Source: Styela clava
Taxonomy: Eukaryota > Chordata > Ascidiacea > Stolidobranchia > Styelidae
DNA length: 64,000 nt
Direction of reading: 5' to 3'
Assembly: GCF_964204865.1 (NCBI RefSeq)
Contig: NC_135252.1
Span: forward strand, 18,807,383-18,871,382
Numbering within the stretch: position 1 is the stretch's first letter; each line of letters begins with the position of its first letter. Below, in pieces: positions 1 to 64,000 of this stretch. Below the pieces are notes generated by a model. That model worked only from the letters and a program-made list of their open reading frames with translations. It made no database searches and had not been told where the DNA came from. Both the position numbers and the translations under genes were made by a program.

Positions 1-1579
1 TCATAATTCCTGATTGTTCATTATAAATTTATCGAAGCAAACACTTCTTCGGGTTGAAGGGCTTTGTAATTTTGGGTGTGTCTTTTAGTTGTCAGGGCAA
101 TATGCATCAATACTTTAGATTGTGCCAATAATACGCCTATATCATTGAAATAACTTTGTGTCTTAGGTCATCTTCCTTTTTTATTAGTTAATAAACACAT
201 CCCTCCTCTTGTAATAGCTAAATGATACTCGTGCTATTGCGTGTGTATAGTGTGTTGTTAGAAACAGTTTGATGCCTGGGATTATATGTTTAAAACGTAG
301 CTCAACATTGCTTCATGTTTATATTGAGCAGACAATACCAACAATAGCCAATTCTCAAGTAGAGTCTTTTAGCATGATCGTGTTTTTAAAGATTTACCGA
401 TCATTTCGTTGCTGAAAAAAAATTATTTAATGTTATACATTTAATAAAAAATAAAAAGTCAATTATAGTTTTGCTAAACAAAAAATAATTCAGATAACAC
501 CAAAGTGTTTAAAAAGTTTCCTATATCGGAACAGTATATTATTAATTTCAAGTATAAATTTGCTATATTGCCTGATTGTTACATATTCCAGTTTTATATT
601 TGTATTTAATTTCGAATTTCTACTAATTGGCCTTTCCGTGATAATGAAATAGGGAATAGTAAAAAATTTATGTCTTCAAAAATACACAATATATATTGTG
701 TAAAGTAAACAAGGGGGCAAAGCTCAAATATAAGAACATAAATTCCAATACGTACGGCAAACTTCACGACTAACGCAAACGTGAACCGCCGCAAGATGCG
801 CGATTTCTTGATGAGGTAATCACACACTAAAAACGAATCTCATAGAGCCAACAGAAATTTTTGAAATGAATAAAAGTAATTGCCTAGCGACCAATACAAT
901 TTTTTTCACTGAAAATTTCAAAGCAATTGGTCCAGTAGGTAATAAAAAAAAAGTGAAGAAGGAAAGGAATATTAACAACATGATGATCAACAACAACATA
1001 ATACCAAAACGCTCCATAGGTACTCTCCAATAAGGGTTATACCATATTCCAGGCTAAACGAAGTATGTATAATGATTCTTCGGTCTCGTTCAGCGTGAAG
1101 ATTCAAATATTTGCTGTAGTGGGGCTGTCTATGCTGAGGTAAAGCAACAACAAGCGGGTGACCGATAATTTCAAAAGTAACGTAGCATAAAAGAGTCCAA
1201 AGATTGTACTTCCGATTACCAAGTTGAGTCGCCCGGGTTATAGCAGAATTAATGAACAATAGTGAATGAAGAATTATAAGTCAAGTATTGATAAAAACTT
1301 CATCTCTCTTGCGTTAGAACATTGCTATCTAAGAAATTAAACCACTCTTTGACAAAATTTACATTAGCATACACACACGACCTATTTCGAATAATGGGAA
1401 GCTGGTTCATTTCGATTTTTGTGTACGAAATCAAGGCGCGATTTTTGACACAGTATCTTGTTTTCTTATTACATTTGTTATCTTTCTTTGAAAGATATTC
1501 ATACATATGGTCATACTATTTTATATTCCTTCAATTTATCTTTATTATAACAACAACAAAATAAGACGATGATATATCA

Positions 1580-4030
1580 CAATTGTAGATGCTAATTTAA
1601 AAAATAAGTTATTTGAAAAATTGACACAGAAATTTTCATCACTACTCAAATGACTACAGTGGTGCATTTTTCTCGTAATGACAAAATTGTTGACACAATT
1701 CAATATGTTAAAGCTTAGTGCTTTGGCAGCCAAACTAAATATCTTAATAACAAAGTCTTTATACTACGCATTAGTCCTACTTGTAATATTTCAAGAAATA
1801 CAAAGGGTTGATGTTGTGGTTGAAAATAGCTGCATTGTTGTTTTATCAACAGCAGTCAGGAAGTTAAAGGCAAACAAGACAAAAGTTACAATTATCCAAT
1901 TATGCATATGTGTTGGTTATCAGAACTTTTTTTTCATAATAGCAATGTACACGATATTAGTGTTTACTTTGTAAGGTTTCAATAATAATTAGGAGTGAAC
2001 ATATGATTTGAAATACTCATTATGTTGTTTCATCGACAAGCTTTATGACTTGAATCAAAACAATGAAATATATACATCATCTCATTATGAAGTTGTGTTG
2101 ATTTATTAGCAAGCGTATGTTATTTTAATGTTTAATTTCCAAGTTTGTAATCACAGTCACTATGCAATGCCTTGATGCTGCAATTGGATATTTTGAAAGA
2201 TAATAATAAATTGCATCATGCAACCGATGTAAAATAAATAAAATAAAAAAAGGTTACAAGCTATAATTATAGGTTGAATTTCTCATTTCAACCTAACGTT
2301 CCTTTGAATGACTACTTTGTATTTCAATCCATAAATATTTAAATAAATTGAATATTTGACGTCACAACTTTATTGCAATTTCCAGTAACGGTAAAAAATC
2401 CCGAAAAAGGGAGTCGCCGCATTACAAAACAAGTCATCAACAGAAACTTGAAACTTTGCTTGATATGTCATATTAGTTTGTAAGTTATATGTTTACGTGA
2501 ACGCTCCATCTTGTTTTTTCGCCAATTTTATCATTCATATAACAAGAAAATTACGACAATATATGCAAATAAAAAAATCGTCGAAAAAAGAAACGAAAAT
2601 AAATCAAAATTTGAATACGGCTTGTGATATTAAATAAGGCTAATCAGAAAATATATTTATTATTGCTATAAGATAGTTACTTGTTTCGTTTAGCATGGTA
2701 TATATGAAAAGTCTTAACAATATTTCCCATCTACCATGAAGAAGACCCTTTTTTTCTAACTTATTACTAAGAAATTAAATATGAGGTTGACCTAAGTTAC
2801 AATTATTGAGAACATACTTATGCAATATTCGGAACATAAAATCAAAGACACTGTTGATTTATCGAGGCCAAGCTTAGCAAGGTCACCATCATATGACCAT
2901 TTTAATTAAAGTAGATGCTAATTTAAAAATGAAATTATTTGAAAAGTTGACACAGAAATTATCATCACTACTCAAATGACTACAGTGGTGCATGTTTGGC
3001 GTATTAAGAAAATGTTGGCATAACCTGATGTGTTGAATCTCAGTGCTTTTGCAGGTGAACCAAATATCTCAATAACAAAATCCTTATATTGCTAAGTGTA
3101 ATATTTCAAGAGATGATAAGGATTGATTTATGGTTGAAAATAGCTGCCATGTTGTTTTATCAACAGCAGTCAGGACGTCAAAGACAAACAAGACAAAAAT
3201 TACAATTAAATTCAATTATGCATATGTGTTGGTTATCGGAACTTTATTTTTTTTCATAATAACAATGTTAATATACACAATATTAGTGTTTGGTTTGTAA
3301 GGTTTCAATAGAAATTGGGAATTTAAAATGTGATTGGAAATATTATAATGTTGTTTTATCGACATGATACAGGATTTGAAATGCAAACAATGAATTATGT
3401 ACATTATCTCATTATGAAATTGTGTTGATTTATTAGCATGCGGGTGTTATTTTAACGTTTATGTACAGAGTTTGTGATCACAGCCACTATGCCAACCCTT
3501 GATGCTGTAATTGGATGTTTTGGAAGATGATGAAACATTGCATCATGCAACCTATGTAAAATAGATAAAAAAGCTCAAAATCTCATTGCAACCTAACCTA
3601 GCTTAAAATCTCTTTGCAACCTAACGTTCCTTTGAATTCAGAAAATGTATCATTGTTATGATGCAATTACTCGTCTCTTCTTGCAAGGTATTTATGAAAA
3701 AGTATAAAAATATTTTCCATTCACCATGAAGAAAAGAAGATCTGTGTTCATAGTTACCTCAAACTTAGAAATTTATAACTTAGAAATGAAAGAAAAAGTT
3801 GATCTAAGCGTCACAATCAATAGTTGAAGCTCACTGCTTTGGCAGCTAAACTAAAAAATGAATAACAAATTTCTGATATAACGGATTAGTACTACTTATA
3901 AAATTTCCGTGAATACAAAGAATTGACTGTGTGGTTGGGAATAGCTGCACTGTTGTTTTATCAACAGAAGTTAGGACGTCCAAGGCAAATGAAACCAAAA
4001 TTACAATTTCCCAATTTTTTTTCATGTTTG
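1580..4030. repeat. Diverged direct repeats inside duplication copy A
   Basis: A core sequence recurs three times in the same orientation: about 1586-1980, 2912-3300 and 3822-4010. All three share the stretch reading like gttgttttatcaacag followed by a variable GTCAGGA-like segment. The first two also share the segment that starts gtagatgctaatttaaaaa. The copies are visibly diverged from each other, so the repeats are older than the A/B duplication. Copy B has one unit fewer. Confidence 0.8.
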
Positions 4031-4501
4031 CAAAATTTTTATGTGTTTTTCATTAAGGGATTATTAATTTTATTTCTGTAAATAAATATTTCTTTATAAT
4101 ATAAAGTGATGAGTTTTCAACTGAATTACATTTACTTTTTGGTTCCCGTGTCTCAGAAATAGCAATGAATGCTATTTTTAAATTTTGAGAAGAAAACTTT
4201 TGAAAGTTTTTTTATCGAAATACATAATGGTTTAATATAAAAAATTTCATTGAGGCTCAAGATTCTATCTATTAGACATTAGTTTATTATTGCAAATTTA
4301 TGAAAAATGAAGAACGTTCCATGTGTAACAGTAGAGAATAATTTCAATATGAAGTAAATTAAGTAATGTAGTATGTGGTATATTGAAAACCAAAAGGCAA
4401 AAACGAAATATAATTCACGATGCAATGTGAAACAGCAAAACGTCTGTCAATATTGGATATTCAATAATATATCATATGGTATAATAACAACTATAACGTA
4501 T

Positions 4502-4527
4502 AACAACAACAACAACAACAACAACAG
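4502..4527. repeat. (AAC)n microsatellite
   Basis: Uninterrupted run of the trinucleotide aac (about nine units). Copy B has only a degenerate remnant at the matching place (near 13610). Confidence 0.95.
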
Positions 4528-5941
4528 GTAATAAGCATTGAATGCCATCTTGTGCTGTTTTAGAGTTTCATTTAATCGGAAATTTACTAAAATATTTAAT
4601 TGAAAACAAAGTAAAATTATACTTCTTAATTTTATAGCTGTAACACTAGTAGATATAATGGATAACCGAAACCCTGAACAAAACTTTAAAAATGAAATAA
4701 ACGTTCAGTCACAATTTATATTCAGTGTTGTTAAAGTATTGGCACCGGGAAAGTGGGACTAATCCAACAAATAAATTTAAAGAGTTCAAAGCGACACGGA
4801 TGGTTTGGTGACAAATTTGTTTTGTTAAAACAGAATAAATCACAAATTTCAGTTTGAGCTGATTGAGGTATCTATATATTGAGCGTTACTGAATGTTTTC
4901 TATATAATGTCTATATTTGTGATCAGCACGGTGCTGAATACAATCATTTGTCTTGAATTTGCAAGCTATATCTATAAATTACCAGGCATTGGGATTTAAA
5001 TTGGCGCTTATTTTATGCTAAGTGTTGATCGGTCCATCTCATTCCTGATTTTATATAAAATACATTTCTAAAGTCTGTCAATAATATTTTGCCAACGTGC
5101 AGCATCTGTTTGTCTAAACGTGTTGGTCTATCCCAGATAAAGGGCACGTATAAAACAACAATACCTGTATACAACGCCTGTTTCTGTTATTATGTCATTC
5201 AAATAGTATCGTTATCAAACTACAACAACTTTAAAGTAGATTCCCTAAATGTGTTTGTCTATCCTGATCATAGGGCACGTGTACAAAACAATAATATACC
5301 TGTTTCTGTCTATTTATTAGTATAACCCTGCTAAAACGCTTAATATTTATTATGTTGGGTATCTCAAAGAAATAATTACAAAGTAGTAATGACAACTTAA
5401 TTGCAAAGCCAACAGAGTGAATTAGACTGAAAAACATCTTATTACTTCCTAATTATACATTATATGATTTTATAGTTTAAAGAATAAATTGATTTCCTAT
5501 AAGCGTAAATTTTCTATACATTGAGTACTTTTTATTTGGATTTTAAAGTTCTATCCTATTATAGTTCTATTCAGTAGATCCGAAAACAGGGCCAATTAAG
5601 ATGCTCGTGGATGAGTCTTCTTCGGATGAGAAGCTGCAAAGCTCTGAAGAATAGAGCCAATTATAATATCTATCTATAAAATGAGATGAATAAATTTGTA
5701 TCTCCAAGTTCAAGGACCTGCAGATCTCGCCTGGATCCACTGATATACGAGATATATATTGGGCATGAAAATGACCTATGCATGCTGAAGAGCATGAATC
5801 TTTTGTTTATCAAATTCAAGCTGCGCCATTGCACGAGCAATTCGATGTCTTATTAACTGTTTATAGTAGCGAGCGTCGAGGATTCATGGCCTAATTACTG
5901 ATAAATAAAATTATCTTTTTTGGACACGAAGTGGACATAAA

Positions 5942-6120
5942 CGATCGTTTCAATATTATGTTGTTGTTGTTCTTGTTCTTTGACACGTTTTTAAAAAGTC
6001 GCTTTTCTCTTCGAATACTGGACCAATTGCTTTGAAATTTTCAGTGGTTAAAGATTAATTTTTTCGCTAGAAGGCTATTACTTTTATTTATTTCAAAATT
6101 TTGCGTGAATTCTATGAAAT
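5942..6120. repeat. Inverted relative of the 840-1010 segment
   Basis: Read on the plus strand, this stretch resembles the reverse complement of 840-1010 (and of 11464-11632). All carry a block reading actggaccaattgctttgaa followed by attttcagtg. It is probably a dispersed repeat present in both the duplication and the spacer. 5760-6830 otherwise shows no gene. Confidence 0.6.
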
Positions 6121-6832
6121 TTGATATTTGGTCTAAAATTTTGCTGTATTATTTTTTATCCATGGGAACACGGATTTTAGTCAGTGTCATGACTGGCTGT
6201 ACGTTTTGATTCTGCAAAATTCTTGCTACTGGAAATTCAGAACTTTTTTGAGGGTACCGGTAGCGTCAAAGGTACCGGTAAGGACTGATTCGCTCTGGTC
6301 TAACGTGTCCATATATTTGTGCGTAGCTCTCTTGTTGAAATAAATAGTTCTACGTTTAAAAGTTCAGAAATATTAAAATTGTAATAATGATCAGATTCAT
6401 TGTTGCTCATATAAATTAGTATACATAGCTAATTATCGATATTTCCTTAAGATGTGTCAAAATATAAGGACATTATTATGGTTAAAACTGTTCATTTCAT
6501 TTTGATAAGTTTTCAAGGTTTAGTTTCTCGAATTCAGAAAAATTCATTTATTCGATCGTATTTAACTTTTTACGCTTTTATATAATGTTTGGTACAAGAA
6601 TTATTGACTTGATTAAAAAAATTGACAAATATCAGTTTTGTGAAATTTTGACACGCTTCTATTCTGGAATATTGATTTACAAATTTAAAACGATTAAAAC
6701 AGGCATGAGGTCCCCCCTACCTTGCCTAATGGTGAATTCGCACTAGACACACCACAATTTTGCTCTAATGCTGTCAGACCTAGGAACACTCAGGAAATTA
6801 TAAAATCTAGATTTTATGCAATTGCCGTGAAT

Positions 6833-6838
6833 TTTATT
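6833..6838 (-). terminator. Polyadenylation signal of the basic secreted protein gene
   Basis: AATAAA on the minus strand, about 100 bases downstream of the stop codon at 6942-6940. It fits the 3' end of the minus-strand transcript. Confidence 0.7.
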
Positions 6839-6939
6839 TCAAAAGCAAAATATGTTAAACGCAATTGATGTAAACTCAACAGCCTAAACTATAACTAAAC
6901 TAAAATGATTGTTGGTCGGTCGTTCGGTCATTGTTGCAT

Positions 6940-9900
6940 TTAAGCACATCCACAACGAATGTATTGGTAACATCTATTGCGTCTAACGATTCTGAATCTT
7001 CTGTAAGTGCTATAAAAAAGAATATATTATATAATACTAAACCATGTGCGTAAAAAATGACATTATCACTTGGAAAATTATCTTAATCTCAAAGGATTGA
7101 ACATTCGTATATTGAATATGCTTGTTTGCCGGACATGAACCAAAACCAACTTTGTTCATTGATAAATTTAGAAGAACTCACCAGAAGCGCCTGATTTTGT
7201 AGCGGTACACCCTGTAGGTAGGCAAGGCACATTTGTATCTGAAGACAACACGGATCTTTGGGACGGAGAATTTAGCACGGTAAGTGCATCTGTAAGAACA
7301 AGCGTAGTGTCTTGTGAATGTACGGATGTGTTTCCTCCATGCTCTGTCGAACTTGCGAAGTACCCTGTTTCTGTCAGATCTTGCCTTGAGTTTGTATGCA
7401 TTGTAGAGTCTGCGGGCTGCACCACGGAGTATTTTGCTGGTGTAGAATTTCATGAATTTAGCATATTGCCTCACCTTCAGCTTGTAGATCTGAAAAAGGA
7501 TATCAATTAAAAATCTTTATAAAAAATCTCTAAAAAACTTTATTTATTTTGTATACCAGAAAATTATGTTTGAAAAATAAACTAAATTCAATAAAAAATT
7601 CCTATTTTCTAAAATTATTACAAAGTATGGGCTTCAAAATATTATTCAAATTAATTTAACACTTACAATAGTTTACCTTGGTCAGACGTCTTGAAAGGCG
7701 TGTCCTCATTCTCCTTCTCAGTTTCTTGAGACGCCTGCTGTATTTGGTGATTCTTATTTTTCTGGTAGACAAACAACGTTTGTAACCCTTAACAACTCTG
7801 GAGATCAAACGGTTGATCATCTTCTTGTAGCTAGCAATTCTGGATTTGTAGAACTTGGTGGCTCTTGCAAGTCTTCTTGCGAGCATTTTCTTGTATTTTC
7901 TGATTGCCCTTCTCTTTTGACGAAGCAATTGTCTCTTGTATGCTGCAAACTTTCTCAAATAACGTTTAGTGATGCGTTGGGATCTGTGAACAACATAAAT
8001 ATTTTTGCGTGCATTCAACTCAGTCATAACCGTCTGGAGGTGAATTATATTATACATAATGACTTCCAATATATTAATTTAGAAAACTAAATTCAACTCT
8101 TTTTGTAATGAACTCACCTGCACAAGTAAGTGGATCTGAAATAGGTTCTCAAAACTATGTGTCTCTTGTTGACAATTTTGGTGAATCTTTTCAATGCGCT
8201 CTTGTTACGTCTGATAGCAAGTTTTCTCCATGCTCTGTATTTTCTCCATGCGGCGGAAATTGCCTTGTTTCTTCTGGTTTTCAGCTTTTTGGTGAATTTC
8301 TTGACAGATACATTGACCTTTTCTAAAATTTATTATATTATTTTAAAATAACACAAAATGTAACATAAAATATTAAAAATTCGTGGGAAATGTCTCACTG
8401 GTGTTACAAGATTTCAATTTCTTGAATCTCATTTGTCTGTACTTGAATCTGTAAGTGATCAAACGGAAGCATCTGGATCTTCTGATTTTGAATCTCCACA
8501 CGTATCTGATTCTGCGGCTAGAAAATATTAACAAATCATAAAATAAATTTTTACCAATGTTACATTCAAAATTTAGTCAAACCAGTTCAATATCAAATAA
8601 ACTTTTGTCGTCTTACCAGGTACGGTAATAACGTCTTCTTCTGAAGCACAAAGTTCCTGTTGCACATTGATAAGCACATGCGTAATTCTTCACAAGTCTG
8701 GCGGTTGCACTTCTCAGCTTGCGGCTGTATACGCTGGCCCTTCTCAGGTATGCTCTTGTTTCACGTCTTCTGAAGACTCTGATAACTTTGCGCACGTCAC
8801 GTCTTTTCCATGTTCTAGAGCCTGAGAAAAATAATTCATTTTATACTCAAGACAGATAACACACAAATATATGGACAGGAAAGATTCGTCAATGACATTG
8901 TCACGCAGTTTTTAGAACAAGGATTGGCAAATCAAATGAGGGTGAAATAGATTAGTGGTACTACGAATTTGACAAAGCACAGTAGTCAGTTGTAAAATAT
9001 TGATGATAGAAAAACAATTGTTTTTAAAAATTGAAGCCACAATTCAACACAAATGATCAATACTTTCAATTTGTTCATGATGATACTTCGAATGCCAAAC
9101 AAAGTGCTTTTTGTATTCAAAATTGTTTATTTGAAAGTAAAACTACTTACAATGGACTCTAGTGAGGAGTTTCTTGAAGATGGCAACTCTCTTGGTGACG
9201 AATCTCTTCATGACCTTCTTGTACCTTCTCACATATTTGTTCATGCGTTTCTTCAAAGATCTTCTGTATTTGGTAATTCTGGTCTTGCGGTTTCTGAAGC
9301 ACCTTACAGAGCTGTAAATAATATGTTATATCATTTTGTATAGAAATCTTCATGCACATTATGTCTATCTATGAAGTTAATCATACAATCTGCGAAGTCT
9401 TCTGTGGAACTTGAGAACAGTACTGTACATTCTCTTCATAACTCTCTTGTAACTCTTGACTGCACGTCTGTACATTCTGCTGATAGCAGCATTGTATTTT
9501 CTGATTGCCTTACTCTTCAACTTGAGGATACGTCTTCTCTCACGCCTTGAAGCACGACTGTAAATAACAAATTTTAAATCATGTCATGAGAATGCATTTA
9601 TAAGTCGCAACATTAGTGGACTTACCGAAGGTATCTTTTGGTGTATTTGTTGACTGATCTTCTGTATTTTCTTTTGGCTGCAGACACGCGAACGCACATT
9701 ACATTGTACCATTTTCTGTAGCTCTTCTTCATTTGTTTGTGGATTGAGAGGGCTCTTCTGGACAAACGAGTTCTGACAACCCGAACGAACTTCCTTTCAG
9801 ACCATTCTTAAAATTTCATATAGAAAATAATGCATAAGAAATGTCAAATGAAATTTCCTGGCTATCATCTAATTTCCTGGAGCAAATGTGCACAAATTAA

Positions 9901-10545
9901 TAAAAATTCGAATTTGTATATTTATTGCTCCACACTTTATATTGTACATTAGTATTTGTGTATATATGGGGTATTTGTAGTGGTATACGTGATATTGGAC
10001 GTCCTTGCAACGGCCAGTTTCTTCATTTCATTTTTTTTTTCATTGACGCATCAATTTGGCAAATAATAAAGACAAAAGCTATTTCAGGGTGAAATTCTTA
10101 GAGACATTTTTATTAATATTATGTCTAATCAAACAGACAGAAAAACTGTCAAACATGACATTGTCTGTTTCCACAAATAATGTATTATTTGGCTGAATTC
10201 CCTTTGCATGACATGGCTGTTTATAAACTTTCAATAAAATATACCTCTGAATTTTCGGGAGGTGCATCTCTTTCCGGGATATGAGGTCAACACAGAGCGA
10301 TAGTATCTAGAAGTGCACCATGCTTGTTTGAACTTGAAGCTGAATTGGAAACACGTGGATGGGAAAGTGTAATATCTCCTGACGTTCCAGCGGACGTAAC
10401 CGCAGTGACTGGGTTGAATGTAAACGGCGGCATTTGCTGCCTGAAAATGGAAGATTTTGGTTGTCAAACAAAATTGAAAATTAATTTAATACCCTAACAA
10501 TATACTTACGGCCAAGCAGACCAGAAGTACTAACAGAGTCTTCAT
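6940..10545 (-). CDS. Secreted ultrabasic Arg/Lys/Tyr-rich protein, 11 exons, about 652 residues, no family recognised
   Basis: Exons on the minus strand: 10545-10510, 10440-10245, 9806-9626, 9557-9387, 9311-9151, 8821-8617, 8517-8399, 8322-8118, 7983-7677, 7489-7182, 7009-6940. Every intron is GT-AG (68-438 bp) and the phases agree at all ten joins, giving 1959 coding bases. Exon 1 is MKTLLVLLVCLA and continues AANA|AVY, a clear signal peptide with a likely cut after residue 16. Residues 17-77 hold four Cys. The remainder is dominated by Arg and Lys (44 of 102 residues in exon 9) with regular Tyr. I count only seven acidic residues in the whole chain. Helical-looking units such as SYKRVMKRM, RYKKVMKRF and SYKKMINRL recur, as does AWRK. 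A Cys module (YACAYQC in exon 6, YACSYRC in exon 10) appears twice. The protein ends RCGCA. A signal peptide argues against a protamine or histone. A polyanion-binding matrix, adhesive or antimicrobial role is inference only. Confidence 0.87.
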
Positions 10546-10599
10546 GATTGTCTCTACTCGGTGTCGAATAAGGACTGATTTTTGCAGAAAATTTCCCAG

Positions 10600-10606
10600 T
10601 ATATAT
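10600..10606 (-). promoter_or_regulatory. TATA box of the basic secreted protein gene
   Basis: The minus strand reads GCATATATACTGGG, with the TATATA core about 55 bases upstream of the ATG at 10545. That would place transcription start near 10572-10578 and give a very short 5' leader. The ATG has A at -3. The A/B duplication starts about 17 bases further upstream as far as this window can show, because the left copy is cut by the window edge. Confidence 0.6.
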
Positions 10607-13600
10607 GCTGTAGAAATCCACTTCATAATTCCTGATTGTTCATTATAAATTTATCGAAGCAAACACTTCTTCGGGTTGAAGGGCTTTGTAATTTTGGGTG
10701 TGTCTTTTAGTTGTCAGGGCAATATGCATCAATACTTTAGATTGTGCCAATCATACGCCTATATCATTGAAATAACTTTGTGTCTTAGGTCATCTTCCTT
10801 TTTTATTAGTTAATAAACACATCCCTCCTCTTGTAATAGCTAAATGATACTCGTGCTATTGCGTGTGTATAGTTTGTTGTTAGAAACAGTTTGATGCCTG
10901 GGATTATATGTTTAAAACGTAGCTCAACATTGCTTCATGTTTATATTGAGCAGACAATACCAACAATAGCCAATTCTCAAGTGGAGTCTTTTAGCATGAT
11001 CGTGTTTTTAAAGATTTACCGATCATTTCGTTGCTGAAAAAAATTTATTTAATGTTATACATTTAATAAAAAATAAAAAGTCAATTATAGTTTTGCTAAA
11101 CAGTAAATAATTCAGATAACACCAAAGTGTTTAAAAAGTTTCCTATATCGGAACATTATATTATTAATTTCAAGTATAAATTTGCTATATTGCCTGATTG
11201 TTACATATCCCAGTTTTCTATTTGTATTTAATTTCAAATTTCTACTAATTGGCCTTTCCGTGATAATGAAATAGGGAATAGTAAAAAATTTATGTCTTCA
11301 AAAATACACAATATATATTGTGTAAAGTAAACAAGGGGGCAAAGCTCAAATATAAGAACATAAATTCCAATACGTACGGCAAACTTCACGACTAACGCAA
11401 ACGTGAACCGCCGCAAGATGCGCGATTTCTTGATGAGGTAATCACACACTAAAAACGAATCTCATAGAGCCAACAGAAATTTTTGAAATGAATAAAAGTA
11501 ATTGCCTAGCAACCAATACAATTTTTTCCACTGAAAATTTCAAAGCAATTGGTCCAGTAGGTAATAAAAAAAAAGTGAAGAAGGAAAGGAATACTAACAA
11601 CATGATGATCAACAACAACATAATACCAAAACGCTCCATAGGTACTCTCCAATAAGGGTTATACCATATTCCAGGCTAAACGAAGTATGTATAATGATTC
11701 TTTGGTCTCGTACAGCGTAAAGTTTTAAATATTTGCTGTCGTGGGGCTGTCTATGCTGAGGTAAAGCAACAACAAGCGGGTGACCGATAATTTCAAAAGT
11801 AACGTAGCATAAAAGAGTCCAAAGATTGTACTTCCGATTACCAAGTTGAGTTGCCCGGGTTATAGCAGAATTAATGAACAATAGTGAATGAAGAATTATA
11901 AGTCAAGTATTGATAAAAACTTCATCTCTCTTGCGTTAGGACATTGCTATCTAAGAAATTAAACCACTATTTGACAAAATTTACATTAGCATACACACGC
12001 GACCTATTTCGAATAACGGGAAGCTGGTTCATTTCGATTTTTGTGTACGAAATCAAGGCGCGATTTTTGACACAGTATCTTGTTTTCTTATTACATTTGT
12101 TATATTTCTTTGAAAGATATTCATACATATGGTCATACTATTTTATATTCCTTCAATTTATCTTTATTATAACAACAACAAAATAAGACGATGATATATC
12201 ACAATTGTAGATGCTAATTTAAAAAATAAGTTATTTGAAAAATTGACACAGAAATTTTCATCACTACTCAAATGACTACAGTGGTGCATTTTTCTCGTAA
12301 TGACAAAATTGTTGACACAATCTGATATGTTAAAGCTTGGTGCTTTGGCAGCCAAACTAAATATCTTAATAACAAAGTCTTTATACTACGCATTAGTCCT
12401 ACTTGTAATATTTCAAGAAATACAAAGGGTTGATGTTGTGGTTGAAAATAGCTGCATTGTTGTTTTATCAACAGCAGTCAGGAAGTTAAAGGCAAACAAG
12501 ACAAAAGTTACAATTATCCAATTATGCATATGTGTTGGTTATCAGAACTTTTTTTTCATAATAGCAATGTACACGATATTAGTGTTTACTTTGTAAGGTT
12601 TCAATAGAAATTGGGAATTTAAAATGTGATTGGAAATATTATAATGTTGTTTTATCGACATGATACAGGATTTGAAATGCAAACAATGAATTATGTACAT
12701 TATCTCATTATGAAGTTGTGTTGATTTATTAGCATGCGGGTGTTATTTTAACGTTTATGTACAGAGTTTGTGATCACAGCCACTATGCCAACCCTTGATG
12801 CTGTAATTGGATGTTTTGGAAGATGATGAAACATTGCATCATGCAACCTATGTAAAATAGATAAAAAAGCTCAAAATCTCATTGCAACCTAACCTAGCTT
12901 AAAATCTCTTTGCAACCTAACGTTCCTTTGAATTCAGAAAATGTATCATTGTTATGATGCAATTACTCGTCTCTTCTTGCAAGGTATTTATGAAAAAGTA
13001 TAAAAATATTTTCCATTCACCATGAAGAAAAGAAGATCTGTGTTCATAGTTACCTCAAACTCAGAAATTTATAACTTAGAAATGAAAGAAAAAGTTGACC
13101 TAAGCGTCACAATCAATAGTTGAAGCTCACTGCTTTGGCAGCTAAACTAAAAAATGAATCACAAATTTCTGATAAAACGGATTAGTACTACTTATAAAAT
13201 TTCCGTGAATACAAAGAATTGACTGTGTGGTTATAGCTGCACTGTTGTTTTATCAACAGAAGTCAGGACGTCCCAGGCAAATGAGACAAAATTTACAATT
13301 GCCCAATTATTTATATGTGTTGATTTACAAGCAGTAGGATATTTTATTTTCATGTTTTTCAGAATTTGTATATGTTTGTCATTTAGAGATTATTATCTTT
13401 ATTTCTGTGAATAAATATTTCTTTATAATATAAAGTGATGATATAAATAATCTTAACATGAAGTAAATTAAGTAATATAGTACGCGGTATATTGTAAACC
13501 AAAATGTAAAATTGAAATAAAAATTCACGATGCAATGTGAAACAATAAAACGTCTATTAATAATGAAAATTTATTAAATATATCACGTGGTATAATAACA

Positions 13601-14163
13601 ATTATAACTTATATCCACAACCCGTAATAAGCATTTAATGCCATCTCCTGTTGCTTTAGAGTTTCATTTAATTAAAAACTAATATTGCTTAATTGAAAAC
13701 AAAGTAAAATCATACTTCTCAATTTTATAGATGTAACACTAGTAGGTATAATAAAAAAAATCCTGAAATCCTGAACAAAACTTTTGAGATGAAATAAAGG
13801 TATACTAACAATTTTTGTTCAGTGTTGTTAAAGTAGTGGCTCCAGAAAAGTGAGATTAATCCAACAAATAAATTTAAAGAGTTCGAAACGACATGGATGG
13901 TTTGGTGGCAATATTGTTTCGTTAATACAGGATAAATCACAAATTTCATTTCGAGATGATTGAGATATGGGTATATATATTTAAATATATATTGAGCGTT
14001 ATTGCATGTTTCCTATATAATGTCTATATTTGTGATAAGCACGGTGCTGAATACAATCATTTGTCTTGAATTTGCAAGCTATATCTCTATGTAACCAGGC
14101 ATTCTGAATTAAAATGCATGCATTTTATGTGAAATGTTAGGTCGGTCTCTTTAGAGTTTAGAC

Positions 14164-14820
14164 CAGTGGTTCTCAAATTTTTTAGCCCCAGAGCCGCATT
14201 TCAAATCTCAAAGTTATGGAGAGCCGCACACAAACAACGCAAGTTAAAATAGCAACAAACCTCGTGCGTGTATTTAAAATATCAAGTCATCGTAACAACA
14301 TACGTAACAACTAAGGCTGGGCAAAATATTCGAATGGCATTTTACTATTCGAATATCCGGTACCACGTGACCTGCGCCGCTCTGCTTGAACACCGAATTC
14401 GTGCGTCTCCAACTTCATCTTGAATTGTGCGAGATTTCCCAACGACGATCGCTGGTGTTATATGCTTATCTTTGCACTTAACGTATCGTTTCAATTCCAT
14501 ATTTTGCAAAAAAACGTACCGACCGTTCCGTAGAATTTAGAAACGTCAAACCAGATTAGGTATTTAAAATAAATTTCCCAGATTTTAAACTCCGCATGCT
14601 TGGTGACATGTCATTAGTCACTTTTTGACTTCTTAACGAACATATAGTTGATTAAAATTGAATGTGAAAATGACTTTTCGGCGTTTTACGGGGGAATACA
14701 TTCGACTAACTAATAGACTTCCGCATCTTAATTCAATGATTATCTTTCAATGAACATTTTTTTTTTGAAAGTAATTAATCTTTAAAGCATCAACAAGAGC
14801 CGCAGGAAAGGTCGTTTAAC
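14164..14820. mobile_element. hAT-type non-autonomous element, boundaries unsure
   Basis: Begins CAGTGGTTCTCAAAT and continues with gccccagagccgcatttc, typical of hAT-type ends. A related gagccgcaggaaaggtcg piece lies near 14805. The sequence interrupts the A/B alignment, as copy A (about 5020-5100) lacks it. The right inverted repeat is not clear, so the 3' limit is approximate. Confidence 0.4.
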
Positions 14821-15175
14821 ATCTTTAACATGTGTTTGGTATCCTAGATAGAGGGCACATGCATAAAACAACAGTATATCTGTTTCTGTTATTTTATCAG
14901 TTCAATCTTTATTATGTTAATTATCTCAATGAACTAATCACAAAGCAAAATTGACAACTCAATTGCAAAAACAACGGAGTGAATTAAACATAATTCAAAT
15001 CATATTAAGTGATTATATGTAGTATCGTTCGTTAGTTTGAATAAGAACCCTTGTCATTTTGATTGTTTCCTCGAATAAGTTTGACCCAACCAAACATCAA
15101 CATACATTTAGGTTTCTGAATGAATACATTGCGTGGTTTAAAAAATAAAAACAATCAATAAAAATGTCATATTTT

Positions 15176-15412
15176 GGCGCTCCCGAAATATGTGAAGCAA
15201 GATGGCGGACACCGGAACGTAGTATGAGTACCAGGTTAGGGTTAGGCCATAATTTTAATCCAATTTTCTTATTTTAGTTTTATTATGAGTTCGAGGACTA
15301 GCCAAGTGACTCCCGTAGTGTTTGTACCTGAAATTATGGCCCAACCCTAACCTGGTACACATACTACGTTCCCGTGTCCGCCATATTGGTTCACCTACTT
15401 CGAGAGTACCCG
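15176..15412. mobile_element. Palindromic MITE, family P1
   Basis: The two arms are near-perfect inverted repeats: the left arm begins ggcgctcccgaaatatgtga, and the right arm read in reverse begins ggtactctcgaagtaggtga. Both continue through a gatggcggacac-like block and aacgtagtatg into ccaggttagggtt. It interrupts duplication copy B. Relatives lie at 36769-37005 and, shorter, at 38684-38793. Confidence 0.85.
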
Positions 15413-16899
15413 TTTTTAGTTGTTTAATTATTTTTCATCTAATTATTCATTTCGAAAAAAATCAGAAACTATTCTTCTTCTAAAAAAATACTATTGCGTT
15501 TAAATAATTATCTCAAAATAACCATTTGTATTGCAATGTGTAGTAAACTTATTTCAAATTTCACTGGCTATGAAAAAATCCTTCCTATTGCCATTAGATC
15601 TTGAATATTATATCTTGAATATATTTTAGGAACATTTTTTAATGTTTGCACATCTATAATTATAGAACAACAAGTTTCCCGGGTGCGTAAATTCCCTCTA
15701 CATCACGTACTTTTTATTGGGATATTAAAGTGCACTCTAAAGACGGTATATCGGAATACGGAGCCGTTTCAGATGTTTGTGGATTTACTTTTTCATCGAG
15801 CTAAACACATGTGGATAGCAGTACTGGAAGATAATTTAAAATGAATGCAATATATTATATTGCGATGCAAAAGTTATTAGCAAGTAAAATTGACTCTCTG
15901 ATGACATCGAGAGGATAACTATAACTTCTTAGTTGCGTGGGAGTACTAGAGCAGCGCGGGCGAAATGCAGTTTGAAGAATTTGACCGTTGATAGATACAG
16001 AAGTTAAATGAGTTCTGGTTCCAGCGTATCAGTCAATTTCATCTAAATCTCGTCTAGAATAAGACAGATTTAACAGCAAAGTATTTGAAAATGAATGCTG
16101 GCAACTGTTAATGAAAATATCTCAACCAAGATAACTTTCCAGCTTCAAAAAATTCAAAAATGGCCTTTATTGGCTCAACATATTCGTGCGAACATTTTTG
16201 TTCTAAAATGGGTATCATGAAATCCCCCTATCGATCGGTCCTGACAAATAAATACTTGGAAAATGGACTTCGAATTGCTAACACTTCTATTGTGGCAAAT
16301 TTGGTAGTAGGGAAAAGAAGCCAGCTACAAATTTCTCACTGAATTCGCTCAAAGTCGGCGTGGCAATAAATTTGAATAGCAGTTTTTTGAGAACTTTATG
16401 CGCCGTAACTCATCATATCCATATGCCATAAAATCAATAAAAAAAATAGGAAACCATTTTTCTTGCATGCCACTACTAAAACTCTTATGTTGAACAAAGG
16501 TGCGGCCCGCGCTTTAATCCAGTTACTTGTACTTGGCCCTCCTGTATTGAAGGTTGCACACCCCTGCTCCAGAAAAACAACAGAATGGGACACCTTATGT
16601 CGGACAACCATTCAAAATTTACGTTGTATGCTAATCTGTCGTGCAAACAAGTAGAACCAAATTGGTATTAATAGATAAAGTCACTAGTTATAACCCCAGT
16701 TGTCCAATTGAACTTTTCTAGGTAATAGGCTACCATCTGAGGAACAAAGCCAATTGTAATATCCATAAAAGAAGATGGGTAAGTTTTTATCTCGGTTTCA
16801 AGAAAAGCAAATTTTGATTAAATTACTCCTATTTTAAGAACTTCCAGCTTTCGCCTGGATCAATTGATATACCAGACTCCATCTAGTGTATAAATCACT

Positions 16900-19800
16900 A
16901 ACAATAATAAAATGGGGCCGACCCTAGACCCCCATAGTTACATGTAACTTACTGAAGAGTTTGTCAATATTGAGTGATTTTATTAATATATTATTTAGTA
17001 TATTAACAACTGAGTAAGTTGATTATGCTCTTTCATCTATGCTTGTTATTTCTCATCCTTTTTCCCGGTTTTCCAATATTCAGTCCACTACAAATGATCA
17101 TAATTTCAAGTAGGTTGAAATAACATAGCCAGCAATAAATACCTCAAATATTTCTCACAACGCAAACATTTTCATGGAACAGCCTATGAAACGGAGAATA
17201 CCCTAACTTGCAACTCTGATGGATTGCGTGGCTCTTCGGTACAACCTCATGTTATCACGATATCTCGGCATTGATAACCCTCTTTTTCCGATACCCCAAG
17301 ATCATGGGAAATTTAATAATTTTGGATAGTATTTGTCAATTATATGTTATTTTCAGGATTATGCTATGTCTAAAGTATTTCAATTTTGTCGGCACTAACA
17401 TGTTATCATTTTTAGCATCCAACTATAATCCATACTTGATCCAAGTGATCTTAACCACGGTGACCTCATCATATTTTTTTTATGTATAATTTTTATTTTA
17501 CAACAAGGTCAATTTTATTTGTATGAGTATTTCAAATCTTAAAAATAAACAAAGAATCTGTTGTTATTTAAAAGCGAAGTATTTTGAACGCGCGAGCAAC
17601 GTTCTTCGGCACATAATAAACAAACAAAGATACCAGACAGCACGCGATCAAATACTCTTCGATAAATTAAATAATAATAATTTACCGATCTTCTTAATCT
17701 AAATTAGATACTAGAAGAACCTAGAGTGCCACTACTTCATAACCAGCTTTGGTTTTTCGCGGCTTCCTATTCCCGGTAAACTAATGTTTTCTACATTTTC
17801 GTATAGTTTTTTTTTTCATTTGTATCGTTTGTTATTTTGCTGGTTGGAAAAAATAAACTCGGCTATGACTATTATAAAAAAAAGAAACTAACATTTTCAA
17901 AGCATTAAACTTCATCTAACATTGCTTTGAAAAGATTTTATTGTTCGAGAAAAATCATAGACGAGTAATTCAAATTTTGCCTAATTGGTTCACAATATCT
18001 AAGGATTTGAGTTGCAATTAATGTCTGACGCCAGTGGCTCGAAACGCTTTGAGGTTACGCATCAGAAGTCATATGACTAAATATTGCTAAATACTCTTAT
18101 CCGAAAATAGATTCTTATACTGGAGTTCTTAACCGTTATTCTGTCGTTTTGGTCAGAGTGAAATTATCCCCGGTCTCAACTGTGCATATGATCTGTTTTT
18201 ATCAGTGCTCCGTAAGTGTTATTTGAAAAAGGGACAAAAGCAAGAACCTATATATGTATATTGCGCAACAGAAGAGTTTCTTATCCCACAATGTTACAAT
18301 ATGATATGTGGTTTACTGCCACATTTGGTCATGTATTTCCTCCTTGTAAAATGTCCCCCAATGCATTTTGAATTTACTCTCAAGGTTAATCTTCATCAAA
18401 TATATCCGAGAAAACGGTCTCCTCAGTCAGGCCGTCGGTCCGATATCTCTATTCTTACAACTCTGGTGAGTTTCTCCCATCCGTATGTTTTATAAATGTA
18501 GGAATAATGGGACAACCAGTCACTTGAAAAGGTACCATAGCCGTTACCAAATAGAAAATATACATTTTCAGATGCATGAAGTAATTATGGGATTAGTCGA
18601 AGTATATATTTAGAGAAAAGTGCACAGATTGTAGATTGATTACGAATAAATCGTACATGGTAATTATTCAGAGACAGCGATTTTCCATTGGAACCTGATT
18701 TCGACAATATTCGAACCACAGTTTTGTAAGATGTAGGCGGTTTATATTACAATGTCTTTTAATGGTCTCTCTGTTTCGGAATCGATTACCGACGACATGA
18801 ACAATTACGGTTTTGAATTTGAACCCCGCTTTATAATAAAAAATAGAATTTATTTGACGCTTGAATCTACATAACATGTAAGAAATATTTGGTATCAGCG
18901 AAACTTGCTTTATTTTTATTTCTAGATTTCAATAAAATTTATCCCTGTGCCTAAAGAAAAACTCAATGATAAGTTTAATCGGGATTCTAACCCTAACTTA
19001 GGAATTACAGTCAGTTATATCGGTAATTTGTGGCTAATTTATCTTAAACATTGACAAATAATTCACGATTTCTCCATCTGCTAATAACACACATTTCCAA
19101 CAAAAGACATTGACCTTAATTTGTGTAATTTTAAGTGATGGGATTTTCTGATAAATAAAAAATGAAATATACCCACATTTCCTATTACATGAAGAATCGA
19201 AATAAAAATATGTGAATAAAAATATAGCATCTATAAGTGGGTTATATGAATTTATCTTGATATTTTTGCTATTCATTGAGCAACAAAATATTTGGAAGCT
19301 CCAACAGGCGGTGGGTCGCGTAATCGTAACAAGTTACATTGAAAATGAGTGCAAAATCTATTTTATTGGCTAGCCCACAATCTTCACAAAACAAACCATC
19401 AATCAATCCATGCATATCGCTTTTTGGCGTGTGGGCTCTCAAACGGCTCGTTTGATGTTTCGTATAATTCCTCTGTGATCGTTTGTGTGTCTGTGCGGTG
19501 ACATCAATTTCTTATCCGAGTATTTTTTTTCTTTCGATCGATATTACAGAATACTACAAATGACAGGAAAACCTGTAGACTGGGAGTAGTAGTCGGTTTT
19601 ATATTTTTAAATACTGGTTCTCGTTGGTATTGAACTCAATGATAACAAGTTCCTCATTCCAGAAAATCTTTTTATGTAACTGCGTAATTTGTATTACCGT
19701 GATACGCTTTACATAAATCCAATACGTCGAATATATCCCTAGTCGCCAAATTCACACACGTTCTGCAGTCGGTCTATTTGAAAAAAATAAGAACGGGTTC

Positions 19801-22640
19801 GCTTCGCGTTCCAAAAATCCCGCCAGTGACTGCAAACCGTAGCAGAAATGGAAAATAGGAATAATTTTTCAGTCTTGTCAATAAAGATTTCACCTAGATC
19901 ACCATCTGTGTGTACGAAAGGTTTATCTATCTATTTCATCAAACTGCATTCTGCTTTTGAAGAACATAACCCTGTGTTTTTGTTTACAGAGTTCACGGAT
20001 TTCCATGTTTAATTTGAACACTGACTACTTCGGTCTCGCTGACTACACACATTGTCCATGTACGGTATGTGACGTAATAAAGTGAATCACTGCTCCCATG
20101 ATTTATTTTAGAGCCTTCAAGAATTCTTTTGGCCACGCGGTACACGTCGAATTGGATCACTGCTCCCATGATTTATTAAGTTACAGAAAAGGATACTCCT
20201 GTAATATGTGTACCAGGTTAGAGTTCAGATTTTTTATTATAGTTCTATTATTAGTTTGGGGACTGTCTGTGTTAGCCACGTGAAAAGTCCCTTTACACAA
20301 CTTGATGGGTCGCGACTCATAGCCTGATGGGCCGACCCCAATTCGATGAGCCGTGGCCCCGGCCCATGGGCCGTAGAGGAGTCACCACTTCCACTCTAGG
20401 CTGTTATGTGATCTATGATTCTCTTGCTGGTTTGGGCTATTCCGGAATAATATTAGATGCTGAATTGGAAAATTGTGTTTAGTATGTCGTTAAGTTTATT
20501 AATCTTTTGGCCGTGCTTGGGTAAGTTCTGTATATAGGTGTAATTTGGCGTCTTGTTTCAGTCACACTGGTGACTGCTCTTTGAGTATTTGTCAAAACAG
20601 TAACGAGGATACGAACATAATTAGCTTTTGCCCAGTGCAGTCTTGTGATAATTCCCGTGATAATATAAGTTTTGCCGGGATTTGTAATGCAATTCGAAAC
20701 TGTGTATTTTGTATATCGTCACGCTAATAACGGAATTGCGTAAGCCATTTTTGGCGATTTTGAGTTTTTTATAAAATAGGTATCTATGTAATGCTGCGCA
20801 CCTGTCTGTTAACTCAGATTTTATTTTAAGAATTCCGAAACCCATAAAAATGAAGATTGAATTATCATTGTTACTGCAGGACTATTGTGACTTCATGAAG
20901 GCAGAATAACCTCGGCGAAGTATTTTCGAGTTTTTGCATCTCGGATTCTAGCTTAGCCGTATTAATTTAAATTTTTACTACAGTATAGGAAGACGTGCAC
21001 TTGTGATATTTACTGTCCGAGTCAAATTCACCTTGTTTGGCTGTTATATTGGGTGCATTGCTGTTTTATTCTTTATATTTAATCTTAGTTTTATTTATTT
21101 TTTATTTTCGACGCCGCTTTCAAGACGTTTCCGTTGAATGAAAACATTCTCGTTAGAAACTTGCGCGTGATTGTTTTCATCACTTATCAGTGTAACGTGT
21201 TATTTAGGCCCGTAAACGCCTTTACGATTGTGTTATTTTCTCTAAAACGAAAATTTTCAACAAATTTGTTCCACAATAACGATAACATTTATTTTATTTT
21301 TGTACGCGCACGGAATTGTGAATCTGGTAAATACGTTCATCGGCGGTGAGTTTCTAAAGACAACGCAACTTTTTGATTGAAAAGCGGCAATTTAAAATAC
21401 TGAAAATAAAACCGTAAACAACATAAGTTTTATTGAGGCCCGCGAAAATTTAAAAAACGCTTTTCTAGGCAGTGAAAATCGCAAAATTTGGTGTGTGCCT
21501 CTGGCACGCATTATGTTTGGTCGGCGTTTAGAAACATATCGTCACTAATTGAGGGCGGGATTTGCCTGATTATCCATTACTTTAAATTGCCGTCGAATAT
21601 TTTCGTGTTAACACGATACAAGGTTTGAAACGCGACTTTTTCCCTGGTTGTGAGGATGTATATAATATTATTAATCTAAAGTATATTCATTCAATTTTAT
21701 TGTGATGAAATAAATTTTACTCTGAGATATTTTACTCTGAGCATTTCGATCGAGCGGAGTCACTGTTAACAAGTACATCTAAACATTTGCCGAATTCGCA
21801 AAATACGGATCTGAACATTATTTAATCGGGCAGTTTACCACACGTTTTTATTCTTATAATCGCGGATTGCAATGATATATACGAGTGGTGAGGATTTTAT
21901 TTTGTCGACGCAACCGCAGGTTAAATTGAAGACCATTGAATTAATAAGAGCAAGACATTTTAAATATGCCCGTGTCGGTCACGAATTCATCACTTTGCAC
22001 AACAAAAATATATATTTGTTGGTATATTATTTGTTGTAAAAGTCGACTCTTCTAACAGGTGGCGTAATCGCGGCGATGAATATGTATTTTTAATTTACTG
22101 CTAAACTTTATATGTATATTCATTGTATGAAATGAATTATTCTCTACACTTAACAGTATTTTATATATATAATTATTTGAGATTTTTCTAACGGCGATAA
22201 CGAGTTGGCAAGATTGCAAAAATACATATTAAAATGAAATACATCAGGCAGTTTATCTCGTAATTTTAGGTCACAGATCGCCGTGGACCGAATAGTAATG
22301 TTTTTTTGACATAAGAAGAAGCAACCGCGAGTTATGTTGGGCACATTAAATTAATATATAAAGATATTTTAGAATCTTGTAGTTGTCATGGATTGAATAT
22401 TTTACGTAACAGAATGATGATTATACGCTGAAAAGACGACTCTTTTAACGAGCGCGGAATCGCGGTGGGTGTTACAGGCGGCAATGGGAATTTCCGATTC
22501 CGAAAATCCTGGCTGCGCGCTGGCAGTGGTGGTCATCTATTCTCTACTAATTTATTTCTAACTCCAAACACAACAATATGTTACACATAATAACAATATG
22601 ATTCACATAAATTTATATACAAATATACTGGTAGGTAGTA
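16900..22640. other. Long non-coding stretch
   Basis: No open frame here shows a domain, a signal peptide or believable splice neighbours. Seen: a fragment of the P1 MITE family near 20205-20285 (gtaccaggttagagttcag), and a weak direct repeat in which 22038-22078 (gtcgactcttctaacag) resembles 22431-22472 (gacgactcttttaacg). Nothing else could be supported. Confidence 0.6.
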
Positions 22641-22645
22641 TAGGT

Positions 22646-22983
22646 TGGCGCGGCGGTGTGGCTCAACGGGCTAAGCGTTAGGAATACGCTCGCCACCGCA
22701 CCTCTAATTACTCTGCGTGGGTTCGCAGGTTCGAATCCCATGCAGGGATGGTTATGTGCGAGAGGATTGCTGGACTCCTCGCCGTCGTTGGGTGGTTCAC
22801 GTAACCGCTGGTCGGTTACGGTTTCCTCCACCAACAAGTCCATGCTTCCGAAAACTAATCCCATACCCGACTTGGAATGGTTACCGGACGAGAGGCCGTG
22901 GTTCGCCATATGGATAAGCCGTCTTATCGGCTTTCCTCTCCCCCCGGGATAAATATGCAAATCCTATCCTAGTAGAATACTCT
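22646..22983 (+). mobile_element. tRNA-derived SINE
   Basis: The 5' part carries an A box (tgtggctcaacggg at 22657-22670) and a B box (ggttcgaatcc at 22728-22738), spaced as in a tRNA gene, followed by a non-tRNA body of about 240 bases. The body recurs in reverse orientation at 43085-43325 and, interrupted, at 45350-46145, which makes it a repeat family rather than a tRNA gene. The Arg/Cys-coloured open frames across it are artefacts. Confidence 0.88.
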
Positions 22984-23786
22984 AGGCTTAAATATTAGAA
23001 TTTTTAAATGCATATTGGATTTCCGATTGTTATTACCTGTATTGCCAATAAATTTTATTACTCTCAGAAAATATACAAAATTATCTCAATACAAGTAGTA
23101 TTTTTGTCAATAGACTAGACTATTATCGTAATATCATGGTACCAATTACAGAAAGCGTCAGACAACTCCTTGGCTATCTTTTCATATGGTCATTTGTACA
23201 AAGTGAATAATTTTAATAAACTGACTGTGTCACAAGTTGCTATTATTTTTTATTGATAGCTATAAGTATAAACTATCAATTACTTTGTGTACATATACTG
23301 TTGGTTTGTGGCTTCATTCTGATATGCTTTCCTAATTTAAAAACAAAAATGTGTTATTTTTGATTTTAGAATGTATTCGGAATTCCAGATTCGAAAACAT
23401 TATTTTAGAATGTATTCGGAATAGTTTAGTATTCGGAAATGGCCATCCCTGCTTCCTGGTTTCATTGCTTAATAGAGTTTTTCACGTTGTTATGAATTGG
23501 TTAAACACAACTGCACAATGGGATTAAAAATCTACCAATCAAAGTGACACTCTAATCACCACTGGAATGATACACAAGCGGGCCAGGAGTGCTAAAAGCA
23601 TCTAAAATTGGGCCACACTGATCTGAAGTCTCAATACTTTGTTTTGCAACAATGCTTTTTGCAAAATCGTTATATTTTGTGCCATGTTTCTAAGACAAAA
23701 TAATCACATTTCTTAAAAATAAGCACGATTCTTTTATCAACCTTGTGAAAGGCCAAAAGGAGTTTTGAATTCAATGAATCTACCCA

Positions 23787-24603
23787 TCATAAAAAGCACA
23801 TAAATTTCCATTTTCTTCTGTATTCATTCAGTTTTTTGTTTAGTTGAGCAATGGATTCCTCTCGGTTCCTGATTTCTTTCTTTAGTTTTATACTGTTTTC
23901 TCGTTCGTTATGAATTTCCTTTTCCAACTGCCCGATTGATTCCTGGACTTTAGACATGTCCATGCTCATTATTTTCTGTTCAAGCTTGAGTTCCATCTAA
24001 ATATCAATTTTGTTACAAATCCATCAAAACAGCTAGTTTTTATTTAGTGGGTATGGTAACCTAGTGACTAAGGCAATCTAGGACTTAACTATGTTCCGTA
24101 TGTTGGCATTGCAGAGTACAAAGTCCATGCTTGCCATAGATTAGCAGTGGTTCCTGTTATAAGGCTTTGTTTGGAGGCGAAGAGCAAATAAAACACCATT
24201 CAATCACAATTGTATTCTCTAAATGGATATCCCAGCATGCCACATATTTGTGTTCAATTTAATAAGTATACTTTGAAATTTTCCTGATATTGACGACACT
24301 TACCTCAATCTTGTTCAACTCGTCTATGCGTTCCCTGCATCTTTCAAGTCTCAACTCCGTCAAATTAATGTTTTCTCTCTCCCTTTTTAGATCATTTGTC
24401 AGATCGTCATTTTGCTTTTCGACTTGCTCCACTCTCAATTTTTTGATATTCAATTCATTCTCAAGAGCATGAAACTTTTCCACCATTGGATCAGCAATCA
24501 CCCCTGCACCTTTCAAGGCACCTTCTGTAGCCTCCTTCGCCTTCATTGCAGTCTTTAGTACGGTTTCCATTGATTTGTTAATCAGGCCACAAATATTCGC
24601 CAC
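23787..24603 (-). CDS. Short coiled-coil protein (two visible exons, 5' end uncertain)
   Basis: Exon 24603-24304 ends at a GTAAGTG donor in phase 0. Exon 23996-23787 follows a TTTAG acceptor and reads straight on to a TGA stop. The first ATG in frame is at 24570 and would give 158 residues. The frame is open further up to a possible TTCCAAAG acceptor just before 24603, so upstream exons may exist. Residues after about 35 form a long, strongly charged coiled coil (repeats such as LRVEQVEKQNDDL and IGQLEKEI) with few aromatic residues and no Cys-rich or enzymatic motif. No family is recognised. Its phase-0 exon style and helical nature resemble the gene at 62.0-52.7 kb, but I see no clear sequence identity between them. 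Confidence 0.6.
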
Positions 24604-24609
24604 TTTGGA

Positions 24610-26769
24610 ATAAAAGCAAGTACCTATTCCATCTAGTCGACTGGTTAATAACTGTAGTATTACTTGCTGACACTGTCCATCCTATTATGTATATTGTCAT
24701 ACTAAGTAAATACACCAATTTGTTTGCTGAACAAAGTGAGACATGATGTTGTCGAGCAAACAGCTGTACGTTTAAAAAACAGATGAGTTCAGATTGTCCT
24801 GGGCAATTTACTGGTTTTGTGTTATGGCACAAATAAAGACTGTTTTATCCATAAATAATTAGGTTTGAACAGACCGTTCAAGGTATGATTGGAAACGTTC
24901 CTGACTATTCGATAGACCTAATGTACGAAGTATGTGTAATTTATTCTGAGCCCCGCTATAGCACAAAACTTGTTAACACACAAAACAATAACTGGACGGA
25001 AATTGCCAAAACACCATACACACGACATAAGAGCAACATGCTCCATACTTTTGGTTCGTGGACTTATTAGGCCAGATTGCTTCAGATTTTCAGCTAGGCA
25101 GAAAAAAATATAACACTCCATTCAGTTAGTTCAAAAATATTCAGCACACGCGCAAACAATATGAACTTGCGTGTAGATCGGACAAATTTAATAACAAAGG
25201 GAAAACTTTGGGAGTCGGATGTATTTACTTTGAAAGGGGATGTTTTAACTATGTGCATAATTTATTTCTCTAATATACCTACAACTAAATATTAAAAAAT
25301 GAACTATGGTTTACGGAGAAAGTATGACATTCGCCATTCGGGTGTCAGACTTATTCAAGAAGATGATGAAAAAGGCTGCAAAATTCAGTCTGAAGTTCAA
25401 ACAAATAGATTGATAGTAGATAGTACTTTGTAATAGCAGCTGCTTAGCGTAAGTGACGTAACTTGCGTAACGTTCGTCTCTATAAATTTTATAAAGTATA
25501 TTAGTCTCTATAAAGCTTCTTATTCAAATTCATTTCAATTATTTTGGATTTTTTTTCATTTATTAGCTAACAGACTACAGGTATCAACAGGTACAGATAT
25601 CACAAAATGAGAAAAACAAAATATACAATGAAATACCTGAAATCTGAAGATAAACCAGACGTTTCTAATTGTACAAGTCTGCTGTAACGATTCTGTCTGT
25701 AGTAGCAAGTCTATGCGTGCCACTTTCTCACATACATAGTTCATTTTCTTGTGATTTACGTTTGTTATGTAATAAAATTTCACTGGACAATCAATTTTTT
25801 TCTGTAATCACCACATAAAAACCGCAGCCACATTTTATTTTCGTTTTTTTTTTTCAGTTCTAGTTTGTATTTCTTTGTTGTATTGCCATGATCTTCTTTT
25901 GATCATTGTCTCACGTTTTAAAATTGATTTGAAAGGCATTGCCCGATTTTACACTTTGTCTTACTTTTATTGTGTTCCTATGACTGTTTTTGGTAGACGG
26001 GCACGTAATTGTACAATTCTAATCTTTTCATCAAGTTATGCCTGTCCTTGAGGTCCTCTGCATTTTGTTTGTCCGTTTGTTGTTGTTTTGTTTCTTTCAG
26101 AGTGACCAAAATAAATTGATTGAACCCTAAATTTAAGTACAATCTTTAAAATACTGTCTCAGTTTTCTGTTTGTGGTCAGTTCTGTAGACGAAAGATCGA
26201 AATAAAATTGCATCGTATAACTGCATTCGACACTCAGTGCACTGCTGCAACTGTCACCGAGCATAATATGCTCATTGTCTTATCTTAACCGGATATATCG
26301 ACAGTGCTACAGTATCACCAGTTTCTTGAGCATTAAAATGCAAATAATGGTGCGCTAAATTTGAAAATATTGGTCGTCACACATGGTAATTATAAAGGTT
26401 CAATTGTCATTACATTGACTTGCAATATTATTTATGAGTTGAACATTTGTTGGCAATAATCACTGAACTGGAAATATATGGAACGATCTTCTCTCTCGTT
26501 TTGCGTTGTCGCTGCGCGGGACAATTTGATCGCCGCCATCTTGGCACTTATGCTTCCAAACTTTCTTCCTGCTGGTAGGGTAGTTCGCTGGTTTTGGCTT
26601 GTTTTTCGTGTTTAAAAGCTGCTAGTTTCATAATTGGGTATTTACGTTCAAACTTCCCTAAGTATAGGTGGCTAGGTTAGTATTTGTCACTAGCTAGTTA
26701 GTATTTTTTTTTTATATTTTAGGCTGACAGTACGATATAGTTACGGAATAGTTTAACTAAAGGTACGGT
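24610..26769. other. Non-coding stretch upstream of the THAP transposase
   Basis: AT-rich, with no supported gene. The last 300 bases are less AT-rich and lead into the first ATG of the transposase at 26770, so they may have held its promoter. I could not identify terminal inverted repeats of the transposon here. Confidence 0.5.
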
Positions 26770-29700
26770 ATGGCATTGCCAAAAAAATCTGAGGCGGAGA
26801 AAATGATTGGAAAAAGTAGCGGTATTGGTACTCAGTGCTCCGCATATGATTGCAAAAAACGTTTTAAAAGGAAGGACTTTCGAAGTGATAGCGAGGGAGA
26901 TGATGACGAGGAAAGTGTGCTGAAACGAAAATATCCAAGGACATTTCATAAGTAAGAAAAATAGCCCAGCAGTTTGTGTTAACAATATCAGTTTTCAGTT
27001 GTCTGCCAGTGTGTGTTTTAGCAATTTGTTCATAGCCTGCTAAACATTGTAAAAGATAAAGCTAGTTTTATTATCATGATATACAGATATATGTTAGAGT
27101 AAATGCATACAGGTATAGCTGTCTCGGTACAGTATTGAGGCTCGTCTTCTGTAACTATAAGGTCAGAAGTCAGTTTGTAGTAAAGTTGTAATTTAGTCAA
27201 AGTTGTTGGAAAAATTGTATAAGCATTTAAATCATTTGGGCTGAAGGCGACAGCAAGTTTATAACATACAAAGTGGTCAACAATTTAGCGCATAAAACTA
27301 TTATTGACTAGAAAAGAGCGTTTTTGACTATACAGATAGACTATGTTAAATCCAAATTCTGGTTCTGGCCTGCTTCAATTCAAGTAGCTCAAATCCGAAT
27401 AAATTGTGCACTTACTGCATGAAATGATTATCAGTTCTTTTTTGCTCATACATAATTAACAATATTTTTCTCAGATTTCCTTTGAATAAGGCACTTTGCG
27501 AGAAGTGGGTAACTGCTTTGCGGAGGGCGAATTGGATTCCAACTAGTTCTTCACGTTTGTGCTCTGACCATTTTAAAGAGAGCGATATTAAGAGAACCGG
27601 GCAACGCACAAGAATTAAGGACAATGCTGTTCCGACCCGATTCAAAGCATTTCCAAAATATTTAAGAAAGGTATGCATAAGATAAACAACAAATTGAATC
27701 CTCAATAACTTTAAATGTTGTACCCAAAGCGACAAAAAATCCTGTCACATATTTTAATGGGTGTTTTTTTCATATATCGGGCAATTAAGATCACTATAGC
27801 ATGCAGATACCTAGTATTTTAGCTTATGGTAATAGACTTGATCTGTTATGTATTTTAATTTTTAGTTTATCGGAATAACTATATAAAATCATCTGTTTAT
27901 GTGATGTGTGAGATTTTTTTTTACAACAAATGCCTTCTAAATTTTTTAAAATTCTCGTTTTTTGCCACATGCTTCGGTTCAACGCATCTAAAGTGGGACA
28001 TGCTCATGATCATCAAAATTTCTTGCAGGTCAACGAACAGCGAAAGTCATCGACAAAAAGAAAATTTCATTCATGTGTAAGGCAGAAGTGGTCAGTGCAG
28101 GAGAAATTTAACAATGTGCTCCATGACCACTCATATTCACAGGTCATTGCTTCACCTACAAAGTTAAAAAAATTAAATCTCAGCTTACAACATTTAAAAG
28201 CAGTAAGAAAACGTCTCCGGCTTTGCCAAAAAAAAACATATCGATTGCAAAAACATGTAAAATCTCTTGAAACGGTGCTAAAGTCCCTGAGAAAGAAAAA
28301 CTTGGTGAGTGCTTCATGTGAAGAAAGTCTACAGCGATCTATACCTTCATCAATCTTCAATAGAATTTTAATGAATTTACAAACTGGAAAAGGCGTCAAA
28401 TATCCCAAGGAGCTAAAAACTTTTGCTATGACTTTACAGTTCTATTCAAATAAAGCGTATCAATATGTGCGGAAAGTCTTAAATCTGGCTTTACCACATC
28501 CAAGCGTAATAAGAAAATGGTACCAGAAACTTCCAGCTGAGCCTGGTTTCACAAAAATTGCATTTGATGCGATCCGGCTGAAGGTGAGTGCTGCATCGCA
28601 CCCATTGATTTGTGCTATGATGATTGATGAAATGGAAACATGTTGCTTGGGATGGAGAAAGGTCCCATTGATTTGTGCTATGATGATTGATGAAATGGAA
28701 ACATGTTGCTTGGGATGGAGAAAGGTATCGAGGCTTTGTTGACCTGGGAAATGCTGAAAATCAGGATGATTCTGCCCCACTTGCCAAGGAAGCTCTTGTT
28801 TTGATGGCTGTTTGTGTGAATGGGTCCTGGAAAGTACCTTTGGAATATTTTCTCATTAATGGATTGACCGGAGAAGAAAGAGCAAACATCATACAGATTG
28901 GGATTCAAAGATTGAGTGAAACTGGAGCCAAGGTGGTATCCTTAACTTGTGACGGGCCATCTTGTCATTTTTCAATGCTCTCTCAGTTAGGAGTTGTTGC
29001 CTCGCATGTAAGCATGCAATCATATTTTTACTCATCCTTCGTGCCCATCTGAGCGGATTTATGTTTTCATGGACGTTTGTCACATGCTTAAATTAGTCCG
29101 AAACACCCTTGCACCATGCAAGTTGATATTGCTGCTCAAACCCTGAGCAGCAGTGTTGCAGATGCGATCGAATACTCTGATACGGTGCTGAAATTCAAGC
29201 AGTTTAGTGGAAGCAACTGTAAAATTTATCAGAATTTTTGACCAGCTTTTTGATGTGCTAAATTCCAGAAATCCCTTCGCTAAACGATTTAAGGAGCCAC
29301 TAAGACCTTCAAATAAGCATATTTGGTAACCATTCATGAATCAAGCATGTGCATACATTGCACAGTTGAAGGATTCTTCAGGAAGACCAATCTTGATGTC
29401 AAGAAGAAAAACTGGCTTTATTGGCTTTTTGTTATCTGTATCCAGTGCAAAAGGCGTGTTCAATGACTTGGTCACTTCAAAATATTTAAAATATCTTTTA
29501 ATGTACAAATTTAGTCCGGATCATTTGGAACTCTTTTTCTGTGCTGTAAGAGGTGCTGGGGGATTCAATAATAATCCAACTGTGCAACAATTTACTTCTG
29601 CCTATAAACGACTGCTTATGAGAAGTGGGGTAAAAGGCACAGGAGGGAACTGTGAGCCCCAGGATGCAACAAGCATTTTGAATGTTTTGGACAGCTTCAG

Positions 29701-30322
29701 TCTGACTAATCATAATATGAGTTTAAGCTCAGTATATTTTATGAAGAAATATGACCTTGAACCACGGACTCCACTAACTTCTGACCATGACTATGCTGAC
29801 ATACCTAACACAATCAGGTTGTCAGAATACAAGCTTCAAATAATCAAATATATTGCAGGATTTGTTGCAAAGAGGCTGCGAGATACCATGTTTTGCATAA
29901 AATGCAAGGAGGCTCTCGTATCATCTACTGATCATACTTCAAGTTTAATATATTTTAAAAACCGTGGAGGATTAACAGTTCCGTCAGCAAGTGTTATAAA
30001 AGTTTGTAGAGAAACTGAAAAATGTTTTCAAAGAATATTAGCTACCTCTGGAGGTAGACTGCCCTAATCCCCTGGGCTCATCAATGCTATCGTTATTGCA
30101 GTGCAAGATGGTTTAATCGATAAGCCTATTTTTCCCGACCTTGTAAACCACTGGCGCGATACAGGGTTTGGTGATTGCCATATTAGTTTGATGGGGAAGG
30201 CCATTATTAAAGCATATTGTGGCATAAGGGCCAAACATATGGCACGAGAGTTTAATGACCAAGCTTCTGCAGTTAATGTAAGAAAAAAATTGTCAAAGTT
30301 AATTATATTTCAGCACCAGTGA
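26770..30322 (+). pseudogene. THAP-domain P-element/THAP9-like transposase, decayed
   Basis: Exon 1 (26770-26951) and exon 2 (27475-27670) join in phase 2 to give a THAP zinc finger: CSAYDC near the N terminus, then W, and SSRLCSDHF. Exon 3 starts at 28029 after a TTGCAG acceptor. It encodes a basic helical stretch, then the P-element transposase core, with CAMMIDEM, AWDGERYRGFVDLG, LTCDGPSCHF, FMDVCHMLKLVRN, RKTGFIGFL and PDHLELFFCAVRGAGGFNNN in the expected order. The gene is broken: a frame change within a 63-bp tandem duplication (28601-28726), a frame change at a T run near 29026, one or more between 29200 and 29335, and an in-frame TAA at 30065-30067, after which the same frame runs to 30322. 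An AATAAA lies just downstream near 30379. Family and order of motifs are clear. Loss of function is inferred from the breaks. Confidence 0.9.
28601..28726 (+). repeat. 63-bp exact tandem duplication inside the transposase
   Basis: 28601-28663 and 28664-28726 are the same 63 bases (beginning cccattgatttgtgctatga). The repeat is a multiple of three, so it adds 21 residues without shifting the frame. However, the frame must still change within it to reach the conserved AWDGERYRGF block. The identity of the copies indicates a recent event. Confidence 0.95.
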
Positions 30323-30882
30323 GGAAAATTTTTCGTCATTTTCTCAACAGGTCATGCATTGGCAATGAATAATTTTAAAATAAAGTTATTAAACAAGGTC
30401 AATCATTGTCTATTTGTATCACATTTTTCATCCTGGCATGGCCAAAATTACGTAATGTGGGTGATAATTTGGAACGGAAACCTAAAATAAATTTTAAGTT
30501 TAAAATTTGTTTTAAGAAGTATTTCCAGTCTTTTCTGAACAAGTACTGATTCATACCTTTTATCTCGTACGTTTTCATTTGTGCGATATAAAATGAAACG
30601 CTTTTTTTGCCACTACTGTTTTCAATTTTGTCCTATTTGTGTCATTACTATTGTTTCACGATTATTAGTTACAATAAATTAACATGCTTTATTATAGGTA
30701 TAATGTAAAATGTGAACCGCCAACCTTATTCATGTGGGGGAGATGTTTACTTAGTGTGTGTTATTATTTGTTTGGTTTGTTGGCTAATGACTGGATGTTA
30801 AATAAACTTCGCTATCTATCCAAGTTTTCTGATTCTTATTATATTACAGAGGTGTGGCCAAAACTGAATAGGCTATACAGAA

Positions 30883-31278
30883 TACCGTATTTGCTCGTTT
30901 AATAGCCCGGGCGCTTATTTTTTTAAACAAACTCACTAACCGGGCCCTTATTCAAACCGGCGCTTATTCAAGCAGGGGCGCTTGTTATTTTTAAAGTAAA
31001 ATTATACACAAAAATTACGGTACCGGTATCTTTGAAGACAAATATTTGACGACATTAATCCTTTTTCCATGTCAAACGCAAATTATTCACGTCTTAAGAG
31101 TAATTCCCTCATATTACGCTTCTTATTTCCTATTGCTCTTTACCACTGAAAAATCAGCTTTCACACCGGGCGGGTATTCAAGCACCGGCCCGTATTTATT
31201 TTTATGTCCTGTTCACACGGGCGGCTATTCAAACGGGCGCTTAATCAAGACCGGGCGGTTAAACGAGCATATACGGTA
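30883..31278. mobile_element. MITE with TACCGTAT-type inverted ends
   Basis: The left end reads taccgtatttgctcgtttaa. The right end in reverse reads taccgtatatgctcgtttaa and is followed by a ccgcccggtc-like block matching the left tagcccgggcgc. The interior holds several gggcgcttat-type motifs in both orientations. There is no coding content. Confidence 0.8.
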
Positions 31279-31279
31279 T

Positions 31280-33202
31280 GTTATGAAGTTTTTTTGAACT
31301 TTGGAAATCGAATATATTCTAAATTGGAAACAACTTCATTTGGAAAATTACAATAATCAATGTCTTAGCTCCGATAACATTTTAATTAGCAAAAAATGGT
31401 ATTAAGGCGCACAAAATATGAAGCCGGGCTAGGTAAACTATGGCCAAATACAAGAAAATGGGTTGGCGATTCCGGTAAGCCACTCGGAGCAATGTAGCCT
31501 ACTGTGTGATTGGTTAGGCAATATTATTCATCCACGATTAATGCAAAATGAAAAATTAGCACGGTATGGCGAGCTTGGATGTATTAGCGTTTCATACATA
31601 ATAAGAAACGAATCAAGCGAATATACAAAAAAAATCGACGCAAATAATTGGTATCTGTCAAATCCCATATGAAATACATTACGCGCTACGCAAAATTTGG
31701 AAGTCTAACGTCAAAACGAGAGAGGCTTCAAATGGTCCCGCGAAAACGAGAGAGAAGCACACTCTATATTTATATATCTCTGTGGCAATAATGAGGACAT
31801 TTTAAATTATTTTAGACTCCGAACACTACTATTTTCGAACAGTGACACCTAACGATTTATATTTTCCATTTTCATCCAGCACTGTTAGCACTAAAGAGCT
31901 TTTGAATTTTATCCGGCGCAGTCATCGCTGGACTCCAGGACTATCAGCATTCGTCAAGTACGAAGTACCGGTACCGTGCCGGGACCGGCACGGTGAACCT
32001 GTAACACGTACCCGAATGTTACCCATACAGTAGTATTGTTTTGTCACAGAGTTTAGACTTTTTCAACTATTATACTTCAGGAGATCATGCCCCTCTGCCT
32101 CTGGAATAAATACCGGTACCGAAATATGATATCGGTACCGTGCCAGTACTGGTACCGGTAGTCCAGTACCGTAACTAGGATTGTTTTATGTTTACTCCTT
32201 TCTGTTGTCAAAAATAATTTTACCCCTTATTTCTGTATTTACTTGTCATTCTTGTTTTTTTATGTATTTTTATCTGTAAATCTGTGTGAATATTTCAAAT
32301 GCTGCCTTCAAATTTTGATATTTTCATGTAGCAAGTGCACGGCACACTAGCTACAAATCGGATGACATTGTCCCATTCCAGAGAAACCCATTTTACAGAT
32401 GATCAGACACCCCTCTATTGGGAGACGTCTGGACATTGTTGTCCCTCAATAACGGTAATAATACAGTATAATGAAGTTGCGCAAAATACTACAAAAAAGC
32501 GCAATCTAGTAACGGCATCATTGAATTCCTTGGGAAAAAATAATCCGATTTACTGAAGGAAAATTTTTTTTATTGTATCATTCGAGAGTTTTTAGCAAAA
32601 AACGGCAATTTTGGTCATGTTTTGGCCGCGATTAACTTAGATTATTATTTGGACAAGCATGGTGTGGTATGACGCATCTGAAGTGGTCCTATACGCCCCT
32701 CGTTTGTGAGACACATAGAGTCCTTGTTTTATAGAGCTAAATGGAGGGAAATTTTTGGAGTTTGCAGTTCTTCAATCACATGCAATTATGCCTCAATGTG
32801 TTTGCGGCCTTTGCGTTCGCTATGTACCGGACCGTACTTTGTCATTTTTTCAATTTTTATGCGTGCCTCATTTTCCTATCACATGAAACATCCGACGAGC
32901 CTGTCACTGCTGCTCGTCGAGTCTCTTTTGATTATAATTGTTATTATGTGTGTTGTTTTTGGTGAACGAGCATGCGCATTACATGCTATAAACTTTATTC
33001 TTGAGTTTTGCTCATTTTTCAGGCATTTCTATAATATGATTTTTTTTTACCCAGTGTTGTGTTTTCAAAATGCCAAAATAAATTGTATTGTAATGCCTGG
33101 ATTGAATAAGTTCATGGAATTATTGACATAGGTCTGTAGGTACCAGTGCCAGATTTTTGATTTTACTATAAAATCAAGCGAAATTTTTTTGACACCATGT
33201 AT
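31280..33202. other. Non-coding stretch
   Basis: Contains clustered ggtaccggtac-like short palindromes (31965-32175). The 141-codon open frame at 32706-33131 has no recognisable domain, no splice context and a Phe/Cys-rich composition as expected of AT-rich noise. No gene is called. Confidence 0.5.
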
Positions 33203-33210
33203 AATTCTTG

Positions 33211-33663
33211 GGTCTAGTATAGTTTAGTACCACAAGTACTTTCATTGGGCGTAGCATAACGAATTTTGCATATTTATTCCTAACCACCACCTGACTATGC
33301 CATTCAAAAATTACGTCACTACGACGTCACCCTAACGTCATAGGGCTTGCCAAATTATAATTACGATAGCCCGAAATGGCATCTGCGCTTCCGATAACGA
33401 ACTCGCTAAAGCCGGCGATCTCTCTCCCTATCGTGATCGTTGTGACAAGAAAACGAGAGAAATAGCTTGCTCGTTTTCAGGTGATCGTCTGCGCGATTTG
33501 AACGACCATCCGCATACTTTGGTGGGTCTTATTACGTCACTGTGACGTTGAGATGACAGAATTTTTCGGTGACGTAGTCAGGTAAGGGTTAGGATTGACA
33601 TATGCAAAAATTGTTGAGCCAGGCTAACTAGAAGTGCATGTTGTACTAAACTATACCAGACCC
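33211..33663. mobile_element. hAT-type MITE, family C1 (carries CRE-like sites)
   Basis: Flanked by the perfect 8-bp duplication taattctt (33203-33210 and 33664-33671). Imperfect inverted ends: gggtctagtatagtttagta on the left, and gggtctggtatagtttagta read in reverse from the right. The interior contains acgtcactacgacgtcac and gtcactgtgacgt. A second copy with its own 8-bp duplication is at 50126-50573. Confidence 0.9.
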
Positions 33664-34169
33664 TAATTCTTTTTTTTCTTTGCTAACAATGATTTTTTAT
33701 AAGTTCGCTTCAAAGTCTCGATTTTATAAAAAAAAATGCTATTATGTAGCAAACTAGCCATGTTGATTCATCTGGTAACACACACACTTGACCTATGTCA
33801 TAAATTTGACATATTTAATCCGGATATAAGGTTTTGCAGAATATTATACATTGCCTCTAAATTGACATGATGTAATTTATCATGCTTTCGCATTTTTCTC
33901 CTTATTTCTGTAACTAATATGCTGAATTTCTTTTTTTAAATTATCTATCATCTTCAATATAAAGCAATTCTATAAAATTCAATAAAAATTAACTAGTTGA
34001 ACAAATTTTGCAAGAGTTCGCTGCCTCAAAGTTTACTTTATACCAAAAAAAAATGGGTAAAACATTATCACGCCAAATGCGCTGTACTGGGATTCAATTT
34101 TGATACCAAATCATTCACTAGGATTAGAATCTTCATATATTATTCTGAATTCTGACCATAAGTTTATAG

Positions 34170-34265
34170 ATTTTTACTACAGTGTTTTCCCGAGAATAAG
34201 ACTGGTTTTTTTTTAAATTTTTTTCCGAAAAATAACACTAGGGCTTATTTTTGGGGGATGTCTTA
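34170..34265. mobile_element. Fragment of a DNA transposon end
   Basis: Reads cagtgttttcccgagaataa followed by gactgg, and shortly after agggcttatttttgggggat. This resembles the two ends of a small internally deleted element. Boundaries are not determinable. Confidence 0.4.
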
Positions 34266-34488
34266 TATTTTCATTCATCAGAAACAAAATTACAAAGTAG
34301 AGAATTGCCAGATTTTCAAATATATACAAAATATGAAAACCAATATCTATTTCCTAATAAATAACACGTTTTTATTCAAAATGTGAGTAGGTAGGTCAGA
34401 TCTGATTATAGAGATCCACTTTATATATTATTATTCTACTAATTTGAATATCTTTTTATTTAACAATGCAGATTGACTATTAATAAAT

Positions 34489-35808
34489 ATGTCTAGTGTG
34501 TTTGTGCCTCAACATGTTCGTGGAAGCAAAGGTCCTGTTACACAAGAAACTATACAAAAACTTCTGGATGAAAATAGTCATTTAATTCAATGCATTGTTG
34601 ATAATCAAAACAGCGGGAATAGACGAGAATGTGCACAGTATCAGCAAATTCTACATCGCAATCTAGTATGGTTGGCTACTGTCGCTGACTCTAATCAAAG
34701 CAATGCTCAAAACTTGCTAAATCAAACTTCACCCAAACAGGGTATCGGTGGAATGCCAATGCCACAATCGACCAAACTTATGAAATCTGAGGCATCAAGT
34801 TTACTATCTTCTAGTGTGCCAGCACCCGAGACTTCAGCAATAGTAACCCTGCCGAATCAAACTGTCCCAAAAGCAGCAACACCCAAACTGACTGCTGCTA
34901 ATCCTTCTACGGTATCGCCAGCATATGCTTCACCTCACAGATCGTCACCACAAACGAAGACTCCATACAGCCAGCCACAGCAAGGTACTTTTCCAGCGCA
35001 ATATCGCAGATCACCAAACTCTGCTGGAAGCAGAACTCCTATGAGAAGTCCAAGTGACCCAAGTCAGCCTCACACACCCGTCCCACCAGCCCAGCGACAA
35101 TCACCACTAGCTACGACTTCGATGCCCCCTCAGTATCCACCACAACAACAGCCAATGCAGAGTAATATGCCAGTGCCGAACCAGGCCACAACTTCTTTTT
35201 CACACCCACCTCCTGCATCTTATCCACAGTCCCAGGCTTCATACAATCAGCAGCAGCTTGCACCTGCGTCGTACCCTCAGCCTCCACCAGCTTCATCTTA
35301 CTCCCAGCAACAACAAATTCACTATCAGCAGCCTCCTCCCCCCTCATCATACAGTCAAGCACAAGTCTATCCACAGCAGCCACAAGCAGGTCCTTATAAT
35401 CATCAGCCGTCAGGATATGGCCCACCACCCTCTAGTGGCTACCCGCCAAATCAGAGTGCACCTCACCCAGGGCAGTCATCTGCAAACTATCCGCAACAAG
35501 GACCCCAACCCCACCAATATCCAACTTCTACACACCAAGGAATGATGCAGCAACAAGGCCAGCCCCTTCCTTATTATGGGAGACCTGGCCCACCACAGAG
35601 CTCAGCTGGCTACCCAGGATACCCTGTGCCACCAGCCGGGCAACAAATGCCTCCACCTAGTCAGCAGTACACACAACAACAACCCCGTCAGCAGTCTCCA
35701 AACTACTCTGCTCAGTATGCAACGCCACCATCTCAGCAAAGTCCCCATTATAGTCAGCAGCCTACTGCCCCATCACAGGCACCGCAGCAGCAAATGCCTT
35801 ATCAGTAA
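34489..35808 (+). CDS. SS18: SS18 / SYT homologue, BAF chromatin-remodelling subunit, 439 residues
   Basis: Residues 15-75 form the SNH domain of the SS18 family, with the conserved ETIQKLLDENSHLIQCIVDN and a CAQYQQILHRNLVWLATVAD block. The remainder is a QPGY domain: Gln, Pro, Ser and Tyr dominate, with repeated YPQ, SYSQ and GYP units to the C terminus. In known SS18 proteins the SNH domain binds the BRM/BRG1 helicase and the QPGY tail drives self-association and activation in the nucleus. The length is close to the vertebrate protein (about 400-420). The coding region is one uninterrupted exon. A TTTAACAATGCAG acceptor 22 bases before the ATG suggests an upstream untranslated exon, so this need not be a retrocopy. 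The frame is intact. The gene symbol is by family, as I cannot exclude the SS18L1/CREST type. Confidence 0.95.
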   Translation: MSSVFVPQHVRGSKGPVTQETIQKLLDENSHLIQCIVDNQNSGNRRECAQYQQILHRNLVWLATVADSNQSNAQNLLNQTSPKQGIGGMPMPQSTKLMKSEASSLLSSSVPAPETSAIVTLPNQTVPKAATPKLTAANPSTVSPAYASPHRSSPQTKTPYSQPQQGTFPAQYRRSPNSAGSRTPMRSPSDPSQPHTPVPPAQRQSPLATTSMPPQYPPQQQPMQSNMPVPNQATTSFSHPPPASYPQSQASYNQQQLAPASYPQPPPASSYSQQQQIHYQQPPPPSSYSQAQVYPQQPQAGPYNHQPSGYGPPPSSGYPPNQSAPHPGQSSANYPQQGPQPHQYPTSTHQGMMQQQGQPLPYYGRPGPPQSSAGYPGYPVPPAGQQMPPPSQQYTQQQPRQQSPNYSAQYATPPSQQSPHYSQQPTAPSQAPQQQMPYQ

Positions 35809-35920
35809 TCACAACCTGATTGCCATGTTGTTTATGAGATTATACAGTTGTTTTTGTCGTAAATGAAGTATCACATGCTGCCGTAATAACTTGATCATTA
35901 TATTTTTACATATCATTCGA

Positions 35921-35926
35921 AATAAA
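35921..35926 (+). terminator. Polyadenylation signal of the SS18 gene
   Basis: AATAAA about 110 bases after the stop codon at 35806-35808. Confidence 0.65.
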
Positions 35927-36348
35927 AAATCCGGAACGATTTACTGATTATATTGATGAGTTTTTTTTACACACAAGTTGCTTGTGAAAGGGCTTGATAT
36001 TTCGTTGTGCTTCCATACTGTACATTTTGTATTTCAAATATTGTTCCATTACCAAGCGAATCATGATTTGAAAGGGCAATTACAACAATTTGCTTCGGAA
36101 TATCATGAAATTCAAATAGTTCTGTATATTAAATGAATGTTATCATAACAATAATATTAGAACTGTTTTTGCTTGCAATAATCTACGTTCTTTTCTTGAA
36201 TTCTGTGAATTCATCTGTTTTTTAAATTGGACTGTTTTAGATATCGGTGTTTGTCTTTCATAACGTCACGGACTCACTGCCCTAATTTAAGAAAACTTGA
36301 AAACGCTATTTATTTTTAAAGTAATCAAGTCATGGAAATATTATATAG

Positions 36349-36551
36349 GGTGTCCAAAAAGTTTCGCCCGATTTTAAAGTCTTTATAATCAAAAGTTTTT
36401 TTTTTATTTTAAAAAAAATTTATAGTAAACCTGTTTCTAATTGGATGTTATAGATATTGAATGTTGTAGTCCCCATTTATCATACAACAAAATTTATTCA
36501 AATTTGCAATTGGTAATGCTATGAAACGGGCGGAACTTTTTGGACACCCTG
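36349..36551. mobile_element. Tc1/mariner-type MITE
   Basis: The ends are gggtgtccaaaaagtttcgc on the left and, read in reverse from the right, cagggtgtccaaaaagttcc. TA dinucleotides flank both sides (36347-36348, 36552-36553), the target site of Tc1/mariner elements. There is no coding capacity in 203 bases. Confidence 0.85.
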
Positions 36552-36768
36552 TATAGACATACCGTACTTCTTGATTATAACAGATATCAGTTTGGATGCC
36601 TTGAGCCTTTGCATTTATACTTTTGTTGCAATTTCGTTTTGTATGTGAATAGTTTTTTTTTTCTTTATAAACTTATTGCTATAGCTCAACCAACAAATGA
36701 ACTTCATTAAATTTCATGCGAATCAATATGATGCTTCCAATGAGTGAAACGATTTTAGAAAATTTTAA

Positions 36769-37005
36769 GGCGCTCCCATAGTATGTGAACCAAGACGCAG
36801 ACACCAGAACATGGTATGTGTACCAGGTTGGGGTTAGGCCATAATTTTATTTCAATTTTCCTTATTTTAGTTCGATTACGAGTTTGGGGACTACTAGCCA
36901 AGTGACTCGCATAGTATTTGTATCTAAAATCATGACCTAATTCTAACCTGGTCCACATACTACGTTCTGATGTCCACCATCTTGGTTCACATACTCGGAA
37001 GTACC
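36769..37005. mobile_element. Palindromic MITE, family P1, second copy
   Basis: Same structure as 15176-15412: the left arm begins ggcgctcccatagtatgtga, and the right arm read in reverse begins ggtacttccgagtatgtgaa. The same ccaggtt-ggggttaggcca core is present. Arms are more diverged than in the first copy. Confidence 0.85.
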
Positions 37006-38414
37006 AATTTTGAGTTAAAATAAAAATGTCATCAAATCGAGGGCTTCAACCAAAAAGCGCGAAACTTGCCAAAACTGTCTTAAATGAGAAAAATAAACTC
37101 CTGAAACTTTTTTTAAATACTTTGGCGAATATTATTTTTCAAATTAAAGTTTTTCAAAATTTCCTGTCACTCAAGCTTGAGCGACTGGAGTTATATTTTT
37201 CTTTGATGGTTAGTGAATATAATTCAAAATCACAACCAAAATTAAAATAATTATTCTTGGGTAAACTTTCGCATCAAATGTTATCTTAATGGGTTCAGTT
37301 TATATTTAGTTTTGAAATATTCTAGATTGAAATGAGATGGCCTGTTATTACATTAATAACTTTGGATAGATACACCTCATTGTAGGTGGAAATTTGGGTG
37401 AACCTTTATACTCAAATATTTCGAATTTTGGAGTGACTTTTCGTAACCATGTCCATTAGAGAAGGATGAAAACCACCCGATTTATTCTGTAGTAAACCAG
37501 AACCTTATCTCAATATGATATTGAAATAAAAATCGACCTGTCATCGGTTGAGAAGTTCTTTAGCTCAAACTCTCTTCTGATCAGAAAATGTGTTATTAGC
37601 GTAAATTTGTAGTTTGTCATTTTGTACCGTAGTTCACTGCACTGCCATTTTTTAAATTTAAATAAACATAATTTTGAAAATAAGCATTTCATTAACCTAT
37701 GTGATAACTGGTAAGAGTAGGCATCTCACTCACTTTATATGGCCAGTGACTTTTGTCATGAATGGGACACGTCACTCGATATGATGTAGGTCAATGTTTT
37801 CCAATCGCTCTTGGCGTAATCCTTTATATACTCAAAAACTCATTCTTCCTCACTAAGCATAAAAACTCTGTTATTCAATTTTTGAATAGATGATAGGCGC
37901 CACTTGCACTGACTTTTGTACAGCTTGAATTATTTAGTATAAATATTATTACGATACAAAAATAACTTTGTGATAAAGCAAAATTAAAATGTTTCCATTT
38001 TCCGCTGTAGCTCTTAGCTTATGCGGTATAACCCAGATATTAGAAATTTCACCCCTCTTGGAAACATGGCAATTATCACATGCCAGTTTGGAACGCAAAA
38101 AAAAGAGCAAAAAGTTTTGATATAATTTAATTGAGGTGCATTTTTAAACTTTGCCACGGGCGCCTTTACGTAGATACCTCCGGTCTGGTTATGCCTAAAT
38201 TCATGTGAGAAATTAACAATACTTCTCGAATCCTTTGCCCAAACTTCGCAGCCAACGTTATCGCGGTACAAAACCGGCAACGTGTCTCACCATACCTTAT
38301 AGGTTTCCTGAACTAATTTGCCTATTGGGAACAAGTCTCCATACAAAATTATATTACAGTAACACTTCTGTATTATGAAATAATGCAAATTGAACAAATT
38401 AATGAACTACACAA

Positions 38415-41400
38415 CTATTTTCCAGATCTTTTTCTTTTGTTCGCCGTCCATGCAGCCAATATTCCAATAGACAGAAGAAGAAACAAAGCAAGGGCCGTCA
38501 CAGACGCCCAAATAAAACCTTTATTCCCATCGGCAGCTGTGAATTTCGCTAAAAATACGTATTGACAGCATCAGAAAATAGTACGACAACATACATATTT
38601 TAGGTATTGGGCCGGTATGATAATTCCTGTAATATGTTGGCAGTAACGAAATTGATATGTAGCTAGAGATAATAAGTCTGGCCGGACCTCCTGAAGTATG
38701 CGCACCAAGATGGCGCACAACCTGAACTCATGTTGTGTACCAGGTTAGGGTTCAGGTTATGCGACATCCTGGTGCGCATACTTCAGGAGCACCGTCTGGC
38801 CCCGTTACAGAAATAAGTTGTTGCATGATTAACGAGACGAATAGAATAGTCATCCTTATACAAAAGCACCTGCGCCAAGGCATAGAGCGAGATTAGGGTA
38901 AAACAATTAGTAAGAAGACAATTGATTATGAACTTGTTATAATGCATGTGGCTTTTTTATTCAGAATGTTCTAACTTTAAATTCGCATTCTTATTAACTC
39001 AATTCAAAGAGATGAAAGCTGACACCGCGCGTCCCGCGTCTCAAGTATATGAGGTTTCAAAGAACAGATAATGAGAATATTATTTCAGTAAAAAAAGCTA
39101 ATTTTATAACGTACCTAGAGATGGTTTTATATTTCCACGGCCTGCAACCTTTCTGGCCGGGCTTGGTACTGTCATAGCATCAACTTCATCCGCTTTTGTC
39201 ACGTCTTGCAAATCATGTTTCTCCGTTTCAGGAACATATTGTGGGATGTCCTTCGCATCCGTGCCGTCGACTTCAACAAATACGCCTTTCACAACAACTT
39301 GGCTCTTTTTTCGATTTTTCCTATTTCTTCTAGACTTTCCTCTCTCAGCCTTGCTTCTGTGTCTTTTAGCCGATGGCAACGCAGGAAGGTCTATTCCTTC
39401 TTCAAGTTCACCAGAATGATCTGCGTCAGTCAGAGTTGATGTTGGCATGTTGATAACGTTTACACGAGTATTCGCTGCTGAATTGGGTCTCTGTAAGCTT
39501 TTATCTATGATATCAGCACTTGTACGACCACGTATGCGATCTCGGAGATCAAACTTCGGACTCGGTTCGCCACCTTCAGGGCCACTCATTGAAATGTCAT
39601 GTATATTCTTTCGCTGGTCTTTTTCTTGTTGTATATCGGCAGTTGATCTACCTCCGGGTACAAAATCTTCATTGATGTCGAAATACTCGTCAGAGTTAGT
39701 CGTTGTTTCTTCATAACTGATAGATGTTGTCTCCAAATCTTCGCCGATGTAATTTACTTCTCCGGTCGCTGCATCCCTCGGTAATAGATGGAAAGGCCCG
39801 TATGAAAATTCAGAAGCCTTTGTCCCGTTGTCGCATCGCCAGCCAGTTATATCAGGACATCTCTGAATAAAGTGAAAAAAGAATGAGTTGAAAGTGTAAT
39901 AGAGTGAGGAATATTTATTTTTGTTTCAACCAGAAAAAAGGAGCATTGCAACGATGAAAATATATACAACAACATACGCAAAGTTTTTCGGTATATACGG
40001 GGGAGTGATACGGTCATCAGAGTCAACTCCCCATATTCACTATTTTAATTATATTTAATTAAAGACTTAGTAGGTTAGTTAACAGGGCTACTTAACTATT
40101 TTTATATTTTTACCGAAGATCCGCGTAAAAAACTTATTTGGGTTCGGCCTTTCCAGACATTATATTTCGGCATCCTTAAACGCGCACTTCCTCGACCGGC
40201 TAATGATTATTAGATAATCAAAATTGCTTATTATGGTGTTATAGTTATTTTCATATATATTCAAAACTATAAAAGTCGTTTTATAAGCTTAGGGCTAATG
40301 ATCTATAATAAAAAAAAACGGTGCGGTCCGAATTAAGTACTCGAAAGGTCCGACCGCGGTCCGTCAGTTGAGTAGCCCTGGGTTAGTATATGATGTGAAA
40401 TGGTTGGAAACGGTGCGAGTGCTCTAGAAATCCTGAATATATTTCTCTGTTAATGCTGGTAGGATTCAGGGAGTTAGCACTGGTTCCCGCGAACTTTTTC
40501 TTGAAATTTATCAATGTAATGCATTTTACGTATAGTATAATCATACATGCATTTTTTAAAACGAGCAAACCCGTTTTTAGTGAGTTCGATAAAAAAGAGA
40601 ACCCGTTCCTAAAATTTTTAGTCCCACCTCTGTCTGTCAGTAATGAGCGTGACAAAAGCGTTGTTTGAATATACCTAAGGGTTGGGAATAAAGAAAAAGC
40701 GTAAGCAAATCAATGATGAATAATGAAAGATTTAATAGGCACCAGCAGTTGCTTACCGTTGATTCCCCACTGCATCTCGTCACAGAGCCACGTATGAAAT
40801 ATACTGGACAGTTCTTGACAGGTGGAGTATAAACGCTCAAGCAAATTGTGTTACTTTGTCCATTATAGTCGACGTATGTCCGCAAAGTGCGATCTTGATC
40901 GACTTGATTTGAATACTGGATATTTTGCGTTTGGCAACCTCGATGTACAGAGTGATAACGTATATTATCAGGTTGTGGCCTGCTACCGCATGAAGTGTGA
41001 AGTTCTTCTATCGCTACAGGCAAAGTTTCCTGCAAACAGAGTTGGGATCTTTTGTACAAAGCCCCCGTCACTAATGCAAAAAATGTGAGATTTGACAAAA
41101 ACAACTCCGCCACGTTTTCAAATAGAAAAATAGTAATTATTCTGTTATTGTTAGGAATGGACTATAAAAATTGCATTTTCAGCACAATCAGCATTTCTAA
41201 CCCTAACTGGATAATAACTACTTGACGTTTTTCGAGCGCAGGCGAGGTCTTTGTATAACAGATCCCAGAATATTTTAAATATATAAGAGAATTTGCTCAA
41301 ATCGAGGTCAGCACACTCGAAAATAGAAGTAAGTCATCACTAAAGTGCCGCCTCACCAAAGTAAGACTGTAATAAATTATACGTCTTATACTGTAGAATT

Positions 41401-44400
41401 GTGCGTTAGCAAATCCCGATTGGGGCGACACTCAAATCTGTCCACGTCAATGCGTTCAGCAAAACGGCTACAAAATATCCCCTCCGCACAAGATGTTTGA
41501 ATAATCGTCAAAATTATGTTGATAGAGCTCATCAGCAATGAAAAATAATTCGGGCGAGGCGAATATAACCATGAGTGCATTGTAGACGGAATGACATACA
41601 TTTCAAAAATTCTCATCTCGGTTCTTTCCAGTTCATTTAACTTTTTAAGTCTCTCACATTGAATAGTATTTTTCAATTATGTTTGTTGACTATCATATCT
41701 GGTACAGTATTACGTGGAATCAAATTTTTGCACCCCGACACACTAGCAGCAATACAATGTCGTGCTTCAGACAATAACACAAGTCTTTATTTTTTTTACG
41801 AAATCGGGTATTGGCAAAAAGGGTGCCAACCACTATCAATATATTTACCCCTTTTCCTATTTTGGATCTTTATTTCTCCCTAACTTATCATACGTTAAAT
41901 CTCTATTTTCGATATTCGTTCATTTTTTAACTTTAGCTAGTGCTACATTCAAATTCCACTTTAGTTTTCGCGCAGTTAAAATATTTTATGATGTGCCCAT
42001 ATATATGTATCACAGTAATATCAAATAACCAAACGATGTTAAAGAAACTGCACTAAATACAAAGTTGGTAAACGCTGTATTGGCAATAGCAGAATACTGA
42101 CGAGTCGCATAAAGATCTTGTCCAGAGAACGATATATCACCTTATCTAGTTTTACATTTTATACCCATACCTCGTCGCTTTGTATGGCTATTTCCAGATG
42201 CATGACGTCATTTGCAAAATAAATTGCGTGGTCCGTGAAGGATTCTTCTGCCGGACATAGTTTGCGTGGGCAATAGTACGGTGTTCTACATAAGCTCACT
42301 AAAGTTTGAGATCCATCCCTTGCCGTTAGGTTCTCTGTCGCGCTGAAAATAGCATAATAAATTTAAAATAAATTATGTAGGTTAGCCCGAGAAACATTCG
42401 AAAATAAGGTCAACGAGTAGCTTGTATAACTATCAAAACGTTGCAAAAGGTGAAACAAAGACGTCGAGTTTGATTGTGAGCGAATCTGTCTGTCAATTCT
42501 TTTCTGCTAACCAACTTAGGATAACGAACTAGATATCAGCCTCATACCATCACTAATAAAAAATACTTCCTTACAGTCCCACGAACTTAAAGCGATCAAT
42601 GAAGTTCACTTAGGAAGAAGGTATGAGACACCTTGAAATTACTGCCAAAAACCATGCAAATGCAAGCCTGTTTCAATAAAAGGCGTTGCGAAAAGCTTCG
42701 AGTGCACACCGAGTACAAAATTCCTTATGCGTTCTAATTCCTAAAGTTTATTCCATACATTTTCGGGTTTGATGGGCGTTTTAAATTGACTGCTCTACAT
42801 AAATGTGTGCGAATGCTCTCTTTAGTGAAGCAGGTTACAATTTTAATAACAAAACAATCTTACATATTACGTGGTGGAGATAACGCTGCGTGATTACTTC
42901 CATATCTGCAGCTGAAATCGGCATATTTCATGAAATATCCCGATCTTTCTATAATCCATATTGAACTTGAGTATACAACCCCTTCATTTGAAATTGCAGG
43001 TTTCATTCCACATACTTGAAAGGGAAAGTATATGGTGGTCTTCCGCAGTTCTCGTGATACTGAAAAACGATGAAAATGGATGGGTTAGGATTTTATATTT
43101 ATTCCGGGGAGAGGCAAGTCGATAAGACGACTTAATTATACGGCGTGTCACGGCCACCAGTCCGGTTTTCAGTCCATGTCAGGTATGGAAGAGATTTGCT
43201 TCCGATGAATGGACTTGATAAGTCTTTTCTGGAGGGCTGTGCCACTATATGTTTGTAATTTTCCTGGCAACAGGCCACTAAAAGGTCACGGACCATCAGA
43301 TCATGACAGGGTGAATGTAGCACAATCATACTAACATATAGCTAATATAACGCACTCGGGAATGGTGGTTGGGAATGAAATTTTGCGTCCAGGCTTGTAC
43401 TAGAAATAATCTACCAATTCCATTCAGGCTCAACAAGATAACACTACTTCGAATTGGTCCAAGTAAGCTCATAAGTAAGTAATGGTAAGTAAGTCATAAG
43501 TATCATAAAATCAACCAATTGCCATGCTACGCAGCAATTAATTATATGCAACGCTTTGCATTAAAATATCATAAACGATTATTAATAATACTGTCTAATA
43601 ATTGTTGTTAAATTCAAAACTTTTTGCTTTCATTTTCGAACCACACCTTAGATTACAACCAAACTAGTTTTATCAGTAAATCCCGAGCCCGTCAGGCCAA
43701 TTGTGATCAAAATATTGAATCAGAATTGACACAAATCACATACAGTTTTGATATAAAATTAATAGGTTCTTCATAACGGTATTTAGAAACCATGACTACT
43801 TTGTTTCCTTAGATACGTGAATATCAGACGGTGTTTCGTATTTATTTGTAAAATTATTAATTAAATTCAATGCGCCTGCGAAAATTTAGTATTGCGGGCG
43901 TGGGAAATTGTGGGCCTGGTGCCGTTCATTAACATCAGTATTACAAAATCTAATGTTTTGGGTATTTTATATTTGCTTTCTATATTAGTTGAAAACACCC
44001 AAACTTAGCACGATGATGATGAACTTTTATGTTCCTTTTGGTAAATTCAACAATTAGTTTACACTACTGTTGTCAGTATGTACGTCTGTTGTCAAAGTTA
44101 TTCAGAAAATGTGATAATATATTTGTTTGTTCAAAATAGCAGATTAATAACTCACCAAAGCAATAATTAGTGTCTAAATTCCCGCTTAAGCTGATGTAGA
44201 AATCGCTTGCATTTAATATTGCATCATTATATTGTGAAACCGAAATCGTTATCTTGCGGTGATCACATTCCACATTCACTCTCCCTGATAAGAAATGAAA
44301 TTGCTTGACTTAAATTTCTCTAAATGAAAATGAACCACTTTGTCGCGTTTTATATTTCCGTATTGTGTTGGCGACACAAACCTGTCATAGCTCTGTTCTT

Positions 44401-44604
44401 GTGATGAATAACTTTTGTAAACACGGCCGATTTTAACCCAAATTGTACAATTCTGCCACTCCCACTTAGTTTAGTGTTCGACTAAAAAAACTATTTCAAA
44501 AACCTATGAAAACTATAAGCAATACCTTCAGTATTCCCACTTTTCACGGCCGGCAGAAGTAGACAGATTGTAGCAAGCACTACAATTAAAATGTTTCTTG
44601 ACAT
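38415..44604 (-). CDS. ZP-domain type I membrane protein, seven exons, 567 residues
   Basis: Exons: 44604-44526, 44284-44156, 43059-42871, 42334-42171, 41029-40757, 39862-39115, 38536-38415. All are GT-AG and phases agree at every join (1704 bases). Exon 1 encodes a signal peptide (MSRNILIVVLATICLLLPAV). A zona pellucida (ZP) domain follows over about residues 28-290. It starts VNVECDHRKITISVS, has FPFQVCGMKPAISNEGVVYS in ZP-N, and in ZP-C has the Cys spacing around HTSCG, HRGCQ and TRCSG. Exon 6 adds a long Ser/Thr/Asp-rich linker with a polybasic run (RRNRKNRKK) that could be a processing site. Exon 7 gives one transmembrane helix (IWASVTALALFLLLSIGIL) and a short basic tail. ZP domains polymerise outside the cell into egg coats and other matrices. 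Which matrix is not evident here. Family assignment rests on motif pattern. Confidence 0.87.
38684..38793. mobile_element. Short palindromic MITE in the last ZP-gene intron
   Basis: Arms: ggacctcctgaagtatgcgc on the left and, in reverse from the right, ggtgctcctgaagtatgcgc. Core tgtaccaggttagggttcag is shared with the P1 family. Only 110 bases long, so it may be a deleted derivative. Confidence 0.8.
43085..43325 (-). mobile_element. 5'-truncated SINE copy in the second ZP-gene intron
   Basis: In reverse orientation it matches the 3' body of the SINE at 22646-22983: tatttattccggggagaggc at its start and ccagtccggttttcagtcca inside. The tRNA-like head is missing. Confidence 0.75.
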
Positions 44605-44609
44605 TTCCG

Positions 44610-45349
44610 CACCATTACGTATCCAGCTAAAATCTAGTTAAATATTGAAAAGAATAGGTTAACACGAAATGTCGAGTATGGCCTATTTTAGTAAATAAAA
44701 TTTGGATTATTCTACTACCAGAAATAATAACGCAAGACTGACCAGTACTATTTATGTTGGTATTTTAGTAGATTATATACTCCTATCATGTACTTGGACT
44801 ATTTATAAACATAATATATGATATCGAGTCAAGGAGACGCGAACAAACGATAGTTATGGAGCATCTACATATTTGTTTACATAAGTTTAAGTCCATAAAT
44901 ATTTACGCAGTTAAATCAATTTATCAAACCTATTATATCGTTGTTTTTATCAAATCTATTATGTTGTTTTGCTACTGACGTTGAACTGAACTGGAGTCCC
45001 CGAGTGAGGAATAACGACTCACACAACGCAGACCTGCTTACGATTATATTGCCGATTGAGATCAACCACGACTTCATAGCGCCAGTAGCAATCTCGCTGT
45101 TACGATAACCTTCCTATACAACAGTGACAAGCTTGTGCCAGGTCCAAAGAGGTTCCTACGCTCTGCTTCCATTTTTACTCGTCTGCAGAAAGCAATCATT
45201 ACATAAACACCGTTAGATTACTATGGTGCAAATAAAAACAAATCCCAATTGGAACAGTGAAAGAGTTTTATCAGAATAAACGAATTTGGTTCCAATGTTT
45301 AATTGTATTTCACACAGCCATAATTGCAAAAAAGAATAGAGTGGGATTT
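44610..45349. other. 5' flank of the ZP gene, no further gene seen
   Basis: AT-rich sequence upstream of the ZP-protein ATG. No obvious TATA box at a convincing distance and no repeat identified. Confidence 0.5.
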
Positions 45350-46145
45350 ATCTAGTCATACCACGGAGAGGAAACCCGCTATAAGACGACATAGTGATAT
45401 GATGAACCACGGCCTCTCGTCCGGTTACCAGTCCATGTCAGGTATGGAATCAGTTAGCCCAGTGGTTCTAAAACTTATTTGTATTGCGACGACCTTCCGT
45501 AAAACATGCTCAAGTTGCGACTCCCCGTGAAAAACGACTTATACAATTTAATGAAAGACCTCTTTGGCAATGACAAAAAGTATCGAAAGTCGTTGAAATC
45601 GCATTTAATTTATAGTTTGAGTGTACTTCCTTCTTTTATATAAATGCTATTGAATCTTGGGGTGAATTGTGAAAGATTCGCACGCATTTTTCTTTCAACA
45701 TTTTACACTAGATCGATATTTCGTCTTAATTGCGGCCGTAGTAAATAAAAGCCGCTGGCTGCTTCACCTAAATACGAAGTCGCAAAGAGGATAAGAGTGC
45801 GATGAAGGATAATCTTCAAGGAAATCCAAAAACTACTTGCGAATCTTCTTTTTAGAAGTTCTTGTTCAGTATAATTATTTCGCTTGTACACTTCTGCAGT
45901 ACAATTTAATATTTAGCATTTTTCGACGCACCTCAAAACAGGTACAATTCCGCAAAAAAAGAAAAATTCCACGACGCCCTAGCAAAATGGAAACGACGCC
46001 CACTTTGAGAACCACGGAGTTAGCCTGTTATTTGTTTTCTGATGTATGACCATGTGGTGAAGAAAGCCGCCCCTCCGTCATCTACCAGCGGTTACATTGA
46101 ACCACCCTGAGTCCAGCAATCCTCACGCAAATAATTATCATAGGA
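45350..46145 (-). mobile_element. SINE copy split by a hAT-type insertion
   Basis: 45350-45459 and 46018-46145 are two parts of one reverse-oriented SINE. The first part has cctctcgtccggttaccagt and the second has ccagcggttacattgaacca and ccagcaatcctcacgcaaat. They match successive parts of the SINE body at 22646-22983. The break is filled by 45460-46017. Confidence 0.85.
45460..46017. mobile_element. hAT-type MITE inserted in a SINE
   Basis: Begins CAGTGGTTCTAAAAC and ends TTTGAGAACCACGG, an inverted pair. Flanked by the perfect 8-bp duplication agttagcc (45452-45459 and 46018-46025), the hAT hallmark. No transposase is encoded. Small open frames on either strand inside it have no support. 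Confidence 0.92.
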
Positions 46146-47004
46146 GATGGGTGTAAGAATACATATATGACCTAGTAGTTTGGTCGGGTCTGATCATTGT
46201 GCTGCATTATGAGACCCTGGTCATTCATAATATTCTCTTCGGGAAAGGCTGAACGTCGGCTGTATTTTAGATATGTTCTCTGTTTTAAGTATAGTGTTGC
46301 CGTATCAATAAATAACCAATTCGGTAGATTACCTGATTTATTTACACACAGTAACAAAATCTAAACTGGGACAATATATGGCTACGCATTAAGCATACAA
46401 TTTCATTGATACCTTACTTGAATAAGATTTTTGAATGTATCTATTTTTCGAAATGAATGAATTAATGTATGAATTGATAGTCTCAATTGCGATTAGAATT
46501 ATGTACCGCTGCGGCGGTCAGGCTGATAAATTGTATCGCTTCATTCTAATGAATCTACCTGGCATTGACTGGTAAGGGACGGAATGCCGTGTTATGCCAC
46601 GTGATAGAGTCTTTTTAACGGATTTCGTCTGCCCTGAAATATAGATATATATATGTATAATCCGTTGAAAAAAACTTTTCTCAAATGGAACTACTTTTAT
46701 TTATTATTTTGTATAATGGCTATGTTATTTGTCGTGATTTTTCAATGCTGAACTATTAGGCGAAACAATGAGATTTTATAGTCGTTACTAAGTGAACATA
46801 CCATTGCCATTTGTTGTCATATGTAAGTGTGTGGCTAACACGTTGATCGCGATCAACCATCATAGCCACCTCTCGAATAGTCATTCAAAATTGCCTTGAA
46901 TCAGTTTCATGCAGCGACTGCTGTGTTTTTTTTTAAAACAGAAAGGATAAAGTACTATACATGCGCAAAATACGTTATACTCAACAGTATTTGACTATAT
47001 AGGC

Positions 47005-47960
47005 CAGGGGTGGGCAACCTTTTCCGGCTCACGTGCCAAAATCGGATAAATTTAACGACAAAATTCTTCCGCGTGCCGACCAAAATTAAAATCATACCTT
47101 TGCTACTTGCAGAGCAAACATACACAATGATAAACATTTTAAACATGTACTGACAGATTCACTATTCGGGAAAATATCAGTCCGACAAATAGACTTGATT
47201 ACTTTTTTTATTCTATATCAGTGAGACCTTTGCTGCTGCATTAACGCTGATAGATATTTTATATTGGGTTTATATTTTCTAACTTTCAAATAAATACACG
47301 GACTACCGGTACTGGTTTCATCTTACAGTTACAGGTTACTCCTGTTACGAGACTACGTTCATAACTGAGAACAGAGATTCACAAGCATATGTAGATGAAA
47401 ATATGTAGAATTGTAGAGTAATGCGCTTGCAAAGTTTTTAAGAAACGGAAAATTTTCGGGAATGGCATCCCAATCACGCAAGCAATAGTTCGTTTCGTGC
47501 ACTTCTCTCTTGTTACCTTCCCTAATCGCTTATATTTTTTTCGAAAGCATTTTATAACAGTAAGTTAACAAATGACTATAACCAACATAGGCTGTACAAC
47601 TTTTACATCAAGCAGAAATGACGAAAAAGGCTGGCACAGACGATCTATATTATGTAAGAGTGTAGCCAAACGAATGCTGAGCTTTTCTCGACAAAATTTC
47701 GCGAGAGCTCACTCATTTGTTACGTCATAATTTATTCTTTGTGTCCATATGTCATGAAAGGACAAAAAGGGTTTAAATAAATACCGGATTGTTAACATTC
47801 GATAATGAACAAACGAACACCTATTTTCATCAGATAATTCATAGTCTTAAAACTTTTTATCTAAAGGAGAATGATCTCGTTTCCGAGGCCTCGCTCGCGT
47901 GCTGAATAAATGGGCTCGCGTTCCAAGTTTGGCACGCGTGCCAGGGGTTGCCCACCCCTG
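47005..47960. mobile_element. hAT-type element, family H1
   Basis: The left end is CAGGGGTGGGCAACC followed by ttttccggctcacgtgcc. The right end in reverse is CAGGGGTGGGCAACC followed by cctggcacgcgtgcc. Flanks are atataggc and atattggc, an 8-bp duplication with one difference. No transposase frame in 956 bases. A reverse, truncated relative is at 50970-51844. Confidence 0.9.
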
Positions 47961-48194
47961 ATATTGGCCATAGGGCATATTATTACGTAACTAATATAAG
48001 TTTCAGCACTGTCAAGGTTTAGGAATAACCTTGCCAAATATCAATATTCGCAATTGTAGCAGTGACATCAGCATGACCAATTTTTTGTAATTCCAAGCGA
48101 GCGAGGAATCGAACTTGCAAATTACCTACTGAAATTTGGGCAGACCGCTCTCGTGACATTCATAGTTTGAGAATACATTTTTCGCTGTTTAGAT

Positions 48195-49002
48195 CAGGGT
48201 GGTCCAAACCCAGGCCCGCGGGCCACATTTGGCCCGCAACGTCAATTTCTGTAGCCCGCGTCGTCCCTGCTGAGGGGTAATAAAAATATCGCATTTGGTG
48301 TTTTTTCGTCATAAAAATGATCAGAAAATATTTTTGACATTTTGTTACTTCACTAATGTCACTCACTAAATTGACTCGTGTCACACCAGCCGAAGCAACT
48401 AGCGAAGTTTAATAATGTGATTGGGTAGTCCAAATTGTTCACTGGCCTTTTATCTTTGTTGGGAATATATTCCAACAGTTATAATAACTGAATATTAATG
48501 TCATAAACTGAGAATATAATTCCTTCCGGTGACTTTTTGGAACCAGCCTAAACAGTATTACAAAAAATGCTTCTACTATTTCAGAAAAATTAGTAATTAC
48601 TCTCCTGTACCTTACATTTGGTAAAATATGATAATAAATCAATCTGCAGTTGTGGCAAATATAATCTAAAACGACATTTTGCTATCATAGGAGCAATGAG
48701 CATTTCCAAATTTTGAGGGATTTTGCTTTGAGAACTCTATCGATTATGCTTTGAGAACTCTCTAGTTTGAAATATTACATTAAACGTAGATATGGAAAAA
48801 CTTTTTCATGTTTCAGTGATTTTTCTGGTGTATTTTGCATGTTTGTATAGATTGATAAATGCCAAATAACGATCAATTGTTTGCACAAGAAAAGTGTTTG
48901 TTTTGTATTTTCCTTTTTACCTATTTCTGACACTATTGTGGCCCGCGAACAAAGTAAAAATAATTTTGTGGCCCGCGAAGACGACAACCTCGGACCATCC
49001 TG
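48195..49002. mobile_element. hAT-type element, family H2
   Basis: Ends are CAGGGTGGTCCAAAC on the left and, in reverse from the right, CAGGATGGTCCGAGG. Perfect 8-bp flanking duplication gtttagat (48187-48194, 49003-49010). The subterminal ggcccgcgggccacatttgg on the left and gtggcccgcgaa on the right are typical of this type. Non-autonomous. Confidence 0.92.
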
Positions 49003-49664
49003 GTTTAGATTATACGTGGCTACTTTTAAGTTTTTTGAAAATTTTCAAACACTTGGAACCAAAAATTAGGTAGGGTTTAAATCTGAATTGTGTGATTTGA
49101 ATACATCGCAAATAAATGATGAAACATTTACTTTTGAAACGGTTACATACTCAAATCAACAAATTAAATGAAACATAAAACAATTTTTGTGGCAATTTCA
49201 ATAAGAAAGCCTCCGAAGAGCCGAGTTTATTGGCAGTTGTGGAATTTTTTCTATGCGTGTGTACAGTTATCTGCATATTCAATATTTGTTCGTTTTTGTA
49301 TTACCTTACAAGCGATCAGTCAAACGCGACCTATTTTGAGGATTTTAGTTGATTGCGGTCGAAAGCAGGTTGAATACCAACGAAGAGGAAGAGAAACCTC
49401 TAGGACTAGCAAATTTTCACTAAGAAGGCAGACGACTGCGTCTACTACTACCCACCGCTCACGTACAGGAGGAGTGTTTTTCAGTTCGACATATGTTGCT
49501 GTCATGTATTTTGAAAACGGTCATTTCTATTAACCCAAACGAACATTTATATCGTTTTTAAACGAATATCAGCGAAATTAGCGTTACCAGTACGAAGTGA
49601 AAAAACACACCAGCGTTTATTGTTTAAAATAACGTTCGTATAATGATTGAATGCAGAAAATTTC

Positions 49665-50967
49665 TAGTTCTCAACCTTTTTTAGTTCGTGGCCCATTTTT
49701 TGTTGCACGAAAGTTCCGTGGCACACTTATTTTTTTATGCTAAAAAAAACTACAAGATAACTTAAAAACCAATAGCAACAGAACATACTTTCGCATGGAT
49801 TTTTATTCAACTGAGTATTAGTGAAAAACTTGCTGCTAGACATCGACTAATACATCAATTTTCGGTGGCGTTGAAGAGAGCGCACAACGCGTACCATTTT
49901 TCACATCGAGTCGGTTCCAAGCCTTCGTTTTGATTTACACCAATTTGGAAAACCAGCTACACATAAATACGTGCTACCGGTTGCTAATGCTTCGGGAATG
50001 TTGCTGGAATTCTCTCGTTAAATCCAATCGCAAACGCTTCACACCATCTTCCTTTATTTAGAAAAAACTCACATCTTTATTCTTGTCAGTTAGATAAACT
50101 TTTTCCAGATGAAGTTTCAGTTTTGGGATCTCGTGTAGTTTCGTACCAAACGTACATCTAGTTTTTTACGTAGCATACCAATTTGTTGATATGTCAATCC
50201 TAACCCCCACCTGACTACCATTGCCATCCAAAAATTACGTCACTACGACGTCACAGTTACGTTATAGAACTTGACAAATTCACGTACGATCGCCCGAAAT
50301 GGCATCGGCTCCGACGATAAAGAACTGACTAACGTCATCGATCGCTCTCCTATCGGGATCGGTGCTACGAGAGGACGAGCGAAATAGCTGTTCGATTTCG
50401 GGTTCTCGTCTGCACGTATTGGATGAAAGTTCGTATAGTTTGAAAAGCTCTATTTCGTCACTGTGACGTAAATTTTGGAAGGGCTAGTTAGGTTGGGGTT
50501 AGGATGGACACGTGAAAAAGTTGTTATGCTACGCCCACTACAAGTACCTTAGGTATGAAACTGCATGAGAGCCCAGTTTTGATGGCCTCAATGATGATGT
50601 GCAAAAACTTTATAGCATAAAACAAACAGTAAACACATTGTCCTTTTTCTTCTCTGTTTTCAATGAATGATGTGAATCCATACTTAATGTAATTTTCGAT
50701 TACATTTCGTTTTGCCATTTCAACTGATTTCCAAGTTTTAAAATACGATACGATTACTTTCCCCCGTCTAGAGCCACCTGACCATAGAATGTGTTTGTTG
50801 CGTCACAATGCGCTTTAAGCATGCTTTGCAAATAGATATATGTTTTTTCAAGACGCGTGAAGCTGATTTTGTTACCGAATCAATTTTGTCAATCAACAAC
50901 CCCTGCAATTTATAATTGGTCTGTGGCCCACCTCAAAATGTCTCTGTGGCTCACCAGAGAACCAGTG
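49665..50967. mobile_element. hAT-type element with a C1 MITE inside it
   Basis: The left end reads tagttctcaacctttttt then agttcgtggccca. The right end reads gtctctgtggctcaccag followed by agaaccagtg. The same two ends, closer together, occur at 57900-58211, which shows they belong to one family. The C1 MITE at 50126-50573 interrupts it. I could not find a matching flanking duplication, so the exact ends are approximate. The 121-codon frame at 49168-49533 just outside is not supported as a gene. Confidence 0.65.
50126..50573. mobile_element. hAT-type MITE, family C1, second copy
   Basis: Perfect 8-bp flanking duplication cagttttg (50118-50125, 50574-50581). The interior aligns throughout with 33211-33663, including ttacgtcactacgacgtcac and cgtcactgtgacgt. 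Inserted in the hAT element 49665-50967. Confidence 0.9.
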
Positions 50968-50969
50968 CT

Positions 50970-51844
50970 CTACACGCGAGCCCATTTATTCGGCACGCGA
51001 GCGAGGCCTCAGAAACGAGATCATTCTCTTTCAGATAAAAAGTTTCGAGGCTCTGATTTATCTGATGAATATCCGGTGTTTGTTTATTCATTATCGTTTG
51101 TTAACAATCTGTTATTCATTTGAAATTTTAAAATCTTTTTGTCTTTTCATGACATATGGCTACAAAGAAATATATTATGACGTAACAACTGAGTTAGCTC
51201 TTGACGAATTGTGACGAGACACAGCATTCATTGGGGGGGGGGGGGTCATTGTTACGTAATATATAGTCTTTGCCACCATTTTTTTTTTCATTTCTGATTG
51301 ATTTATAAAGTTGTACAGCTCATGTTGGTTAGAGTTACTTGCTAACTCACTGAAATAAATTGATTTTGGAAGAAATATAAGCAATTATTGAAGGGAATAC
51401 AAGAGAGAAGTGCAGAAAACGAACTATCGCGTGATTGGGAAGTTATCTCGAGAATTTTTCGTGTCTCAAAAACTTTGCAACTGCATGTTTTTATCTACAG
51501 TTTCTCAGGTATGAACTTTATTAAGTCTCATAACAAGAGTAACCTGGAAGATGAAACCAGTAGTTCGTAACTTTCTTTCAATGGAAATCTCTATCAACGG
51601 TAATGCAGCAGCAGAAGTATCACTGATATAGAATAAGAAAAGTAATAAAATCTATTTGTCGAACTGATATTTTCCCGAATAGTGAATCTGTCTGTAGCTT
51701 ACATGTTTAGAAGGTTTATAATTGTGTATTTTTAATTTAAAAGTAACAAAGCATTGTTTTTAATTTTGGTCGGCACGCGGAAGAATTTTGTCGTCAAATT
51801 TGGCCGATTCGGGCACGTGAGCCGAAAAAGGTTGCCCACCCCTG
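50970..51844. mobile_element. Family H1 element, reverse, one end lost
   Basis: Read in reverse, the right end is CAGGGGTGGGCAACC followed by tttttcggctcacgtgcc, as in 47005-47960. The other side starts at acgcgagcccatttattc, inside the H1 sequence, so about 45 bases including that terminus are missing and abut the 49665-50967 element. A G13 run lies at 51233-51245. Confidence 0.8.
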
Positions 51845-52050
51845 CTCTAGAGGCCATCTAGATTTTAGAATAATTTGCCTTTTAAGAAAAGATAATTAGA
51901 ATTGTTGAGTGTGTTGTAGTTTACAGAATCGGCGACGAATTTATGCCATGTTGTGCGAAATTAAACAGTTCTGATCAAATTTCTGTAATTTGCAAAAATT
52001 CTCCATCTCAAAAAATTTTCTACTCATTGTAGTTTCACGTGTTCATTTAT

Positions 52051-52320
52051 CCCAGGGGTTCTCAACCTGGGGTTCGCGAACCCCCAGGGGTTCACGAGAA
52101 GATTTCCAGGGTTACTTGGATTGCAGTCGAGTTTTTTTTTTTTTTCAATATCATTCAATTAACAAAGGAAAACTAAGTAACTACAAGATGAAAATGCATG
52201 CCAATTGAAACTCAGCGTAGATTTTCCCCGATCTAGAGTTGTTGTGATTGTGACGCAACAATGTGAATTGCACAGCTTTTCAGCCAAAAGGGGGGGGGGT
52301 GGTACTTAACAGAGAGAACA
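52051..52320. mobile_element. hAT-type end fragment
   Basis: Starts CCAGGGGTTCTCAACC and continues tggggttcgcgaaccc, a common hAT-type terminus. A homopolymer T run and a G10 run (52291-52300) follow. No right end was found, so the limit is approximate. Confidence 0.45.
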
Positions 52321-52719
52321 TCGCAATGACACTAACAAGGATATAGTCATCGGGTCATCAAGTTAGGATATAATTATACTGGCTCATCAGACTCTTATTC
52401 CGGTACTCACTGCTAAAATCGCGTGATTTATATATATCATCGTTTATATCGTTCCTCTGAAGTCTAAACCCACTCCTTTGCAACTATATCACACCCGTAC
52501 TAGTACTAGTATATTCGTAAGAATACAGTATATGTATATATGTATTATTATTGTAACTCAGACTATAACATGCATTTTTACAGATACCAATAACAGGAAA
52601 GAGCATGAGCTATTTTTAGAATTAAAATCTAATATTGAATATAATATATATAGAAGTTGTTTTATGATGTAATTGGATTAGTATAACCAATCAAAGTTTA
52701 CATTAGGACGATCTTTCGA

Positions 52720-55700
52720 TTAGTCCCTTTTAAAAAGATTTTTCCAAAAGTCCAATAATCTGTTCCAAAAATTTAAGTCGTTTGGTACTTCTTTGTCGGC
52801 CTTGACATTACGTTTCTTCTCATTTTCTTCATTGAACTCATTCATTTTTTGAAACGATTGGTCTAATCTTTTTTTAATCAGGAAACTAATTTCTTCCGAA
52901 TTGGAACGCGAGACAATCAATCTTGCAGTCATTGGCGCAAGATGGTGGGTAAACTGATCTTTTAATATGTCATAATAATTTTCCAAATTTCTGATGAAAA
53001 TTTCGTTCATGGTCTGTGAAAATGATGGAAAAGTTTGTTTAAGAGTCCGTTGAAAAGATTGAAAGTTTCACAAAAGTTATTGCAAAGAAATAACAAATAC
53101 TTGGTCAACCGATTTTAAATTTTCAGTACTCTACTGCGAAAGTTGCTGGATGGCTGTTTTTTTTCTACTTTTCCGATGGTCTACATTCTACGCTTCTATT
53201 AATCAAATTATTTTCTGGGAACACTTTTATGTGGCAGTTGACCTCGTATCCATAAATTAGAGCAGGGCTTCTCAATGTGGCCCAGGTGGCTCCCACAGCG
53301 CAATTACAGGGAGTCCACAGATAAATTGCTAAGTAAAGTAAATGAGTGCATTTTATTAAAGGTTTTTTTTTTCATAAGTTGTTCGATGAACGAAAGAGCA
53401 CCTGTTAGATCAGTGCTTGAATGAAAATTCGTGTTCTGCTGCGATGAGAAAGATGGGAACCCCCACATTGGGGCATTGCTCTGAATGAAGTGCGTTTACT
53501 AAGTTTATATTTTTGACAGACCTTTTCCAATTCTTCTTCGTTTGCGAGAATCATGGCTTCAATCCTAGACTCATATAATTTCTTTGTAATCTCCTTTAAA
53601 AAAACACATTTTTATACGTCATATAGAATTAATACGTGAAACTACGCAGAAAAGTGCCAAGTGAAATTGTACCATACCCATTACCTTTAACTAGATAACT
53701 GAACAATAATAAATTTCGATTATAACGTAACTAACTCACCCAACTTTCCTTGTTGCGTTCCAAAGCCTCCTCATACCTTTTTTCGAGGTTTTCTTCAACT
53801 ACCTTTCTGTATTCGTTCAGATGTGGACAGCATAGATCCAAATACTGTTGGACCATTTGTAAAATTATTTCCTCTATTTCAGCCAGAGGGATGTTGTTAG
53901 CCTTGAAAGTGAATAATCTGAATTATGGGCTATATACCATATACGAAATAACTGACAGTAATGAAAAAGAGAGTATTTTTTTTAGATTGGAAGGTCTGTC
54001 ATTTTACAATAAAAAAAAAAAAATTATGAATATCTTTGAGGCAGCAGGCTAAATATACAACTGAAATTCAAATATTATATATATCACCAAGTTATTATTC
54101 AACCATTCTTTGAACTGTTCAACAATTTCAGCCACATATTTTTCATAAACGACTTCTCCTTTGTTATTCTTCCACGCCAATGCCATTGGACCTCTTTCCT
54201 ATGAAAAAATTTAGATATGAAAATTGCCTATGCAAATCATTGATCGTTTCATACCATCGCGACAACTGAGAGGGTCAGTAGAAGCGATTAGTCCCTCCTT
54301 TCCCAGTGTGCTTTCGTGGCGAACTTTTAATAGTATGTTATTATGTCGACTATTCGCAAATTAAAGAATTTAGACTTGACGGTAATTTAGACTTCCTATT
54401 TTGCTTAATAATTATTCATTTTGAGTGCAATGTTTGTGTGGACATTTCACATTTTTTTAGTACGCAATTGTTGCGGTTGGGATGAATACCTTCGCTTCTA
54501 TATATACTTAGGTATACAGTATTCAAGCTTCTCATGTTTTATGCGGCCTTTCTATGTTTGCTGTGGCTATTCACAATATTACCTCTATATTGGTACACAC
54601 ACTCCTGGAGCGCTCAAATTTGTAACAGTTAGTGAACCAGTTAAAGAGATAAGAAAATTCGAATCCTTTCCGATTCTAATCTACATTTAAATTTTATATT
54701 TTTGTTTCAATCATTTACATTCTATATTTGCTTGACAGAACTCCTTACAGCAAAGTAATTTTAGGTTTTTTTTAACAAAAGAAGTACTTTGTAATAATTG
54801 AGCGATTAGGATTTGATAACTTGTCGTCGCTTTGAATCTTCAGATTAAGAGATCAACGCCGGAACATGAACTTTTAAAATCAAATATTTACTTCAGTCTG
54901 TGAGTATTCATCTTTATCTACCTCTGAGTCGTTCTGATTTTGCTATAAAATGAAAATAAGTCATATATAAAAATACATTCATTACGTTCGCGGAGACGTT
55001 TGTGAGTACCGAACAATGCAGGAAAGTAGTTTTTGTGATTGTCAAAAAACTAAATATGAAAAAATGAATTGTTTAACTTTGTCGGATTTTACAATTATCT
55101 GCATTGCAAGCAACAACAATCACTGAAATACACAAAATAGTTTGCATTCTGAGTAAGACAGAATCACAATATGTTCATATACTTTTTTGATCTTCCACAT
55201 TGCTTTAAAAAACTCTGAATTAAGCTTGCTTTCGAGTTTTTCTTTAAACTTCTTCTCCTCTTCAGTTAGAGCCTGTGCCCAATACTCTCTAACTATTTTG
55301 GTTTTTATCTCATTTTCCTGTTTTTGAATTCTATCATCATCCTGGTGCCCTTGACCCACCTGTGAAAAGCTAGGTTTCAAAATCAATTGCAAAAAAGTTG
55401 AAAATGTTTAGACGGCACTTATTGATGTTTACCGTATTTCCCGGCGAATAAGTCTATAAGTCTATGAGATGGCCCCAATGAGGCGGGCCGGAAAATCACA
55501 TAAAAATCGGAATAGGAAATTGCCACGTATTAGCTTCTGAGCAGTCGCCCCGTTTGCGCATTCGTTAAAATGACCCATAATGACTGTTTCTGTCGTGTAA
55601 TTTTAAATCCATCACAACTACGCCAATTTAAACTGTCTTTCTATTTCAATTTAATTGTGATCAACGTAACTCAACATTACTAATCTAAAATAACACGACT

Positions 55701-58700
55701 GGCTCCAGACATAATAATACGAGATAAAACTGCCGGCTTATATTTAATCTTTGATATATATTTTTGAGCTCTTGCAAATTCGTTATCACCGTTATAAAAT
55801 CCCAAGATCTGCTATAGAGCCGTAGAAATTACAATTTAATTAGGAATAGTAAAAATACTTATAAAGTATGGTGATTTATGTCTTAAAATCTAGCAGCGCC
55901 TAAAACAGCCACGACATTTGGCCCTGCTGACGTATACTGGTCGTCTTTTAAAGCATTGTGTTTTGATTTGAAAGTCATTCCTTGGTTTGTGCTGCTTTAA
56001 GACTCTTAGTTGACGTTTGAGCTAATAAAAGCCTACTGTACGAGCTTGTTTCTTTCTGTATTAGGTTCACCACAATTTATTAGCTCAAATTGTACAATTG
56101 TACAGCTGCAATTGTACAGGAGTACAGTTGAATGATATGGTGAATTATTTTTATAATTACTGTATATCAATTGAATTTCCCCGACTTTTATTTTTACATT
56201 CTCTTCCAAATCATATATGATGATTCATATCAATCTTGTTGGTTAATTTGTGAATGAATAAGTGTCTCTTTGTGCTTATTGCTTTCATTTATTTCAATTT
56301 TTATTAACTCGTTTTTAATCTTGGTGTCGCAGACTTATGATGACCATCTCTGGTCCTGACTTCCAGTCATTTGCAATGAAATCCGTTACTGTAACGCATA
56401 ATTACTTCTTCCTATTTTGAATTTGTGTTGTAATATCTTACACGACGAAATAAACTTATTGTCTATTGTTTTAAATTTGAACGATTAACTGGTTTCCTGG
56501 AAGCAATGGCAACTTCTGACCAAAAACCTATTCGGGTGCCAGTGATTGGATGTCTTGCCGAAGGAAGTTGGAGCTCTAAAAGTATTTTCCCATTGGGATA
56601 GAATGCTTACAGATTACTTAACAGTTGTATAATCCAACAGCTCCACGGAAGATGTTTCACGGCTAATTAACAAATGTGCTATCATGAGTCGATATTTATC
56701 AACTGAAGTGTTTTCCTTTGTGGAAGATGTAGATGTGTATGATGAAGCTATGGCGATTTTGCGCAAACATTATCATAAAAAGGAGAATATCATATATGCA
56801 AGGCACACGCTGGCTACACATGTTCAGTTGAGCAGTGAAACAATCTCCGAATTTTCCAAACGCTCAAGTCCCTTGCTGCGAATAGAGCTGTCCAAGCAAA
56901 CCGAATATTCGAAATCGAATCGCAAATTATTCGAATCGTTTTTCGACTAATTTTCGAAGTGCTAAAATGAGGTATATCAAGAGAAAAAAAGTCTCACGAA
57001 CACTTTTGCACATCTTTTTTAATCGGGCAAGTGACACATATTTCTCTAGCCTTTCAATTTGCGGTAAAAAAGGCAATTTAGTTTTTGTAGAAAATGCTAG
57101 TTCTATAATTAGAATCGATTTGAAGCTGTTGAGTCAGTAATCATAAGAATGTGGTACGGGTAACTTGAAGCTGAAACACATGCTGGAAGATCCTTATGAT
57201 GGCAATATCTGCTTTCAATGGAATTTGTAATTTCCCATGATGACAATACTTCGTATTATACGCAAATTACTATAAAAAAGAAATCGCATTCTGATGGCTG
57301 TTGTACAGTAACAATACAATCATCAAATAATAATGTCATCCTTAGCTCCAAATTCGAGACCTCCCTAAATGCAATTCAAAATTTCATGGGCAACAGTTTT
57401 ATCTATATTCTAATCTATATTAATGGTTGTCAATCATTTTGCTGAAAATTACACACAAGAAAACAGAGTTAAGAATGGTGATAATGGAATTGAAATAGCT
57501 TTGCATGTCTTATTAAAATTGAATTCATCAGATTTGCGTAAATAAATTATTGAGACTATGTGCAATTTTCAACTCACAACACTCGGCAGTTTTCTAAACC
57601 CCAATTTTAAGGACTTCTAAAGTTAATCTCCTTTTATAACTTTGAAAACATAATTGTGCAAAATATCAGCAGTAATTTAGATGTAACTGCACATATGTTA
57701 TCACAATATTGCATGGGGAATTTTTATTGTATGATAGAGACAGAATTAGGATAGCGCAATAATATTCGGTTCGATTCGGGAAAAATATTCGATTTGATTC
57801 GGATCAAAAAATATTAGATTTTGGACAACCCTACTTGCAAAATATTGTAATTTCAAAGCAGTCAGCGCCGAGCAACACAGAGTGGAGGCGCTAAGTCTAC
57901 AATGGTTTTCAACCTTTTTTCTTTCATGGCCCATTTTCGTTGCACAAAAATTTCCGTGGCTGATTAAATTTTTATTGCGAGAGAAAAACTACAAGAAAAA
58001 TCAAAATCTTTCTACGAAAATGAAACACTTTCCTTTTAATAATTAGAATTAATCACCATTCAGTAGCAGTAAACAGCATCATCAATCATTGGCACTACAA
58101 TCAAAACTAAGGATAGTGATACATATGAAACAATTTTTAAGTTTTGTGGCCCATCTCGAAATCTCTCCGTAGCCCAGCAGTGGGCCATGCCCCACTGGTT
58201 GAGAACCAGTGTGCTAAGAGATGCGCTTATAACAGCGCTAGTATTCGATGAAGATTGCTAGAATATGACTTATTATCACTGGAAAAAGCTATTCAAATTG
58301 CTGATTCTTTAGAACAGGCCGAGAAATTCTCGCATTCGTACAGCAATCAATGAAAATGCAGCCGCTGCATCAACGGATGATCAATCTTCGGTAAATGAAG
58401 GAGGCAATTTTATGAGTTTAGCTCTGATAGTGACCAACTCGTAGCTGCTGCAGGAAGTACTGACGGAACAAAAGTTAATAATTTTTGCGGACGAATTCAT
58501 GCTTTAAATCGACAGAAGTGCCATGCTAGAAACGCAGAGTTTTTTAATTGTGGCTTCCGAGGACATTTCGTAAAAGTTTGCCGCAGAGCGAAGAAATGGG
58601 TTGCTACCGTAAACGATTCGTACCTGACTTCAAATATTGCTGGTATTCATATTTCGTTGTCACGATCGACGAATATTGCTAGAATTGAGGAAAACCCTCT

Positions 58701-61700
58701 GGTGGCTTTACTAGACTCCGGCGCTTCACAGAGTTACGTAAAGGCATCCGTGGCAAGAAGTCTTAGCCTCACACTCTACGGTCCAAAGACTGTAACTGCA
58801 CTTGCTTCAAACGATGCAGTTGCACAAACAATTGGGTTCGTTGACGCATCTATAAACAAAGCAAACATCGAGAAGTTGTCTTCAAATTCAACGTAGACTA
58901 CGACTTCTTGTGCGTTGGTAAAGAGATCTGCAATTTTGCTAGCGCTAAAGTAAGTGGACGTTTACGTATTTTTTTTTATTTGTTGACGATAACTGTAAGC
59001 CCATCACTGTCAGGTCCAGAAATTACAGTTCCGATGATCTAAAGTTTACTAAAGATGAGATTGCTCGTTTGTTGCGGGAAGGCGTTATCGAACGGTCAGA
59101 GTCGCCGCGGCGCGCTCAAATATTGGTCACGAAAGACCAAAGACATAAAATACGTCTTGTTATTGACTATTCACAAACAATAAATAGATAGATGCACAGA
59201 TGCACCGCTCTTGACGCTTATCCCTTACCTTGCATAAACAATATAATGAACGAGGTGGCTAAAGGAAGGATCTACAGTACAGTACCATTGATTTACGTTA
59301 AGTTACTTATCACCAAATTCCTATTACCAATTTACAACCTCTTATTAATCTTAAACCACCCGAAAATGGAAATAATTTGAAACGGTGCTTGGGAATATTT
59401 ACCTACTATTCGAAATGGATATCTAAATTATCTAAAAAATTAAAGCCACTCTCAACTAATACATTGATTCCCCTTAAAGGTAGAGATTCATTGATTTTGA
59501 AGGGCCCGTCGCGAGAAAACGACGATATTTACTCGTGATATTGGACAAGTATAGTAGATTCCCTTTTACATACCCATGTGCGGACATGACTGCAATCACT
59601 GTCACGAAATGTCTCGCGTCATTATTTTCTTTGGTTGGTTTACCGGAGCATGTTCACAGCGACAGAGGAACTTTCTTTTTTGGCCAATGAACTGAAACAG
59701 TTTCTTACAAGAAAGGGCATAGCGACTAGCAACACAACTCCTTGTCACCCGAAAGGGAATTCCCAGTGCGAAAGAGCAAACCGGACCATATGGAAAAATA
59801 TCAAACCAATGCTGCTATCAAGAACTCTGCCCGAAAGTGGTTGGGAGGAGTTCTGCCAGACACTTTACATGCGACAAGATCACTTCTTTGCACCTCCACT
59901 GGTACTACGCCACATATTCGCTTGTTCAATTTTAAAAGACGGTTTTACGGTTTCAACGAGTGATCTGGCGCGATTCCCTGACGCTGTACAATCTGACTGA
60001 AAGCAATTGGAAATTGAAAATACTAAACCCGTATTGGAATCAACACGTCAGGATACTCCATACAGTTTTGAAATTCCTGATTTGAAGAACGATGAGACAA
60101 TTTCTTCTGATTACTTAGTTGAGGTAGCAGATAAAACTTCTTCTCCAATTAAGGAGGAAGAAATGCCTATTCGTCGGTCGAGTCGTTTAAAGGGGCGCTT
60201 GATCGTTATGGAGACTGGGCCTCGTAATTGAGCAACTTTTAAATTCCTTTATTCCAGATTAATGTTTCCAAATTTGAGGTATTATTATACTTTTATTGTT
60301 ACTTATCGATCTTAAGATCGATAGGTATTTGTCTGTCTGTATGTTTGTCTGTGTGTTAGATGCACGCGATATCTCACGGAAGCGAGGTTGAATCTGCTCC
60401 AAATTTTGCATGTGCATTCATCATAGCTCGGATCAGAAGCCTATTGATTTTGGATGGATTGTGTCTTATAATTAGCGAGGTATTAATTAATTAGTGATGG
60501 GACACACGGTGTCACTATGAAGTAAGACCACTGTTTTGGGGGATCCCTTAACCTTCGATCGATAAGTCTTCGGTTTCTAACCGATATTCTAGTTTTACTT
60601 TTATCGTACAACTTCGTCATTTTAAGACTCCTACTTTGAAGACTCGTTTGAGCTAATAAAAGCCTACTGTACGAGCCTTTTTCTTTCTATATTAGGTTCA
60701 TCACATTAATTATATATATATATATCAAAGATACATCGCCTAGAAATCACCCCGAACTTTTTCAACGGATTTTTTTAACCCATGACTTATTTAAAATGGG
60801 TTGCCTTATTAATTTAATTGTGCATCACTACTTCAAAATACCCCGACAATCCCTGACCATGAAAATGTGTCGTAAAATGATCGATTATATTTTGTTTCAA
60901 ATGTTTAGGCAAATTTCGAATCTGAAGTGTTCCTGCAACACTCATCCCACTCCAGCACAATACTGCAACTTATTATTTCGAAGATATCACCGTAAAAAAA
61001 TCTCTAAACGGGTAGGCATGTTATGGCCTTAATGTATTTAATGGTCCAAATCGAAAAATAAGTTAACCCCGGAAAAATGATAATTTTCACATTCGCTCAA
61101 TAAGACGCCGAACCCAAATCAAACCAAAAAATAAAATCGGTCTAAAAAAGCGTCTTAGTCGCCAAGAAATACGGTATTTATTTTATCAATGGTCATACGC
61201 AATTATTTTGTAAGTTTGATATCCAAGTCGCATATATGGGAGTGAAGATGTTGATTCATCAAGCAATTCTTTCTCCGCCCAGAAGCTAGCGGTTTTACTG
61301 TAACTCCACGCATTGTTTTGTCAAAATCCACCCGCTCAACGGCGATAAAACGTAAACATAATGCTTTGGTTAGACACAGTTTTAGTTATTAACTAAGGAC
61401 GCTTTATCGGGAAATCTTGCGCCTCTCAGAATTTTTTATTCTTACATTAATCCATTGATTCGCATTCTGCCTGTCCAGTAGAACAGTCAATCTGTACAAT
61501 CTCACGCGTCTCTCTTCCTGTGAAAATAAATGTATACATCTTAAAAAATAAACAGGCCCGCATGATTTAAAAACTGACTGAATTCAGGTTCCGAAAAAGG
61601 TTCTGTTTACATGAGCTGTACCATCTTTGAAAGCGTATATAATTAGTAAAACGACAGTGCAGCATCAATTGTTTCCTGATTTATCGAACAACGCACTCAA

Positions 61701-61984
61701 ATTAACATGAATGTTAATGTAACTATGAATGTTAAAAGTTGGGTTGTACTTCTATTATTTCATCTCTGTTTAATTTCATTAACACTTCAATTAATATTTA
61801 CCTGTCTTATCTTTTGTTCCATTTCACGTTGTTCACTGTTTTCCTCCACTAATTTTTTGACGAACTCTTCTGCCTTTGATTTTATTTGATCGGAGTCTGC
61901 CTTCCCTCGATACTTTTTCTGAATTTCACTCAGATGTTTTTTATGCATGTCCGTTAGTGCATCCGGGTCCATATGCTCTTTAGA
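52720..61984 (-). CDS. Helical, charge-rich protein, at least eight exons, 5' end missing
   Basis: Exons: 61984-61802, 61517-61446, 55359-55183, 54942-54892, 54198-54088, 53901-53740, 53593-53522, 53013-52720. All introns are GT-AG and every exon is a multiple of three in phase 0. Together they give 373 residues ending FKRD and a TAA stop. The chain is helical, with blocks such as MHKKHLSEIQKKYRGKAD, ALTEEEKKFKEKLESKL, ERGPMALAWKNNKGEVVYEKY and EEIILQMVQQYLDLC. The first exon follows a TTTTACAG acceptor and has no credible start, so the N-terminal part lies to the right, beyond 62 kb. The length and long helical tail could suit the C-terminal region of a large GTPase of the guanylate-binding type, but I see no GTPase motif and this is only a guess. 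The intron 55360-61445 is inflated by transposons. The donor after 53522 (GTCTGT) is weak. Confidence 0.72.
53270..53500. mobile_element. Possible small hAT-type element in an intron
   Basis: The left end reads cagggcttctcaatgtggcc. Around 53466-53482 the sequence acattggggcattgctctg resembles its inverted form. A flanking duplication is not evident. Confidence 0.35.
56883..57833. mobile_element. DNA element inserted in the retroelement gag
   Basis: Starts tagagctgtccaagcaaacc and ends, in reverse, tagggttgtccaaaatctaa. Subterminal repeats of attcgaatcg / attcgattcgg lie at both sides. It breaks the gag reading frame. No perfect flanking duplication was seen, so the ends may be off by a few bases. 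Confidence 0.65.
57900..58211. mobile_element. hAT-type MITE inserted in the retroelement
   Basis: Left caatggttttcaacctttttt-like end and right ccactggttgagaaccagtg end form an inverted pair. The interior reads atggcccattttcgttgcac, as in the element at 49665-50967. Flanks share only ctaag. Confidence 0.75.
60301..60567. mobile_element. MITE in the 3' part of the retroelement
   Basis: Begins acttatcgatc and ends gatcgataagt, perfect inverted ends of 11 bases. Interior has a gtctgtctgtatgtttgtct run. It sits just before the 3' LTR remnant. Confidence 0.75.
60710..60724. repeat. (AT)n microsatellite
   Basis: Short alternating AT tract immediately after the 3' LTR remnant. Confidence 0.8.
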
Positions 61985-61989
61985 CTGTA

Positions 61990-62723
61990 AAATATGAATA
62001 CAAGTATGTCATCGTGCTTAATATACAACCATCAAACTATTAGCCATTCTTCACAATTTTTACTTCTGTACAAGGTGCGTATTACTCAACAATATAAATT
62101 GAACTAATGTTCTATTCAGAATTGTATGAAAACCGGTTAATTACAGTTATTTGACTTTATTGTGGTTTCTCATTCTGCAGAAACGTTCCAAGAAAACATT
62201 TGACAAATCCGAATGTAAATGAAAGCAGCGGGACGTCTTTTGTCCCATCTTGACTGAAATAGGTTATAAGTACATATTTTATATTGAATCCCATTGGAAA
62301 TCGCGTACTCTAAACATACATTAGATGCTAGGTTCCCTCTAAGCTGCGCAATTGCGCAGTGCCACCAGAACATTTGCGCAGTAAAATCTCATTCTCGCGC
62401 AGTTGCAACATTTCGTTATCAAAGCGTGGCTCATGTTTTATATGTCATATTTATTAACGCTTAACTAGAATGCTCGTTCTATGTTTCACGCGTATTTTGG
62501 TGATCACTGGTCATTGTGAAGTCACACACGTGTATGTCACGCTCAAGTACATTGATTTCTGTATGCCGGTGACGCAAATTTATCGCTGTTCCGCGTTTAA
62601 GGAATCTGATAATCTGCAAAATTTGTCGGGAAGTGTCACCTAGTAGTGATTTGGAAAAGGAAAATCTTGGATGGGAAGTTGACTATCTAAGACGCCATTC
62701 AAATCAGAAAAAGCATATTGACG
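61990..62723. other. Stretch 5' of the first visible exon of the helical gene
   Basis: I looked for another phase-0 exon of the minus-strand gene here and found none that I can support. The gcgcaattgcgcag-like block near 62345-62400 may be part of a small repeat. Confidence 0.45.
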
Positions 62724-62731
62724 CACTATAT

Positions 62732-63846
62732 TAGTGGTTTTCGACCGCCGGTGCCGGTCCACGAAGCTATTTTGCCGTTCAGTGAGAAATTTCGTTTTGT
62801 TGATTTTCTGCCGTTTTGATCGCTTTATCGAATCCGAAAAGACGGATTTACGTTGGTTTATTACGCATTTATCTTCCGCCGTCATATTACTGTTTGGTGA
62901 GGGCGGTATTAATAGCCTGGCAACGTCTTGGCGCTGTGTGATCACACTTTTCGTTTCCGATTCATCGCAAAATCGCTCCGTCAAATCTCGCAAGATTCAT
63001 AAACCTGGAAATCAGCATGCGTGCTTTTTCCGTTCTGCGTGCTTTTCTTGATTAATATTACCATTCAAATATAAGGTTATGAATAGTCAGTCAGATTTCT
63101 TTGTTTAAAGTAGAAAACAGTTAAGAATTGTATAATATTACAGAGTATGCCTTGGGAACCAGCAAGATATGAGCTTGTTGCGGCCCTGCAGGTGGTCATG
63201 AGACGCGCAACAAAAACATTAAGATCTTTTCTAGGTGATGCACAGCAGGATTTTGACCCCCTGGTGCCAAGTTAGAAACTACTTTATCATTGTATTATAA
63301 ATTCATTTGTCTGGGGCATCGATCAAATGCAGAGGGATGATATGATGAAACCACTAGTTTACAGTCCAGATTTATAAAAGAGTCACTGTCACAATATTTG
63401 AGCTCTCTCGATAACGAATGCTTATCGTTAGGTAATCGAACAATCAAACTGTTGTCCAAATTTTCAACCAGTTACTTGTACGAAAAAACTTTATCATCGT
63501 TAGCTTTAACTAAAACGAAGAAAAGAAATGGACTGTGAGCCACTGCAGAGCTAGGTGTTGCAAAACCATTTCTTATGCCTCGTTTGCAATCTTGTATTGG
63601 CAACGAAACAGCAGCAAATTCTCGCTACAGGTAATTGTGTTTGTACATGATTTGGCATGTACATGTTTTTTTATGTGAGGTTTTTCTTGGTGTATTTTTT
63701 ACGCGAAATCGGGGCCCAGCACTTCATGTTGTTATGCAAGTATATGTTATTATTTTATGTTCCACCTATTTCCCATTTTGCCGGTCCGCGAATACATTTT
63801 ATTTAATTTAACCGGTCCGCCAGGGTAGAAAGGTTGGGAACCACTG
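62732..63846. mobile_element. hAT-type element, family H3
   Basis: Left end tagtggttttcgaccgccgg, right end in reverse cagtggttcccaacctttct. Flanks cactatat (62724-62731) and cactagat (63847-63854) are an 8-bp duplication with one difference. Both subterminal parts carry a ccggtcc block. The reading frames inside (62640-62993 minus, 62734-63051 plus) are not convincing and no transposase motif is seen, though the element may be a deleted derivative of a ZBED-type hAT. Confidence 0.85.
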
Positions 63847-64000
63847 CACTAGATGCATTAACTCAGAAGCGAAACGTGGAAGCAGAGGAGGTTGTTTGAA
63901 CTTTCTCACCGCAATACCAACCGCTGAAGAGAGTGAAGTTTTGAAATAAAGCCTCACATAGATAGTGTTCTACCACGTGTTAAGCTGAATTCATCAATAT

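Follow-up and report, generated by a model that had tools for sequence, protein, structure and literature searches.

The locus at positions 6940 to 10545 of the window (the whole 64,000-nucleotide stretch of DNA from the stolidobranch ascidian Styela clava analysed here, C3:18807383-18871382 of a 376.6 Mb genome assembly in 379 contigs) raises the question of what kind of protein is encoded by a minus-strand gene in many pieces, whose product is extremely basic, and what such a chain could be for. The original prediction had drawn the gene as 11 exons with ten agreeing joins, encoding a protein of 652 residues of which seven are acidic, and re-splicing reproduced all of this together with the range. 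The gene runs from 10545 down to 6940, all ten introns have the form GT...AG, and the spliced exons make up 1959 nt, which encode 652 residues plus a stop codon. The intron phases are, in order, 0,1,2,2,1,2,1,2,0,2, and all joins agree.

The gene is one of a tandem set. A 401-base probe from the gene matched seven sites at 99-100% identity, all on the contig of the window (C3), and tblastn over 151 kb returned the identical set of seven copies, spaced by about 10.6 kb. The exons, the splice borders and the reading frame are intact in all seven copies, each of which encodes 652 residues. Averaged over all pairs of copies, divergence is 0.24% in the exons, which are free of indels, and 1.17% in the introns, which do carry indels; the exons are thus about five times less diverged. 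The codons that vary among the copies number 15, and 10 of them change the residue, a pattern that taken alone speaks only weakly for constraint. The copy in the window is the last of the array, at its right edge. It carries Q at residue 44, L at 445 and I at 547, three positions at which R stands in the remaining six copies; its mature chain contains 230 Lys and Arg residues compared to 233 in the other six.

The composition of the protein was then calculated. The 652 residues include 144 Arg, 87 Lys, 53 Tyr and 23 Cys, with three Asp and four Glu, the seven acidic residues being E78, E81, E144, D257, E269, D566 and D575. The computed pI is 11.9 and the charge at pH 7 is approximately +224, or +223 for the mature chain, bearing out the claim of a strongly basic chain. 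The mature chain comprises 636 residues, with merely six Gly and five Pro. The start of the protein, MKTLLVLLVCLAAANA/AVY, looks like a signal peptide, with the cleavage site placed by eye, and this start is common to the basic protein and a Styela clava paralog, LOC120330333. The claim of likely secretion holds, the signal-like form being judged by eye, and the protein is probably secreted; we infer secretion or storage in granules, and also a high output. The emphasis on many Tyr stood in part: the 53 Tyr are present, but they represent no special enrichment, as 56 occur in the mature chain of LOC120330333, which is near neutral.

A search of 5.8 billion proteins with E up to 10 listed two relatives, both from Styela clava. 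The first, LOC120330333, is a protein of 650 aa representing a cluster of 25 sequences and aligns at 39% identity with 100% query coverage (E 1.4e-144). The second, LOC144430467, has 529 aa and is apparently an incomplete model. A three-sequence profile, scored on the best 7997 candidates by shared words, returned the same two Styela proteins, as did the middle Cys domain used alone as a query, with no others. Because the protein search needs shared 5-residue words, distant relatives may be missed. The basic protein itself was absent among the matches listed for the full-length, profile and single-domain queries of the protein collection, which therefore seems to hold no annotation of it.

In the genome, the near-neutral relatives form two arrays on another contig (C16). 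Exon matches gave lower bounds of 14 copies for the minus-strand array (10.610-10.726 Mb) and of 11 for the plus-strand array (11.376-11.497 Mb), at least 25 near-neutral copies in total, one of which encodes LOC120330333 with two differences in 650 residues. The reading frame is open throughout in 12 of the 14 minus-strand copies; of the other two, one is broken by an in-frame stop and one extends into a stretch of N letters. One copy from each array was spliced, and both have 11 exons, the same ten phases as the basic gene and nearly equal exon lengths. The dN/dS between a plus-array reference copy and 13 minus-array copies was 0.33-0.52. Synonymous sites have reached saturation (pS 0.74) between the basic and the neutral paralog, which marks their split as old, and the nominal dN/dS of 0.17 at these saturated sites gave no codon-level sign of positive selection. 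A six-frame profile search of 151 kb around the C3 array and 130 kb around the C16 minus array detected no family member outside the arrays at E 0.01.

Since the seven copies keep their frame and splice borders, and a 39% identical paralog shares exon number and phases, the gene model is beyond chance, and on this comparison of copies and paralogs the basic-protein gene is genuine. The LOC120330333 family and the basic protein are alike in full-length similarity, in their 11 exons and in their ten intron phases; they differ in that the family is near neutral and the basic protein is not, near-neutrality not being taken as family-defining. Judged from these alignments, the basic protein belongs, as a charge-altered form, to an undescribed family whose listed members all come from Styela clava. 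The statement that it fits no family was right as far as Pfam and PDB go, with no significant match in either, but it does have kin, namely the near-neutral paralog of the same architecture, besides the other copies of its seven-copy array.

The charge difference between the paralogs was examined site by site. The mature LOC120330333 chain contains 94 acidic residues and 102 Lys and Arg (net charge approximately +8, pI 8.3), compared to seven acidic and 230 Lys and Arg residues in the mature basic protein (net +223, pI 11.9). The 94 acidic sites of LOC120330333 are occupied in the basic protein by Lys or Arg at 52 sites, by uncharged residues at 36, by acidic residues at five and by a gap at one, and a further 107 sites that are uncharged in LOC120330333 carry Lys or Arg. 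Its 103 basic sites are basic at 72 positions, uncharged at 30 and acidic at one. The alignment has 647 sites, of which 396 differ; the charge rises at 195 of these, falls at 32 and is the same at 169. Read from neutral to basic, the shift over the aligned sites is +214, compared to 33 +/- 10 (maximum 68) in 2000 simulated runs in which an equal number of replacements was drawn from general BLOSUM62 exchanges. The framework was kept to a large extent: 39 of the 55 aligned Tyr and 19 of the 30 aligned Cys are identical (one of the Cys lies in the signal-like start), 18 of 29 Cys and 39 of 56 Tyr of the mature LOC120330333 chain are retained, and of 151 strongly hydrophobic sites, 116 are strongly hydrophobic in both. 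As aligned, the basic protein has hardly any of the acidic residues of its paralog and many more basic ones, a difference of about +220 charges; as a comparison of two paralogs, this sets no direction to the change. We infer that this difference was selected.

The paralogs share what we read as a layout of a Cys/Tyr domain, a helical block, a Cys domain, a second helical block and a last Cys domain. On the minus strand of the window, exon 1 (10510-10545) encodes most of the signal-peptide-like start, MKTLLVLLVCLA, and a 36-nt exon stands likewise in the near-neutral paralog. Exon 2 (10245-10440; phase 0 in, 1 out) encodes the end of this start and the N-terminal Cys/Tyr domain. The first helical block begins in exon 3 (9626-9806; phase 1 to 2), continues through exon 4 (9387-9557; phase 2 to 2) and exon 5 (9151-9311; phase 2 to 1) and ends in exon 6 (8617-8821; phase 1 to 2), where the middle Cys domain begins and extends into exon 7 (8399-8517; phase 2 to 1). 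The second helical block begins in exon 8 (8118-8322; phase 1 to 2), continues in exon 9 (7677-7983; phase 2 to 0) and ends in exon 10 (7182-7489; phase 0 to 2), which also begins the C-terminal Cys domain; that domain ends in exon 11 (6940-7009), followed by the TAA stop codon. Comparison by hhalign found the two halves alike over the helical blocks (probability 97, E 1e-11, 170 columns). The likeness may reflect an internal duplication, although a shared helix repeat could inflate the score. The C-terminal Cys domain had no significant hhalign match to either half.

The helical blocks were analysed for periodicity. In the two longest helices of each paralog, the power at the angle of an 11-residue repeat (98.2 degrees) was 12.7-20.4, compared to 0.2-2.1 at the heptad angle (102.9 degrees). 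A hydrophobic stripe was tested in six helix segments of both paralogs, and in nine of the 12 tests no more than 2 of 300 shuffles were as strong; the remaining three tests (17-27 of 300 shuffles) concerned two short segments of the neutral paralog and one of those segments in the basic protein. The exon 9 peptide alone was predicted to form one helix over residues 3-101 of 102 (99 residues; mean pLDDT 88.2). The full-length model of the neutral paralog was poor and mostly helical, with a mean pLDDT of 49.5. The picture that emerges is one of amphipathic helices whose polar face is close to neutral in LOC120330333 and basic in the window protein.

Comparison with known families showed that no Pfam family reached its cut-off for the basic or the neutral paralogs, and no PDB chain matched significantly (best E 0.15 and 0.21 for the two paralogs). 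The weak matches of the basic protein to CHASE6_C (E 0.23), to RPRD1B and to a 40S S20-like chain (the last two at E 0.15-0.29) were set aside, being of the kind that basic helices produce by chance. The apolipoprotein A1/A4/E family (PF01442) is built on an amphipathic 11-residue repeat and resembles both Styela paralogs in this helix periodicity; the Cys domains set the Styela family apart. The neutral paralogs scored 14.1 and 20.4 bits against PF01442, and the family was not listed for the basic protein in a Pfam search at E up to 10. An apolipoprotein assignment was rejected, as the weak score fits the 11-residue repeat yet lies far below the 90-bit cut-off.

What the basic protein does may be considered from its charge. 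Tentatively, and with somewhat less than even confidence, we favour a role as a polycation made in bulk, by which anionic polymers, for example granule heparin, would be condensed or anchored. Large amounts of the protein would be kept in store or secreted, with a structural function, and the seven tandem copies would presumably serve this bulk output. The basic surfaces of its helices would attach to polymers that are highly sulfated or anionic in some other way and condense them; these may be granule heparin or sulfated glycans of the plasma or tunic, and disulfides, perhaps with oxidised Tyr, would fix the complex of polycation and polyanion. One paper reports that ascidian test cells have heparin-like material in their granules and that haemocytes of Styela plicata contain heparin, and titles in its reference list point to co-located histamine and a sulfated plasma glycan (PMC5487770). 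Because a chain with about +220 charges would be expected to meet and hold polyanions, and heparin is reported in ascidians, condensation of a sulfated polymer is favoured, the polymer partner being deduced from the charge and from a congener and so put forward conditionally. A fuller version of this proposal is doubtful: selection would have removed nearly every acidic residue and added about 130 basic ones on a large secreted helical scaffold whose framework was kept, and the resulting dedicated polycation, tandem-amplified for bulk output, would condense the animal's own sulfated polymers (granule heparin or tunic glycans) into a cross-linkable solid.

A very basic duplicate of a granule protein would have precedent. 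Eosinophil major basic protein is a granule polycation with a less basic homolog; the likeness lies in the less basic paralog, and the difference in its C-type-lectin fold and its acidic pro-region. A further duplicated granule protein is eosinophil cationic protein (RNase 3), whose counterpart is eosinophil-derived neurotoxin (RNase 2); it is very basic, with a pI above 11 and 19 outward Arg, and binds heparin (PMC3030543). It differs from the Styela protein in belonging to a separate family and in having only 133 residues. The size of the change over the whole chain is what appears to be new: in a narrow check of the literature, we know of no example of a charge change this large over a mature chain of 636 residues. 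Text searches found no paper on LOC120330333 and nothing relevant on supercharged paralogs, and among the best matches listed for tandem expansion in Styela none mentions Styela clava.

The main rival to the bulk polycation is a polycation of host defence; this reading we consider unlikely. Its cationic amphipathic helices, intact or cleaved, would damage microbial membranes. The mean hydrophobic moment is higher in the basic protein than in the neutral paralog (0.27 vs 0.17), as are the numbers of dibasic pairs (74 vs 14) and furin-type motifs (4 vs 0), but the furin-type motif count is ordinary once the positions of basic residues are kept (P 0.24). An apparent avoidance of these motifs in a full shuffle (P 0.004) is not claimed because of the same P value of 0.24. 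Styelins are cationic, and precursors of cationic antimicrobial peptides carry an acidic pro-region that balances the charge; the basic protein, with seven acidic residues in its whole chain, has none. Support comes also from styelin D, a dopa-containing antimicrobial peptide of Styela clava haemocytes with 32 residues (PMC3039461), and from the cytotoxicity ascribed to the basic gene duplicate eosinophil cationic protein in PMC3030543. However, the basic protein is far larger than antimicrobial peptides. A reference title in PMC3039461 names styelins and clavanins as helical antimicrobials of Styela clava haemocytes, and PMC4904370 gives clavanins as 23 residues; these molecules of the same species are set apart from the 652-residue protein by their short length. 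The framework common with the near-neutral paralog points moreover to a retained fold.

A structural or adhesive role appears decidedly less probable than host defence. The basic protein would mix with its near-neutral paralog or with other matrix proteins to give a Tyr-rich material, cross-linked by disulfides and dopa, that may serve as a coat, an egg envelope, tunic or a glue. That both paralog groups are tandem-amplified and have a common Tyr and Cys framework is in keeping with this, as are the Tyr and dopa compounds reported from the blood cells of several ascidians (PMC3039461). Ferreascidin and others are dopa-containing ascidian blood proteins in which Tyr is modified to dopa. However, the paralog is near neutral (approximately +8) and no polyanion, which leaves no obvious electrostatic partner, and for this reason the idea that it is the matching polyanion was dropped; the low Gly and Pro content of the mature basic chain also speaks against such a material. 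Tuphoxin and rusticalin are prominent blood-cell proteins of the congener Styela rustica (PMC9395347 and PMC6339383). Tuphoxin is described there with EGF-like, thrombospondin and tyrosinase domains, and the basic protein, which has none of these Pfam domains, is set apart from it on that description.

Binding of nucleic acids, with packaging of the protamine or histone type, is very improbable: the charge speaks for it, but the signal-like start (by eye) and the Cys domains are common to a near-neutral, secreted-type paralog, and no nuclear protein family matched in Pfam. That the copies are decaying or drifting, or that the gene model is spurious, is scarcely credible, since the absence of the protein among the listed protein-collection matches, the 10 residue-changing codons out of 15 and the three Arg replaced in the window copy stand against seven intact copies out of seven with splice borders kept, exons about five times less diverged and free of indels, and a gene structure common with the paralog.

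If the supercharged duplicate condenses sulfated polymers as proposed, it would be a protein counterpart of the packing of histamine and heparin in mast-cell-like granules. If it is expressed as inferred above, the change would be among the most extreme natural charge changes known to us that extend over a whole secreted protein with its framework kept, and what is known of the chemistry of granules, tunic or eggs in tunicates would gain an apparently unannotated product. The near-neutral relative persists in many copies in the same genome, which makes the pair a natural experiment on a helical scaffold tolerating about +220 charges.

Putative control elements flank the gene. A TATA-like box, CATATATAC, lies on the minus strand at 10599-10607, about 55-60 bases upstream of the ATG. 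The sequence from CATATATAC through the ATG aligns with the promoters of near-neutral paralogs (five rows compared), and farther upstream the likeness is weak. An AATAAA hexamer resembling a polyadenylation signal lies on the same strand at 6833-6838, some 100 bases beyond the stop codon. The stretch at 1-2243, which is part of the spacer between tandem units, recurs at 10623-12866 with 96.6% identity, and the right edge of the seven-copy array lies at approximately 12866. None of the best 30 DNA matches between the C3 and C16 stretches compared falls in the exons of the genes; the strongest of the matches represent a repeat common to both contigs, which on C3 lies to the left of the array.

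Comparison of the tandem copies of the basic protein gene on C3, the contig that contains the window, showed that the copy deviating at the three Arg sites is the window gene (6940-10545), which itself lies at the edge of the array. In the C16 minus array, a tandem array of a near-neutral paralog on another Styela clava contig, one outermost copy carries an in-frame stop and the copy at the opposite edge is readable only in part. The three deviant sites of the window gene, together with the in-frame stop in the outermost C16 copy, suggest that edge copies of arrays may escape homogenisation.

Examination of the database model of the near-neutral paralog LOC144430467 (529 residues) showed two gaps relative to the genome copies: the Cys domain at the C-terminus is missing, and so is an internal segment corresponding to residues 239-253 of the paralog LOC120330333. 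The model is therefore probably incomplete or misjoined.

In the spacer region of the C3 tandem array, further diverged repeat blocks were found at 1585-5034 and 12207-14147 (identity about 78-92%), some of them outside the array edge. Three further features were noted on the plus strand of the window. A P-element/THAP9-type DNA transposase is present in pieces at 27912-30067, with Tnp_P_element, TNP-like RNase H C-terminal and THAP9_C domains, and its first open frame contains a perfect direct duplication of 63 bases (28601-28726). The open frame at 34477-35808, with an SSXT domain (102 bits) and a tail rich in Gln and Pro, is SS18-like and appears to belong to a conventional gene conserved in animals. 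Another open frame, at 58399-58896, has a retroelement-type aspartyl-protease domain scoring 24.9 bits against a cut-off of 24.3.
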